A stretch of DNA of 64,000 nucleotides from Hygrocybe punicea (Eukaryota; Basidiomycota; Agaricomycetes; Agaricales; Hygrophoraceae): contig OY744465.1 of the NCBI GenBank assembly GCA_963556145.1, positions 806,001 to 870,000 of the forward strand. Reading direction: 5' to 3'. The notes beneath the pieces were generated by a model, which was given only the letters and a program-made list of their open reading frames with translations, was not told the DNA's origin and ran no database searches. This document shows positions 1-64,000 of this stretch, in pieces. The number at the start of each line of letters is the position of its first letter. The first letter of the stretch is position 1. The position numbers and the translations under genes were made by a program.

Positions 1-90
1 AATTTATCCATCATCCATGGATATTCATCCGGATGCATCCGGATGCATCCATGGTAGTCCCTACTGCATATCTTTTCCACAACACATGGC

Positions 91-750
91 TCAGCTGAGA
101 TGGACAATTCCCACTCCGAGTGGGCCAGCCAATCTCAGCCAACCAATATCTTTCTCCAGGGCAGATGGCTTGGCCAAGGGGTCTATGTTATGAGGGACAT
201 GAATTGGCCAAAGCAGAGGGATATATTGGCCAACCAGTCTGGGTATTTTGGCTGGCCATAGAACATGGATTGGCCAACCAGTTGGGTATTTTGGCTGGCC
301 ATGGCACATGGGTTGGCCAATAACCCTGGGTATTTCAGTTGGCCATGGAACATGGATTGGCTGACCACACTGGGTGTTTTGGCTGGCCATGGGAGATGGA
401 TTGGCAGACCAGGCTGGGTATTTTGGCTGCCCATGGACCATGGGTTGGCTGACCAGTCTGGACATTTCCGCTGACCATGGAACATGGATTGGCCAATCTG
501 GATGGGTATATTGGCTGGCCATGGTGCATGGGTTGGCCAAATCTTTGGGTATATTAGCTGGCAATAGAACATTGGTTGGCTGAAGCCTGGTGGGCACACA
601 GGCTGGCCATAGGAATGGGGTTGGCCAATGTTAGGGATATCCCAGCTGTCCATGGAACACCAATTGACAACAGCTTGTGGTATACTGGGCTCGCCATAGG
701 ACATATTCATAGGTTGGCCAATCCTAGTTAGTATCTTGGCCAAGGGCAAG
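91..750. repeat. Degenerate minisatellite
   Basis: The stretch is built of imperfect tandem copies of a unit of roughly 40-50 bp containing the words GGTTGGCCAA, GGTATTTTGGCTGGCCATGG and CATGGATTGG. Copies differ by many point changes and small indels. Stop codons are scarce on both strands, so several long overlapping reading frames appear. These are a by-product of the repeat and not genes. Confidence 0.85.
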
Positions 751-776
751 GGAGAGTGAGGCCAGGATGTTGACAG

Positions 777-1086
777 ATGTTTTTCAAGAAATGGCTATAT
801 CATTCCTAATGAAATGGCTGAAATTACAAGAATATTTGAGCATGTAGAAAACATGAAAAGCCCAAGGGTCCAACATTAGTCAATTGGATGAGCCTTTGCT
901 CACTTCTTTAACTAGCTTTGAATCAGCTACAATTTAAAGCTGATGTCAAATGAGTGAGCAAAGACTGACCCAATTGACTAATGTTGGCGGAGGACCCTTT
1001 AGCTTTTCATGTCTTCTACATGCTCAAATATTCTTGTAATTTTAGCCATTTTATTAGGAATGATATAGCCATTTCTTGAAAAACAT
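777..1086. mobile_element. Foldback (MITE-like) element
   Basis: Two arms of about 140 bp (777-918 and 945-1086) are inverted copies of each other, starting ATGTTTTTCAAGAAATGG and ending with its complement. A short AT-rich loop separates them. No ORF lies inside and I could not identify a convincing target duplication, so the superfamily is open. Confidence 0.75.
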
Positions 1087-1789
1087 TGGTCATAGCTGTG
1101 GAAACACTAGAGGGGCACTTAGTACATATTGGCCCCAGGTACACTCCCAGAACTCTCACCTTCCAACTTTCCCCCTGCAACTACCATTATTGTCCAGCCC
1201 TGGACAACAAGTATGATGAGGACTGACCACCTCAACTGCTGTTGGAGATGGCACCTTCACACCTAAAGTATGAGTGTTTTTCATTGTAAAGCTTGAATTC
1301 TGAAGGCATTTTCTAACAGCTAAATCCCAGAAAAATTACAATGTACTCCCAAACAGCTATTGTACAATAAATAGTCTCTGCAAGACCCAAGCAATAGAAA
1401 TTGTATTTGACCTAAAAGAAAGCAAAAACTTCATGATTTTGCTGAATTTGGTCATTTTCACTTTATTTTGCATATAATACTTCTTATATCACTTACATCT
1501 TGCAGGACTAATTGTAGAATAGCATACCAGGAGTATCTCATAAATTTTCCAATATTTATTTATCAGAAAACACAATCACTAGAGGCTCACTAGTGCAGAT
1601 ACATTTGAATGTTTACTTTTGTTTGTCCTTAGTTATATTTTCATATATATGACTGCCAACAAATTAGACTGACCCTGAATTGGGTCACATAAATTCCCTA
1701 ATAGGGATTGGCAAGAGTGCTAACATACACTACTAGTACACTGTATAAAGTACAAATCAAACTGAATAATATCCGATTGACACCCATTC
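1087..1789. other. AT-rich intergenic DNA
   Basis: I see no gene, clear repeat or RNA structure here. The stretch is downstream of the minus-strand gene that ends at 1790. Confidence 0.6.
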
Positions 1790-4700
1790 TTATAACCTTT
1801 GTTCAGGACCAGGGCATATAAACGTTTCCTTGTCATAGATCATGGGTTTCAATGCGATGACTGAGGATGCATTATGCGAAGTAGAAGCCCTTGGAAAATC
1901 TGCGAATGGCTTTGGGGCGAGGATATCACGGTATCCTGTCGAGTCTTCGGGGATGCAGCTATATGTCATCGAGGTACAACCATAGAGCGTGATCATATAG
2001 TGACGTCGGTTAATGTGAGTATGGCCGGCAGGAGTGTCGGGGCTTTTCGGGGTCGTTGTCACAACTACTCGTTCGCCATCCTTCATTTCGACCCCAAATT
2101 GCATGACGATGGAAATAATCGGTAGATTCTTCTGGCTCAAACCAACCAATTCGGCATCAGGGAATACTTGGATTGCCGTTTCGGCATTCTTGACCTGATA
2201 TTGGGCCATACTCGTGTTTTCCTCGCTGATGACAGTTGTGAGTGGGTCGCCGAAGAGAAGGGGTATTCCACCATTCATGTCGTATTGGTCGTCAAAAGTC
2301 TGGATGGCCGCGCCGCGTTTGAGAAGCTCCGAACCACAGTGCAATGTGAACGAGGCATGATCGCCAAGCTGTACAAAGTGCGAAAAGTTTACCCATGCAT
2401 CTTTAAACGCTTGCTCCAAGGTTAGGTCACCAGCACAAGCATGAAAAGGCTGAGCATGCCGGACGACCGTCCAGATGTCAGGAGCAAAGAGGTGTTCGAG
2501 AAGCTCCACGAACCGGACCGGACGATGGAAACGCGGGGCGGATGGCTCTTCTCGGTAACACTTCATGATAGCCCGGTCATGCGCAACTATAAGGAGCGTC
2601 CGAGCAACCAGTTCTCGACGTTCTTCACGAGCTAGTAAACCGTCATTGAGTGCTGATTCAAGGATATCCGGAGCATGGTGCATGATTTGGGTAGTTCGGT
2701 CATTCAAGATGCGTGCCGCAGCTTCTGCGAGGATGGGCTCAGACGGATACCCACTCCACATAAAGTCCTGCTCCTTGGGAATATTAAATACAGTGCGCAT
2801 GAAGCTCCTGACAAGCTCAGCTTGCGTCGCACGTGAATTTGAATGTACGGGATCGTAACGGATAAGCACACGACAATCGAGGGCAGCGAGCCTAACAAGC
2901 GAATCCGTAACAGATTTCCCCGATTTCAGCTTCATCTGGGCCAACCCAATGGTCGGGTGCAGAAAAGAGTCATCAGGGACGCTCAGATAGTGCGAGTTCC
3001 ACCTAGAACGTGGTTGACCATTGGGCAGCCGCAGTCCCGAATTTAGTACTCACATGGGACGGCCAAACTTGACTATCTGCTCAAGTTCGCAAACTCCGCT
3101 GAGCGTCAGCTTGCCAAGATCCCTGACCTTTGCCGTAAAGTCCTGGCAAAAGGTATCAAAAGGAAGCTCGAAAAAGGGCGGAATGAGATTCCACCCCGTT
3201 TGGACTCGAAGTGAAGAGTAGTTTGCATCTGTTGGCGCCGACGCGCTTAGACTGGAATTTAGACTGGAATTTAGACTGGAATTGGTGGTCAGAAAAATGA
3301 AGAATATTGGCATCTTCACGAGCGTTGCCAAGACGTGCATAAGGGCAATGTACGGACTGCGGCGGTGTGAAGATTTGCCCCCATCAACATTCTGCAATGT
3401 ATGAGGTTCATCAAAGTAGACCATGGCCACGAATTTGTTTCCGACGTGTCCATGGAGCTCAATGAGACGACGATAAAAGGCGTCGGCGGCTTTTTTCAGG
3501 CGTTTTTGGCGAACATGGAGGACATCCGGGGGCTTAGGTGTGACACTACCAAGGTCGGTGGGTGTCAGAGACTCGAGCTAGCCAACGCATCAGCATAAGC
3601 AGGTAAAACAAAACAGCAACGTACACGTTGTGCAGTTTCAATCACTCGATCATAGAACAAGGCCCTGTTCGTCCCGACATGTGTACCTGACGCGCCGTGG
3701 TTCATCCATTTGTACCATGCCAGTGCAACCTCCGCTGGAGTGCCCTTTTCGTAGGTATTGAGCTCTTCAACCGCTAGATTAAACAGAGCCTCCAAAAAGG
3801 CCAAATGTCTCGTCAACGCCGGTAGTTCGACTACAAATGGCTTGGTGAGATAATCGCGGACATTGTGATCAAACGGAGGATACGCTTGTGAAGAAGAAAC
3901 AGATCAGACAAGTGTTAGACAAGGAGGAGGATGCGTACTTTTTGAACCGGTTGACATCACTTCATGCAGATTGAATGGAAAGGTAAAGCGAGAAGTGGCC
4001 GAGTGGTCAACGAGACGTGACTTGCCCATGCCGGACGACTGCACAATGGAAAATGAGCGATTGTAATATTCTTCGAAGGGGCTTGGCATGTATAGATCCA
4101 TTGTCGTCAACAGGATGTCCGGGTATGGAGCTACATACTCGCACTCGAACGCTTGCTTGAAGTCTGATATATGCGGAATGAGGGATAGAAAGCAAAGGAG
4201 CGTCGATGCTCACAACCCACTAGTTGGCATATCAATGTGAGCATTCTGCCAAGCAAAGAAAGTAAAAGGAGTCCTGACAGTTAGGAGGAATTTCGTGAAG
4301 GATCGACGAGAACTCGTCAGCCAAGCGGGAGTGCTCTGAACGACAGGTGCACATGGGTTCGAAATAAACATGATGGTCAATATTCATGTTTCCGAGCGAC
4401 GGGGCCTACTTACTAGGAGCTGTTGATGGGCGGAGGATCTCTGTATATGCGTTAGACATCATTTAATCTTCATTGAAACGCGGATATCGCACTCAAGCTT
4501 CGTATGCCCTTGAATGATCTGGCCACTCGCGCCGAATCCAACATAATTATCAATTCCGGATGCTTCTTGAGCAAACCCATCGAGTTCTCAACGTTATAGA
4601 ACGGATCGAGTAGTCCCCCCGAGGTTGATACTATCGCCGCGAGAAGCATATTAGCCAAGAAGATAACAGTAGGGTTGGTAGGGTCGGATAATTCGTCGAG

Positions 4701-4958
4701 GCAATTCAGGGGAACTACCTTGAAGACCTTAGCGTCTAAACGGGCATGGGTGGCATCGTCGAGATCGTTCGGCACCATTTCCAGACTTGTTGCGGGGAAA
4801 GAGGTCTCAGGCTCGCTTTCAACGGCAGCGGCAAGCACCATACGATCCGCATCACCAGGAGAATCGTCGACGATCATAGATGACGTTGCTAATTTCGGTC
4901 TACTGGACGAGGTATCTCTTGCTGGGGAGCGTTGTCGCTTGGGCGCTGAGGGCGTCAT
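1790..4958 (-). CDS. P-loop NTPase plus nuclease-like protein, Crinkler-like family
   Basis: The gene reads on the minus strand in about seven exons. The first (from 4958) is a lysine/serine-rich N-terminus. A P-loop follows at about 4014-4047 (SSGMGKSR, preceded by SFSIVQ). A Walker-B-like YFDEPHT lies at about 3403-3425, followed by a hydrophobic strand ending in FLTT. The last exon (1790 to about 3000) ends with a QYQVKN motif near 2180-2215, which resembles the E/QxK core of PD-(D/E)XK nucleases. This order matches the large agaricomycete families related to Crinkler (CRN) proteins, in which an NTPase is joined to a REase-like domain. Introns at about 3891-3937, 3591-3630 and 3005-3050 have good GT/AG ends. 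No stop or frameshift is obvious. The N-terminal exons between 4170 and 4470 are the least certain part. The function in fungi is unknown. Confidence 0.7.
3247..3282. repeat. Three in-frame copies of a 12-bp unit
   Basis: TTAGACTGGAAT is repeated three times inside the exon of the P-loop/nuclease gene. On the coding strand it adds three copies of a four-residue N-S-S-L unit and keeps the frame. Confidence 0.8.
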
Positions 4959-5101
4959 TGGGAAGGGTCAAAGAGGCAACCTACCCCTTTACTATGATGT
5001 TTCACCTCGAGGGGTAGCTGGATGGGAATTTTGAACGGCATCTCTACGGCTTTCTAAAAATATCATGATAGTACATCCCAGTGTAACTTATGACGACACG
5101 G

Positions 5102-5985
5102 TATGCTGTATAAACTGTACATTTATTTGCCGCGGCCGCGGCCGCATTTTGGAGTGACCGCGACTTAAAAGATTTTGAGTAGATGAAGCTATATACCAGG
5201 CTCCTACCAAGCCGTAGTTGGAGAAGGATGAGAGGATTTATCAGGACCCCCGAATATAGGTGGCGATGCCTGCGCGGCATCCGGACCAAAAGTGAGAAAA
5301 AAAGTAGCCTATGCCTGCTTTTATCCGGACTAAAAGCCCGAAAATCTAAAAAATGCCACCGTATATATCCGACCAGAATTTCGTAAAATCGTCGAAGCCT
5401 CATCCATGTCCGGACTAATCTAGGGTAATTTCCCCCGAAACTTTTATACATTTCACCCCAAATCAAGGCCGTAATAGGCTTACCCTACCTTCATCCATGT
5501 CATTTTAACTCGGTGAGATTAATGTAATACATCCAAGGGGGAGCGCAATGCACCTCAAAGTTTTATTTCCCCCCCCTGCTCGATGCCTAGCACCCACTTT
5601 GAGACAAAGGCTATCCCTATCAGTGACGATGAGGACTTGCTTAGACTACAATGCATATGCATGAATCGTATGGTTTGGTGGGCCTACGGCGATTTTTTCT
5701 TGACGCCTCCGCCAAAGTCCGTCCCAAATTCTGAAAATTGGCCCCATGCCTGAGTTTATCCGGACCATTTCAAGCAAATTTGAATATTTTTATCCGGACC
5801 AAAATGGGGTCGCCTGCGCAGGCCTCGCCACTTATATTCGGGGGTCCTGATTTATCCCACTGCATAATTCAAGGCTTTCCCCGAGATTTGTTTACTCCAC
5901 ATAACATAATTTTAAACTCAGTAACTTTGATCCTCTCGATCCTCTCCAATACGGCTTGTGACAAATGTTTGTAAACAACGCGTGC
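5102..5985 (+). repeat. Left TIR of element A, split by a nested element
   Basis: 5102-5242 and 5849-5985 together align with the reverse complement of the right end. The GC-rich palindromic core is at 5129-5145. The interruption 5243-5848 is a separate insertion with its own target duplication. Confidence 0.85.
5243..5848. mobile_element. Nested non-autonomous TIR element, 606 bp
   Basis: The ends are inverted copies (AGGACCCCCGAATATA... and its complement), with internal copies of the word TATCCGGACC. The repeat GATTTATC flanks it at 5235-5242 and 5849-5856. If the end is read as CAGGACCCC, the duplication is 6 bp (ATTTAT). The 8-bp reading would suit a hAT-like element. The right TIR of element A lacks this insertion and so supplies an empty site. 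No gene is inside. Confidence 0.8.
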
Positions 5986-6049
5986 CACAATTCTGATAAG
6001 TCCCAAAATAGTATATTGAATATCATATTACTGAGACCTCTTCACCCAA

Positions 6050-9000
6050 ATGCCTGAAAAAAAGCGAGAACCCATCCCCTCTCTCTTACAAATCCGAGAA
6101 GCCACACAAAAGAAATTCGGGCATCTCCCGTGCCTTTGGCAAGCCAAAATTGTCCAATCTGTTCTCCAGCGCGATAAGGATGTCATCCTCATTGCGGCTA
6201 CAGGATCAGGCAAAACACTAACCTTCTATATGCCCCTCATCTTCTGTGCACAAGGAATACAGATAATCTGCACCCCTTTAAATATTTTAGGATCCCTTAA
6301 CGTCCAGGCCCTTGCTGAACAGGGCCTATCGGCCATTAATGTAACGGTGAGAATGCAACCCCGGCGACCTTCAGAGTACGTGTTATTCTTGAGCATGATC
6401 ATCCAAGCTAATGAAAAACGTACCAGGCAATTGCTAGCTTGCAGTATCGCATCATATTCACCAATATTGAGATACTTATGAAGGATTCGGGAGGATTCTC
6501 GGCACTCTGGAAGAACCACCACTTCACAGAGAAACTAATCAGTATTGCCTTTGACGAGGCTCACTGCATTAGTCAATGGGCATCGTTCCGTCAGGATTAC
6601 CGGGAAGTAGAAAGGTTACGTCACCTTCTACCTAATAACATCCCTTTCTACATCGTATCTGCTACTCTCCCAAATCTGGTTCTAGGCGATGTAAAAAAAT
6701 CCCTGCGGATGCAAGAAGATAAGTTGCATTTCATGCATCGTTCAAATGATCGTCCAAATATAGACCTTACCGTATGAGAAATGGTACACCCTGCGAATTC
6801 ATTCCTCGATCTAGCCTTCCTGGTGCCCAACAACCCTCCGGCAGACTGGAAACCCGCGAAGTTCCTGGTTTTTTTTGACGACATTGCGGAATCTGTACGA
6901 GCAGCCAAGTTTCTACGAAGCCGTTTACCTCCGGATCATCGTGATTTGATTAAGTGGTTCAATTCTGACATGTCTAGTCATTTTCGGGAGAAGGGGTGTG
7001 AAGACTTGAAACTTGGATGTACTTGGGGTCTCCTATGCACAGACTCCTTCGGAATGGTAAAGCATGATAAAGTAAACCTTTGAACCTGTCTAATTGAGAG
7101 CACAGGGTGTGGACTTGCTGGATATTGAGCTTGTTGTCCATGTTACGGATCGCTTCTGCAGCGGGCTCCGGCAACAATCAACTTAACAGGGGATTGGCTT
7201 CCAGAGGAGAGAACAGCAGCTTTCATTGTTGCTTACAGCTAAGACAACACTGCTAACAGGGGGGGTCAAGGTCTAGTGTCATTGCGAGCCGTGGGGGTTA
7301 CCCAAAACAAGATGAGTCTGCCCCAAGAACCAGACTAAACGTAAAGAAAGGAAAAGAAGAAAAAGTCCGAACCAACAACAAGAACAGTATATATAGTGAC
7401 TGGTCTTGAGGGGAGGTAAATAGAAATACAACCATGAAGCCACAACATGTCCAACTCTACCATGTGTTCACCATGAGGCGTACATGAGGCGTCCTCATGT
7501 CGATGTTCTCGCGATCCAACTGGAGGCCCGGGTGTCGTTGAGGATAGAAGAGGTCCGGATGACTCGGATGATTTGTCATCGGATCATGTGACATGCAGAA
7601 TTGCCAATTCGGGGTCTACACTTGCTGTAACGGGCAAGTGTGCAGTTTGGCAAGTGCATTGCACGGTCGGGTCGAAGATGGGTATCGTCCAGTGTGGGGT
7701 TGGTGATGAGAGTGTCTTGAGGTAGCGTGGATATAGTGGCAAGGTTGGTATGAAAGAAAATGAAGGAATGTATAGAGGAAAAAACCAACTAGGACAGTGG
7801 GCTAGTCGAGGTCAGACATGTGAACAGCATAAGCTGTACCGGACGATGATGTCTGTGTCAATGACGTATCGAGGGGCGGTGTCTTGTCCTGTGTGTGGAA
7901 CAATGTGGTCCACCTGATGTCAGTATTTGTCCAAGAAAGGGTATCATTGTAAACAAGTGTGGGAGGTATCAAGATTATGGATGGAAAAGGATAAATGAAC
8001 GTGGGTCCAGGTTTCGAGTCATGGCATGAGTGACAAGCTGTGGGAACAAGTCGTCGGGTACTGCATTGAAGCGGTGTCATGCGAACAATATACGATAGGG
8101 GTTGGTTCACTGTTTGGGAAGTCGTATGGTCTGTGGTCGAAGTCCAAAAGAATGTGCTTCGGCAATGGTCGGATTAGAGAGAACAGTGAAATGTCCCGTG
8201 ATCGAGGATTGTCCAGGGCATGCGTGCAGGTGAGGAATGTCGTCGGATCGTCAGGGAGGATAATGGTGGGCACAGGGTATGAATATGGAAACCAAATATC
8301 CGGGAATGGCAATTGTCAATTACGTGTCGATATATTGTCAAGGTGGACGTCGGGTGTATCAATGGCGGAAGGGTTTCGGTGCCAATGCCAAAGATAGATC
8401 ATAACAAAGTAGAAACCGATCAGGAAGGTGATGGCAATGCTGCCAATAACAATTACGGTAATGAGCTGTGTTGGGAGTACAGCCATTGCGAATCGGTTTG
8501 TCGTGGGATGAAGTCAACAATATGTCAGGGCAAGGGAAAAGACAATGTCGGTGACGTCCATCGGCAAGGAGACTATTCAGGTACAACAAGGTCACGTGGG
8601 AGATGTCCATGGTCGGTCTGGATTGTTCTAGAAGAAGGGACAAAAAGAGAACAAGAATAAGAAAATACAAGGATGTCCAAATGAAGAAACAATGACGTTG
8701 AAAGGAAGACAAAGGACAAAAATAAATGAAAAAGGAAGGTGTGCAGTGCAGAATCGTCATGGTGGGTATCGGAATGGGCATCGGGGTTGGAAGTGGAGTT
8801 GGAAATGTAACAGTCCAATGGAAGGTCTCCTGTGACATGTGTACACTCTGGCAGCGATTCGGTCGCGCTGGACGTGATCTATCTGTTCGTGGGAAGGCAT
8901 TACTACTGGCCGAGCCCAAATATTTTGATTCCCACAAGGGGGGCACGAAGGCAAAGGCGTCAGGCAAGAGGAAAGCGGAGCAGACATTTGGTGAAGATGC

Positions 9001-10123
9001 TCCTACCAAAAAAAGGTGTCCGAATCAATCCACTCCCCAAGCCTCCTCTAGCGGCGTTCCGATTGCTGAGCCTGTCGACAAGGAGATAGCGAAGAATGAA
9101 ATAGAAGAATACAAAAGATTGCGCTTACTGTACAATCAAGCGTCAGCTCATGCACAACGGACCTCGGAAAAGAACAAAGTCTTGGACCCCGTGTTGGACG
9201 CATTTGTGAATGCGAAGACTCGGCCGCAGAACTGTTACCGACTCCCAGTAGAAGCGTTGTTTGGAAACAAAAACCTTGGTGAGTAGTGGAAGTAAAGTTC
9301 AATTGCTTCCGTGTCTTACCTAAGTTAGTCGACGATTCCAAAGAGTGCCGTACAGACCTTCGCAACGGTTGCCCGCGTTGCACCTACACGACTCCACGTG
9401 TGTGCTGCGAGTGCTGCACTCCTGAAGCTTTCATCGATTTTGCTCCTGTTGACATACCTTTTCGACCAACTCCTCAGCCTGCTCGCTCTCGCTTGATGGT
9501 CTACAAGCATGAACAGCAAGACCACAATCTCCGAGCGGCTCTGCACGAATATCGGCAACGCCGAATGCTCGAGAAGTTTGGAGAGGCTGTCTTGTATGAC
9601 ATCAGCCCTGGCGTGTTCATGACCAACACCATCCTCGACCGCATTACCGACTGCGCCCACTACGGCAAGGTTGTGGACACCGAGCAACTCCAACGCGAAA
9701 CTCGCTGGCCATGGGGAAACGATGACGCTGCAGAGATCCTTGCAATTGTCCGTCGTTTTCCCCCGAAGACTTTGTTGACGCCTCTAAGCAGCTCAGCTCC
9801 TCTACAACCACATCGTCCCAATTCTTCTGCGGCGGTGGGTTTAACCACTGAGAAAACGAAGCGTGTCGTACATTGTAGCGCTTGTAAGCAGGCTGGTCAT
9901 ACTGGTACGTATGCATATCTACTGTAGTCTTATATATGCTCAATGAGTGATCCTAGCTCGCAACCAAAACTGCCCCCGCCGCACTTCGAGTTGCCTCGGG
10001 TTATCTATGCATTCAGAAGCTGAGAACATACCTCCGCCAACGGCTGCTACTCAGTCAACTCACCCCGCGCCGCCGAAAACGTTGATCACGACAATCGATC
10101 CCTGTCTTTTCTATGCTGCCTAG
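6050..10123 (+). pseudogene. RecQ-like DEAH helicase with C-terminal zinc knuckle, disrupted
   Basis: An SF2 helicase of the RecQ-like type expanded in basidiomycetes. Motif I (AATGSGKT) is at about 6194-6217, the DEAH box at 6553-6564, the SATLP motif near 6655 and the FFDDIAESV region near 6870. CTDSFGM lies just before an intron at about 7056, and the QRFGRAGR motif VI at about 8850-8875. A cysteine-rich segment follows at about 9370-9420. A retroviral-type zinc knuckle (CSACKQAGHT, split by an intron at about 9904-9957, then a final C) leads to a stop at 10121-10123. Three lesions are visible: a likely one-base loss in the A-run at 6414-6418, an in-frame TGA at 6775-6777 where relatives have arginine, and an LTR-type insertion at 7141-8812. 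The copy cannot encode an active helicase. It lies directly inside the left TIR of element A. Confidence 0.85.
7141..8812. mobile_element. Solo-LTR-like or non-autonomous LTR insertion in the helicase gene
   Basis: The segment starts TGTTACGG, ends GTAACA and is flanked by the direct repeat GTCCA (7136-7140 and 8813-8817). This is the TG...CA plus 5-bp duplication pattern of LTR retroelements. Removing it with one GTCCA copy restores the helicase frame exactly. I see no gag/pol protein and no pair of internal LTRs, so a long solo LTR or an internally deleted element is likely. Confidence 0.78.
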
Positions 10124-10173
10124 CACAGCAAACGACGCGCTACATTTTCAGCAATTTCACTATAAATCTACCA

Positions 10174-12925
10174 CTATAAATCTACTACTATGTCTTCCTC
10201 TTCTACCACCATTGTTTCATCTATTTCAAGCTGTTCTTCTCCGCTCGTATTAGTGTCTGGCTGCAGTAAAAGTGGGAGACCTTTGTTGAATATATCAGGA
10301 ATGGAATATTTGCTTTCTCGCCCGGCATGATGCTCATTAGTGCCATGTACACACATATATTTTTGCAACACACGGAAAGTCCGAGCGAGATCTGGAGGTA
10401 TGTGTCGTGAAGTCAGTCCTGGCAGTAAAAAGTTCCGCTCTATATTAGAGTGGCAGCTGTGGTATATTTCAATGAGAGACGACTCAGCGATGACGCGTTG
10501 TTTGGTATAATTCGAATAGCGACCTCTGAAAATGACCTGAAGAAGAGCAAAGAGTTTGCAGGACTCATTGTGGAGGGCAAGTACTCACCTTAGTTTTGAG
10601 ATTATGAAATTCCTGCACCCAGTCTGGCGCCCTGAAGGCACCTTCTTTGCCGGTGGGGTTGACCAGAATGTTGTATCGAATTGCACGACGAAGCGGTTCG
10701 GGATAACGCCAGTGAAGGTCACTGAGAAATTTTGACATGCTCGTTGCATATTTGTGTTTGCCGGTTGCTTTGAAAATAATAATCCATGGCGGGAAAACCG
10801 TTTCTAATCGGCCGATGTCACCATAATTCATGGCATGGGTGATCTCCTTGTATAGTAGGAAATAAAGGTGCATGAGTAGGATGTTTTCTCGCTGAGCATC
10901 ACGTTGAACCGGTGCCAGTTCCCGCAGGGCATGTATATCGACTGTTGAGCATTGACCTGCAACATACCCACGAGCAAGATCGTTTGCGAGACCCTGAAGG
11001 AAAGAGTATGAAGGTTTAGAGTTGGCAAACGTCTCCAGCGAATCCCAGTGAACATTCCTCTTCTTCAATTCTGTTCGCCAAGCATCTAATCGCAAAGCCG
11101 TCCCTTCTTGAGTGATCACCTCGTGCATGTGTCGGAATCCAGGTTTCGAACCAATCTTGTGGGTCTCTTTGGGGCGGTGAAGTGCAACAAAATGCATCAG
11201 GGAGTTATCATCGATCTGGGCATCCTTCTTGTCCAAGAAAATACGCCACATAGCGTCCGCACAGGCCATTTTGAGGTGGAAAAGTCCTAGGACGAAAACG
11301 AGGAATTGAAATTGCCGAGTGGGTGTGTCTTCAATCGCTCTTCGTTCCAACATTGCCTCCAATCGTTCCAAGGTGGACAAATCACCATTGAATATTATGA
11401 CATGTTCCCGGATGTCAATGTTCATCACATCCAGGATTTGTTGATGATTTTCACTCACACTACCGATCCCTCCTTGCTCCATCAGATTAGACACTGCTTG
11501 TATGTTTCCCGAGACCTTCGACTGATTGATATCCATTGCTTTAACTGGTGCGTGACGCATCTTGACTACAGGTATCTTGTCAACAAAGTCCGGTAACCTG
11601 ACATTGTTCTGAAAACAGGTGAAGTAGGAGGGTCCATGTTTGCAAAGATCGCAGAGGAAGACCCAGGCCTGGAATCGTTCTCGTCGAGTGAGACCTGTGG
11701 GGTGTGCCTTCTCTGGGTGTAATGTGAGAAAATCAATGAAGGTTCGTGGGCAGGGAAGCGTTCTGATATCTATTGTCGTGTTGAATGGAGATGTTTGCCA
11801 GAGATTGTGCGAACACTTCAAGTCGTCAACGGTGACTCCATGTTCCAGGAAGATGAGTGTGCCGGAAGTCATATGGGTGAGCGTGGTCATGGATTTTTCG
11901 ACAGTGGGGGTATTTGTTTTGAAGTCAATATCGAAATTATCGTATGTATAACTGACAGACAGGGTTTGGCCCATCTCCCGAAGTGTTTCACATGTTTCAG
12001 CCGACAGTGATTCTACAGCGCGAAGAATTGTCCGGCCTGAGATTGATACACCCAAGCATGCCAAAGACTGAATAACTCTCTGGGGAGTGTTGCACGAGTG
12101 GAGGAAAATACCGTAGACACTTTGCCGTATGTTGCATTTTTGGTTCGAGCTCTGCATCATTATGCTGATGATGCAAGTAGCTTTCTAGCAATGAAGATGG
12201 CATTAACTGGTGTGAACTGTAGGCGACAATGAACTACTCACCAAATTGATGATAGCCTTGCGTTCATCTAGAGTCTTGGACTGCCAGTGAGGTGTCGAAG
12301 GAGCATCAAGTGGATCTTGCTGGCTCAAATCACCATCAACATCGTGCCAGAATTCATTTTCATCTTCTTCCTCGTTGCGATCGGTTACTGATGGATTGGT
12401 GTCACAGGAGAAATTGCTGCCCGATCGGCGTTTCACAAGCCTATGATCTGCAGAAAGGAGGCTGGTGACTGTGTGCCAGAGTGCAGGAGCGGTGGCCTCA
12501 ATCTTCTGGGCCAGGTTTTTGATGTGGAACTCACGAATCTGCTCAACAGAGGTGTGTAGGGCCGAGAAATGCCAGCCATGGTTTATATCAGTGAGACCTT
12601 GGATGGATTTAGCGTGGCTACGGTTGACTAGTGTGAGTGCCCAATTGAAGATATCTACATGTAATGCAGGATGATGGATGAGATTCGTGAGGAGGTCAAT
12701 GAAGCCATGGATAAAGTCTTGTACAAGGGGATGATGTTCTAATGGATCGTGGAAGATGGATAGGAAGAAATCACAGAGTGTAGCATGGTTCTCAGAGAAA
12801 CACTGCAGGATGGCTGCAATTGTACTTGCATTGATCATCGCGACCAAGGAGGACAGTATTAGTCTATCTATGTCTAAATCGATGAGGATAAGGGTGTGGC
12901 GCATTGTGTGGCGCATTGTTTGCAA
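10174..12925 (-). CDS. DUF6589-family protein, candidate transposase of element A
   Basis: There are three exons: 12925 to about 12255, about 12176-10590, and about 10530-10174. The introns are clean, and the frame stays open to a stop at 10174. The sequence matches the fungal DUF6589 family as I know it. It has a YDNFDID motif (about 11929-11951), a GDLSTLER motif (about 11360-11390), a GLFHLKMACADAMW motif (about 11255-11300) and a C-terminal GRYSNYT...IERNFLLPGL segment. The spaced acidic residues (YDNFD, then NGD) are reminiscent of a DDE/RNase H core, but I cannot assign a triad. The first Met lies within the right TIR. A later Met, for example in LVAMINAS, is also possible. The gene is intact while its partner helicase is broken, so this copy could still supply protein. 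Confidence 0.75.
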
Positions 12926-14073
12926 ACGTTTGTCACAAGCTGCTGTAGAGAGGGTCGAGGGGGAACTAAGTTGCTGGGTTTAAAACTGTGTCATTCGGAG
13001 TAACTGAGTCTCGGGAGAAGCCTCAAACATGGTGGGATGAAGCCCCTCACCCTTGCAGCGGCTTGGTAGGAGCCTGGCTATATACATGAACTATATCCAT
13101 GTCATTACTGGCGCATAATATTACATTTTTGTTTGCGAGGCAAGGTGTTTTGCACACAGGGCTCCAACTGTAAGAATCGGCCTGCGCAATGTTGCCGACA
13201 CTCTCCCACTGCCCATTCAATGACCTTGCAAAGCCAGGAACATGTCAATAGATATGGCTACTGCATTTTCGAGGTGGATTGCGGGGTGTGGGAGGTGTCG
13301 GTAGGGTGGCCATCCTCGTTGTTGGCACTGTCGCACTGTCCTTTTTTCCTTGTTGATATTGTCTTCAACCGTGTGACCCGCATCTTCGTGAGTCATCTAC
13401 ATCTTCGTCCGTCCGCATCTTCGTGAGCCGTCCACGTCTCCCTGTTATCCAGGTTGTCGTTAATGGTGTCATTGCTGTTTGAAAATCGTGTGAGTTTCAC
13501 GTAAAACTTCGACTTTCCTAAATTGGTACGGTAGAAGCCGGCTGCAAATTGCAAGGTACAACCAATGAAGCGAGGACAACCAACGAAGTGAGGACAACCA
13601 ACGAAGCAAGGACAACAAGTACAACAAACAAGGACATGAGAACGAAGGCGATGGTCTGAACAACAGCATTAACGATAAGGTGGAGGATGGCAAGGACCAT
13701 GACATAGGCAGAGGCAGCAGCAGTGCGACAGTGCCAACAACGAGGATGGCCACCCTCCCGACACCTCCGACACCCCGCAATCCACCTCGAAAATGCAGTA
13801 GCCATGTCTATTGACATGTGCCTGGCTTTGCGAGGTCATTGAATGGGCAGTGGGAGAGCGTCGGCAACATTGCGCAGGCCGATTCTTACAGTTGGAGCCC
13901 TGTGTGCAAAACACCTCGCCTCGCAAACAAAAAATGTAATACGAAGATGTGCCAGTAATGACATGGATATATAGTTCATGTATATAGGTTCATCTACTCA
14001 AAATCTTCAAGTCGCGGTCACTCCAAAATGCGGCCGCGGCCGCGGCAAATAAATGTACAGTTTATACAGCATA
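12905..14073 (-). repeat. Right TIR of element A, split by a nested element
   Basis: 14073-13981 joined to 13084-12905 is the inverted counterpart of the left TIR. The GC-rich core is at about 14028-14045. The interruption 13085-13980 is a separate foldback element. Confidence 0.85.
13085..13980. mobile_element. Nested foldback element, 896 bp, with 255-bp arms
   Basis: The arms 13085-13340 and 13725-13980 are long inverted copies, starting CATGAACTATAT and sharing blocks such as CACAGGGCTCCAACTGTAAG. TATATA stands on both sides (13079-13084 and 13981-13986). The left TIR of element A has a single TATATA at the matching point (5190-5195), so the 6-bp duplication is confirmed by an empty site. 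The middle contains short GAAGCGAGGACAACCAAC-type repeats. No gene is present. Confidence 0.85.
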
Positions 14074-14145
14074 ACACGGAGTTTTACAAGTCCGACAATA
14101 CCTGGAGGTTTGAAAGCTCCTACAAGTGGCATTTCTTCAGTTCCT
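14074..14145. other. 72-bp island of older DNA between elements A and B
   Basis: It begins with the ACACGG duplication of element A and ends with the GTTCCT duplication of element B (14140-14145). It seems to be all that remains between two independent insertions. Confidence 0.7.
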
Positions 14146-14173
14146 TATGAGTGTTTTCACTGGACAAAATTAA
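14146..14173 (+). repeat. Left 28-bp TIR of element B
   Basis: It starts TATGAGTGTTTTCACTGG and differs from the right end at one position (T versus G at position 7). The GTTCCT duplication precedes it. Confidence 0.7.
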
Positions 14174-14847
14174 AATTATCACCAGTGCTCACCGGTGATC
14201 ACTGGTGATCACCCATTTGTACTCATTATCACCACTACGCACCCATGATCATCAGTTATAACCTGGAAGCACTTATTATCCACAGTGAGGGTTGCCAAGG
14301 TTGGAAGTCAACACACACCAGGTTGGAAAGTCACTTCTCTCCTATTGTAGGTCGAAGCTCAGGTCAATGTTAATCAACCTAATGTACAAAGTGACTTTTC
14401 AACCTATTTTTTCAACCTTTCACATGTCAGTTAGTGTATCCGACAAAGACAGCAAAGATTGGGTAGGTTTGGTCAGAATTCCAATTGGGGTCAGGTCATA
14501 TCAAACGAAGTCAGGGGGCCATATGCTTGGTAGACAGCACCGGGAAGATCCAGGCTTGGTAGCCCTTCATTCACTCCTACTTTCTCAGACTTGTATATTA
14601 AGCCCGAGTGCAGAACACTTGCACAATTGCAATGCCTGACAAGATCTGACTATGAGCTCCTGCCAAACTCATGATCAGACTTGTGATCGGTTGCACATGA
14701 ATATGGTGCAACAACTTGAAAGTACTATTAGTACAGAGTTACAGAGTATAAAATAATTGTCCATTGTGATAAATTATGAGGCTGCTGTCGTATACATTGA
14801 TCATAAGAGTAAAAGAGAATATACCCTTTCTCCATTGTCCTCAAAGG
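14174..14847. other. Left subterminal region of element B
   Basis: 14170-14290 holds repeated GGTGATCAC, TCACCAGTG and CATTATCACC words that could be transposase binding sites. The rest shows no supported gene. Confidence 0.5.
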
Positions 14848-15711
14848 TCACCCGAGTACTCCTTCTTTGTCCAAATCCACGTCATAAAATGATTCTAAGC
14901 CGCTCGCATCAGACTTGAGCTCGGACTCGCTGTTGTCCGAGTAAGGGCAAGGATGCTGAGGTGAATATGGTACAGTACTAGTGTCGTGGACATCGGGGAA
15001 AGTTGATGATAGTCCTTGTGAATTAATCTCATTGAGAAGCTCCCCCAGCTGCCATTCTGCAAGCACGAGCTTGCCCTTCACCGCTTCTTCCCCATCACGC
15101 TCGGCCTGCAGATGTAGTTCCGCCTCACTGATACGTTGGACAGCTAGTCTCTTCTTGGCTAATAGCGTTTTGCGAACAGCACGCGTGATGGCGAGTGCTT
15201 GTTGTGCTTGGTCATAGGCGCTGGGTTTGTTTTCAGACTGGAGCCTGCGCAGTACTCCTCGTAGGATTGATATTTCCTTTAACCATCTGATAGCAACACG
15301 CTCCTCCGCCGCTAAGCGACTGCGTGCAGCACGGAGAGTGGCGAGACTTCGCTCTGCCAAGAACTCCTTGATGTCAAGCTTGAGGAATCTCGGCTCCCAT
15401 TGCCAAGATTTGTCTGGGCAAGATTCAGATGGTTTGGGAGATGATGATAAGATGTGAGGACTAACAGATGCACTAATATTGATGCTCGACGGTCCTGCGT
15501 GGTCGTAGATGTCATCGGAGGACAGATAGAGTCGGGAGACGGAAAATGGTGAGTTGGGCAGATGCTTTTGAGATGGTGTGGAAGTTGGTGAGGGTGGTGT
15601 ATGTATATGAGTTAGTGATGTTGGCCTGCGGGTGGGTGGAAAAGAAGATGGGCCCTGGCTTGGATCGACGGGGGTCGATAGGCCGACAACTAATGAATTG
15701 GAATCGAACAT
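14848..15711 (-). CDS. Hypothetical coiled-coil protein, copy 1
   Basis: An uninterrupted 287-residue ORF. The first 100 residues are rich in Pro, Ser and Thr. The middle (about residues 110-215) is Ala/Leu/Arg/Glu-rich and predicted by eye to be a coiled coil (LAERSLATLRAARSRLAAEE). The tail is acidic and Ser-rich (SESELKSDAS). About 790 bp of it (14887-15680) recurs at 26424-27236, where the frame is broken. I do not recognise a named domain. Its position in element B and the duplicate suggest a transposon accessory protein. Confidence 0.55.
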   Translation of the reverse strand: MFDSNSLVVGLSTPVDPSQGPSSFPPTRRPTSLTHIHTPPSPTSTPSQKHLPNSPFSVSRLYLSSDDIYDHAGPSSINISASVSPHILSSSPKPSESCPDKSWQWEPRFLKLDIKEFLAERSLATLRAARSRLAAEERVAIRWLKEISILRGVLRRLQSENKPSAYDQAQQALAITRAVRKTLLAKKRLAVQRISEAELHLQAERDGEEAVKGKLVLAEWQLGELLNEINSQGLSSTFPDVHDTSTVPYSPQHPCPYSDNSESELKSDASGLESFYDVDLDKEGVLG

Positions 15712-15929
15712 TTCGAGTGTGACTTATGTAATTGTGTTGGTTTTCAGGGTAGAAAAATATATAATCAGAAGACAAATCGCGACATATATTGCACACTACA
15801 GAAACACCATGTGAAATACAAAAGAAAAAAAAAGACTGGCCACAGTACCAAACCCGTACTACCTACAACAGAGGTCCTTGGAGATGAAAATTAATCACAG
15901 TCTGGGAATCAAGAAGGTGAAGGTTTTTG

Positions 15930-17504
15930 TGTAATCGTTGTAAAACCTGCGTTGGCGGGAGGTTGGCAACCACAATAGTCTTCTCCGGGCAGTGTGAAGC
16001 ACTGGTATGCAACTTAGATTAGAATGGGAAGGGGCCATGATGACTCACCATGCACGTGCAAACGAAGTGGTGAGTAATTCATCAAGGAGCGGTCCATGAT
16101 AGGGATGGTCTAGCATCCCAACGAGGAGCAGAAAATACCACATATATATTGGATTGAACGTAGCATAGTTGAAGGGGATGTCCACCTTCACGCCAGTCAC
16201 ATAATGCATCGCCCCGCAGTGTAACTGGAAAAAAAGATTAGGAAATCACCAGGGCAGAGAGTAACTTGAGATATGCACCGTTGCACAAATCAACACAACA
16301 CACACAACAGCATATCGACCACCAAATCTTGACGTGTAGTTGATTCCAAGCGCTCCTGCTGATTGAAAGAGAAAGTATTCCGTCATCTCGTATATAATCG
16401 GACGATCGAATCCCCGTTGATTACCCTGTCGAAATTGTTAGTTGCCACGAGCAAGAAATCTAATATTGTGCACTAACAAGATTGTCTGTCGACAGACAAA
16501 CAAGCTGTAACTTATTACCGATCAGATCAGCGACACGAGCCGCAATGTCAGTTGGTGCCAGATCACGTTCCCCACTGCCTGCCAGTTGGATTTTTGTGTT
16601 GATTTTGTAGGTCGAAAGAATCTTGTCCAGACACTTGATTTTGAGGTCATGCTTCTTGGCTTGCCAAAACCTGCTGATCTAGAACGAAGGGTTTAGTTGT
16701 TCATCATACCACCAGTGCCACTTACGACATTGATCATCTTCTTGTCCGGCGACAAATTTACTTTGTTGAATCAGTAAACAGAGATGGGTAAACGTAATTA
16801 GGAAAATTACACGGCGCATTATAATGTGCTCTGGCATAGGAAAACACCTCGGAGCAAAGCTGGGCCTTCTGCTTGTCCTTGGCAAGAGCCGGGCCATTAA
16901 TAATACGATGGAGCACAAATTCGTGCTTCGAGAGATTCATGATATTTTCATATTCGGGGGAATCCGTTATCCCTGGGTTTAAGAGCGGTGTCAGCGATCG
17001 GTCATATGGCACCGATCCACGGGATTGTGCCCGACTCTCAGAGTGTGACGGTGTTCTCAGGCCAGCAAAAGTGCGGTAAGGAGAGGAATTGTCACTGGAA
17101 GGAACAGATGGAAAGTGAGTGGTAGGATACACGGTGGTGGGTGAGGGCATGGAGGTCGGTCCAGCAGGCAAGGACAAAGCGGCAGTATATATGTTGCTAG
17201 AAACAGTGGGAATGTCACCAGGAAACGACGGTATGACTGATCCAGGCTGGTGTGAGCCTGGGGGAAATGAAGTGTCCTGAAAATGTTGCGAACTAACACC
17301 TGGTGCGGGAATGGACCGCGCTTGCGCCATGGCACGAAATTGGTGTGGGTCATGAGGTGCGAGGTTGTGTAGGTATTCATTTGGGGGCACGGGGTATGGT
17401 GCAGGCTGGTACGTGGGGGTAGGAACCGCGTAAGGGGAAGGGCGGTGTGCGCTGGTAGGCGGAATCATGGAATGATAAGTGAATTGATATGCATCGTGAG
17501 GCAA
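15930..17504 (-). CDS. Pro-rich protein with DUF6532-like C-terminal region
   Basis: The first exon (17504 to about 16810) encodes a Pro/Ser/Tyr-rich leader, then SKHEFVLHRIINGPALAKDK...SEVFSYARAHYNAP. Further exons on the minus strand cover DLKIKCLDKILSTYKI (about 16640), GFDRPIIYEMTEYFLFQSAGALGINY (about 16350-16430), LHCGAMHYVTGVKVDIPFNYATFNP (about 16130-16230) and a short tail near 15930-16000. The F-x-RP-II, ALG-x-x-Y and AxHYVTG pattern is like DUF6532 proteins, which are common in agaricomycetes and often found near transposons. Exon edges are approximate and the family call is tentative. The function is unknown. Confidence 0.45.
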
Positions 17505-18456
17505 CGTAGTCGAGTGCGAGCTATATAGAGCGGGTTAGTGAAGCACTGGCAGTCGGACACAGCAGACGAATCATACGTCAATGGGGGCACATCAGTGGGA
17601 TCGCATTGGGAATCGGCAGCAGATTGGGACGTTGCATACGCGAAAGAAGCAGCAGTAAGGGCATCCGATGTGCTAGTAACAGTGTGTTGGACAACAGATT
17701 ATCCGGATAGAAGACAAGTTATATACTTAAAATCGTATACTCCAGCTGCGTCTGGGTGGAGTTGGAGTTGTGTGAAATAAGGATGATCAGCAAAATCGAT
17801 ATCTTCACGGCTGACTTCTTTGGGTATGTCGTGTGTTGGGTCCATCGTTTGTGTTGGTTGTGAGGTCTTGAGGGATGTCGTCGAGGATGGGGGAAGAGCA
17901 CCTGCTCCGGATTTGTCCGAGGGGTCCAGAACCCTTGGGTGTACACGGTCTACACAACTTCAGAACTTCATATTTTGTTACATATCGGCCGAGTACATAC
18001 CGCGTCCTCAAATTCAGAAGTGTAAGTGAACGTGGACGGCACTTTCGACGTCGACCTTGACTTTAAGCATTGAAGCGCCTTGCAAGATAGATGTGAATGA
18101 AAGACCTGGGGTACCTTACGTGCTCCCGTCCGCAAATTTCTCCATGGAGTTATACACGCCTAGCACGGCAGGTGAGGACGACAACATTCAGAAGTCGACA
18201 TCGACTTGTGGAGTTCAAGCAGAGATTTTTGGTATATAGTCTCAGCCGAAGACAAAGTGAGGCATCAAATTTATTCATTATTTATATCAGGCTCACTGCA
18301 AGCGCTGTGGAAGAGTTTCTAAACGTGAAAAATGGGAAAACAATATTTAAACGTGTTGAGAAATGATGAATTCAACGAGGTTTGAAACAAAGACAGAAAA
18401 TTGTCATTTCGGTGGTATGGATTTCACGACAGTATCCTCCCGGGCACAGGGAATGC
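17505..18456. other. No supported gene
   Basis: Short overlapping ORFs exist on both strands. None has a recognisable motif or clear exon structure. Part may be the promoter of the minus-strand gene starting at 17504. Confidence 0.5.
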
Positions 18457-19720
18457 TCAATTGTCAGTTGTCAGATCAATGATTTCAACATCGTTGGCAC
18501 CTTGGCAGTTATGAAAGGTTGTAGTCCTTCGCGTCATATACTTGCGGCAATCGTGACATTTGGAAAACAGTTCTTGAAAGACATGCTCTGTCAGTCCTGG
18601 GTCCGAGATGTCATCGAGCTGCAGAAGAAGTTCAAAGCAAGATTCTGATTTGGATTCAGATATGAATGTGGGTATGGCTGCTGTTGGTGCCGCTAAATCA
18701 TGGTAAGAACGAGAGGATGATATGGACACCAATATCGGTGACATACGAGCAAAAGGTGGCAACGATTGTTCACGTGAACGACCAGCTGACGTTGCGGAAG
18801 CAGATTAGCTTCATGAAAACATTCTGGCTTGAAGCTAACCTACCACAATGTTGGGGACACTGTACCACCCGATCTACTACAGATCCAATATGCTTTTCGA
18901 CCTCCTGCAGCCTACGGGCTGCAGAAGACTGCGATTGGGGTGTCGCAGGTGCAGGGACAACATTCGCTGTGTCTTCTTCATAGTGCGTCCACGTCAGCTA
19001 AACAGATGACAATGATAAGATCTTACCTCGAGGAGGATAACGCCTCACTACAAGGCCTATCTGATGGTAGAGATGTTCCAGGCAAACTGTACATACAGCC
19101 ATGAAGCAGATTTCACCAGTTTTTGTCATTAAAAACTCACCCCAGTACTGGCATTGACCTGCTGCACAGGCAGCTATATATTTGCCCGCAGATGGCCCAG
19201 ACGTAGCCAAGAAAATTGCCGATTCCATGTAAGAGGTTTCGTCCGACTTGAGCAAGGCACATAAGCAGCAAGGACCCTGGAAGTCGTGCGAGCGCCGATA
19301 ATCAAGAAGGTTGGACGGAGTAACCCGTTCACTGGCGTCATTCACAGGCCTGACACGTGTCATGAGCATGAGAAATAACAGATGAGCAAATAGATCTTTA
19401 CCAATGCCAGGGCTGTAAATCATTTTCCGAACGATCGTAATGGAGTACAGCATGGACCAAGTGTGCACTTCGTTGATGTTGGAGGACCCTGCTATAGGCT
19501 CGCGTATGAAGGGTCGGAGACGACGGTTCCGTGCTGACTTCTCTAGAAGCCACAGGCATCGTTGGGCCAGCATTGAAGATGTCAAAAGGCAGTGGATTCG
19601 GAGTGCTCTGGCCCAGCACACTGGATCGAGTAACAGGACCCGAATGAGAAACCGGATTGCGAGTGCGAAGATGTCTTTGGGCAGGCATGGAAGGCGATTC
19701 GCTGACTTGAACACATCGAA
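18457..19720 (-). CDS. Cysteine-rich zinc-binding-like protein, multi-exon
   Basis: Reading on the minus strand from about 19720, an N-terminal Ser/Pro region is followed by a segment with GPCCLCALLKSD...LATSGPSAGKYIAACAAGQCQYW (about 19145-19295). Its C-x2-C...C-x4-C spacing is like the GRF-type zinc fingers seen in fungal transposon ORFs. After an intron (about 19065-19144) comes a short VVRRYPPR exon and a charged linker. The last exon (from about 18770) ends with a second cysteine cluster, CHDCRKYMTRRTTTFHNC, and a DVEIIDLT tail that could be a SUMO-interacting motif. Exon borders are estimated. The role is not known. It sits in element B between the DUF6532-like gene and the inverted repeat. 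Confidence 0.45.
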
Positions 19721-20722
19721 CAGGCCCTATATACATGCTCGACGCCAGAGTTCAAGCCCAGACAACTCAAAAGAGTTAAGGGGGTTACCGACAGGCGGAA
19801 ACGAGAGTGCGAGCTGAGACGATCATCGGCTAGAATTCAGGAAGCAGTAGGGGAAGTCATGCACGCGTATACGCACCAGTCACTCGGATACAGACGATTG
19901 ACAATATATGTTTAAATGTGAGTCCTCGGCTATTCTCAGTGATGAATTGATGGAAGTGTTCTCAGGGCGAGAGGGACTAACCTAAAGGTAGTTGTGAGTC
20001 CCAGTTTCAAGGTACCAGATCAACGCAGGTACCATGGAATTCGAATCCATCTCACGCAATCCAGTTTCGGTATCAGTGGTGACAATCTCCACCCAGAGGC
20101 TCCCTACACAACATTGGTTGATCAGTGCTGATGAATGGGACAGTCATCCATTACCTCTGAGATGCCAACGGCTGCAGTAAGACGGACAATTGGTACTCAA
20201 CATCTTCACTGCTAAAACTCCTGCTAGAGGTGTATGGACGCATCGATATCTGGGTGATGAATGTGGTGTGTTTTCGGCTCTGCGGCTAGCAGGTAATTGG
20301 CATCCTCTCTTCTCCCCTGCCCGTGAACCAATGGTAGCAATGGCCTACAGAATTTTGTCATCATAGGACGCTTGGGTTGTGAACGCATCGTACTCACTTC
20401 CAATGATTTATGGTGTCCTTCTGGCTCGCGTTGCCAGGCGAGTGACACATTTGTACAGTGTTCGTTCAACAAAAGACGAAGAATGGGTACCGGTACAAGA
20501 AACAATCTACTTGAGTCCACTGAATAAAATCCATCATTTCATCGCTGTAAATCTACTCAAAACGTCAGAAAATAACAGGCGCATTAAATAACTTGATTAG
20601 ACCTACGCAATTTCAGACCGGCAGGGAACAAGCTTGAGGTCCTCCGAGGGTGGCGATCTTCTTGACTATTCTGGTTTCCGTCAGCCAATCATGACTTGAA
20701 CATGTTCAGGCCAGGATCTTAC

Positions 20723-21133
20723 TCACCAGACAAAGAACCGTCCGATCTTGGTCGGTGGGGACTGCGGGAGCTGATCGGGAGCGCTGTAGTGGTGGTAATG
20801 GTGTATTTCATATATATGGTAATGCAAATGCGTCGGGTTTCCGGCTGTGTGCATGTGCGTATGAGTATGGATATGGTTATGGTTCTCGACGCGCAGATCG
20901 CGTCCGGCGTTGTACTGGTCGCTGCCGACGTTGTGCCGATCACCGACGTGGTAGTGATCACCGACGTGGCGCTGATCACCGACGTTGTACTGATCGCCGC
21001 CAATGGTGTTGAGTGTGCTGCTTGTGAAGTTGGTGGTCATGGTCAAGAAGTGGTTCGAATGCCGAAACAAGAGGTCCAAACGAGGTATCTGTCCAAATGA
21101 TGTGGTGTGCATAGAAATGCCCAAAAAATTCAT
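20723..21133 (-). CDS. Small His-rich protein with GDxYxVGD repeats, copy 1
   Basis: A 136-residue ORF containing tandem hexapeptides of the form GD-Q/H-Y/R-N/H-V (GGDQYNVGDQRHVGDHYHVGDR) and then a His-rich tail (HNHIHTHTHMHT). Similar GD/GN-rich repeats occur near the N-termini of some agaricomycete STAND-type and other proteins. I cannot assign this one to a family. The identical copy is at 31747-32157. The gene may have further exons, but joining to downstream DNA at 20715 gives an early stop. Confidence 0.4.
   Translation of the reverse strand: MNFLGISMHTTSFGQIPRLDLLFRHSNHFLTMTTNFTSSTLNTIGGDQYNVGDQRHVGDHYHVGDRHNVGSDQYNAGRDLRVENHNHIHTHTHMHTAGNPTHLHYHIYEIHHYHHYSAPDQLPQSPPTKIGRFFVW
20935..21000. 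repeat. 18-bp coding tandem repeat (GATCACCGACGT core)
   Basis: About four units sharing GATCACCGACGT or a near variant (GATCACCGACGTGGTAGT, GATCACCGACGTGGCGCT and so on) encode the GDxYxVGD peptide repeats. The mirror copy is near 31880-31955. Confidence 0.8.
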
Positions 21134-21750
21134 TCTCCACGAGTAATGGTGATCTCAATATGCAATTAGTGAGAAGAGAGAAAGAGCTTGTCAGGTCAAA
21201 TACCTCCTCCTGCTCAATTGTGTAAATCCGGTGATTCTCTGTGCTTTGAGGCTAGTCGTGGCTCCTCATACAGCTGTGCTGTTCCAAATTGGTCCTCTTC
21301 CATCCTGCACACATCGTAGTCCAAGGCACTGCAATACCCCCCAGTATTCGCTGACGATCCTGGCGTCTAACACGAGTCCCCAGTATGTCATGCCACCCAT
21401 GTCGGTCGTATGGCAAGCATCCATACAAGAATCTGTACGCAACAAGAGCATGTAATTTTCGGCTCTTTCACTATTGGGTTGGTAACATACCTGCCTCGAA
21501 CCAAAACTATACATGCCTTCACCAATATTGTCTTGAACTTCTTTGCTTCGGCTTCGGGAATGGGATGTCGGACAACTCCGTGATCTTTCTAAAACATTTC
21601 CATTTTTTCCCATGAGAATGCTGACATTGACAATAAGACTCCGCCATTTCCGTTTTCCAGAGAGCTCGAGTAACACTTTGACATTAATGGGGCACACATT
21701 TCCCTCCCTGCCACCAGCACAAATCCTAGATCCCCTGCAATCAATCTCCT

Positions 21751-22804
21751 TCACTCTTCTGGTACCTCTCCTGAAGGCGCCGAATGTCTCCTGCCTTTGG
21801 GTGAAGTGGCCAGTGCCTTTTTCGAACGTGGTGCAGTTGGGTTCCGTTTCATGGAATTCTGTTTCAGATAAGCATATTGGGCGGGAACCTCTAACCACCC
21901 GTTTGCGTAGTGATTCTTCCGCTTATTCTTGATAAATTGCTTAACAATTTCTTCTGTAGCCCAATCCCTCTCAAAGCGAGCCAAGAAGGGATGCTGATCG
22001 CGCACCTGCAAAACCAGTGAATGGCCATTAATGTTAATATTGTCGCCAGTGAGTGTACACATGTCAATGGACACTACGAGTACTCACAACTTCGAACAAT
22101 TTGGCTTTGTCCTTGGCTGGGACTTGGGCCCAAGGAACTTCCCAGTTGATCCGAGCATTCATCACGAGGTCCCGGAGGTTGCGCTGTAGGACTGCTACTT
22201 GAGTGTCTACATATGTAGTATCAGCCAGCAACGCACTTGGATGCCCTTGTAAGTCTCGTACTTCTTCGTACTTCCTGACAGCCCCATTGCCTCTTGAATG
22301 CTGAAGTTGGTTCCTGCAGCACCACACGGCCGAGGAACCATTTTAATTCCTGCGTCCTGCTGGCCACCGTTGGATTTGTCGGCCAAACCCTCAATATGCT
22401 TTCGTAACTCCGCATTTTGCACTCGTTCAGTTTCCAAAGCAGCTGCAAAACTCCCTGGTAAGTCTGTTTTCCCATTCATCAACGTAAACTTGGCACTCCC
22501 CTCTCATCACAGTGATTTCCTTCTCCAGGTTTTCCATACTCTGCGTGACACCACTGGTTCTGCTTACCTCTCCCTGTGACAGCATCAGCCCTGCAACAGT
22601 TCCCTCGGAAGTAGGTCCTCCATCATGACAAAAGCGACTTGTGTTGCAGTCTCTCTTCTGGCCACCGCTGGGCGGTGTATTCTCGTCATTTCTCCGGTTG
22701 GTTTTGGTGCAAGTTTTGGGATTCTTGAATGTCAAAGTCACCTTCATTGCTTTTTTGGCCTTTGTTGCCGCCATGCACATACGTTGATGTCTGGGGCTCA
22801 CCAT
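21751..22804 (-). CDS. Transposon-associated coiled-coil protein
   Basis: There are four or so exons read from about 22775. A basic N-terminus (ATKAKKAMKVTLTF) is followed by SGVTQSMENLEKEITVM, then AAALETERVQNAELRKHIEGLADK (coiled coil), then LRDLVMNARINWEVPWAQVPAKDKAKLFEV. After an intron at about 22030-22085 comes DQHPFLARFERDWATEEIVKQFIKNKRKNHYANGWLEVPAQYAYLKQN, ending in a basic tail at 21751. The last block is one I know as recurring in agaricomycete genomes beside transposase genes. It is divergently placed with the Tnp2 gene (start 23023), about 220 bp apart, suggesting a shared control region. It could be the DNA-binding partner of Tnp2, as TNPA is for plant En/Spm. That role is inference. 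Confidence 0.55.
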
Positions 22805-23022
22805 CAGTTGCCTCCCATATATATGTTGATTACTGTTGTTATTGTTAATGTTATTAGGTTCATTCTCAGGTGTCGGATCCAGTCGAAACAGATAATTAGC
22901 CGATGTGCTGTTCGTTCTAATTTTCGATACAACTTTATTTATTTATTTATTTATTATTCTTATTATTCTTATGTTTTCGTCATGACGCTCCAAAGATAAG
23001 TTCCATCGTCACACTGCGAGAC

Positions 23023-26000
23023 ATGCCGCGAGACACAGATGTCTTCTGTATTCACTGTCAACAGTACATGTCACACTCGCGGGAACAAGCCCATCGTGCA
23101 TTGCAATGGCAACCTCTACTTTCTCCTCCGCCTCGCCTGCTGTCCAAACAACGTCGAGTGTTCGACATCGATCCAGAACAGACATCAGAAGAAGAAGGGA
23201 CAAGCATTCAGGAAGAAGAAGTGACTGGTATGAAAATTGAATTCTTGCGGTTCCTGCTGAGAACTGAGCAGGCTGCAGCCGCCGCTGGCACAATCAAAGC
23301 TGTAGAACATTCGATCTGTGACAGGTGGAATCCCAATCCGGATACTGCCAATTCTGACACCGAAGACGAGGAAGGTAGTGATGGCCCTGGCGTAGATGAA
23401 GATGATGACCATATCGATACTGGCGTAATTGATTGGGATCGATTCGAGGCTGCCGGACTGTCCGCATGGGATCAATTGGGCGAAGGCTATGAACAGGATG
23501 CAGCAAGGATCGGTGAGTCTTGTGTAGCGGTAATCCGAGGACCTCCACTTACCATCCACCTTCAGCTGAGAAATTGAGCGAATACGACCTTGCCATCTGC
23601 CGCACCTTCTCCTACAAGGTCCAGACACATACAACTGATGAGGACTTTCGAAAGTTACCTTATGCATTCCCCAGCGATCCTCCATTACCCGGACTGGACA
23701 AAACGCGCTCCCGTATCACCTTTCTCTCTGGATTCCAACCCGAGCAGTACAATTGTTGTCCAAATGCATGTTGCTGCTATGTAGGCCCCCACATGAATCT
23801 CTCCAAGTGTCCTTACTGTGGGGAAGCTCGATATCATCCAGATGGTACGCTACGCAGGAAATACACCTATATTCCCATCACACCGCGCTTGGTTGGCTTT
23901 GTAGGAAATTGCCGCATGGCAGAGCAAATGCAGTATGGAGCTCGCGTACACAAGCACACCCTAGGCAACACCAATGACATTTTTGATGGCTCTCATTATC
24001 GCTCCCTGCGTGGCCAACACGTTCGACTCAATGGTCAGAAATTATTCCACAGATATTTTGAAGATCACCGTGATGTCACGTTAGGATTGTCTACCGACGG
24101 CTTTTCGCCATTCAAGAAGCATAAGGCGTCAGCTTGGGCCTTCATACTATTCAACTATAACCTTCCACCTGATATACGCTTCCATGTCGAATCTATCCTA
24201 GCCCTAGGTGTCATCGGTCCAAAAAAACCAGTCGATTCAGATTATTTTCTGTGGCCAGCCGTCCAAGAACTTCTCCACCTCCTTGTCGGCATCCGAGCCT
24301 TTGATGTATTGACAGAAACTGTTTTCTGCCTTCGAGCCTTTCTCATCCTCACGTTCGGTGATATTCCAGCTATCGCTTTGCTGATGCGTATAAAAGGCCA
24401 TAATGGTATCCTGCCATGTCGCATGTGCAAGATAACAGGTTTACGAGTTCCCGGCTCTCGTGCAACTACACACTATGTCCCACTCGACCGATCTCGGCAC
24501 CCTGATGTTCAGGTGACCTCGACCGCTATCAAAGTATTCGATCCCAAAAATCTGCCTATGCGCACTCACAATGAGCTGTGCTCTGAAACTAATGAAGTGC
24601 AGAGCGCGCGGACCGATGTGGAAGGGAAATTTCTGGCAAAGGCATACGGAATTAAAGGCATTTCCATCCTCTTCTATCTGCCTTCAATCTCATTTCCCAT
24701 CTCCTTTCCATATGACTTTATGCATCTCATCTGGGAGAATTTGATTATAAATCTCATCCTCCTGTGGACGGGGAGTTATAAAGCGCTAGATCAAGGCATC
24801 GAGTCATACCAATTATCCAAATCTGTCTGGGACGCAATAGGAGAAGCCACCGCGGCCTCGGGATCCAACATCTCTTCAGCATTTGGCACTCGTGTGCCCA
24901 ATATTGCAACAGACCAATCATACTACACTGCGGAAATGTGGTCCTTTTGGACAATGTATCTTGGCCCTGTACTGCTGTGGCAGCGATTCCAGCGTCTGAA
25001 ATATTACAATCACTTCGTTCGCTTGGTCTACCTACTTAATATCTGTCTCCAATTTGAAATCACGGACGAACAAATTGAAGAAGTCAAACAAGGATTCATC
25101 CAATGGGTAGAAGCATACGAAGAGTGAGTATACATCACACAGTGGTTGACTTGCTCTCGTTGAAATTTGCAACAGTATATATTATCAACACGACGCTGAC
25201 CGACTCTCCACTTGTACTCTCACGGTTCATGCACTTTTGCATATAGCAGATAGTATCAAGGCTCTGGGACCAGTCTGGGCCTATTGGGCATTTCTGATGG
25301 AACACTTTTGTGGTACCCTGAAAAGGGCAATTCGAAGTCGCCGGTTCCCATTCGCCTCACTCAATCGCTTTATTATTGAGATGATGCAACTCAATCAGAT
25401 AGCCAATATGTATGATATTTCTGAAGTCCTCGCACTACGGTCATGTTGTTCCGTTGCTGGAGCTTTTTCCCACCATCAATGTATGTGCAATTCTCTTGAA
25501 AGCTTTGCATCTCAGCATTCCTTCCTACAGATCCATCATGTTTGTTACTTCCTCCGAGATCTCGTGCTATACCCGCAGAGAATCTCATTGCAAGCATTGC
25601 TGGTGCACTCGCAACTCGATTTGACGTTAACATCCACATCGTGAAGAAGCACTTGAAGGATGTTGGTGTTGAAGAATGGGGCAAGATTCGTTGCGTTGAT
25701 TCTGATGCTGGTGACACCATACACACTTCATCTCTGGTTTCTACTCGTGATGATACTCGAGATGCAACATATGTGAGGGTATGATAATTTACATCCTCCA
25801 CCCACCATTTATATACTAATCATAGAAAAACTGCAGTATGAGATGCTAGTTGACAAATATGCCCGCCAGGCTCGCCGTCGGCCTGAATATGAACTTCGGA
25901 CCTTCTATGGCCAGTTACAACACATCTATATAGTTCAATTCAAGGCAGGATGTACGGAACTTGGCCTCACCAGTGCAACTACAATATTTCTAGCAGCGAT

Positions 26001-26205
26001 CAGGACTTGTTCCCTCGATGATCCTGACCCTCAGTTACGAGTTCTCGACATTCATCTCTATTCATCTGATGGTGCAACCCATGTTGTTGATGTAACGAGT
26101 GTGCAATGTTTGGTTGGTCGAATTCTGGACAGGAACAAATGGGCAATCATTGATCGAAGTGGGTCTCTGGCAAGGGCACTATATGTTGAAGATGGTGATG
26201 GTTAG
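23023..26205 (+). CDS. Tnp2-type (CACTA/CMC, En/Spm-like) transposase
   Basis: There are five exons: 23023-23512, 23566-25123, 25176-25484, 25531 to about 25779, and about 25837-26205. The N-terminus has a zinc-finger-like CIHCQQYMSHSREQAH and an acidic linker. The core shows the Tnp2 signature: CCPNACCCYVGP...CPYCGEARY (about 23750-23830), LSTDGFSPFKKHKASAWAF (about 24088), IPAIALLMRIKGHNGILPCRMCKI (about 24363-24435) and FPYDFMHLIWENLIINLILLWTG (about 24706-24770). The DUF4218-like stretch LTVHALLHIADSIKALGPVWAYWAFLMEHFCGTLKRAIRSRR follows (about 25220-25340), then PPRSRAIP and a C-terminal tail. All splice joints keep frame and no stop is seen, so it may be active. The protein is about 980 residues. 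Confidence 0.88.
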
Positions 26206-26423
26206 ACATGTGAGATGGCTATAGTTATTTATCCTCGGCATATATATTATTAAGTCGGGTATCCTCTTTACCTCGCGACGTGTTTGTTGTTATAAATAAT
26301 AAATAATTTTGGCAATGTGTTATAATCACATTATATAATTAATTATAACAGTTATATCGATATCGTTAACGTTAACGTTGATATATATATTTAGCCCCCT
26401 TTGCAACCTTCAGTCATGTCAAA
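26206..26423. other. AT-rich spacer after the transposase
   Basis: It has TA-rich runs and short palindromes around 26290-26390 (TTATAATTAATTATAA, GTTAACGTTAAC). A terminator or polyadenylation role for the Tnp2 gene is plausible. Confidence 0.4.
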
Positions 26424-27267
26424 GAACGATTCTAAGCTGCTCGCATCAGACTTGAGCTCGGACTCGCTGTTGTCCGAGTAAGGGCAAGGATGCTGAGGTG
26501 AATATGGTACAGTACTAGTGTCGTGGACATCGGGGAAAGTTGATGATAGTCCTTGTGAATTAATCTCATTGAGAAGCTCCCCCAGCTGCCATTCTGCAAG
26601 CACAAGCTTGCCCTTCACCACTTCTTCCCCATCACGCTCGGCCTGCAGATGTAGTTCCGCCTCACTGATACGTTGGACAGCTAGTCTCTTCTTGGCTAAT
26701 AGCGTTTTGCGAACAGCATGCGTGATGGCAAGTGCTTGTTGTGCTTGGTCATAGGCGCTGGGTTTGTTTTCAGACTGGAGCCTGCGCAGTACTCCTCGTA
26801 GGATTGATATTTCCTTTAACCATCTGATAGCAACACGCTCCTCCGCCGCTAAGCGACTGCGTGCAGCACGGAGAGTGGCGAGACTTCGCTCTGCCAAGAA
26901 CTCCTTGACGTCAAGCTTGAGGAATCTCGGCTCCCTTGACCAGCCATTGCCAAGATTTGTCTGGGCAAGATTCAGATGGTTTGGGAGATGATGATAAGAT
27001 GTGAGGACTAACAGATGCACTAATATTGATGCTCGACGGTCCTGCGTGGTCGTAGATGTCATCGGAGGACAGATAGAGTCGGGAGACGGAAAATGGTGAG
27101 TTGGGCAGATGCTTTTGAGATGGTGTGGAAGTTGGTGAGGGTGGTGTATGTATATGAGTTAGTGATGTTGGCCTGCGGGTGGGTGGAAAAGAAGATGGGC
27201 CCTGGCAAGTGTCGCTTGGATCGAGGGGGGTCGATAGGGTTGTACTGGCAGTCATAGCTCTGTGCAT
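26391..27267 (-). pseudogene. Coiled-coil protein, copy 2, frameshifted
   Basis: 26424-27236 is a close copy of 14887-15680 in the same orientation. A 10-bp insertion (CTTGACCAGC or an equivalent register, near 26934-26944) shifts the frame between the Pro-rich N-terminal half and the coiled-coil half. Smaller changes include an extra CAAGTGTCG near 27206. The two halves are open separately but not together. Confidence 0.65.
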
Positions 27268-27700
27268 GATTAGGGGGCTTCAGCAGTGAAACGTGGGTAC
27301 ATCCGGAAACAACATTACCGGTACCGGAACCGTTCCGTCGATTTTCAGCATCAGTCCCTCAGGCCTCAGTATCGAAAGCCATTCCGGTAACTTAGAACAA
27401 GTTACTGCAAATGATATACTGAAGTTATAATTACACTGAGGAATTGTTGTGGCGAATCGCGCGATCGCGACCAAGACGGGTTCTGTGTTAGCGAAACCTC
27501 TGTAGCCACACCGAGCCGGATCGCGCCCTCGCAACACGAACTTTGGGGTAGGATTATAAGCATAGTTTCCGCTTTTCTGTCGAGGCTTGCTCCAAGTATA
27601 CATATACATATTTATAATCAGTTTGCACGGAGACTGCCTTCCGGATCTCCGCTTGAATTCGACTAATTCTTCTGCAGCCTTCCGCGGAAGGATTTACTAT

Positions 27701-30700
27701 ATGACATACACCGTCATACAAACTGGCGCTTGCAAAGCAAGAAGTCAAGGTCGAAATGTTTTGTTCAAGAGACTTTCTAAATGTCATGTTTGTGAAAACT
27801 CCAGAAGTTCTGCGGCTGCTTGTCGTTGTGCTGGTAAGTTTACTGCCTTACAATGAACCCGACTTATCACAGTAATTTCAGCTTCCTGGACCGTCGTTGT
27901 CCCCGATGGTCCTGGAGAAAACTTCGTGACATTCAAATACAAGGATGCCCCCCCCCCCACACTATCCTCAAATATTCAACCGCAAGTTCACGCTCGAGGA
28001 GATCCAATCGAAGAGAGTACGTTGCGCACGCATCAATCCTTTATGTCCCTAATAGGATCCAGCAAGCCTGTGCATCAATTCTAGTGTTGCTGAAGTTCAG
28101 TTCGGTCCGGTTCCGACCCTTTTTGGCGGAACCACGAACCGAACTTCGGGTCCGGTTTGGCGCTGGGCCAAACCTGGACCCAGACGGCATCGAACCGTCT
28201 GTCCGCGTTCGGTCTGGGTTCAGATGCGGTCTGAACCCCGGACCGAGGTGGGCTCACCCCATGAGCTCTGTTCTCCTCGCGAATGGCAGGCACATATCAA
28301 TTGATACGGCGCTGCACTTCGCGAGGTAGTTGGGCTGCGGGGGAGCTGTCCGGCGCTGCTGCTGCCATTGCTGTTGCCACTGTCGCTGTTGCTGCTGCTG
28401 CCGTGGCCGTTGCTGCTGCTGCTGCCGCCGCCATTGTCGTTGCCGTTGCCGTTGCCATTGCCGTTGCCGCTGCTGCTGCTGCTGGCATTGGATGAGCCGC
28501 CGTGGAAATGGGAGCGCGGGCTACACCCACGCTCCCGCTGCTGCCGCCATTGCTGCCGGCGCTGCTGCTTCTGTTGCTGCTGCTGCTGCTGCTGCCGTTG
28601 CAGTTGCTGCTGGCGCTGCTGCTGCTGTTGCTGTTGCTGTTGCCGCCGCTGGTGGTGGTGGTGGTGGTGGTGGTGGTGATGTTGTGGCTGTCCCGTGGGT
28701 GGTGTTGCTGCCACGGCTGCTGCTGCCGGTGTTGCTGCTGTTGCCGGCACTGCTGCTGCTGCTGGCCGTTGCCGTCGTTGTTGTTGCCGTTGCCATTGCC
28801 ATCGTCGTTGTTGACGTTGACGTTGCCGTTGCCGTTGCCACCGCTGGTGGTGGTGGTGGTGGTGGTGGTGGTGTTGCGGCTGTCCCGCGTCCGTTGGCAT
28901 TGCGTTGGCGTTGTGATCCATTTTGTGCCGCGGTGGTGTGCTCGTGATGTGCTCGCGGTCAAGTTTCCTGGAACAGATAATATTAGTAAAGTTAAGATAA
29001 ATGTTGAGACTTACCTGTGTCAATGAATGCGACATTGTGTCGCGTTCATTGGCCTTGCGTTGTTGTTGTTGGTGAAGAAACCTCCCTGTAATGGTCACAT
29101 GATACCATTTAACACGAAAAAGTAAGTAAAGAAATACGAAAAACAAATGAAATAAATACCTTAAAAATATCCGCGTTCGCGGTTTGGACGCGGTTTGGAG
29201 CCGTTCAGGAAATCCGGCCAGCCTCGAAACCCTGAACCGAACCTGCGGTCTGGTTCAGCATTTGGCTGAACTTAGACTGAACCCCGGGTTCGGTTCGGGG
29301 TTTGAACCCGGTTCGGCTAGGTTCGGAACTGAACTACAGCAACACTAATCAATTCTACTCCCTATTCTCGCGAATGAGCGTATTCATCAACAACAACCGA
29401 ACCTTATATGTCGCAGCCAGGAGATTGATGAGCGAGTGACTTGTGGTAAGTTCAGAATCATGGAGCCTTGAAGATTCACAAATCCTCTCTTGACCAGATG
29501 TGTGCAACACTGCGCTTTTCTCACAGACCTGGCTCTGCTCCATCTGCGGTTGGGAATTATGTCTGCCTTGCTATGACAATATCAAAAAGGTGGGTACGAG
29601 ACGATAGGTTAAGCACCATTGATCCTTTCCTCCTTTTGTTATCAGGGGGATATCAAAGCTTCAATATGCTCGATCATCTCGGGAGTACCACATGCCCAGA
29701 TTGATTTTTATCCAGTCACCCACTTCCGTCACGATGAGATTGAAACAGCAATGTTGGCGATGGAGTGCCTTTTGCGGGAAAGTGATTTAAGGTCAGACAT
29801 CATCCTACGTTCGAAAATCGCCTATTAACTCTCCTTATAGAAACCCTGATCTACGTCATTGTCTTGATCCTCTTGCTTCATATGAAGTTCCCAGGCTCTC
29901 TCGAAATGCTCCTTTTTCTGAGTTTCGGCGATACTGGTCTCAAGGCATTCCCATAGTGGTGATGGGTATACATGCTTGTCTCCAGGGTGATTGGGGCCCA
30001 GAATATTTTATTGAGAGATATGGCACACAAAAGGTCACTCTTGTTGATTGCGAGACTGATAACACACAACAAGCGACAGTTTCGGACTTTTTCCGGAATT
30101 TCCACAGTATTGGTGACCAAAGACAGATATTGAAACTTAAGGTAGCTCTCCTGTAGTTGATGTTCTTCACCTGATTGCCATTCTCTACAGGATTGGCCAC
30201 CACAGACTCACTTTCAGGATGAATTCCCTGAGCTTTTCAGTGCTTTCATGAGTGCCATTCCATTTGGAGATGTTGCACGTCTGGATGGTGTCCTCAACAT
30301 GGCTGCGCATTTTCCACTCAATGGAGTTGCTCCAGATCTAGGTAGGGAATCATCTTGTTGTCCGCAAGCCCCAGGAATTCAGCGAGTGGTCTCAAGGTCC
30401 AAAAATGTACATTGCGTATGGTTCAATAGAGGACGACCAGCATTCTGGTTCTACCAAGCTCCATCTTGACATGCCTGCCAGTTGCGCGCACCAAGTCTGT
30501 GACCTTTTTGGATGCTCATATATATCGTGTTAAAGTTGTCTCAACCTCTTAGGTCAGTAATCAAACTGATGCCATGAAGATCGCATGCAACTTCATCTCA
30601 ATCGATAATCTCAGCCAGACGCGAAGGATATGCACTGAATTACAGCAACATCGGGTCGCTACTGATGCCAGTGATGACATCCTGCAATTTCATTCCACAT

Positions 30701-31104
30701 TGTGGCATGCCTGGAAGTCGCTGACACACGATAGAATTTTTTGCGACAACACTTACGCCTTCTCGATTGCGCAGATAGAATCAAGTCGAACATTCAAACA
30801 AGCCATCCATAGAAAGGAGAGGAATCGGGCAATTAAGGAGGCACAAATGGTCGCTGAACGCCCACATCGACAGGGCTACGACTTCCGTTGCCCAATTTGT
30901 CCACGACTATTTCACAGAGCTGGTCTCCTCGACCATCTGTAAGTCCAAATATCTTCTATGTCAATGGTATGCTAAAGGAGATCCAGTAAATCAGCACATC
31001 CTGCCTCTATCTCCATTGACAGTGTTACTGAGACTCGGCTGCATAAGCCAAGAGTTGTTGCTGATGTCAATTTCATGAAACAGCTACAACTTTTCATCGG
31101 GTGA
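27701..31104 (+). pseudogene. JmjC-domain (KDM3-like) protein with zinc fingers, disrupted
   Basis: A multi-exon gene. Its zinc-binding segment FSQTWLCSICGWELCLPCYDNI (about 29517-29590) recalls the C-terminal zinc finger next to JmjC in KDM3/JMJD1 demethylases. The JmjC region follows: IPIVVMGIHACLQGDWGPEYFIERYG (about 29950), TVSDFFRNF, and KMYIAYGSIEDDQHSGSTKLHLDM (about 30403-30470), with the HxD iron pair. A C2H2-like finger FRCPICPRLFHRAGLLDHL lies at about 30886, and the stop is at 31102-31104. Breaks: a hAT-like insertion at 28082-29347, and a stretch after HLDMP that looks shortened before VCDLF, so the distal iron ligand is not seen. Known family members demethylate histone H3K9. 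Here the protein is probably not functional. The 5' start (27701) is uncertain. Confidence 0.65.
28082..29347. mobile_element. hAT-like non-autonomous element with low-complexity ORFs
   Basis: The ends are inverted (TAGTGTTGCTGAAGTTCAGT and TAGTGTTGCTGTAGTTCAGT) and flanked by an exact 8-bp repeat, ATCAATTC (28074-28081 and 29348-29355). Both features fit hAT. Next to the ends are runs of CGGTTCGG-type words. The centre (28340-28900) is a GC-rich mass of CTG/GGT-like triplets that keeps frames open on both strands, giving His and Gln runs on the minus strand. Two related blocks begin GQPQHHHH there. No transposase is visible. Confidence 0.85.
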
Positions 31105-31321
31105 ACAGCTCCGTGTTGCGTCAAGAACGCTCGAAGATATCTGGATGCTTAGTCTTCGGCTCCTTGGTATATGTCATATCGGCAGCTGGCATCAGGACCA
31201 CTTACTGAGAGATCCCTACATGTATACATTGTTCTTACACAAATGATATCACGTGACAACTACACCGTCATGTACAACTCTGAATCATGATCAATCAAGA
31301 TCCTTGGTAGTCACCACACGC

Positions 31322-33078
31322 AGCCATTCCCAAGCAAAGAAGTTCGAGACAATATTGGTGAAGGCATGTATAGTTTTGGTTCGAGGCAGGTATGTTACCA
31401 ACCCAATAGTGAAAGAGCCAAAAATTACATGCTCTTGTTGCGTACAGATTCTTGTATGGATGCTTGCCATGTGACCGACATGGGTGGCATGACATACTGG
31501 GGACTCGTGTTAGACGCCAGGATCGTCAGCGAATACTGGGGGGTATTGCAGTGCCTTGGACTACGATGTGTGCAGGATGGAAGAGGACCAATTTGGAACA
31601 GCACAGCTGTATGAGGAGCCACGACTAGCCTCAAAGCACAGAGAATCACCGGATTTACACAATTGAGCAGGAGGAGGTATTTGACCTGACAAGCTCTTTC
31701 TCTCTTCTCACTAATTGCATATTGAGATCACCATTACTCGTGGAGAATGAATTTTTTGGGCATTTCTATGCACACCACATCATTTGGACAGATACCTCGT
31801 TTGGACCTCTTGTTTCGGCATTCGAACCACTTCTTGACCATGACCACCAACTTCACAAGCAGCACACTCAACACCATTGGCGGCGATCAGTACAACGTCG
31901 GTGATCAGCGCCACGTCGGTGATCACTACCACGTCGGTGATCGGCACAACGTCGGCAGCGACCAGTACAACGCCGGACGCGATCTGCGCGTCGAGAACCA
32001 TAACCATATCCATACTCATACGCACATGCACACAGCCGGAAACCCGACGCATTTGCATTACCATATATATGAAATACACCATTACCACCACTACAGCGCT
32101 CCCGATCAGCTCCCGCAGTCCCCACCGACCAAGATCGGACGGTTCTTTGTCTGGTGAGTAAGATCCTGGCCTGAACATGTTCAAGTCATGATTGGCTGAC
32201 GGAAACCAGAATAGTCAAGAAGATCGCCACCCTCGGAGGACCTCAAGCTTGTTCCCTGCCGGTCTGAAATTGCGTAGGTCTAATCAAGTTATTTAATGCG
32301 CCTGTTATTTTCTGACGTTTTGAGTAGATTTACAGCGATGAAATGATGGATTTTATTCAGTGGACTCAAGTAGATTGTTTCTTGTACCGGTACCCATTCT
32401 TCGTCTTTTGTTGAACGAACACTGTACAAATGTGTCACTCGCCTGGCAACGCGAGCCAGAAGGACACCATAAATCATTGGAAGTGAGTACGATGCGTTCA
32501 CAACCCAAGCGTCCTATGATGACAAAATTCTGTAGGCCATTGCTACCATTGGTTCACGGGCAGGGGAGAAGAGAGGATGCCAATTACCTGCTAGCCGCAG
32601 AGCCGAAAACACACCACATTCATCACCCAGATATCGATGCGTCCATACACCTCTAGCAGGAGTTTTAGCAGTGAAGATGTTGAGTACCAATTGTCCGTCT
32701 TACTGCAGCCGTTGGCATCTCAGAGGTAATGGATGACTGTCCCATTCATCAGCACTGATCAACCAATGTTGTGTAGGGAGCCTCTGGGTGGAGATTGTCA
32801 CCACTGATACCGAAACTGGATTGCGTGAGATGGATTCGAATTCCATGGTACCTGCGTTGATCTGGTACCTTGAAACTGGGACTCACAACTACCTTTAGGT
32901 TAGTCCCTCTCGCCCTGAGAACACTTCCATCAATTCATTGCTGAGAATAGCCGAGGACTCGCATTTAAACATATATTGTCAATCGTCTGTATCCGAGTGA
33001 CTGGTGCGTATACACGTGCATGACTTCCCCTACTGCTTCCTGAATTCTAGCCGATGATCACCTCAGCTCTCATTCTCG
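31322..33078 (-). repeat. Right arm of the 1.76 kb inverted repeat
   Basis: The inverted, near-identical partner of 19802-21563. The pair encloses 9.76 kb holding the coiled-coil gene, Tnp2, the coiled-coil pseudogene and the JmjC pseudogene. Confidence 0.9.
31747..32157 (+). CDS. Small His-rich protein with GDxYxVGD repeats, copy 2
   Basis: The same predicted 136-residue protein as the copy at 20723-21133, on the opposite strand. The ORF starts in ATGAATTTTTTGGGC and ends in a Pro/Lys-rich FFVW just before a GTGAGT splice-like site at about 32155. No family is recognised. Confidence 0.4.
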   Translation: MNFLGISMHTTSFGQIPRLDLLFRHSNHFLTMTTNFTSSTLNTIGGDQYNVGDQRHVGDHYHVGDRHNVGSDQYNAGRDLRVENHNHIHTHTHMHTAGNPTHLHYHIYEIHHYHHYSAPDQLPQSPPTKIGRFFVW

Positions 33079-33425
33079 ATCAATGCTACCTCATACAATA
33101 ACTTTGCTCGAAACTTGTTTGACATTCTTGTCTCCTGGCTGTACCGATGTGATGGGTATATGGCCTGTGTAATGGCTGGGGCTCATGATGACAAACTTGT
33201 ACCCCCCATGTCATATATACGTAAGTTCACGATGATCTGCTCTCGCTAACTGGCATAGATGATCATTCTCGGAAATTTCCTGGCGAGGTTGCCCCACAGG
33301 ACTCGTGACAAGGTGTCGGACCAGCTTGTAACTATAAATATCAGAGCTATTCCAAAACGACCACCAGTCTTGCCTACCCCAACATTCCTTTCTGTATAGT
33401 AGGTATTGAAGTCCTAGCTTTAACA

Positions 33426-34884
33426 ATGTCTGAAGATATGAATCCGTATGCGTCGGGATCTGGTCAATGTTGGCCACGCCAGGAAGAAGAGGATGCTCTG
33501 CAAGTTGGCCCGAGAAAAAAACCGTATGTAATTCCTGCCGCTCCGTCTATGCCACCAACTTGTGTCGTCTTGCCAGCTGCCTCACTGATCTGCTCATACA
33601 TCATGGACGACATTTCGGTCGCACGGAACATGCATTATGCAGCATCCGAACTCTGTTAAAGAACGGACTTCTCCGCATCAATAAGCTTGCGAGTGATACT
33701 AACAACGTTCTCACAATTCGGTATGTCTTACTAATTCGTTACACTAAATGAATGATTGGCCTCCACCAAAGGGAGGACAAAGAACATCGTGTTTTCCAAG
33801 CTCTTATTCAAATGATTCCTGGTCTTCAGAGCTGACTTTTGGCAAGCTCCGAAGAAGAACTTCGCCTAGTTGCTGATTTGGTGCGTCCGCCCTCGATCCA
33901 TCGTCGACAGCCTAAGTTACTGTCCTGTTCATGTAGATCCAGAAGGGAGTTTCTAGTGCAAGATTGGATGACACCAAGAGCCTAAAAGGTGTCATTATTG
34001 ATTGGATCACTCCCAAAGGACAATCTCTCGATCCCCCACTTGCGCGCAATATCAAAACGGATCGCGGTTTCAATCACGACAGCACAGGATACCTCCTCTG
34101 TCCAGCCGGACTTGACTGGTCAGATATTGAGTGTGCAATGTTCCTCTCACACTCAATGTGATCTCACATTTTCCAGGACAAAGGAAAATCTTCGAAATGG
34201 CCTTCTTCAGGTGTCAGGGGACCAGTGGCCGATATTCCTATATCATGAATACTCTTATGACCCAGACGATCCGTGGAAGGGCCTCCTCAGAAGCGCGATT
34301 ATTGTCTCGGTGAGTCCGCCGTCTCTTGGCTCGAATGTTTAATAACGCATGCTCGCAAACTAGGCATATAAACATATTTTCTTGTCCCCGAGTTCTGTTG
34401 GCAAGGAAGCTAGAGCTACACGTTCGGGGAATGCCCGTATTCATGGCATGACACGTGTAACGCAAGCATCTATTGCCTACATGGTCACTCAAGTGAGTAT
34501 ATGTCCGCAAACTGATGCAAGGATAACTCTAATATCCTCCAGGTTCATTTCAGTCTCTCGTCATCTCCTACGTTCTCAAGGACAGATACTGCAACCGATT
34601 CAGAGCAATTCTATGCCAGCATCTTGGAGCTCCTGCAAGATCCTGATGAAGCAGATGAAGTCAACGATCTCTTGGAATGGTGGAATCGGTGAGCCCAACA
34701 ATGCTGGAAGCCAAACAGTGTCTTCAATACTGACATTCCCCACAGTATGATCTTTCCAAATCATTTGCCACTACTGGTTGCCCCTGCTCAGAACAGTGTT
34801 CTAGCCAAAATTCGAGCCAAGCAAGCTGCGGTGAAGGCTGTTCAATGTCTTGACACTAACATCAGGCCAGAAAATCCGCTGTAG
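33426..34884 (+). pseudogene. DUF6698-family protein with one in-frame stop
   Basis: About seven exons encode a protein matching DUF6698 as I know it. Segments are HHGRHFGRTEHALCSIRTLLKNGLLRI (about 33600), EHRVFQALIQMIPGL, DDTKSLKGVIIDWITPKGQSLDPPLARNIKTDRGFNHD (about 33970), LLCPAGLDWSDIE, VSGDQWPIFLYHEYSYDPDDPWKGLL (about 34210), ATRSGNARIHGMTRVTQASIAYMVTQV and SEQFYASILELLQDPDEADEVNDLLEWWNR, with the stop at 34882-34884. An in-frame TGA at 33833-33835 falls where relatives tend to have Arg. The N-terminal 40 residues lie in a shifted frame. The family is transposon-linked in agaricomycetes and its function is unknown. Confidence 0.68.
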
Positions 34885-36468
34885 GTCAGTCTGATAGTTG
34901 CTGGATCTCACAGTGGATGTACCGTCGTCTCAATTTTGTACAGTCTATGCTCGAAAGAAATATATATTTCTCATCACTAGTCCTCTTTATCGTACTGTCC
35001 TGTAATGAGAAAGGCTACAAGCCTCCAGTGAAATTGACAGCTCCGGTTCTCATAATTATAACCGTCGCAAACCAGCTCCATGCTGGCCTGATTTCAATCA
35101 TTCTGCTGCTAGATTGTAATTTGCTAATGTGCAATCAAACTCGTCGGGTGAAATCTTGCCGATGACACTAGTCCCCTAGGCCTTGCAAGTCATCAGTCGA
35201 GAAACGGCACCAGACAGACTCGAGAGAACGAATGATCACCGGCCCAGTTTTGCCATGGAGGTGTATTTCACGAATGAAACGGAGATGACAAACTCTTGCT
35301 GAATTTGAAAGAGCAAGTACATCCATGATATATAGATGACCAATGACAATTTAGAGTCTGTATTGTTTTGTAGGACTGCAGTAGAAACGCCGTACGACTT
35401 GTCAGTTACGGGCAAGGTACCGGTGATTACCAGACAGATACGTATGCGATCGCTCACCATTACTGATCGTGCATCGCCAGACATAAAGCCTTGATGGCAG
35501 CATCAATTCCAAAATGTCCTTACATGATCAGATTTCTCACGCTAATGCTGGCCCAAGCACCCAGGTACGATTAACCCTACTAGGATGATTTTTGCATTTA
35601 TAGATTACTTTTCATCCTAGAGTAAATGACCTAATAGTAGTTTGTTTTCACCTGGATCTGGTGATTTTTGGCCTGTAATAGGTTAATTGTACCGCGACCC
35701 TAGGTCAATCTAATGGGTGACGTTCAACCTGACTCACGATCACAGTGATCATCCATTATCATCCATGAGCACCGGTGAGAACCAGTGCGCACAATGCGCA
35801 GCATCATGCAGCACAAACATGCACCAACAATCACAGAACCAAGGATAACTGGTCTGCACCATGCTGCACGCTGAAACACTGCGCCACACATTTCAACTTT
35901 TCTGTGTGATGTCATGCGATACTCTGCCAAGAATTCTATTTCAGAGCGCTGTCGCTGTCTCGGACCAATTTGGGAGGTGGGAGGCGGGTTAGCCAAAACT
36001 CTTCATTATTAAGTACAGCTACCCATCTCCTATTCTTTCATACTTGTCGGTTCGCATCCTCTCCCATTTTCCATTTCCCTCCAATTCCATCATCTGACAT
36101 CTGCCACTTCCAGCACACAGAGCAGTCTCATCCTTGGCGAGCGCCAAGACAAATTCAGAGCTGCACAAGAGAAGCACCCACTGTCCCTCCCTCCATCAAG
36201 GAATTCTCGCAGTGCGTCACCCATCTAATCTACCATAGGATTAGCACCAAAACCTGATCTGGTCTGACGTCAGCGGCACATTGATGGACAACAGCAGCCC
36301 CCTCGTGCCGCTGCTCTGGACCATACTCAAGCTCCGTCCATTGTATGAGGATGGGAACAACAAGTGGGATGACGTACTGGGAGTCTGGGCAGCCAGCCAA
36401 CAGTAACGAAAGATGTAACAGCCAGCCATGCACACATTCTTATTGTATAAATATGACATGAAATATCA
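34885..36468. other. No supported gene; repeat-like words
   Basis: 35700-35890 carries GATCATCC, GAGCACCGGTGAGAACCAG and GTGC-rich words similar to the subterminal DNA of element B. This could be the remains of another element end. An 80-residue minus-strand ORF at 35236-35484 has no support. Confidence 0.45.
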
Positions 36469-38133
36469 GTGCTTTCGCATCTTACGCCTATGGCAGCTTT
36501 GCGACGATCACACCAACAGCTTTCAGCTCATGTCCAAGTCAGAGACGATGAAATAGTAGCCCTGACAGATCCTACAAGATTGTTGAGAGCCGAACAAGTG
36601 AGCACAGCAGCTGAAGCTGCTATTCTAGTTCACAGCGACACCGACTCAGATGGTTTCTCTTCAGGAACAATCACCCCAGCTGGTATGTCAAAGCTACGGG
36701 ATCTACATTGCAAGACCAACTGATAATATCACTGCATCCTGAAGACGGTGTCGTGGCTCCTGTTATATCTCCTAGCCCCAACAGAGGATCTGCTCACAAC
36801 ATGTTCCTCCCACCAGCAGCGGCCACACCTCCACCCCGACACAGACGTCAATTAGACCATCTCCCGAATAATGACGATCTATTTCAGTCCTTTCTGGCTC
36901 ATCTTCATGCAACAAACCGAGTTTTCATACCTCCTCCTGGGTATAATAATGTCCCACTCTTGTGCAATCCCCAAAGCCCATCCTTATCACTGCAACCACT
37001 TGAGGAGGAGGAGTCCGTTCTATCATTCACACCTGATACTGCTAGATTCACCCCGAATTCCAGCATTTCCGACTTTCTTGTCACGGAATTCATTGGCCTG
37101 CACCGAGGAAATCTCAGACGTAGCTACATCCAGGGTGGATTGGTACTTGGATCCGCTCCTTGTGCTCTTGACATTGTAGAAGCCCTTTTTGCATGCGATT
37201 GTATCCCTGGCTGTATCATATCCAAGTGGCCTCAGGGAGAGATATTCATTGGGACATCTCGGCATCCTATAGATATAGAATCCGATGACTACCAACATCA
37301 TTCAACCCAATTCCATGAGATTGGGTGTCTCCATGGTGTGTTGGACATTGAGCTACCAAGGGCAGAATTTGACGCGGTTCTTCAACCTGCTGTAGACTCG
37401 GACTGCCATACCCGGTTAATAGAGACCCATGGTCTTGATGGAGCTGAGCAGATATATGTTCTATACCTTTGGGAAGAGGTGATCTCAGCGAGTCATTCAC
37501 AGACGACCAACTAAATAATCCCAACAGGACATTAGGGATGAAGACTCTAGCATGCACGACCCTCCTGCTGTGCCAGCCCCACCCAAAACCATCCCTAGTA
37601 CCCCCCATTCACCACCCGCTGAATTGTATCTCAACAAGCATTTCCCTACGCAAAGGAAATTCCTGCAAAACCTAGTATTGCAAAACTATGGCGTAGCATA
37701 TAGGCATTGTCTCACCGAACGCACTCTTCGATCTGTGGCTGAACTTGTTGGCATCGTCTGGCCAATGAAGGGGGCCATCAAGCCGAAGACATTCCCTGAC
37801 ACTGGTCTCACCATCAAACTTGATGACCTGGCACGATGGGTCGGGATCAATCCTGGCTCTTTCAAGAATATTCGAGCTAGCATTGCAAAGGCCAGGGTTG
37901 CGCGAGAGCACTTAAAAAGACAGAGTGTTTCATCACTGGACAAAATAGATGCATCCTCTATCAATATCCTCAAGGTTTTGCTGTCTGGTAGCCCAGTGGA
38001 GTATCCAGATTTGAGCAAAAGTTTCAATATGGAAGAAGGCGAGTGGGATGCAATTCGGATGACTGGAGACAGCCTGGACAAGCTTGTTAAGCGGGTGATT
38101 AACAAGTACGGTAGCAATGGCGATCTCATGTAA
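36469..38133 (+). CDS. Hypothetical protein, multi-exon
   Basis: Exon 1 starts at 36469 or the Met at 36490, and its intron runs from about 36682 to 36741. Exon 2 (to about 37479) encodes a Pro-rich segment, then SNFL-like HRGNLRRSYIQGGLVLGSAPCALDIVEALFACDCIPGC. Exon 3 starts at about 37530 (DIRDEDSSMHDPP) and runs to 38133, with YLNKHFPTQRKFLQNLVLQNYGVAYRHCLTERTLRSVAELVGIVWPM and TIKLDDLARWVGINPGSFKNIRASIAKAR. The C-terminal part looks helical and could bind DNA, but I recognise no domain. The frame is intact. It is co-oriented with DUF6698 upstream and the viroplasmin gene downstream. Confidence 0.5.
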
Positions 38134-38244
38134 TGCCCAATATAAACTCTGGAATTCTATCAACTTCGGCGGTTACTTCGCCACCTGGGGTTAGGTGTTT
38201 ACAACCAAAACTTGTCACGGTCTTCCTTTTTCCTTTCTATTGCC

Positions 38245-39828
38245 ATGAAGATCGGTAAGTTGCTTTCTTATATTTCAAGTCTACCTCAAATGACCGTTGC
38301 TTCAGAGACCATAGCACCATCACTTCCACCATCTCCCAAATCATTGGTTTCATCAATCCTGTTCTCTGCCTCATCTCCGTCGATATGCTCAACTCCATCT
38401 CCTGACAACGATTTCCTTAGTGAGGACCGCTTTGCTGTGACTGAAAACCCACATTGGCGTGGACCAGTGGTACCAAACCCAGCAAGGCCACCCAAATATG
38501 CCGCATATGCCGTTTATAATGGACGCAAGATGGGCATCTTTCATTCCTGGTACGTAGTTCCCTTCCTTCGGTCCCCCCACGATTGACAGTCACAATAGGT
38601 CTACCTGCAGCCAACAGACAGACCGCTTCCCCTCCAGTCAGTATAAAGGTTTTCGTACCATCAGTGGCGCAGAAGAAGCATACGAGAATGCTGTAGCTTT
38701 AGGAAATGTTGGCCCCCCTCCACCTGCCATCCGGTGTAGAGGGTCCTCGACCCTCTGAGGCCGTAACATCGATATCTAGCGAATCCGCTTGAACCCGACG
38801 TAACCCGACGCAACCCGATGCATACCGACTAGCACGGCCGCTCACGTACCTGGTCGGTCTATCTCGTAAACTCACGGAACTTCAAATATCAAAGATAGAT
38901 CTCATCGGACTGGGATCCCGACATCGGACTTGCCTTATTCACGCCTAGCGTCTCCCTTATGGGGATATAGTAAAGTATATTGCATCTTTTACGGTTTTTT
39001 ATATCTTCCACCCATTTTCCCTGTCATCGTCGCCTCGCAACGCTCTTCCTACTTCCCCATTTTTATTCTCCTTTGTTTCCTCTCAACGGCCGAGGACTCT
39101 CGTCCGAATCTAGGTACAGAAATTTGTAGTATAAAAACGGTGCCCAAGCGCCGTCTCATAATAAGAAACCAGTTCCCCCATTTCCTCTCTCTGAGAATTA
39201 GTCTCTCGGTAAAATCCATCGCACACATTGCTCGTCGGATTCCTCAACGCCCTCCCCGTCGTTCTACCGCCTTTATCTCTACGTCCCTCGTCACCCGACA
39301 CCCGACCCGCCGTACCCAACATCGTCGGCTTCGTCAGCTTCGATCGGTCTCGATAGATTTCAGTAGTTTACTCGGCGGCTTCATACCTTTTATATCCTAT
39401 TATCTTACTGAAGCTTGTTAGACTATTCCTAGTCACTTCTACGCTGACCCCACAGGCCTAGGATTATTATTCCGCAGCCACCCCGACCTCGCCTTTACAC
39501 CGGTCAACCCCCACCAGTCTCAGGACAGCTTCATTAACCCCCACTGTAACCTCGAACACGCATCTTCTACCAGAGTCGCAGCCAGATGCCTTTTGGGTTG
39601 TGATCCATGGCGTTTCACCAGGTGTTTATGAAGGATGGTAATTCCTTTGCCTATCTAGGTCTTTTCTGTCATCTAACACTGCCTGCCAGTACTAGAGCAG
39701 AGCTTGCACTAGGCCACGCCAGAGGACATCTCATCCTTCGTGCTTGTAGTGCAGCTGATGGTAATGCACTTTTTGTTCAACAATACATGGCAGGTGAGGT
39801 AGATAGACTACACATTTCTTTTGCTTAG
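38245..39828 (+). pseudogene. Two viroplasmin-like (RNase H1 N-terminal) domains, gene split by an insertion
   Basis: After a short first exon (38245-38254) and an intron, exon 2 has a Ser/Pro leader. The domain YAAYAVYNGRKMGIFHSW follows (about 38505-38551), continued after an intron by STCSQQTDRFPSSQYKGFRTISGAEEAYENAVALG (about 38600-38705). This is the viroplasmin/RNase H1 N-terminal fold, known to bind RNA-DNA hybrids or dsRNA. A second, more divergent unit FWVVIHGVSPGVYEGW appears at about 39594-39641, then ADGNALFVQQYMAG, with a stop at 39828. Between the two lies about 850 bp of non-coding, LTR-like DNA. No RNase H catalytic domain is visible, so the gene may have been a stand-alone nucleic-acid binder. 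Confidence 0.6.
38735..39585. mobile_element. Probable LTR-like insertion
   Basis: The segment begins near TGTAGAGGGTCCTCGACC. It contains a TATA-like AGTATAAAAACGG at about 39128 with pyrimidine-rich DNA on both sides, and interrupts the viroplasmin gene. I could not fix the right end or a target duplication, so a solo LTR is only the best guess. Confidence 0.4.
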
Positions 39829-40203
39829 CCCTGTTCTTTCCTTCTCAGGCATTTCTGTAATTGATTGTGGTGGGATTTCGAGTTCAGTTGTCTGACCCAT
39901 GTATGTATGTTTTACTGCCCGCCAATGTCTCTAAAAGCGTGATCCGAACTAAAGTCACATGATACCTGTTTCTTTCATACCAACCATCCACCCAAAATCG
40001 ATGGTGGACCGGCTCAAAAACATTCGTGCGCTTACTACGTACTCGAGGAGCGAGTGAGGTTAGCTTTGAGAACACAAGTAGGAGATGCTGTGTGACTCGG
40101 CCAACAGAGGGAAGAGGTGATGATGTTGATGTCGACAGCAGAACGCGTAAGCTATCATTTTACATTCCTGTGAGTAATTAACATTATTGCAATTGTTTTT
40201 CAG

Positions 40204-41791
40204 ATGCAGGATGTTGTCCCAGACAAGGAGTACGATGTCCTGCAAAGGAGTCTTGCAGATATGGTCGACGCCCTTGATGAAGCCTCGCACCAGTCAATGG
40301 ATCCACCAGAAGACATAGAATTAAATGTTTGTAGTCGACTGTCCCATGGAAAGGTGGTACGGCCAAAGGTCATCATTGATCCTACATTCCTTTCTTTTGC
40401 GTTGGAACTGAGAGGACCTCGTCACCTGAGCAAGGTTTTAAGTTGCCACCCCCGTACTGTTTGCCGCTGTGCACTGGAATTGGGGATGGCTAGTGCAGGG
40501 GCCCCTGTCTACAGAGATGTTATGGCATTTGATGGTTCCAGTAGTCGCATCTGGACATCAACTACATCACCAGTCACAGCCTTCTCCGACGACGAACTGG
40601 ATCGTGAAGTAGCCGCAGCTTTGGAGGTATTTCCTCAATTCGGACATCGAATGATCTGTGGTTACCTCCGTGCCAAAGGTTACCGAGTGCCAATTACAAG
40701 AATATCTAGTTCGTACTTTTGTGTCCATGGAACCCCAGCACCGTTTGGGCCCAGACAAATAGAGAGGAGGGTATATTCAGTACCAGGTGTGAACTCACTC
40801 TGGCATCATGACGGCCAGCATGGTAAGTTATTCATGTATGGATTGATTTTTTGGTTACTAAAACGGAGCTATAGGCTTGATTCGCTGGAAACTCGTAACA
40901 CACGCCTTTATTGATGGGAAATCACACCTAATCACGGGCATCAAAGTCAGCAACAACAATCGAGCTATGACGGTCCTGCAAGTCTTCGAAGATGCAGTGT
41001 TATCACATGGCTGGCCAAGTCGCATGAGAGGGGATCACGGTACAGAGAATATGGAATGTGCTAAACATATGGAAGAGATCAAGGGTCCGGGAAGGGGTTC
41101 ATATATATTCAGCCGGTTTGTCATATTTTTCACTTGTTACCATCAACTAATGTTGTCGACTGATGTTGCAATCGGTTTCATTCACAGAAGTGTACACAAC
41201 ATGCGAATCGAGAGGTTGTGGTACGACTTCACTCAGGGAGTCGGCGGCAAGTGGAAGGACTTTTTTATCGAGTTAGAATTCCATCATGGACTGGACCCCG
41301 ACAATCCTGCACACATCTGGCTCCTGCAATTTCTTTTCCTACTGATGATCAATCAGGATGTAGCTGAATGGGCTGAGGTATGGAATGCTCACAAGATCCA
41401 GCTTCGAGGGGAGAGAGATCAAAGTCCCCATGAGATGTTCCTCTTTGGGATGGTTGAGAATGGCCCTCGGGGTCTTGCTTATTTGCAGCAGCAGCAAGAT
41501 GAAGCGGACGTGGATCTTGCAACATATGGTATAGATTGGGAAGTGCAGGAGGACCCTGTCTTGATGAGACACTTCGTCAACAACAATCCGCAGCATGGGA
41601 TTGATGTTGCTCCTGCAGAGGATGTATGTGATTCGCCCGACTCCCCGTTGACCGTAGAGCAACAGCAGACACTCAAGCAGCTGATTGGCAAAGTTGTTGA
41701 CGTGACCTCCAGAAATATGACCATCTGGCGATTAATCTGGCAGATAGGATTTGATTTATGTCATGACCTAGCAAGGATTGATCATGCATAA
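40204..41791 (+). CDS. Integrase-core (rve-like, D,D,E) protein
   Basis: There are three exons: 40204-40822, 40875 to about 41115, and 41188-41791. A helix-turn-helix-like stretch LSKVLSCHPRTVCRCALELGM precedes the core. Catalytic candidates are D in WHHDGQHG (residue about 203), D in MRGDHGTEN (about 41028) and E in RIERLWYDF (about 41213). This layout and wording match the integrase core family that is abundant in agaricomycetes. The C-terminus contains QSPHEMFLFGM and a GIDWEVQEDP segment. The frame is open across both introns and all three acidic residues are present, so the enzyme may be active. Retroviral-type integrases and Polinton integrases make 5-6 bp duplications, which agrees with GTTCCT at the ends of element B. 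It is convergent with the gene 45651-41930. Confidence 0.82.
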
Positions 41792-41929
41792 TGTAATGTA
41801 CTCGTTCAACTAAGCTTTCGTGAATTAAGTATGCAACAAATAAAATTTTCTGGTAAAAGATGGTACATGCGGCACATTCTAAGTTAACGGGAAAGGCTGC
41901 AGTGATTAAATTGGGTCACGAATGTGAAA

Positions 41930-44900
41930 TCAACGAGAATTGTAGTGTCCATGTTGGAGAATCATCTGCGAATGGAACCATGAGTCGAAAAGAGTGTCAG
42001 ACTGCTCATTCAAATGGCATGTCTCCATCATTGCATTATCAAGCCATGCATTGAATGTCACCTCCACATGTCGGTCACATGTATGGAAGTCCAAAGGAGG
42101 TTCAGGTATCCATGTGTCAAGGTCATAAGAATAATGATCTGCACAGGTGAAGACAAGCTGGGAGTGAATTGAAATCAGGCCGATGAGCTCAGTGGGTGGC
42201 AAGTACATTACCTCCAGTTTCGTCTGTGTATTTAATGGCAACAAATCAGAATCTTTTATAGCCAGAAGAAAGAGGCAACATCTAAGGAGACAGTCCCCGA
42301 AATCCTTGGCAAAATCCTCTTGGGAGATTGCAGCGCCTTTCAACGGGAGAGGGTGACCAATGCCGACAAGGTATCTCTTCACTCGTAACTGGAAAATGTC
42401 AAAGAGGAGGATGTTGATCTCCAATTCATCTGCTGTAGTGGAAAAGCTGAGTCGTTCCAAAATTTGCTCGACATTAGTGATGCGACGATTGTACATTCCA
42501 GCCAAAAGCAGATGGAGGTAGGATGAGCCTTCCTTGACAACAGAGAAGGTCTGTGAAGATCCTATTAGTAGTAATCTTCCCGAAGAGTAATCCTAACACA
42601 CATCTATAAATTTATTGCGACCAAAGATAGTCATATCAAATCCTTCCCTAAATGCGAGGAATTCAGGATGGTTCCATGGGTCAGCATGTCCTATCAATAC
42701 TGAGGCTAGGAGAGCACGTGTCATCGATCTGTGAAATTTCGGTGTGCGAGCTGTGTGGAAGGCCGAAACCTAATCAAAAACTTTCAGTAATTAATAGGAC
42801 GGAATAGAAAACCATATACTACGCACGTCAACCATGCCCAAATAATGCACAAGCAAAAGATAAACAGGATCTTTGAACACAGGTGTTTCCAAAATATCCG
42901 AACACAAGAAGTGAAACCAAGGCTTCAAAATGTTGGCTGAATCTGGGTCCAAGGCTTTGATATATGTGAACTCGAGATCCATGCAGGTATTGTGGCCATG
43001 CACAATGGCAAGAATCCACCATGGCATGATGGGATCGGGTGCCACACCTAACGTGAACATGTGAATAGCAGCCAAGCTGCCGCACACCCAAAAGTCCCGC
43101 TTTCTCATCGACATTTCAACAGAAGCCAGAGGCCAGAGAAGAGGAATTTTATAATCTTCCTTCACCCCCCACAGCGTAGTGTCATCCGTGAGAAGCTTGA
43201 TAGACTCTTGCATCAGCCCTCGCTGAGGGCCATGGCCAACTGCATGTTGGGATACAGGGTCTGACGCCTTCATATATCTATGCATGAAGTGTCAGTTGAC
43301 TAACACATCTGCCCATTAGGACATTGCTTACATGCTGATGTCCCAGAACGGCTCCAGGAATGCTCCCACTTCGCAAAGACTGCATGTCACACCAGGTTGT
43401 GGATAGAATGAAACCAGTTCAGCCTTGTATTTGAATCTAAAAAGATCGATAACCGTCTTGGATATTGCAGTGGTGTTCGGTCCTGAGATGCAAACGACTT
43501 GTGCCTCTGGATGAAGTGAGATGTTCATTCTAATTGATGTCTGCCATCCCTCAACGTCATCATCTGTTGCCTTTGGAACATAGACGTAGGGGGGTGACTC
43601 CACAACTCTAGATGCGGTTGGCACTGCAGAAAAAGACACCACTGGTACTGTTCGTGGAGGAACATGGATGGGAATTGGTACACCCATCAATGGAGTGGGA
43701 GCGGGAACAGGATGGGGATGGGGATGGGGACGGGGATGGGGATGAGGATGGGAGCGGGGCAGAGGATTAGATTGTGCAGCGGAAGGTGTAGGTGCTACAG
43801 TCCCAGAGTTTGGCAAGGACATAGCATTATGCACTGCCTCGAAGCACTGTCGGTTGCTCGGAGGCTCTCCATTCTAGGTATGTGAGTTGTCAGCTGGAAC
43901 AGCTTGGTCAATAGATTACTTACAATAACAAACACTGACCGTGCACACGACTCTCCAATAACACTGGTGGTTGGCAGGCCCTGATTGCGATGTTGCTCAT
44001 CTTCATTCTGTGGGGAGAGGTATTATAAGGATGGTCACCGGCCATGCCATATTGCATTGCTTACCACCGGGATACGGGGTGACTGTTCTCATGACATCTG
44101 AGAACTGGAATTTTCCACCCACTCAGACTGTTCATGAGCCAAGTTCTTTCAATGTCAAGTTCAGCGAAAATCCATTTATAGGAGATGACCATTTCAGAGA
44201 ACTCACAAGAGGGATTCTCAGGCACATTGTAAGGCAGTGGGCTGGCTCTTGAGTTTGCAGCGTGAGGCCTTGAAGCACACGCCATGGGAAACATGCATGT
44301 ATGACCGTGTCATTGGCGTGGAGGTCAAATGCAGTGAGTGGTCCCTGCAGATTGCCGTAGCTTGGTGCTTATGGCCGGTTCAGTCGAGATTCACAGATAT
44401 AAAAATTGGAATACATACCAAGGAAGAGCATTTGGATTGTGGGATTGACTGGGTTTTTGACCTTTTGACTGATCTGCAATAGGGAGGGGTGATCGAACTC
44501 CCAGGCAACGAGATCCGCTGGCTTAAATTGACGGGACGTCGCAGGCTGGTTGCTTCTTGGGTACACTAAATGCCAAGGAAGGTGATGGTAGTCCCGACCA
44601 GTAGGGTAGGCTGGAGGAACCTGGATATTCCTGGATAGGAGATGTCGGTGAAGCTCGGTATCAAGCTGCTGCCAAACCTGACCAGATGTGGGGAACACAA
44701 CACGAAAAACTAATCCAGCCTTAACTAATGCAGCAATGAGTGTCGGTATTTCAACATTCTTCCACCGGTATTGTCCTGATGGATAAGCGGCAAGTTCGAA
44801 CTCAGTTTCATCCTGTATAAAGTCTGACAAGTTAGATTGGGTATAAATATGAATATAACAAGACATGAACCATGAATGGGAGGAACAGGATCTGGTACTC

Positions 44901-45651
44901 TGCGTCTTCATTCTGTACTATGGCCGAAGAGCCAGTTGGTGTAGTAGCGCCACCTCTTCCCCTACGAGAGCCGGATGCTCGTGAGTTCTGAACTGTTGGT
45001 GTTTGATGTTGGGGGAGGTTTCAATGAGTGCTAGCCATTCGCTGGCTTTGCAAGCTGCCAACATCTGAGGTGGGTCATAAGAAGGCGTGGATGGGAGGCT
45101 GTGAGTTTAATGCCGTTGAAGTTGACGGTGTGTGCACGGCACCGGCAGGTGAGGTGGTTGAAGTAAGAGAGGAGGCTCTGGCAATGGCGTCAGGATGTGG
45201 GATCCAAGAATGTAAGGCATACTTACATTGGCGGAATTTGACTGTGAGCCATCCAACCGGCTCCACATAGACATATACTAAGATACGTCCAGGCTACTTC
45301 CACCTGAAATTATTGGCGTCAGTTCTTGCAAGAGTCAACGGGTCAAGAAAATAAACCCGCACCGTGAAAAAACCCTGGCAATGCGAGCGCATGGAGGGTC
45401 CATGACACATATCATAATTTGGGTCATTTTCGTTCACAACGTACTTGTGCATTAAGTAGGGGTGGCCGCATAGGCAGGATATTTGAGCACCGGATGACAG
45501 AGGAAGCTATATAAATCCAATTAAATAATATCTGGTGGTATTTGCAGGGACATACCATGGATATGGTGCCATTGCCTGGGTCAATGAAACAGTAGCCTGT
45601 GCATTCCTGACCAGAGCAACATTCGCCCCGTTCAGGTAGAGGGTTAGACAT
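41930..45651 (-). CDS. Large multi-exon protein with N-terminal Cys-rich motif, transposon-associated
   Basis: Reading from 45651, the N-terminus has CCSGQECTGYCF and then CLCGHPYLMHKYV, a likely zinc-binding unit. Later exons give FELAAYPSGQYRWKNVEIPTLIAALVKAGLVFRVVFPTSGQVWQQLD (about 44690-44820), a Pro-His repeat HPHPHPRPHPHPHP (about 43690-43750), WQTSIRMNISLHPEAQVVCISG (about 43490-43550) and PLASVEMSMRKRDFWVCGSLAAIHMFTLG (about 43045-43140). The C-terminal part is HPEFLAFREGFDMTIFGRNKFIDV (about 42605-42680) followed by SYLHLLLAGMYNRR. The C-terminal half resembles HECT-domain-like proteins that are frequent near agaricomycete transposons. I cannot confirm a catalytic cysteine. The exon chain is approximate, with about nine exons, and the coding end near 41930 is an estimate. 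Confidence 0.45.
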
Positions 45652-46275
45652 TGTGAGATAGATGAATATGGAGAAGTGAATAATGGAGAAAAGGAGTGTT
45701 AGTATGGAAGTGTTTATTATTAGCAGAATTAGGTGAAAGAGATCTAGACAGAGGTAGACGACAGAGGAACTGGTCGAAAGGAATGAGGATAATATTAAGT
45801 GAAAAAAAAAGACGATGGTTCGGGTGTAAGAGGCAAGGTCACAGTTCGTGACATTATGAAGAAATTGTACTGGAAGGTACATGGTGCGTAAGAGTGCGGA
45901 ATTGTGCGGGGCAATGCCTGCTAGTGTGCAAGACAATCTTGAGCACATTGGAGCATGATGCGGCATGGTGCAGTCAGGTGCGTGTGAAATTTCTGACACA
46001 TTGAGATGCACAGCCCAGCACGAATCACATCAGGATGCACCGTGATGCATATTGAGATTGGTTAAGCATCGTGACGCACAGTGCAGCACCAATTATAATG
46101 CATTCTCATGTTGGTGTGAAAACTTGTTTTAATACATTATCATGGGTGCAGCACTGTGATTAGGGATTCCGCACTGTGCAGTGCAGTGCTTCATTGTGAA
46201 ATAGTATGCAGCTCAGTGCATAATTGTGCAATGGGGTGCATGAGTGTGCACACGGGTGCTTGGAGATTTTCTAAC
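45652..46275. other. Right subterminal region of element B
   Basis: No gene is seen. From 45890 the DNA is dense in GTGCA, GCACAGTGCAGCACC and TGATGCAC words, often in both orientations. Such arrays could be binding sites for an integrase or transposase, or unstable tandem remnants. Confidence 0.5.
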
Positions 46276-46303
46276 TTAATTTTGTCCAGTGAAAACCCTC
46301 ATA
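46276..46303 (-). repeat. Right 28-bp TIR of element B
   Basis: The complement reads TATGAGGGTTTTCACTGG onward, 27 of 28 identical to the left end. The duplication GTTCCT follows at 46304-46309. Confidence 0.7.
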
Positions 46304-46544
46304 GTTCCTGCCAAACTCAGCCCAAGAATCTCTCACGTTCACCCGAGATAAATCCCAGTGAGAAATCCGCCGTATTAGGTAGAATCACAACCATTTGTAC
46401 AGAGTCCTCTACACAATACTTGGTAATACATGTTTTGACCGTATAGCATTTTTTTTTTCATTTAATACCAATTGGAAAGAGAAACAAATCATATTGCAGT
46501 GTATGGTACGCAATTGTGTCCATTTTTATTCTATTTCCGCTCCC

Positions 46545-46627
46545 GCTCCCCTTCCTCTCTCCCTGCTCCCCTTCCTCTCTCCCTGCTCCCCTTCCTCTCT
46601 CCCTGCTCCCCTTCCTCTCTCCCCCCC
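46545..46627. repeat. 20-bp minisatellite, four copies
   Basis: Perfect units of CTCCCCTTCCTCTCTCCCTG in tandem. They are exact and so probably recent or unstable. The repeat lies downstream of the minus-strand gene ending near 46770. Confidence 0.9.
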
Positions 46628-46766
46628 TTCCATTTGCAGTGCGGCAGTGGTAACATGTGTGACAACAGCAACAGAAACTTACAGATGAATACGACGATTG
46701 CACGGAACGTTCAGAACAGCGGCGACAACAAGATGAGATGCGTGGGATGAAGATAGCGTTGATCAT

Positions 46767-48198
46767 GAATCCGCCGCTTTGCTGGCGGCAGCCTTGGCAC
46801 CCTTTGCGGCCTTCTTCCGACTCTGGCCCATTTGTTCGTAATGCTGTAGATCCCAGATATCAGCAAGAAGATCAGCAATGAAAGTAGGAACCAAACAGCG
46901 AGTGTTTCTGGATCCTCTTTGAGTATCTTTTCCCAAACTGCGTTAAATGCGAGCTTCGTAGCTTTCGGATTCTTGACCTTATAGTCGATTAGGTACAAGT
47001 TCCTATTTTGTAACGTAGCCAGTTAGGAATAGATCTACGGCAAAATGAATTCAAAATACCTTGCACTGTTTGCTTTAGTCGGATAGATAGGTGTGTCCTT
47101 TTTGTCGCTAATCGCCGCCGTTTGTTTACCCTTCCCAGAAGACTTCGACAATGAAGGAGAAGTCCCGATGTCCCAGAACCTGTCATTGGCGGGTGTACCG
47201 AACATCTCATGTCTGGCGTGATAATGTCAGTGAGAGACAAATGGATGAATTGACACATACAGCGGGTTCACAATTGCAAGTCCGCTAGAACCATCGCCTG
47301 TCCCATCAACCAGAATATCCAGAGGGCAATGCATTTCCTTCATCTCTGGAGTGTTCATGTCCTCCTTAGCAGTTTCTTCTTGAACCTTCAGAACATTCAC
47401 TTGAACATTTGCAGGCTCCGGCGGTGTAAGGCTAAGAGGTGTCGGAGGTGAGACAGGTGGAAGAGGATGTGGAGGTAGGATGCAGTCTGGTTTCGGGGCA
47501 GGGGGTGGTGTTAGGACGCGAGGAGGCTGCAGATCTGTATCTGGTAATGGAGTATCTTTATCTTCGTATTCTAAATCCCATTCCACCATTGCGTCAATGG
47601 GTGTGGGAGAGGGCGTCAGTAACAGTTTGGGTTTTTTTGTGTCTCGTGTGCAGATTGTCAGAGCGGGGCGTTTACCAAGAACTTTCTGAGCATCTTCTTT
47701 CTTCACCGCTTTGCCTTCAGGTTCAGCAACGTTGTTGTGGTACCAGCCAGAGTATGTAGTTGATCCAATGCGGATAGCCTTCCAGTGCCCTTCGCATAGC
47801 TGCAATTCTGGAAAATTCGTGTACATCTTGTAAAGGTAAAATTGGAAAGCTTCGCGTGTGATCTTCTTCCATTGTGCCAGGGCTGCGTTATTCCGATGAA
47901 GTTGGTTGAACACCTGTTGAGAGAGATTGCGCATGTCGGTAATCCGGAATCCATTTACGATGTTTCCATTGGCTTCTTCCACAAATTTTGCAGTGACGTT
48001 GATACCTTGCGACACCCTTCCCTTCCCTTTGTTGCCTGGCACCTCATTGATGACCATTGCGTCGCAATCATCGCTACTCCAGTCCTTTCTGGTCCAGAAG
48101 CGGACTCTTGGGTATTCTGCACGATTTGGTGCTGTGCTGACCAGAGTGACCGCATCTGGCGGTACCACCAAGGAATTACCCATTTTATACGTGCTCAT
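46767..48198 (-). CDS. Hypothetical protein, Pro-rich centre and Lys/Ala-rich tail
   Basis: The main exon (48198 to about 47262) encodes MSTYKMGNSLVVPP, then YPRVRFWTRKDWSSDDCDAMVINEVPGNKGKGRV, a helical segment, and a long Pro-rich linker with an LGKRPALTICTRDTKKPK basic stretch. A second exon contains EMFGTPANDRFWDIGTSPSLSKSSGKGKQ. The last (about 47000-46767) has LYLIDYKVKNPKATKLAFNAVWEKILKEDPETLA. The tail RKKAAKGAKAAASKAADS requires a frame change near 46893, either an intron or a one-base lesion. An alternative 5' exon may start at 49572 (MFLNARQQFGTQN), with the MITE at 48313-49161 sitting between. I do not recognise the family. Basic stretches suggest a nuclear protein. Confidence 0.4.
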
Positions 48199-48312
48199 TT
48201 GGTTTTGATTTTGATTTGTCGACTCAGACCTGGTTGTGAGGAGACTATCATACATAGATCTGGTATTCACATTGATCATATCAGTAGAGATGAATCTACT
48301 AGTAAGCCATGA

Positions 48313-49161
48313 CACAGGGTGCGCAGTAGCATACCATGTCACACAGTATCTTGAAAGTACTTGACAAGTATACTAAATATCATTACCATAACATTCAACA
48401 TGGTATTGTAACAGTATTCAGACATAAACTACAATACTTGTGCCCAAATTCATCTGAAGGTATGAAGGCAAATGAGACTTATACCTTTTCAATAACATCA
48501 AGCCTTTTGTTTCACTACTTTTACTGTATCTACAGCAAAGTACTGTATAGTTCAGATAGAATACTTGCAGCCTAAGATGAATCAAAGTATTAAACTAGTA
48601 AGAAAGTTGTGCCACTTTCACTACTAGGATACCTTTTGAATCCTTTCTAGATACAGTGTGAAATAGTATAGTACTGTTGCCATATTGTAGATTTCAGATA
48701 CTGTGTCAATACTTTTAAGATACTGTTTCAGTACTTTTATTATAATAAAAGTATCTTAAAAGTATTGACACAGTATCTTAAATCCACAATATGGCAACAG
48801 TACTATACTATTTCATACTGTATCTTGATAGGATTCAAAAGGTATCCTAATAGTAAAAGTGGCCCAACTTCCTTACTGGTTTAATACTTTGATTCATCTT
48901 AGGCTGCAAGTATTCTATCCAAACTATACAGTACTTTGCTGTAAATACAGTAAAAGTAGTGAAACAAAAGGCTTGATGTTATTGAAAAGGTATAAGTCTC
49001 ATTTGCCTTCATACCTTCAGATGAATGTGAGCACAAGTATTGTAGTTTATGTCTGAATACTGTTACAATACCATGTTGAATGTTATGGTAATGATATTTA
49101 GTATACTTGTCAAGTACTTTCAAGATACTGCGTGACATGGTATGCTACTGTGCACCCTGTG
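48313..49161. mobile_element. Palindromic MITE, copy 1 (849 bp)
   Basis: Two arms of about 420 bp form a near-perfect hairpin starting CACAGGGTGC. The target duplication is TGA (48310-48312 and 49162-49164). The centre is the palindrome CTTTTATTATAATAAAAG near 48735-48752. A closely similar copy lies at 53160-54009. The 3-bp duplication and CAC start fit the CMC (CACTA) group, and a Tnp2-like gene lies between the copies. ORFs inside are mirror artefacts. Confidence 0.88.
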
Positions 49162-49786
49162 TGAACATACTGCAAAGCGTCAAATTTTGTTTGGATGGAA
49201 ATATTCGATGTATAAAGGTGCATATATGTGGAATTTCCACTCTGCAGGAGTGCCTCATGTGTTGCAGTCGACAAGGTGAATGATTGCGCCAATGTAGGTT
49301 GCATATATGTATTCTATTCAAGATATAAGAGCACAAATATGTTAAGCAAGCGAATAGACTCAGACTCACTAGTCCAATGCTTTGGTTATCCTGCATCCCA
49401 CAAGCACTCTCAAATGCATTGAGACCTGTATCGGAGCAGCCGAGAGTAGAGTTGAGAGATGAAAGGTGCTGGAATGATTGTGACTGAGACTGGACAGAAG
49501 ACTGCGCGATTCCGGGCATTTGCAATGAAAGATTTTGGGTACCAAATTGCTGCCGAGCATTCAGGAACATTGTCCCATCACACTTGAGACAGTTGAGGTG
49601 GTTGGTTGGTTACGGTTGAGCGGTGGTTACAAGGTGGTGATGGTGATGGACCAAGGACCAAGGTCAAGGTGAGGTCAAGGTGATGACGTCGGTGTTATAA
49701 GTCAATATATGTGCACACCTCAAGATATTGCTATTCCTATGGTACGACATGGCTATGTATATATGGCCCTGCATAAAGTGGGTGAG

Positions 49787-52700
49787 CTACTCAGGTATGA
49801 GTTCAATTACTTCCCGAACACCCCCAAGATCACTGACTTCCAGGCCCAGCTTTTCCACCACAAAGAAATGATCCTCTCTCCCTGGAATCTGTCGGAATGG
49901 AACCATCGCCACAACAGAGTGAATGGTCGCAATTTCGACAACAATCATCGTATCAGGCTGGTATGCACACACAGCCAATACACCATGTGAGAGACGCAGC
50001 AGTTCGGGGTCGGGGTGGGAATAGAGGGTGATGAGTGTGAGGGTCTCTTCTTGCTGTTGTACCACTGCTTGGAAATAGTAGACGACCTCACCGAATCGAA
50101 GACCACCTTCCAGCGAAAACTACATAGCATGAGATCAATGCGAGCCTGAACAAATGTCATAGGGACTTACCTTGACATTTCGAGACATCCGCACATCCTT
50201 GAGAGTTTTCTTTTGCTCTTTCCAAGCTGACCGGGCAATCTGCCCATTTGGAAGTTGCAGGCGAGCCCATTGTTTCAGGCGGGGAACCGACCCAGCTTGG
50301 ATCAGAGTGCCGGGTGCTGCTCTCTGGAAATACTCCCGGACAGTAGCAGCCTCCTCTCCAACCAACTTCTGAGGGTACTCATCACGAGCTCGCAGGAGAA
50401 TATATCCGTTTTGAAGGTCCTTGGCCCCACGTGGGAGGGTGTCTGGGTCTGGGTCGAGGTCAGGTATCATGGCCTTGAGAGCGTTGATCTGGCAACGGTG
50501 TACAGCACTTTGCGAGAGATTCCCATAAGGGTTTGATGGTTGCTTGATCTCTTCCCCAAGATTACCGATAGTCTGCTCGATTGTCCACTGTGTGTAATAA
50601 ACTTGTGGTCCAACGCGAGCAACTTCAGGTGCAAGATGAGGAAGAGCCTGGATACTGGGACGACAGAAATGGATGCGTGAAGATTTCCGTTGGTAGTACA
50701 AGAGCTCAAAGTCTCGACAGTATTCAAGAACGAGGTGGTGTGCGGCAACAAGTTGAACAGGAGTGATAGAGCGCTGGTAGAAAATGCGGATTGCAGCAAC
50801 AAGTTTGCAGAAGTGAGACCAATACTTTTCAGGGAGTATGTTGTAGAAAAGCGCAGGGCCCAAGCCGAACACATATGTCAAGAATTCCCAAGCTTTGTAA
50901 CCGCTTGAGATCTTCTCGGCAGGGTTTCGGGGAGGGCGATCGAAAGAGCCGGGAAGGTATGGTGTTGCATCAGCAACAGCTTTGCCGTGGTTGATCCAAA
51001 TGTTTCCTTGCAGGACCGCCCAGTCCCATGTCACCTTGTCATCAAGGGGATCACAATCAATTGTTCCACGGAAGAGGCCTAGTTTGAGATCGGTGATGTT
51101 GAGCGGGGTGAGATGCATGAGATCTGCAACAAAGGCAGCAGGAACGCCAAGTCCATGTTGTGGGGAGATTGCACTGATGATGCTTGGTTTGGAGATACCT
51201 GTTTCACGTCGATTAATTTTGTATTCCCTGTTGTTAGGCGAAGCGAGGACAAGTTGAAGGTTGCGATTGTAGTCAGTGGCGATGGTTGGAGGGAGATTGT
51301 ATACATCAACATCACCGTGATTACACCCAGGAACATCATAGTCGATAGGTTTGAGTAATGCCGGATAATAGTGTTTTCCGCCCTCTTTCCGCCGTCCTTT
51401 GACTGCACAGTACATGCGGCAACCATATGCTCCATGGTGACCAGTCTGTCCATTTAATTGCACAATGCCAATTGAATCTGCTGTCCCGAAGACAAAAAAT
51501 GGTCAGGAAACGAACACCGCCTGGCTGTTGGCATCCCAGATATGCAGACCTTCAGTTTGCAGAGCGATGAGGTGGTGTAGGCTGGGGAAAATGTATGAGT
51601 CGAGGTGCTTCAGTTTGTTGGGACCAGGAATGATACCACCGATGAGGACAAATTTTTTCTTATAATGGTATTGGGGAGGGAGGTCCAACATGACCCAGAT
51701 GTAGATGACACAGTCAGATTGTTTGTTGCGGTAGAGCTGTGCACCATCAATGGAGAACATGAGTGTAATGTCATCGTCACGCAAACGGCCATCATTGACA
51801 GCATGGAGGTAATCCGATCCTGTGTAAATGTCATCGAAGGAGGTGATACTGAGTCGACCCTGGCCATCCGTTTGCGTTAGAATGTCCTCAGTGCGACGAG
51901 TTCGATGGTGCATCAAATTGGCAATCTCGGGTGATCGCCAGAGCGCTTGCAATTGAGGGCCGACAGGAATTGTATGGAATTGCTGTCGTGGGTGACGAAT
52001 CTGGCCTTTCATCTTTTCTAAAAGAATAGGATCATAATGAGGTTCGCCACACTCGGGGCAGTTGTCTAGAGTGGCAAAGGGACCAGTGTAACCAACACAA
52101 GAGTTGGGACACATGTCATGCACAACCGAGTCGATGCCTGTGAGTTGAATGATCTTTCGGGTCATTTGATCATACGAGGGTATATCGTCTTCAGGGTGTC
52201 GTCGCAGAATAGATTGTCGAGTGCCTGTGTAGGATTTATCACCGTGTTGTAGGAATAGCTCAATCGCGAGGCGCAGATCGTGTTCATCCCCAAGATCGAG
52301 GACTTCCTGTGGGGGGTGGCGAAGTTGGTGGAGGGTGTTGGCATCCAGGCCATTGTCATCAAGGGAAGCAGTTCTCAGAGAATTAACGAAGGCTTGCGAA
52401 ATCTGGAGGTCGTCAAGCTGAGCTTCGGCATCGGTATCCTCAGGTACGTTGTCAAGTGAGTGACCAAGGGGAGGTGGGGGCACTTCGAATTCCTGCTGTC
52501 GGTCCTCAGTGGGCTCGTCATCAGCTAGGGAGCCTGGATCTACAAGGTCGTCTTCATCAAAGGCAAGGTCAGCCTGCAGGTGAATCTGTCCATGAGTCTG
52601 GGGCCCAGGGTAGCTAAAATTATGAACATGCCTCATCTTCCCATTCCATACGGTCCAAGTCCTGCCCACCCTGGATGATCTCCCTGGCATCCTGAGTGCC

Positions 52701-52967
52701 ATAGTCATTGCTTCCCAGAGCAAAATTCTCCTGATCCTCAAAATCAAATCCATCATCGGAATCGTCGTCAGAATTGTCATCAGAGTCTACATCAACCAGG
52801 AGTGGGAGGTCGCTATCGCCTTGTGCCTGGCTAGGACCAGGGAGATGTGCCTCGAGGGTGGTAGTTATGCGGACACGGAAACGGGCATGTCGACGCCAGG
52901 TACTCTCAGAGACCTTCTTGCGTTGCTTGCAGAGGACGGGGCAGTCACAATAAAAGTCTGGGGCCAT
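49787..52967 (-). pseudogene. Second Tnp2-like (CMC-type) transposase with a stop codon
   Basis: The first exon (from 52967) has a zinc-finger-like CDCPVLCKQRKKVSESTWRRHAR and an acidic stretch. The core includes CPNSCVGYTGPFATLDNCPECGEPHYDP (about 52030-52115), MFSIDGAQLYRNKQSDCVIYIWVMLDLPP (about 51677-51765), IPGPNKLKHLDSYIFPSLHHL, GHHGAYGCRMYC, GVPAAFVADLMHLTPLNITDLKLGLFRG and YWSHFCKLVAAIRI. After an intron at about 50125-50180 the C-terminal exon ends at 49787. An in-frame TGA (complement of 51503-51505) sits between VFVS and PFFVFGTADS, where arginine would be expected. The exon 1 to exon 2 joint near 52620-52670 also needs an intron or a frame change. Otherwise the gene is well kept. 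Confidence 0.72.
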
Positions 52968-53159
52968 TCGTCAACGAAAACAAATGTTATTCAAATGTTA
53001 TATATGTGTAAAATAGGATCAGGGAATGGGAATGGGAAGTAGGATCAGGAAGTAGAAATGTCCGATCCTTGATTATCGTAATTCGATAAGATAAGCAATA
53101 ATACGAAATAAACAATCCTAAATACAAGTAATACGATTCAATTCACCGGATTTCTCACT

Positions 53160-54009
53160 CACAGGGTGCACAGTAGCATACCATGTCACACAGTATCTTG
53201 AAAGTACTTGACAAGTATACTAAATATCATTACCGTAACATTCAACATGGTATTGTAACAGTATTCAGACATAAACTACAATACTTGTGCTCAAATTCAT
53301 CTGAAGGTATGAAGGCAAATGAGACTTATACCCTTTCAATAACATCAAGCCTTTTTGTTTCACTACTTTTACTGTATCTACAGCAAAGTACCATATAGTT
53401 CAGATAGAATACTTGCAGCCTAAGATGAATAAAAGTATTAAACTAGTAAGGAAGTTGTGCCACTTTCACTACTAGGATACCTTTTGAATCCTTTCAAGAT
53501 ACAGTGTGAAATAGTATAGTACTATTGCCATATTGTGGATTTAAGATACTGTGTCAATACTTTTAAGATACTGTTTCAGTACTTTTATTATAATAAAAGT
53601 ATCTTAAAAGTATTGACACAGTATCTTAAATCCACAATATGGCAATAGTACTATACTATTTCACACTGTATCTTGAAAGGATTCAAAAGGTATCCTAGTA
53701 GTGAAAGTGGCACAACTTCCTTACTAGTTTAATACTTTTATTCATCTTAGGCTGCAAGTATTCTATCTGAACTATACAGTACTTTGCTGTAGATACAGTA
53801 AAAGTAGTGAAACAAAAGGCTTGATGTTATTGAAAGGGTATAAGTCTCATTTGCCTTCATACCTTCAGATGAATTTGAGCACAAGTATTGTAGTTTATGT
53901 CTGAATACTGTTACAATACCATGTTGAATGTTATGGTAATGATATTTAGTATACTTGTCAAGTACTTTCAAGATACTGTGTGACATGGTATGCTACTGCG
54001 CACCCTGTG
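53160..54009. mobile_element. Palindromic MITE, copy 2 (850 bp)
   Basis: The same family as 48313-49161: near-perfect inverted arms beginning CACAGGGTGC and ending GCACCCTGTG. The target duplication is ACT (53157-53159 and 54010-54012). The arms within this copy are more alike than the two copies are to each other, as expected if arms are repaired against one another. Confidence 0.9.
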
Positions 54010-54151
54010 ACTGGGGATAAATACCCCATGAAGAACCCACCAAAGGGCCTCAAGCCGCAACCAGTATATTTTCTTCTTTTCGGTAAGAAATAGTTTATCT
54101 CCCCGCCCTCTTATTCCTCAAACCATCTGTGTATCCAGCCTACAGATCGAC

Positions 54152-54437
54152 ATGAACCCTATTTCAGCACTCGTTGAATTGCGCGTCGAGGGTGATGATT
54201 CTACGAAGACCATCTACGAGAAACCTGTGATCACTACAGGTCATGACATCCAAAAACCCCCGGGGGAATTCCATCATTGCGACGGAACCAACAACAACGC
54301 TCACCCGATCCCAGGACCTGTCTGCCTCAGTGCATTAGATGATGTCTCCGTGATCACTGGCTTGGAATGGGATGGGTGAGTTATGGTTGGGATCTTCCTT
54401 GTTGGGATCTTCCTTGTTGTTGTCGCCCGTGTTGATG

Positions 54438-54469
<32 letters not shown>

Positions 54470-54901
54470 CACACAAGGGTCTATACGCCGGCTTTTGACG
54501 ATTACGAGGTCACGTCTATCGGTGGCTTGCGGGCAACTCCGCAAAAGTTCTGGGGAATCTACCTCAACTATAAGCTTATACCAGTGGGCGGGAGCCAACA
54601 GTACGTCCAGAACTTGGACGAGGTCCTCTTTGCCTTCGATGCATTCAATTCAAGCGAACCCTATGTCAAAGTAGCCTTGAAATTGACAGGGCCGCCCACT
54701 ACATCCGTCAATGAAGGGGTCACTCTCAACGTCAGAGACGGTGCTACGGGTGATCCTATCGCAGGTGCTACTGTGAACCAGAGTACCACCGATAACATGG
54801 GAAATGTTACCATCACATTCGGCGAAGCTGGATTATACCTCCTCAAGGCTGAGAAGGATGGTTCTATTCGCTCAAACGTCCTAAGAATGCAGGTTTCATA
54901 A
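54152..54901 (+). CDS. DUF4430-like protein with Ig-like C-terminal domain
   Basis: There are two exons, 54152-54376 and about 54479-54901. The first half has VELRVEGDDSTKTIYEKPVITTG, HHCDGTNNNAHPIPGPVCLSALDD and GLEWDG. The second has DDYEVTSIGG, FWGIYLNYKLIPVGG and DEVLFAFDAFN. This pattern fits the DUF4430 (transcobalamin-like) domain of secreted bacterial proteins. The end, GVTLNVRDGATGDPIAGATVNQSTTDNMGNVTITFGEAGLYLLKAEKDG, is like a carboxypeptidase-regulatory or Big-type beta sandwich. I see no signal peptide, so it may be cytoplasmic or use a route I cannot see. The bacterial-like domain pair suggests old horizontal transfer, followed by intron gain. Confidence 0.72.
54436..54469. repeat. 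(CAT)n microsatellite inside an intron
   Basis: A run of about 11 CAT units lies in the only intron of the DUF4430-like gene, just before its 3' splice site. Reading through would add a Ser or His run. Confidence 0.9.
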
Positions 54902-55474
54902 AGTCAATAATATTCAGTGCGTGATCTTGGTACTATCCTTTCACATAGATTCATTGAAAGGCAGCTGATATTAGGTATCTAAGATAGCTTTGGTTCTATG
55001 GGAAGATGTCGTCGGAAGATTCGGTTCGTTCGTTCAAGAGTCGAGGAAAAACATGTTGACAGAGCTAGTACAGTAATCTTTTAAATTACCACAAAGTTAC
55101 ACCATGGAATGGATGAATTTTACGGGCCGAACATGAAGGCCTCACCCACATCCTCCTTCAAGCCCTCAGGTGGCGCAAAATAAAGCAACCACCCTCGCCA
55201 CACAACCCGTTCCCAGGTCGATCACAAGGACTTTTTTGTGTACGCCCTCAGGATTGGCTTGTTTGTGAACTGGGGACGGTGGAGACACCCAAGCGGGGGA
55301 GGAGAGAGCACCTTAAATTATTGGTCTTTCAATTGTATCCCTCTACCGCAATTTCCATGAAAAAGACATAACAGCGATATCATAGATTGGTAGCAAAAGA
55401 CAGTAATTTTACCATAACCTTTCCGAAAATTTATATCAGCCATATTCTCCGCATCCAAGTCAGCACGCTTCACA
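54902..55474. other. Intergenic DNA between convergent genes
   Basis: I see no ORF or repeat of note. It probably holds the 3' ends of the two flanking convergent genes. Confidence 0.5.
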
Positions 55475-56007
55475 TCAGGCATTCCCATCAACCATCGGTA
55501 CCTCAGTACTGAACTTCGCCCCTTCAATAGTATCTTTCCCAGTAATCGAAATCAAGGTATTGGAGTGATAGGCGATCTCGGCAATCGTGGTCATCTTAGA
55601 CTCCTCGGCCTCAGTTGGGGGCATGTGGCCGTTCGTCGTCGGGTCGTAGTCATTGCTAGCCCTGATTAGGTGGGTGATCGTAACACAGTCCAGGGTTCTC
55701 GTCTGATTTTGGTAGAGGATCATTCCAAATGGGCCCCATTTGACCCACAAGGCCTTGGATCCCGTGTTGGTAACGCGAACGCCAACGACCTTGTCACCAC
55801 CACCGTAACTGTTTTCAATACTAATGAAATTACAACAATTGAGTTAGTGACATAAAACACTGTTACATAACATGTTCCACTCACACGGCCATGATAGAGT
55901 CGATAGTAGTGGACGGTTTGTAGAAGTTGGGAGTTAACTTTGGAGCGATGTAAAGCGGAGAGCTGGCCTATCGGGGCTGATATAGTGCAAGAGACGCCCT
56001 GGTTCAT
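55475..56007 (-). CDS. Hypothetical small protein, two exons
   Basis: Exon 1 (56007 to about 55883) encodes MNQGVSCTISAPIGQLSALHRSK...LYHGRV. Exon 2 (about 55818-55475) gives IENSYGGDKVVGVRVTNTGSKALWVKWGPFGMILYQNQTRTLDCVTITHLI and ends VPMVDGNA. The intron has GTGAGT and TTAG ends. Alternating hydrophobic residues suggest a beta-rich fold of about 150 residues. I do not recognise a family. No signal peptide is seen. Confidence 0.55.
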
Positions 56008-56640
56008 GTTTCCGACCTCTATTATGATCTCCCGCTTGTCAGCCGGCGAATCTAATCATCCACCAGGTCGATCTATTCGGATGACTCTTGACGCTTGACC
56101 TCAGGCTTGCCATCGTGAAAAGCGGAATAATGCCAAGGCCTAAGACAGTGGAAGATGTCCAAATATGCACACTAGAATAATATGAATCCAGCAGATGTGA
56201 TTATGGATATAGCGAATACTTGGGAGCCACGGTATTTTGCCATCGAAGCCAGAACAAGCGCACAAGGCGCTCCTGAGCATAAAGGCGCTTGCTGATTCAT
56301 AATGTACGTAATCGCCGATACGTTCGATGGCGAACAAAGCAATCGTGGAACGCCAAGGTTTATTTGCTAGCCAAGTGCGGTAGGGTAGTCAGGATGCAAG
56401 CGAGGGAGGTGAATGGGCAGATATACGTGCTCAGCGGACCGCAAGCAACAAAAACATCCGCGTTCCCCCGGGCGAAGATTGGAAGATCGAGTCGAGGTGA
56501 CATGATTGTACCTCTCTCAGACACTATTCTGCAAAAAATGAACACAGTTAAAATATATATACACCAGTAATAAATTCTGAAACCTAGGCTGTGAAAGCGC
56601 CGTAAAGATTAGAGACGACCAAACACCCTTCCTTTAAGTG

Positions 56641-56675
<35 letters not shown>

Positions 56676-57240
56676 CCATTGAAGAACTTGGCGTATTGGC
56701 GTACTGTAGGCGTCACGGCGGTCCTCGACGCAACAAGATCAGTCGGGGCGATATGACGTTTACGCAACCATTCCGCGAAGGTTAGAGACGGAAGAGCCGT
56801 GACTTGGAAGAGAAACGGAAGATACGAGGATTTGTTCATCGTGACAACCGCACCCTCGTTTGAAAAAAGCGGAAGACAAAGAGTGCGACTTTGCTTAGCT
56901 TGGCTTCGTCAGTTTCGTTTGTAGATGCTCTCTGGGAAAGTTCCCTGATGGACTGGTTCTCATTGAGGTTCACCGTGTGCGACCGGAACGACCTGCTGAA
57001 CCATGGGTGTCCGACGAGCCGACGAGTAAACATGGGTGTCCGACGAGTCTAAAGATGGGGACTCGCCATATCTCACGTGACACCAGCCTATGTCGCCATT
57101 CTACGCCATACGGCGACGGTATCGAACAATACCTGAAATGAGCCGTTCTGAGCCAACATCGGGCCCAATGGCTGCGCATGCCCAATCAGACTCTGCACCC
57201 CAATCTCACGTCTCCTTTCCTTCTCCACCACCGTCACCAT
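56008..57240. other. Mostly intergenic DNA
   Basis: It contains the (CT)n run at 56645-56673 and a short direct repeat CATGGGTGTCCGACGAG at about 57002 and 57031. A minus-strand ORF at 56609-56839 reads through the CT run and is not well supported. Confidence 0.45.
56645..56673. repeat. (CT)n microsatellite
   Basis: About 14 uninterrupted CT units. Confidence 0.95.
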
Positions 57241-58215
57241 ATGGATTCCTGCCCGACAGAACTCCACTCGTACATTTGCGAGCTCGCATGCACCGACGAC
57301 GGCGTCACGTCCAGCTCCCTTGCCCAAGTATCCAAATACTTCAATAATGTCGCCCTACCGTTTCGGTACCAATCCATCGCACTTTCAGGGATAGATAAGG
57401 TCCTCGAACTCTCAGCGAGACTCGAAAACATACCCCAGCACATGCGCTGCATTCGCAATCTCTTCATTTCAGACCAGCCGTCGTCCTCGTCCTCGTCGTC
57501 GTCTTCATCCCGTGAAATTGATCATCAACAACTCCCAAAGCGCACATCTCATCTAGAACAAACATCAATCGTCCGCACACTCCAGCTGGCTTCGCCCACC
57601 ATAGAGACCCTCACCCTGCACACGTCGTGTCCACCAACCAGCACCTCGCTGATAGCCGGTCTCTTCAATATCGTCTTCCCACAGCTTATCGAACTCACAG
57701 TCATCGGCTACTATCCCTTCCCGCACATCCCCAACTCCATGCCCCGACTCGAGCGTCTGCACCTTCGTGGCAACCGAAACCCACACGGCTTGTTGCATCT
57801 AGACAACCTTCGCTTGGCGTGTCCAAATTTGACGCATCTGCGTATATCAGGACTCAGCATGGCGATCTCATTTGTTGAGGAACTTGCATTAGCTTTGAGA
57901 TGTGAAGACGACAAGGACCGTGACCAGCCGTCTTCCGTATTCGCTGCCAGACTACCTCCAAGAGTGCGAAGTCTGGTGGTCCAACCAGGCCCAGCTCCAA
58001 TCTTCCACGGGAGACTCGGAGCCTATCATTTAAAAGACCAAGTGATGATAGAACGACTAGCAAAGCTTAGTCAACCGGAGACCAACACGACCGCAGTAAA
58101 ATTCGTTCTATTGGAACGGGACATGTTAGACGGTGGTTCGAGCGAGACCGCCAGACGGGAGTGGTCAGACTGCGTGAACGGAGGCGATGGTTGTTGGCGG
58201 GAAAATGCATGCTGA
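57241..58215 (+). CDS. F-box/LRR-like protein
   Basis: A single-exon gene of 324 residues from the Met at 57241. An upstream Met at 57178 adds 21 residues of low-complexity His/Pro sequence and is less likely. The N-terminus CPTELHSYICELACTDDGVTSSSLAQVSKYFNNVALPFRYQSIALSG is the F-box-like start common in basidiomycete F-box/LRR families. A Ser run (coding TCC/TCG repeat at about 57481-57510) precedes leucine-rich segments such as LIELTVIGYYPFPHIPNSMPRLERLHLRGN and LRLACPNLTHLRISGLS. These proteins usually pick substrates for SCF ubiquitin ligases. The F-box is weak, so that role is tentative. Confidence 0.68.
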   Translation: MDSCPTELHSYICELACTDDGVTSSSLAQVSKYFNNVALPFRYQSIALSGIDKVLELSARLENIPQHMRCIRNLFISDQPSSSSSSSSSSREIDHQQLPKRTSHLEQTSIVRTLQLASPTIETLTLHTSCPPTSTSLIAGLFNIVFPQLIELTVIGYYPFPHIPNSMPRLERLHLRGNRNPHGLLHLDNLRLACPNLTHLRISGLSMAISFVEELALALRCEDDKDRDQPSSVFAARLPPRVRSLVVQPGPAPIFHGRLGAYHLKDQVMIERLAKLSQPETNTTAVKFVLLERDMLDGGSSETARREWSDCVNGGDGCWRENAC

Positions 58216-58427
58216 TATTATTATATATTTGAGGTAACGAGCGAGGTGAACGTAGAAGCAAAGATCCAGGTAGACATATAACACCCACAAATGGAAAAAC
58301 AAAAAACAAAAAATGGTACAGATAGATTGGGGTTTTAAAGAGACATATGAAAAGGACCACCCATGCAAAAAACAAAACAGAGAAAGAAAATAACCCAAAC
58401 ACAGCAGAAAAAAAAGAAGGGGCAAGG

Positions 58428-60970
58428 TCATACCGCAGAAGGTCTCGGTCTCGGTCCAGACGGAAGCCGGCGAGGCTTCGGAAACTCCTTCGGCCCAGAT
58501 GTCGCAGGAACGACACCACTCAGACTGCTAACGCTCCCTTGCCGCATCGACATATCAATCCGACCACCCCTCGCAGCCGTCCCAATACCAACCATGCTCA
58601 TACGTCCCCCGACCCCAAACTCCGTCAAGTCCTCCTCGCTGCTCCGCGAATCATCGCGCACGTGGACGAGCAACGGCACCGACACGCTTGGCGTACGCTG
58701 CTGTGCAGGCGGCCGACGGAGATCGCTCGGTGTACGTGCGCGCATGCGTGGGGTTGGCGATCCTCGGTCCGAGTCGGGAGAATCGTGGACCCGGTCGGGA
58801 GTGGCGAGTTGCTCGCCGGGACCCACGAGCGTGTTGTTCATGGTCCATGGCTCCACGATTAGAGAGGTGGCGAACATCTTATTGGTGCCGTCGTATTGAT
58901 TTGGGGGTTTCCGGAAGCCAAGCTCCCCATCGGTTGGGTTGAGATCAGGATCGAGATCCGAATTGACACGGGTGCGCGCACTGTCTGTGGTGGTATACTC
59001 CGAAGTCATTCGTTCCCTTTTCATGTACGATTCGAACCTCATCCGGCGAAGCACCTCCTCGGATGGTTGTCCGTCCAAACTCGACTGTGAACCCCGGCGC
59101 GCGAGACGATAGGCGCCAAGCGCCGACTTCTGGTCGCCGAGTGCACCCGCAGCAGCTGCACCCCCCACCCCCCTCCGACGTAGCCATGCCCCAAAGAACC
59201 CCCGCGCAGCGAAGAGGACGAAGCAGAATGCGACGAAACTGACGAGGCCAATGAGGACATCGATCCCAACAGAGAGTTTTCTCCCAGAGGTGACAGGGGG
59301 GGCGTCCGGCGGCGGACCAGGGGTGTTGAGCGGCTGCTTGAGGACACGCACGCGTTTGAATTCCTCCAGAGCGACGGTGGGGTCCGTGAGATTCAGGAGG
59401 CCCAGACGAGGGTCGATGCTACCGGCCGATGACAGAGCGTTCGAAGGCCCGCCGAAGCCACCGTTGGCGTCTGGTGGGTCATAGGCCATCACGGTGTACA
59501 CGTTACGCAGGAAGGGGACACCAAGGATCATGTCGCCTGTAATTGAGGTGGGGTTTGTTAGTTGTGCATCGGCTGTCTGGATGATACCGATGCAGAATTG
59601 GGAATCCGAGCCCTGTGGAGGTTCTGCCGTCAGATCGAGGGGGTGTATTGGGATCTCAGGCCGGTCATCGAGGGTGATTGTCATGTTCAGAGCCTGAGTG
59701 CAAGGAACGTAGTCTGCGAAAAAAAGAAATGTCATCGCACATGTCAACCTTGGTAACTGTCTACTTACACTGGCCGTCATTCGCCGGACTAATGCCCAGA
59801 GCACCGTATATTCCATTAGCAACCGCTGAAGTCGTGAGGATCACTGGTACACCGGTGTCTAGGGTGGCCGTTGGGAACACCCCACCCTGAGCGGAATGGC
59901 CGAGGACAATGGGTTTAGCTTGACCGTCAACGTAGACCGTGATCGCCCTGACAATCGTCTTCCAGAAAAGAACGCCATCACGTTCACTAACGAGAGTCGC
60001 ATAGTTTATCTTGCTGGGATCTGGCACCACTTCCGAAGGGTGTCGGCCAATACCGAGCAAAGCAGGAATTTGTTCGGAACCTGGGCGGGAGAGAGATAGG
60101 GAAAGAAATCGGGCGGAAGGAGCAGCGGATGATGGTGTGATGCCGAATAGGTTGGAGGCAAAGGCAGCGCCGTCTGGGCTATTGCCCATCACGGGTGAGA
60201 TCATGCCGGCGATGACGGAGTTGAGGGGTAGAGCGAGACCCAGGACGCCTTGGAAGTCGTTCGAGAGGGGTTCGGCTTGGACGTTGTCCGCGGCAGCTAG
60301 AGAGATAAGAGGTCGTGAGTGGAATCAGTACTTCGAGCAGAGAGTGTGAGAATGGTACCGAGCGCTTGATTGGCGATGTTGTAGCCGCCCAGGTCTACTT
60401 GGTCCCAGACTATGGGCCCAGAGACGTTTCCCTGGAGGTATTCGATATAAAAGGTTTGGCCAGTTTGTATGGCCTGGCTGGGGTCGTATAGTTTGTTGGT
60501 CTTTCCACATGATGAGGTTGTGCAGGATACGGATGCTATCCACTATTAGGAGAAGCCAAAAAAAAGGAGGTTCAGGATGGGACAGCTAGGATGCGACTAG
60601 ATGGAGACTCACGAGATCCGATGATCCTGTGTCCACTTGTAACGAGAGATTTTGTTGTTGGCTAGTACCCACTAGAATGGGAATCGTGTACGAGCTGATA
60701 GTAAACGAAATTCAGAAACCCCGGATAGAGCAGAAACGAGACACATATAAGGTCGATAGTTTGCCGAAATATTGGGATATAATGGAGTGACGCGAATGCC
60801 TCCCGAGGCGGAATTGTACAAGAATATAGGGCCACTTACATGTCGTACATGCCGTTTGCTACCACGTCGAGTGGTAGGATGACGCCCTCACTCCCTCCTT
60901 GGTTCTCGTCGCGAGCGCGTAGTTTCCGTTTCCGTTTCCAATTCGCAGATGAAAGCTGGGTCGAAGGCAT
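58428..60970 (-). CDS. Pepsin-like aspartic protease with C-terminal membrane anchor
   Basis: There are five exons, roughly 60970-60841, 60694-60615, 60541-60361, 60300-59769 and 59714-58428. The first active-site motif VDTGSSDL is at about 60619-60636. The second motif, DTGVPVIL, is at about 59840-59860, where the family usually has DTGT/S. GDMILGVPFLRNVYTVMA is the usual C-lobe strand. A hydrophobic segment IDVLIGLVSFVAFCFVLFAA (about 59205-59270) is followed by a long basic, Ser/Pro-rich cytoplasmic tail of about 230 residues. The layout is that of membrane-anchored fungal aspartic proteases of the secretory route. From the chosen start (60970) the N-terminus is basic, with no signal peptide, so a further 5' exon may have been missed. 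Confidence 0.78.
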
Positions 60971-61264
60971 GGTCATTCAAGGCTTGAAAAGACGGAAAAG
61001 GTTATAGAGGAATATTGATGTTGTCCGAGTCTGATGAAAAGCCCAGAACGTTTCACATCGGCTCAGACTGTAAGGAGATAGTTGGCCGCAGTCTGCCAGA
61101 TGGCCCGTTGCCAACGATTCCGCTGATGAGCAGCCAAGAAAAAAAGGTTCGGCCTGGGAAGGAGGGACAGGGTTGGACTACTGGAAATGGGCAAGCGAAT
61201 TTCTGACACTATAGGGGACAAATGCCCGCCACTGTCGCCTGAACAGTTACTGACTTGACCGCTA

Positions 61265-62286
61265 ATGGCTTCCCGCTCAGTAGTCGTTGCTGCTCGTGGA
61301 GGGCGAGGGCGAGGACGAGGACGAGGACGGGGACGAGGACGGGGACATCACAGCACACCACGTCCAACCCACTGTCAGTCCTGTATCTATTCCCTGCTCA
61401 GTCGCTGACCACTCTGAGTGCACAGTCCTGGCTTTACCCATCGTCAGCAGGGTCTACATCCTTTCTGCATTACATGCTGAAGCGGTCTGCTAGGGGCATC
61501 ATAGGGATTTAAGGAGCTCTGTCCATGCTTTCCAGTCTGCTTTGTTGCGAGGTTCACCCGCTGTTCCTGGGCTCGACGACTCAATTTGCATTCACCCCAG
61601 ACGGCTCCACCTCACCCTCGGCGTCATGTCGTTGGATTCCACGTCCAACTCGGACCCCAACGCGAAGACTCTCCAGTCCGCTTTGAACCTCCTGCGGAGC
61701 CTCCGACCACATATCATGAGTCTCCTCGCAGGCAGAACACTGCATGTTGCCCTCAATCGAATGCATATCATGAACCCTGAACGTGCGCAGTCGACGGGTG
61801 ATGCTGATGTGTTGTGGCTGGGACCTGCTATGATGGATGATGACTCTCGACGACTCAAGGACGTTTGCGGTGAAAAAAAAACCAAATTTCACTCGCACGC
61901 TTTTCGCTGAACGTTTGATTTAGATTTTATACACGCTGCGTTCAAGGCCAACGCCTTTATTGTCGACAACAGGCCACTCAAGGTTTTATCTTTCTTGGAC
62001 TAATAAATCCACTGATATCATTATTACTGCACAGCTCCATTGCACCATCCTCAACACAAGTCATCGCAATGGTCGCCGGCAGTCATTTTCCTATCCAGCG
62101 GTCCTCGCTTCCCCCGCCTTTCGAGCCATCAGCCCGTTGCCATTGACATCAGATATGCCAAACGACGCTGTGCCTGTCAACATGGGCGTGTGGGTCGCTG
62201 ATGAAGTGCAAATTTGTATCATGGGGAGTCATGGTCCTGAGAACGAGTACATAGCCTGCGGGGCGATACCGCTGGTGAACCAATAA
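61265..62286 (+). CDS. ASCC1/AKAP7-like 2H phosphoesterase-fold protein
   Basis: There are five exons. The first (61265-61373) encodes an RG-rich run (RGGRGRGRGRGRG) ending RPTH. It joins to FLALPIVS (from about 61429), and then, after an intron ending CATCATAG, to VHAFQSALLRG...DDSICIHPRRLHLTLGVMSL (about 61509-61640). Later exons give HAAFKANAFIVDNRPLK and LHCTILNTSHRNG (from 62033), ending GAIPLVNQ at 62286. HLTLG and HCTIL are the two H-x-T/S motifs of the 2H fold. The order matches the AKAP7-NLS domain of ASCC1, a partner in the alkylation repair/transcription coactivator complex. An N-terminal KH domain, present in animal ASCC1, is replaced by the RG run. The assignment to a complex in fungi is inference. 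Confidence 0.75.
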
Positions 62287-62468
62287 TTGCAATTATAATA
62301 TCGTTACCGTGCGCCGAGATATATTCCCACGCACGGACCAAGGGGCTGTTGCGGCGGCGGTGAATTGATAATCCGATTCAGAGTCCGACTGGCATCGTTC
62401 GACAAAGTCACCCCAGCGCCAAAACCTCCACACGAACTATATCTTTTCTTTCCTTCTCCCGCCAATAA

Positions 62469-63313
62469 ATGTCTGAAATTCGCAGGAAGCTTGTCATCGT
62501 CGGTGATGGTGCTTGCGGCAAGGTACGAGTCATCCAGTTCTGTTTCTTTGGCTCCCGGCCTTTATACTGATACCACTCGCCACAGACCTGTCTCTTGATA
62601 GTATTCTCCAAGGGAACATTCCCAGAGGTAGTCCCCATGTTTAACCATCCTATTCGTTTCATTTCCTAGACACTCTTTTTTCTCCCAGGTTTATGTACCA
62701 ACTGTGTTTGAGAACTACGTTGCTGATGTCGAGGTTGACGGCAAACATGTCGAGTTGGCCCTTTGGGATACGGCTGGACAGGAAGACTACGACCGCCTCC
62801 GACCTCTCAGCTACCCCGACTCCCACGTCATTCTTATCTGTTTTGCGGTAGACTCGCCGGATTCCCTTGACAACGTGCAGGAAAAGGTACGTTGCCCCTC
62901 TCCGGTCACCAAAAAGAAAATACTGAAAACGTTCATTGTTACCCCTTTGTTTTCTCTTCCTGTAGTGGATTTCCGAAGTCATGCATTTCTGTGCCGGCCT
63001 TCCTATCATCCTCGTCGGCTGCAAGAAGGACCTCCGACGTGATGGCCGTGTGATCGAGGAGCTCAGGAAGACAAGTCAGCGACCCGTCACTCCTGAAGAG
63101 GTTCGTGCTCCTTCTGCGTTCATTTTTTTCCCCCACCTAATCATGTCCGCCTTTCAGGGTATGGCTGTTGCACAGAAGATTGGCGCCAAACACTATCTCG
63201 AATGCTCTGCCAAAAGCGGCGAGGGCGTTCGCGAGGTCTTCCAATACGCAACTCGGGCCGCATTGCTCAGCCAGCCCCGGCACAGGAAGAAGCACCATTG
63301 CGTCATACTGTAG
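62469..63313 (+). CDS. rho1: Rho1 (RhoA-type) small GTPase
   Basis: There are five exons: 62469-62522, 62586-62627, 62689-62886, 62966-63100 and 63158-63313. G1 is GDGACGKT, split by intron 1. The effector loop is [19 protein letters not shown]3 [18 protein letters not shown]4 in the VGCKKDLR region and G5 [10 protein letters not shown]. The C-terminus is basic and ends CVIL, a CAAX box with Leu last that suits geranylgeranylation. The length of about 194 residues is usual. Rho1 sits at the plasma membrane, where it is known to activate beta-1,3-glucan synthase and protein kinase C and thus cell-wall growth. All motifs are intact. Confidence 0.95.
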
Positions 63314-64000
63314 AAGCTAATACTGCTTTACGGCACACACCCACCCACACTTCTTCCTCCCTTCGTCCTTTACTTCCCTTCTTCTTCCTCATGACAATAC
63401 AACCCGAGTTTCATACCCCACTCCTAACCATCTTGTTATCGCAATTTCATCTGTCCAATTTTCTGTCTGTTCGGTCACTAGTCACGAAATATGAGTGAAA
63501 CTAACACAGCGTGCTGTGAGCATGGTTTGACGATGTACCTTTTTTCCATACATGAATCTTTTTTTGCGAAAAAAATAATAGTCTCTGACAAATAATATTT
63601 ATTCGGCTCCAGAAGCAAAGACCCCTTCCTTTTATATCAGGGAGCCATAAGGAAAATGGCACCCCAAATTTTACAGGTATCTCGTAGATCTCGCAACTTA
63701 AATTTATGAAGTAATAATGTAGCCAGCAGATTGGGTGCAATCGATTTGTATGTCTCAAACTTATAGGATGCATGATGTTTCCAGTACATTTGGTGTATCG
63801 TGACCATTTGTTGAGTCTCAGACAATCATTTATACAGCTGCCACCGCCACTAGCTTCATTCATGACTGCCACCACCTACCCACCAAAACAATGGGGAGCA
63901 ATGCTGGGAGGATGGTATGCCCACTAGTTCTAATCTCATTAGTACCAATCTTCATTGTCCTCTGAGTCAGCCACTCATGAAATGCCAACTTTGTCAGCAG
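63314..64000. other. 3' region after rho1; no gene seen
   Basis: The pyrimidine-rich 3' UTR-like DNA at 63340-63480 is followed by AT-rich sequence. The minus-strand ORFs here have no recognisable motif. Confidence 0.5.

Follow-up and report, generated by a model that had tools for sequence, protein, structure and literature searches.

Introduction

AcademH is reportedly a helicase-bearing lineage of the Academ superfamily (Kojima 2020, Mob DNA 11:15). Kolobok elements duplicate TTAA, whereas the P element and hAT elements are accompanied by 8-bp duplications and MULEs (MuDR) by 9-bp duplications.

In the retrieved passages of the literature, the target duplications of AcademH are given as 9 or 10 bp (PMC10045372), fungal Academ copies are described as carrying domains such as PF00270/recQ_fam (PMC6416283), and AcademH is called low-copy in fungi (PMC10799480). 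A helicase-bearing group of fungal transposons (Academ/AcademH) is already in print in these passages (PMC6416283, PMC10045372). KolobokH is described there as a fungi-only transposon with a RecQ helicase located downstream of the transposase domain, and a Kolobok of a red alga as carrying RecQ on the complementary strand (PMC9587614).

The window (the whole stretch of 64,000 nucleotides of Hygrocybe punicea DNA that was analysed) was found to contain a real element of mushroom-forming fungi, in which a predicted transposase gene (DUF6589) and a RecQ-like helicase gene are convergent and belong to one transposon. The attribution to mushroom-forming fungi follows the best protein matches. The element is best explained, with a probability of roughly three in four, as a two-gene class II DNA transposon of ~5.6 kb without its nested insertions, for which the AcademH group is the most likely affiliation. 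The features are listed in Table 1.

Table 1. Position and strand of the features found at the DUF6589/RecQ locus (window coordinates)
Feature	Position	Strand	Basis or remark
Left 6-bp duplication of the host MITE, ACACGG	5096..5101	.	
Left part of host MITE, outside the element	5102..5196	+	last 9 bases are the duplication
Left 9-bp target site duplication GCTATATAC	5188..5196	.	site undivided in empty MITE copies
DUF6589/RecQ transposon in its present state	5197..13076	.	ends CAGGCTCCTACCAAGCC..GGCTTGGTAGGAGCCTG and 9-bp duplication
Element's own left TIR, ~181 bp, interrupted by the nested MITE at 5243-5848	5197..5991	+	alignment, 74% identity to right TIR
606-bp MITE nested in left TIR	5243..5848	.	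8-bp duplication GATTTATC at 5235-5242 and 5849-5856
RecQ-like SF2 helicase gene, broken; putative start and stop codons	~6050..10123	+	DEAD and Helicase_C in homologues
In-frame stop codon in helicase gene	6775..6777	+	ORF 6415-6777 ends there; homologue match runs on to 7056
Probable solo LTR (TGTTAC..GTAACA) within helicase gene	7141..8812	.	ends and duplication read from sequence
DUF6589 gene, predicted transposase	12916..10174	-	PF20231, E 8.9e-87
Transposase core (539 aa) taken for alignment and fold prediction	10565..12184	-	
Element's own right TIR, ~174 bp	12903..13076	-	alignment; similar TIRs in L031, L034, L035
Right 9-bp target site duplication GCTATATAC	13077..13085	.	
Rest of host MITE, outside the element	13086..14073	+	
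Right 6-bp duplication of the host MITE, ACACGG	14074..14079	.	

Boundaries of the element

The initial annotation had described a single element of 8972 bp, bounded at 5102 and 14073, with 270-bp TIRs and a 6-bp duplication, ACACGG. The long matching ends were recovered at both positions (68 nt at 99% and 28 nt at 96%) and ACACGG was present on both sides, as that description requires. However, the outer repeats (5102-5195/13980-14073, with the termini TATGCTG..CAGCATA) and ACACGG were found to belong to a separate MITE family of ~1.07 kb. The same ends were found around 12 short fetched units of ~1.04-1.23 kb (L014-L025), nine of which had a perfect 6-bp duplication. The two MITE halves of the window, joined at GCTATATAC, were aligned end to end, or in all but 3 bases, to 11 of these 12 units; in 10 of the 12 the empty site was matched exactly over its 25 bases. 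A complete MITE interior was present between the right end of the element and the outer right arm. No match to DUF6589 or RecQ was found in the 20 outer-TIR loci (L009-L028, comprising the 12 short units and eight others, L009-L013 and L026-L028) with six homologues as queries at E<=1e-3.

The DUF6589/RecQ element itself was found to extend from 5197 to 13076, with termini starting with CAGGCTCC, flanked by an exact 9-bp duplication, the site of which is uninterrupted in the empty MITEs. The element landed within another small mobile element, one copy of the MITE, which is why its real termini are internal to the ones proposed initially. The apparent 270-bp TIR was found to be a composite of a MITE end of ~95 bp followed by an element TIR of ~174-181 bp. 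ACACGG is the duplication of the host MITE and not of the element. The genes begin where the element's own TIRs end internally, or close by, and not immediately within the outer repeats. The 8972-bp reading is left with almost no probability and is refuted in this genome.

The present length of 7880 bp was reduced to ~5.59 kb net of the two nested insertions and their duplications, and similar net lengths were found in relatives (L032, 5555; L034, 5579; L035, 5609; C40:1091860, 5590; C7:1383324, 5674). The TIRs were also present in L030, L031, L032, L034 and L035. Exact 9-bp duplications of varied sequence were found in 12/12 gene-bearing elements that could be bounded, a count that excludes L029 and L033, two of the eight longer loci, which had at most one end in the fetched stretches. 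Among the 21 inward TIR pairs, duplications were looked for in all but C7:1837151, C7:4974503, C7:6305814 and C33:5614739. The second end of L036 was recovered from further fetched sequence. In L031, TAGTCTCG at position 549 was considered as the left terminus and was dropped, the CAGGCTCC ends giving an exact 9-bp duplication. Two subfamilies were distinguished by their termini, CAGGCTCC and TARTCTCG. The many dispersed copies were accompanied by short non-autonomous derivatives (312-1082 bp) sharing the same ends.

The two genes

Two convergent genes, as described initially, were confirmed, with their stop codons ~50 bp apart in the window. The DUF6589 gene was found to contain three exons (to 12242, 12184-10589 and 10536-10174) separated by two GT-AG introns, with 0 internal stops. 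Translation from the first ATG (12916) gives 877 aa, a start at 12904 or 12838 also being possible; homologues begin near residue 25, and 62% identity to P0001 was found across window residues 35-758. The transposase gene of the window copy is still open.

The DUF6589 product had been proposed as the transposase on account of its acidic YDNFD and NGD motifs, and an RNase H core was looked for in its predicted fold. The fold of the core was predicted with confidence to be that of an RNase-H-like DDE transposase, with P element and Hermes as the closest solved folds and, as in those two proteins, with a helical insertion after the fifth strand and before the helix of the last conserved acid. Conserved acidic residues were found in both motifs, and the candidate catalytic acids are D82, D268 and D456 or E461 (core numbering), the third acid being ambiguous. 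Structural alignments against the P element and Hermes gave 9-12% identity. The bacterial ISCth4 transposase, an IS256-like relative, was also a structural match. A profile search of solved structures with DUF6589 returned no chain at E<=1, a BFVD fold search with the core returned nothing at E<=0.001, no relatives were confirmed in an IMG/VR scan, and an Rfam scan of window positions 1-20000 gave no match.

The DEAD and Helicase_C domains were found in 5/5 helicase homologues, and the best NCBIfam match was TIGR00614 recQ_fam in 3/3, under the curated cut-off. The helicase gene of the window copy is broken by the in-frame stop codon and by the probable solo LTR, which is flanked by the 5-bp duplication GTCCA at 7136-7140 and 8813-8817; copies resembling this LTR were found in or near L027, L033, L035 and L036. 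Separately, the window's own helicase ORF at 8726-9286 was found to match L027 (E 2e-8, 31%), and none of L009-L028 was matched by the six homologues.

Linkage and copy number

In the genome, 72 merged DUF6589 loci of at least two subfamilies were found, locus counts here being lower bounds obtained from exon matches merged with hand-set gaps. The proposed search for convergent DUF6589/RecQ pairs within 10 kb gave a helicase at 45/72 of these loci, with ~1 expected, and convergent order in 40 of the 44 to 45 linked pairs; in 25 of the 40 convergent pairs the gap was 1687-2457 bases. From the side of the helicase, 43/59 helicase-core loci were linked to DUF6589. Chance linkage was ruled out by the count of 45 against ~1, and the duplication controls agreed.

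Solitary loci (27/72 for DUF6589 and 16/59 for the helicase core) would suit a reading in which the two are independent host or selfish genes gathering in the same repeat-rich regions. Against it stand the convergent order and the gap lengths, the TIRs and duplications common to both genes, the linkage on contigs of only 5872-6884 bases elsewhere among public proteins, and the correlated distances of the helicase and DUF6589 proteins (r=0.77). That reading carries next to no probability and is refuted by the bounded elements.

Among public proteins, 23 of the 120 listed helicase matches were found on a contig equal in size to that of a DUF6589 match. The DUF6589 list from a query of the other subfamily had 1 contig size in common with the helicase list, which is not surprising, the helicase query having been taken from the first subfamily. 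DUF6589 gave 804 proteins at E<=0.001, and those among the 120 listed that were named at all bore only 'hypothetical', 'uncharacterized' or 'DUF6589'.

The placing of both genes in one element was thus upheld by the linkage and by the bounded elements with 9-bp duplications. The proposal that the element lies behind the expansion of both families is supported in this genome, where it accounts for many copies of each. None of the three refuting outcomes set out initially was observed for the two linked genes; the outer TIRs, however, did occur without them.

Classification

The P element and hAT (Hermes) share the RNase-H fold with helical insertion and came out structurally closest to the DUF6589 core, but their duplications are of 8 bp, against 9 bp here, and the helicase gene is absent there. 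MULEs share the 9-bp duplications, and the structural match of DUF6589 to ISCth4 is counted with them. The window core and three homologues were scanned with hmmscan; PF20231 was the sole match, with no MULE Pfam domain, and a MULE assignment was rejected on this ground.

The locus was also compared with KolobokH, a fungal Kolobok-type transposon with a RecQ helicase. The varied 9-bp duplications of all 12 bounded elements differ from the TTAA of Kolobok. The helicase, the fungal host and the complementary-strand RecQ of the red-alga Kolobok agree with such an assignment, whereas the helicase is described as downstream of the transposase domain in KolobokH (passages of PMC9587614) and forms a convergent gene here. 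A KolobokH identity is very improbable.

AcademH could be compared by its descriptions in citing papers, and membership is on that basis most likely, from the helicase, the duplication length and the host. It is likewise a fungal DNA transposon with a helicase and with 9 or 10 bp duplications, against 9 bp here, and likewise contains TIRs and an RNase-H-like DDD/E core, the latter by prediction in the present element. It differs in being called low-copy in fungi (PMC10799480, in descriptive and not defining words), against 72 DUF6589 loci here. A literature search for a description of Academ with 9-bp TSDs returned nothing useful.

The dozens of DUF6589 loci could instead point to a separate superfamily with no relation to Academ, in which a P-element/hAT-like transposase independently acquired a RecQ-like helicase. 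The nearest solved folds and the two kinds of termini are consistent with this, and helicases are described as having joined other transposons too (KolobokH, PMC9587614). A literature search for DUF6589 found no mention of it. However, the helicase family, the duplication length and the fungal host coincide with those printed for AcademH and fungal Academ in the passages cited above, and a separate origin is considered unlikely. It is correspondingly doubtful that a so far unrecognised superfamily stands behind two of the large 'hypothetical' gene families of mushroom genomes.

Discussion

Under the preferred AcademH reading, the DUF6589 transposase, through its candidate acids, would bind the TIRs, cut or nick them, and join the 3′ ends to the target strands with a 9-bp stagger. 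The helicase may be a travelling accessory that unwinds the element ends or helps to repair or replicate the DNA after excision or joining. The window copy was inserted into a MITE, and its left TIR contains a second one. Because its helicase gene is broken and its transposase gene is still open, the window copy would be mobile only with a helicase from elsewhere, if a helicase is needed.

The main useful point is that DUF6589, an unexplained Pfam family, can now be viewed as a predicted transposase, for which candidate catalytic residues are proposed. The material required for a transposition assay is provided by the exact ends of two subfamilies and by the short non-autonomous derivatives of one of them. 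The locus also shows how boundaries can be misplaced where MITEs are nested. The presence of dozens of apparent RecQ-like genes in a mushroom genome is explained by the element, and both families are better treated as transposable elements in gene counts.

Boundaries of the element and the host MITE

The initial annotation had placed an 8972-bp element with a convergent pair of RecQ-like helicase and DUF6589 genes at 5102-14073, and had taken DUF6589 to be its transposase. The matching arms were found at these positions, both flanked by ACACGG, but they are the ends of a host MITE and the DUF6589/RecQ element lies inside them. The claimed 270-bp TIRs are a composite of the MITE end and the element's own TIR, and the ACACGG duplication, read as that of the element, belongs to the host MITE.

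The outer 132 bp, used as a genome query, gave 40 matches, 24 of which formed 12 inward pairs with a spacing of 1.04-1.23 kb. All 12 short units (L014-L025) were found to start with TATGCTG, and a perfect 6-bp duplication was present in nine, being imperfect or unclear in L016, L021 and L024. Where the element starts in the window, the short units contained GCTATATACATGAAC or a sequence close to it. The left side of the window contained GCTATATAC followed by CAGGCTCC, and the right side contained GGAGCCTG followed by GCTATATAC and the remainder of the MITE unit. The MITE halves joined at the insertion site gave 1083 bp with 83-97.5% identity to 11 of the 12 short units (aligned over the full length or all except the last 3 bases), and the 25-base empty site was found exactly in 10/12. 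DUF6589/RecQ matches were absent from all 20 outer-TIR loci (L009-L028; six homologues as queries, E<=1e-3), including larger units that share the MITE ends (L009, L010 and L012/L013). Because most of the short units carry the exact empty site and the outer-TIR loci show no DUF6589/RecQ match, the element is an insertion into the MITE, and 5102/14073 as element boundaries are ruled out on the same grounds as a nesting artefact.

Between these MITE ends, the larger units L009, L010 and L012/L013 were found to hold other sequence, uncharacterised and about 5.9-17 kb long; since they enclose such sequence, the MITE family seems to be a repeated landing site. No autonomous partner of the family was recognised. 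IS3EU of rust fungi is described with TAYGG..CCRTA ends and a 6-bp duplication (PMC12730594), and the host MITE family is similar to that description in its ends and duplication length.

Features of the nested elements in the window
Feature	Position	Description
Host MITE family	5102-5196 and 13086-14073; also L014-L025	~1.07 kb; long TIRs TATGCTG..CAGCATA; 6-bp duplications
DUF6589/RecQ element	5197-13076	Own TIRs about 174-181 bp, 74% identical (nested 606-bp MITE excluded)
Nested MITE, in left TIR of element	5243-5848	606 bp; AGGACCCCCG..CGGGGGTCCT; 8-bp duplication GATTTATC
Probable solo LTR, in helicase gene	7141-8812	1672 bp; TGTTAC..GTAACA; 5-bp duplication GTCCA

The nested MITE was hAT-like by its duplication length. 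With both nested insertions and their duplications subtracted, the net element length was about 5.59 kb, and comparable copies were found in L032 (5555 bp), L034 (5579), L035 (5609), C40:1091860 (5590) and C7:1383324 (5674), the remaining copies being longer. A second subfamily (L030, L032) contained TARTCTCG..CGAGAYTA termini. A 161-bp inverted repeat (783-943 and 8101-8261, 98.8%) was found outside the L030 element, which suggests that this copy too may lie inside another inverted-repeat element.

Target site duplications and termini

Exact 9-bp duplications were found in all 12 DUF6589/RecQ elements bounded at both ends, the ends being fixed by the CAGGCTCC motif alone in ten and, in L030 and L032, by a scan that retained only pairs with flanks agreeing in >=7/9 bases, so that these two duplications are not independent. 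The set comprised the window, L030, L031, L032, L034 and L035, followed by six elements with fetched ends (C7:1383324, C34:4664550, C40:1091860, C3:1678708, C6:7945925 and C7:6179039), whose gene content was taken from the coordinates of genome-wide gene matches; the gene-bearing L029 and L033, with at most one end visible, were left out.

The CAGGCTCCTNCCNANCC motif occurred 92 times in the genome, against 3 for the reversed pattern, and neighbouring hits <20 kb apart gave 21 pairs, every one of them facing inward. Among 17 of these 21 pairs and the added L034, whose left end departs from the motif, 15 duplications were exact and three contained 8/9 identical bases; mispaired flanks gave a mean of 2.5 and a maximum of 7 identical bases (n=182). 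Seven tested units were merely 312-1082 bp long (five exact duplications, two with 8/9) and would be non-autonomous derivatives moved in trans. In 20 nine-base duplications the first base was a purine in 17 and the last a pyrimidine in 15. The target preference across these 20 is weakly palindromic.

The two genes

The DUF6589 gene was confirmed on the minus strand (PF20231, E 8.9e-87). Its putative structure is three exons separated by GT-AG introns of 57 and 52 bp, giving 877 codons from the first ATG (12916) with no internal stops. Translation could possibly start further downstream, as homologues begin near residue 25.

The RecQ-like helicase gene was also confirmed, as two plus-strand pieces matching DEAD helicases; it contained an in-frame stop at 6775-6777, and about 50 bp separate its inferred stop codon (10121-10123) from the DUF6589 stop codon. 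Solo LTR-like copies of ~1.67 kb recur within or beside DUF6589/RecQ elements (in or near L027, L033, L035 and L036). Five scanned helicase homologues all contained DEAD and Helicase_C domains, and two of them also a CCHC zinc knuckle (above cut-off in one); the scan listed neither an RQC nor an HRDC domain. The nearest solved relatives of one homologue (P0241) were WRN and RecQ proteins, and TIGR00614 recQ_fam was the top NCBIfam match in 3/3 homologues, below its cut-off.

Linkage of DUF6589 and the helicase

The proposed convergent pairing was found to recur in the genome (G000; 92.2 Mb, 42 contigs; the window is C7:806001-870000), where 45 of 72 DUF6589 loci contained a helicase match <=10 kb away. 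The nearest helicase cores were convergent in 40, same-strand in 3 and divergent in 1, one further locus being linked via the helicase C-terminal domain alone; 0.97 core-linked loci are expected at random. Convergent gaps measured 1687-2457 bases in 25/40. A DUF6589 neighbour was present at 43/59 helicase-core and 19/20 helicase C-domain loci, leaving 27 DUF6589 and 16 helicase-core loci unlinked, four of the latter 572-909 bp from a CAGGCTCC end.

Among public proteins, the best 120 DUF6589 and best 120 helicase matches gave 23 pairs on equal-sized contigs (including 5872, 6152, 6884 and 12829 bases); the two DUF6589 lists of best matches shared one contig size and the second DUF6589 list shared one with the helicase list. 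Species names agreed in 21/21 named pairs, and the Bondarzewia mesenterica pair (EW146_g2695, g2697) was two locus numbers apart. Pairwise distances of the two proteins were correlated over the 23 pairs (r=0.77, including a contribution from host relatedness; 0/2000 permutations as high) and within nine Mycena pairs (r=0.87; 0/2000). The element is real, and its gene pair is robust and travels together.

Family assignment and mechanism

AcademH, the helicase-bearing Academ lineage, is described with 9 or 10 bp duplications (PMC10045372). The DUF6589/RecQ element fits the published descriptions in host, helicase and duplication length, and on this comparison is most likely AcademH; however, the description of AcademH as low-copy in fungi (PMC10799480) does not fit. 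DUF6589 was not mentioned in the literature searched, and its assignment to the transposase of a helicase transposon may therefore be new in wording.

The ends, duplications, dispersal and co-travel of the element are observed directly. DUF6589 would bind the TIRs, cut them and join the cut ends to the target with a 9-bp stagger, and the helicase would assist, either at the opening of the ends or in the processing of intermediates. In the window copy the transposase gene is open but the helicase gene is broken, so that this copy by itself is uninformative on the need for the helicase. The earlier observation is upheld for the element and the gene pair and not for the boundaries, and its interpretation is supported for two genes in one element and not for the 5102-14073 limits.

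In the account of PMC6416283, 1568/1938 fungal Academ copies contain recognisable domains, e.g. PF00270 and recQ_fam, and for this reason end up annotated as host genes. The kind of element described here is itself already known, and its useful consequence is for annotation.
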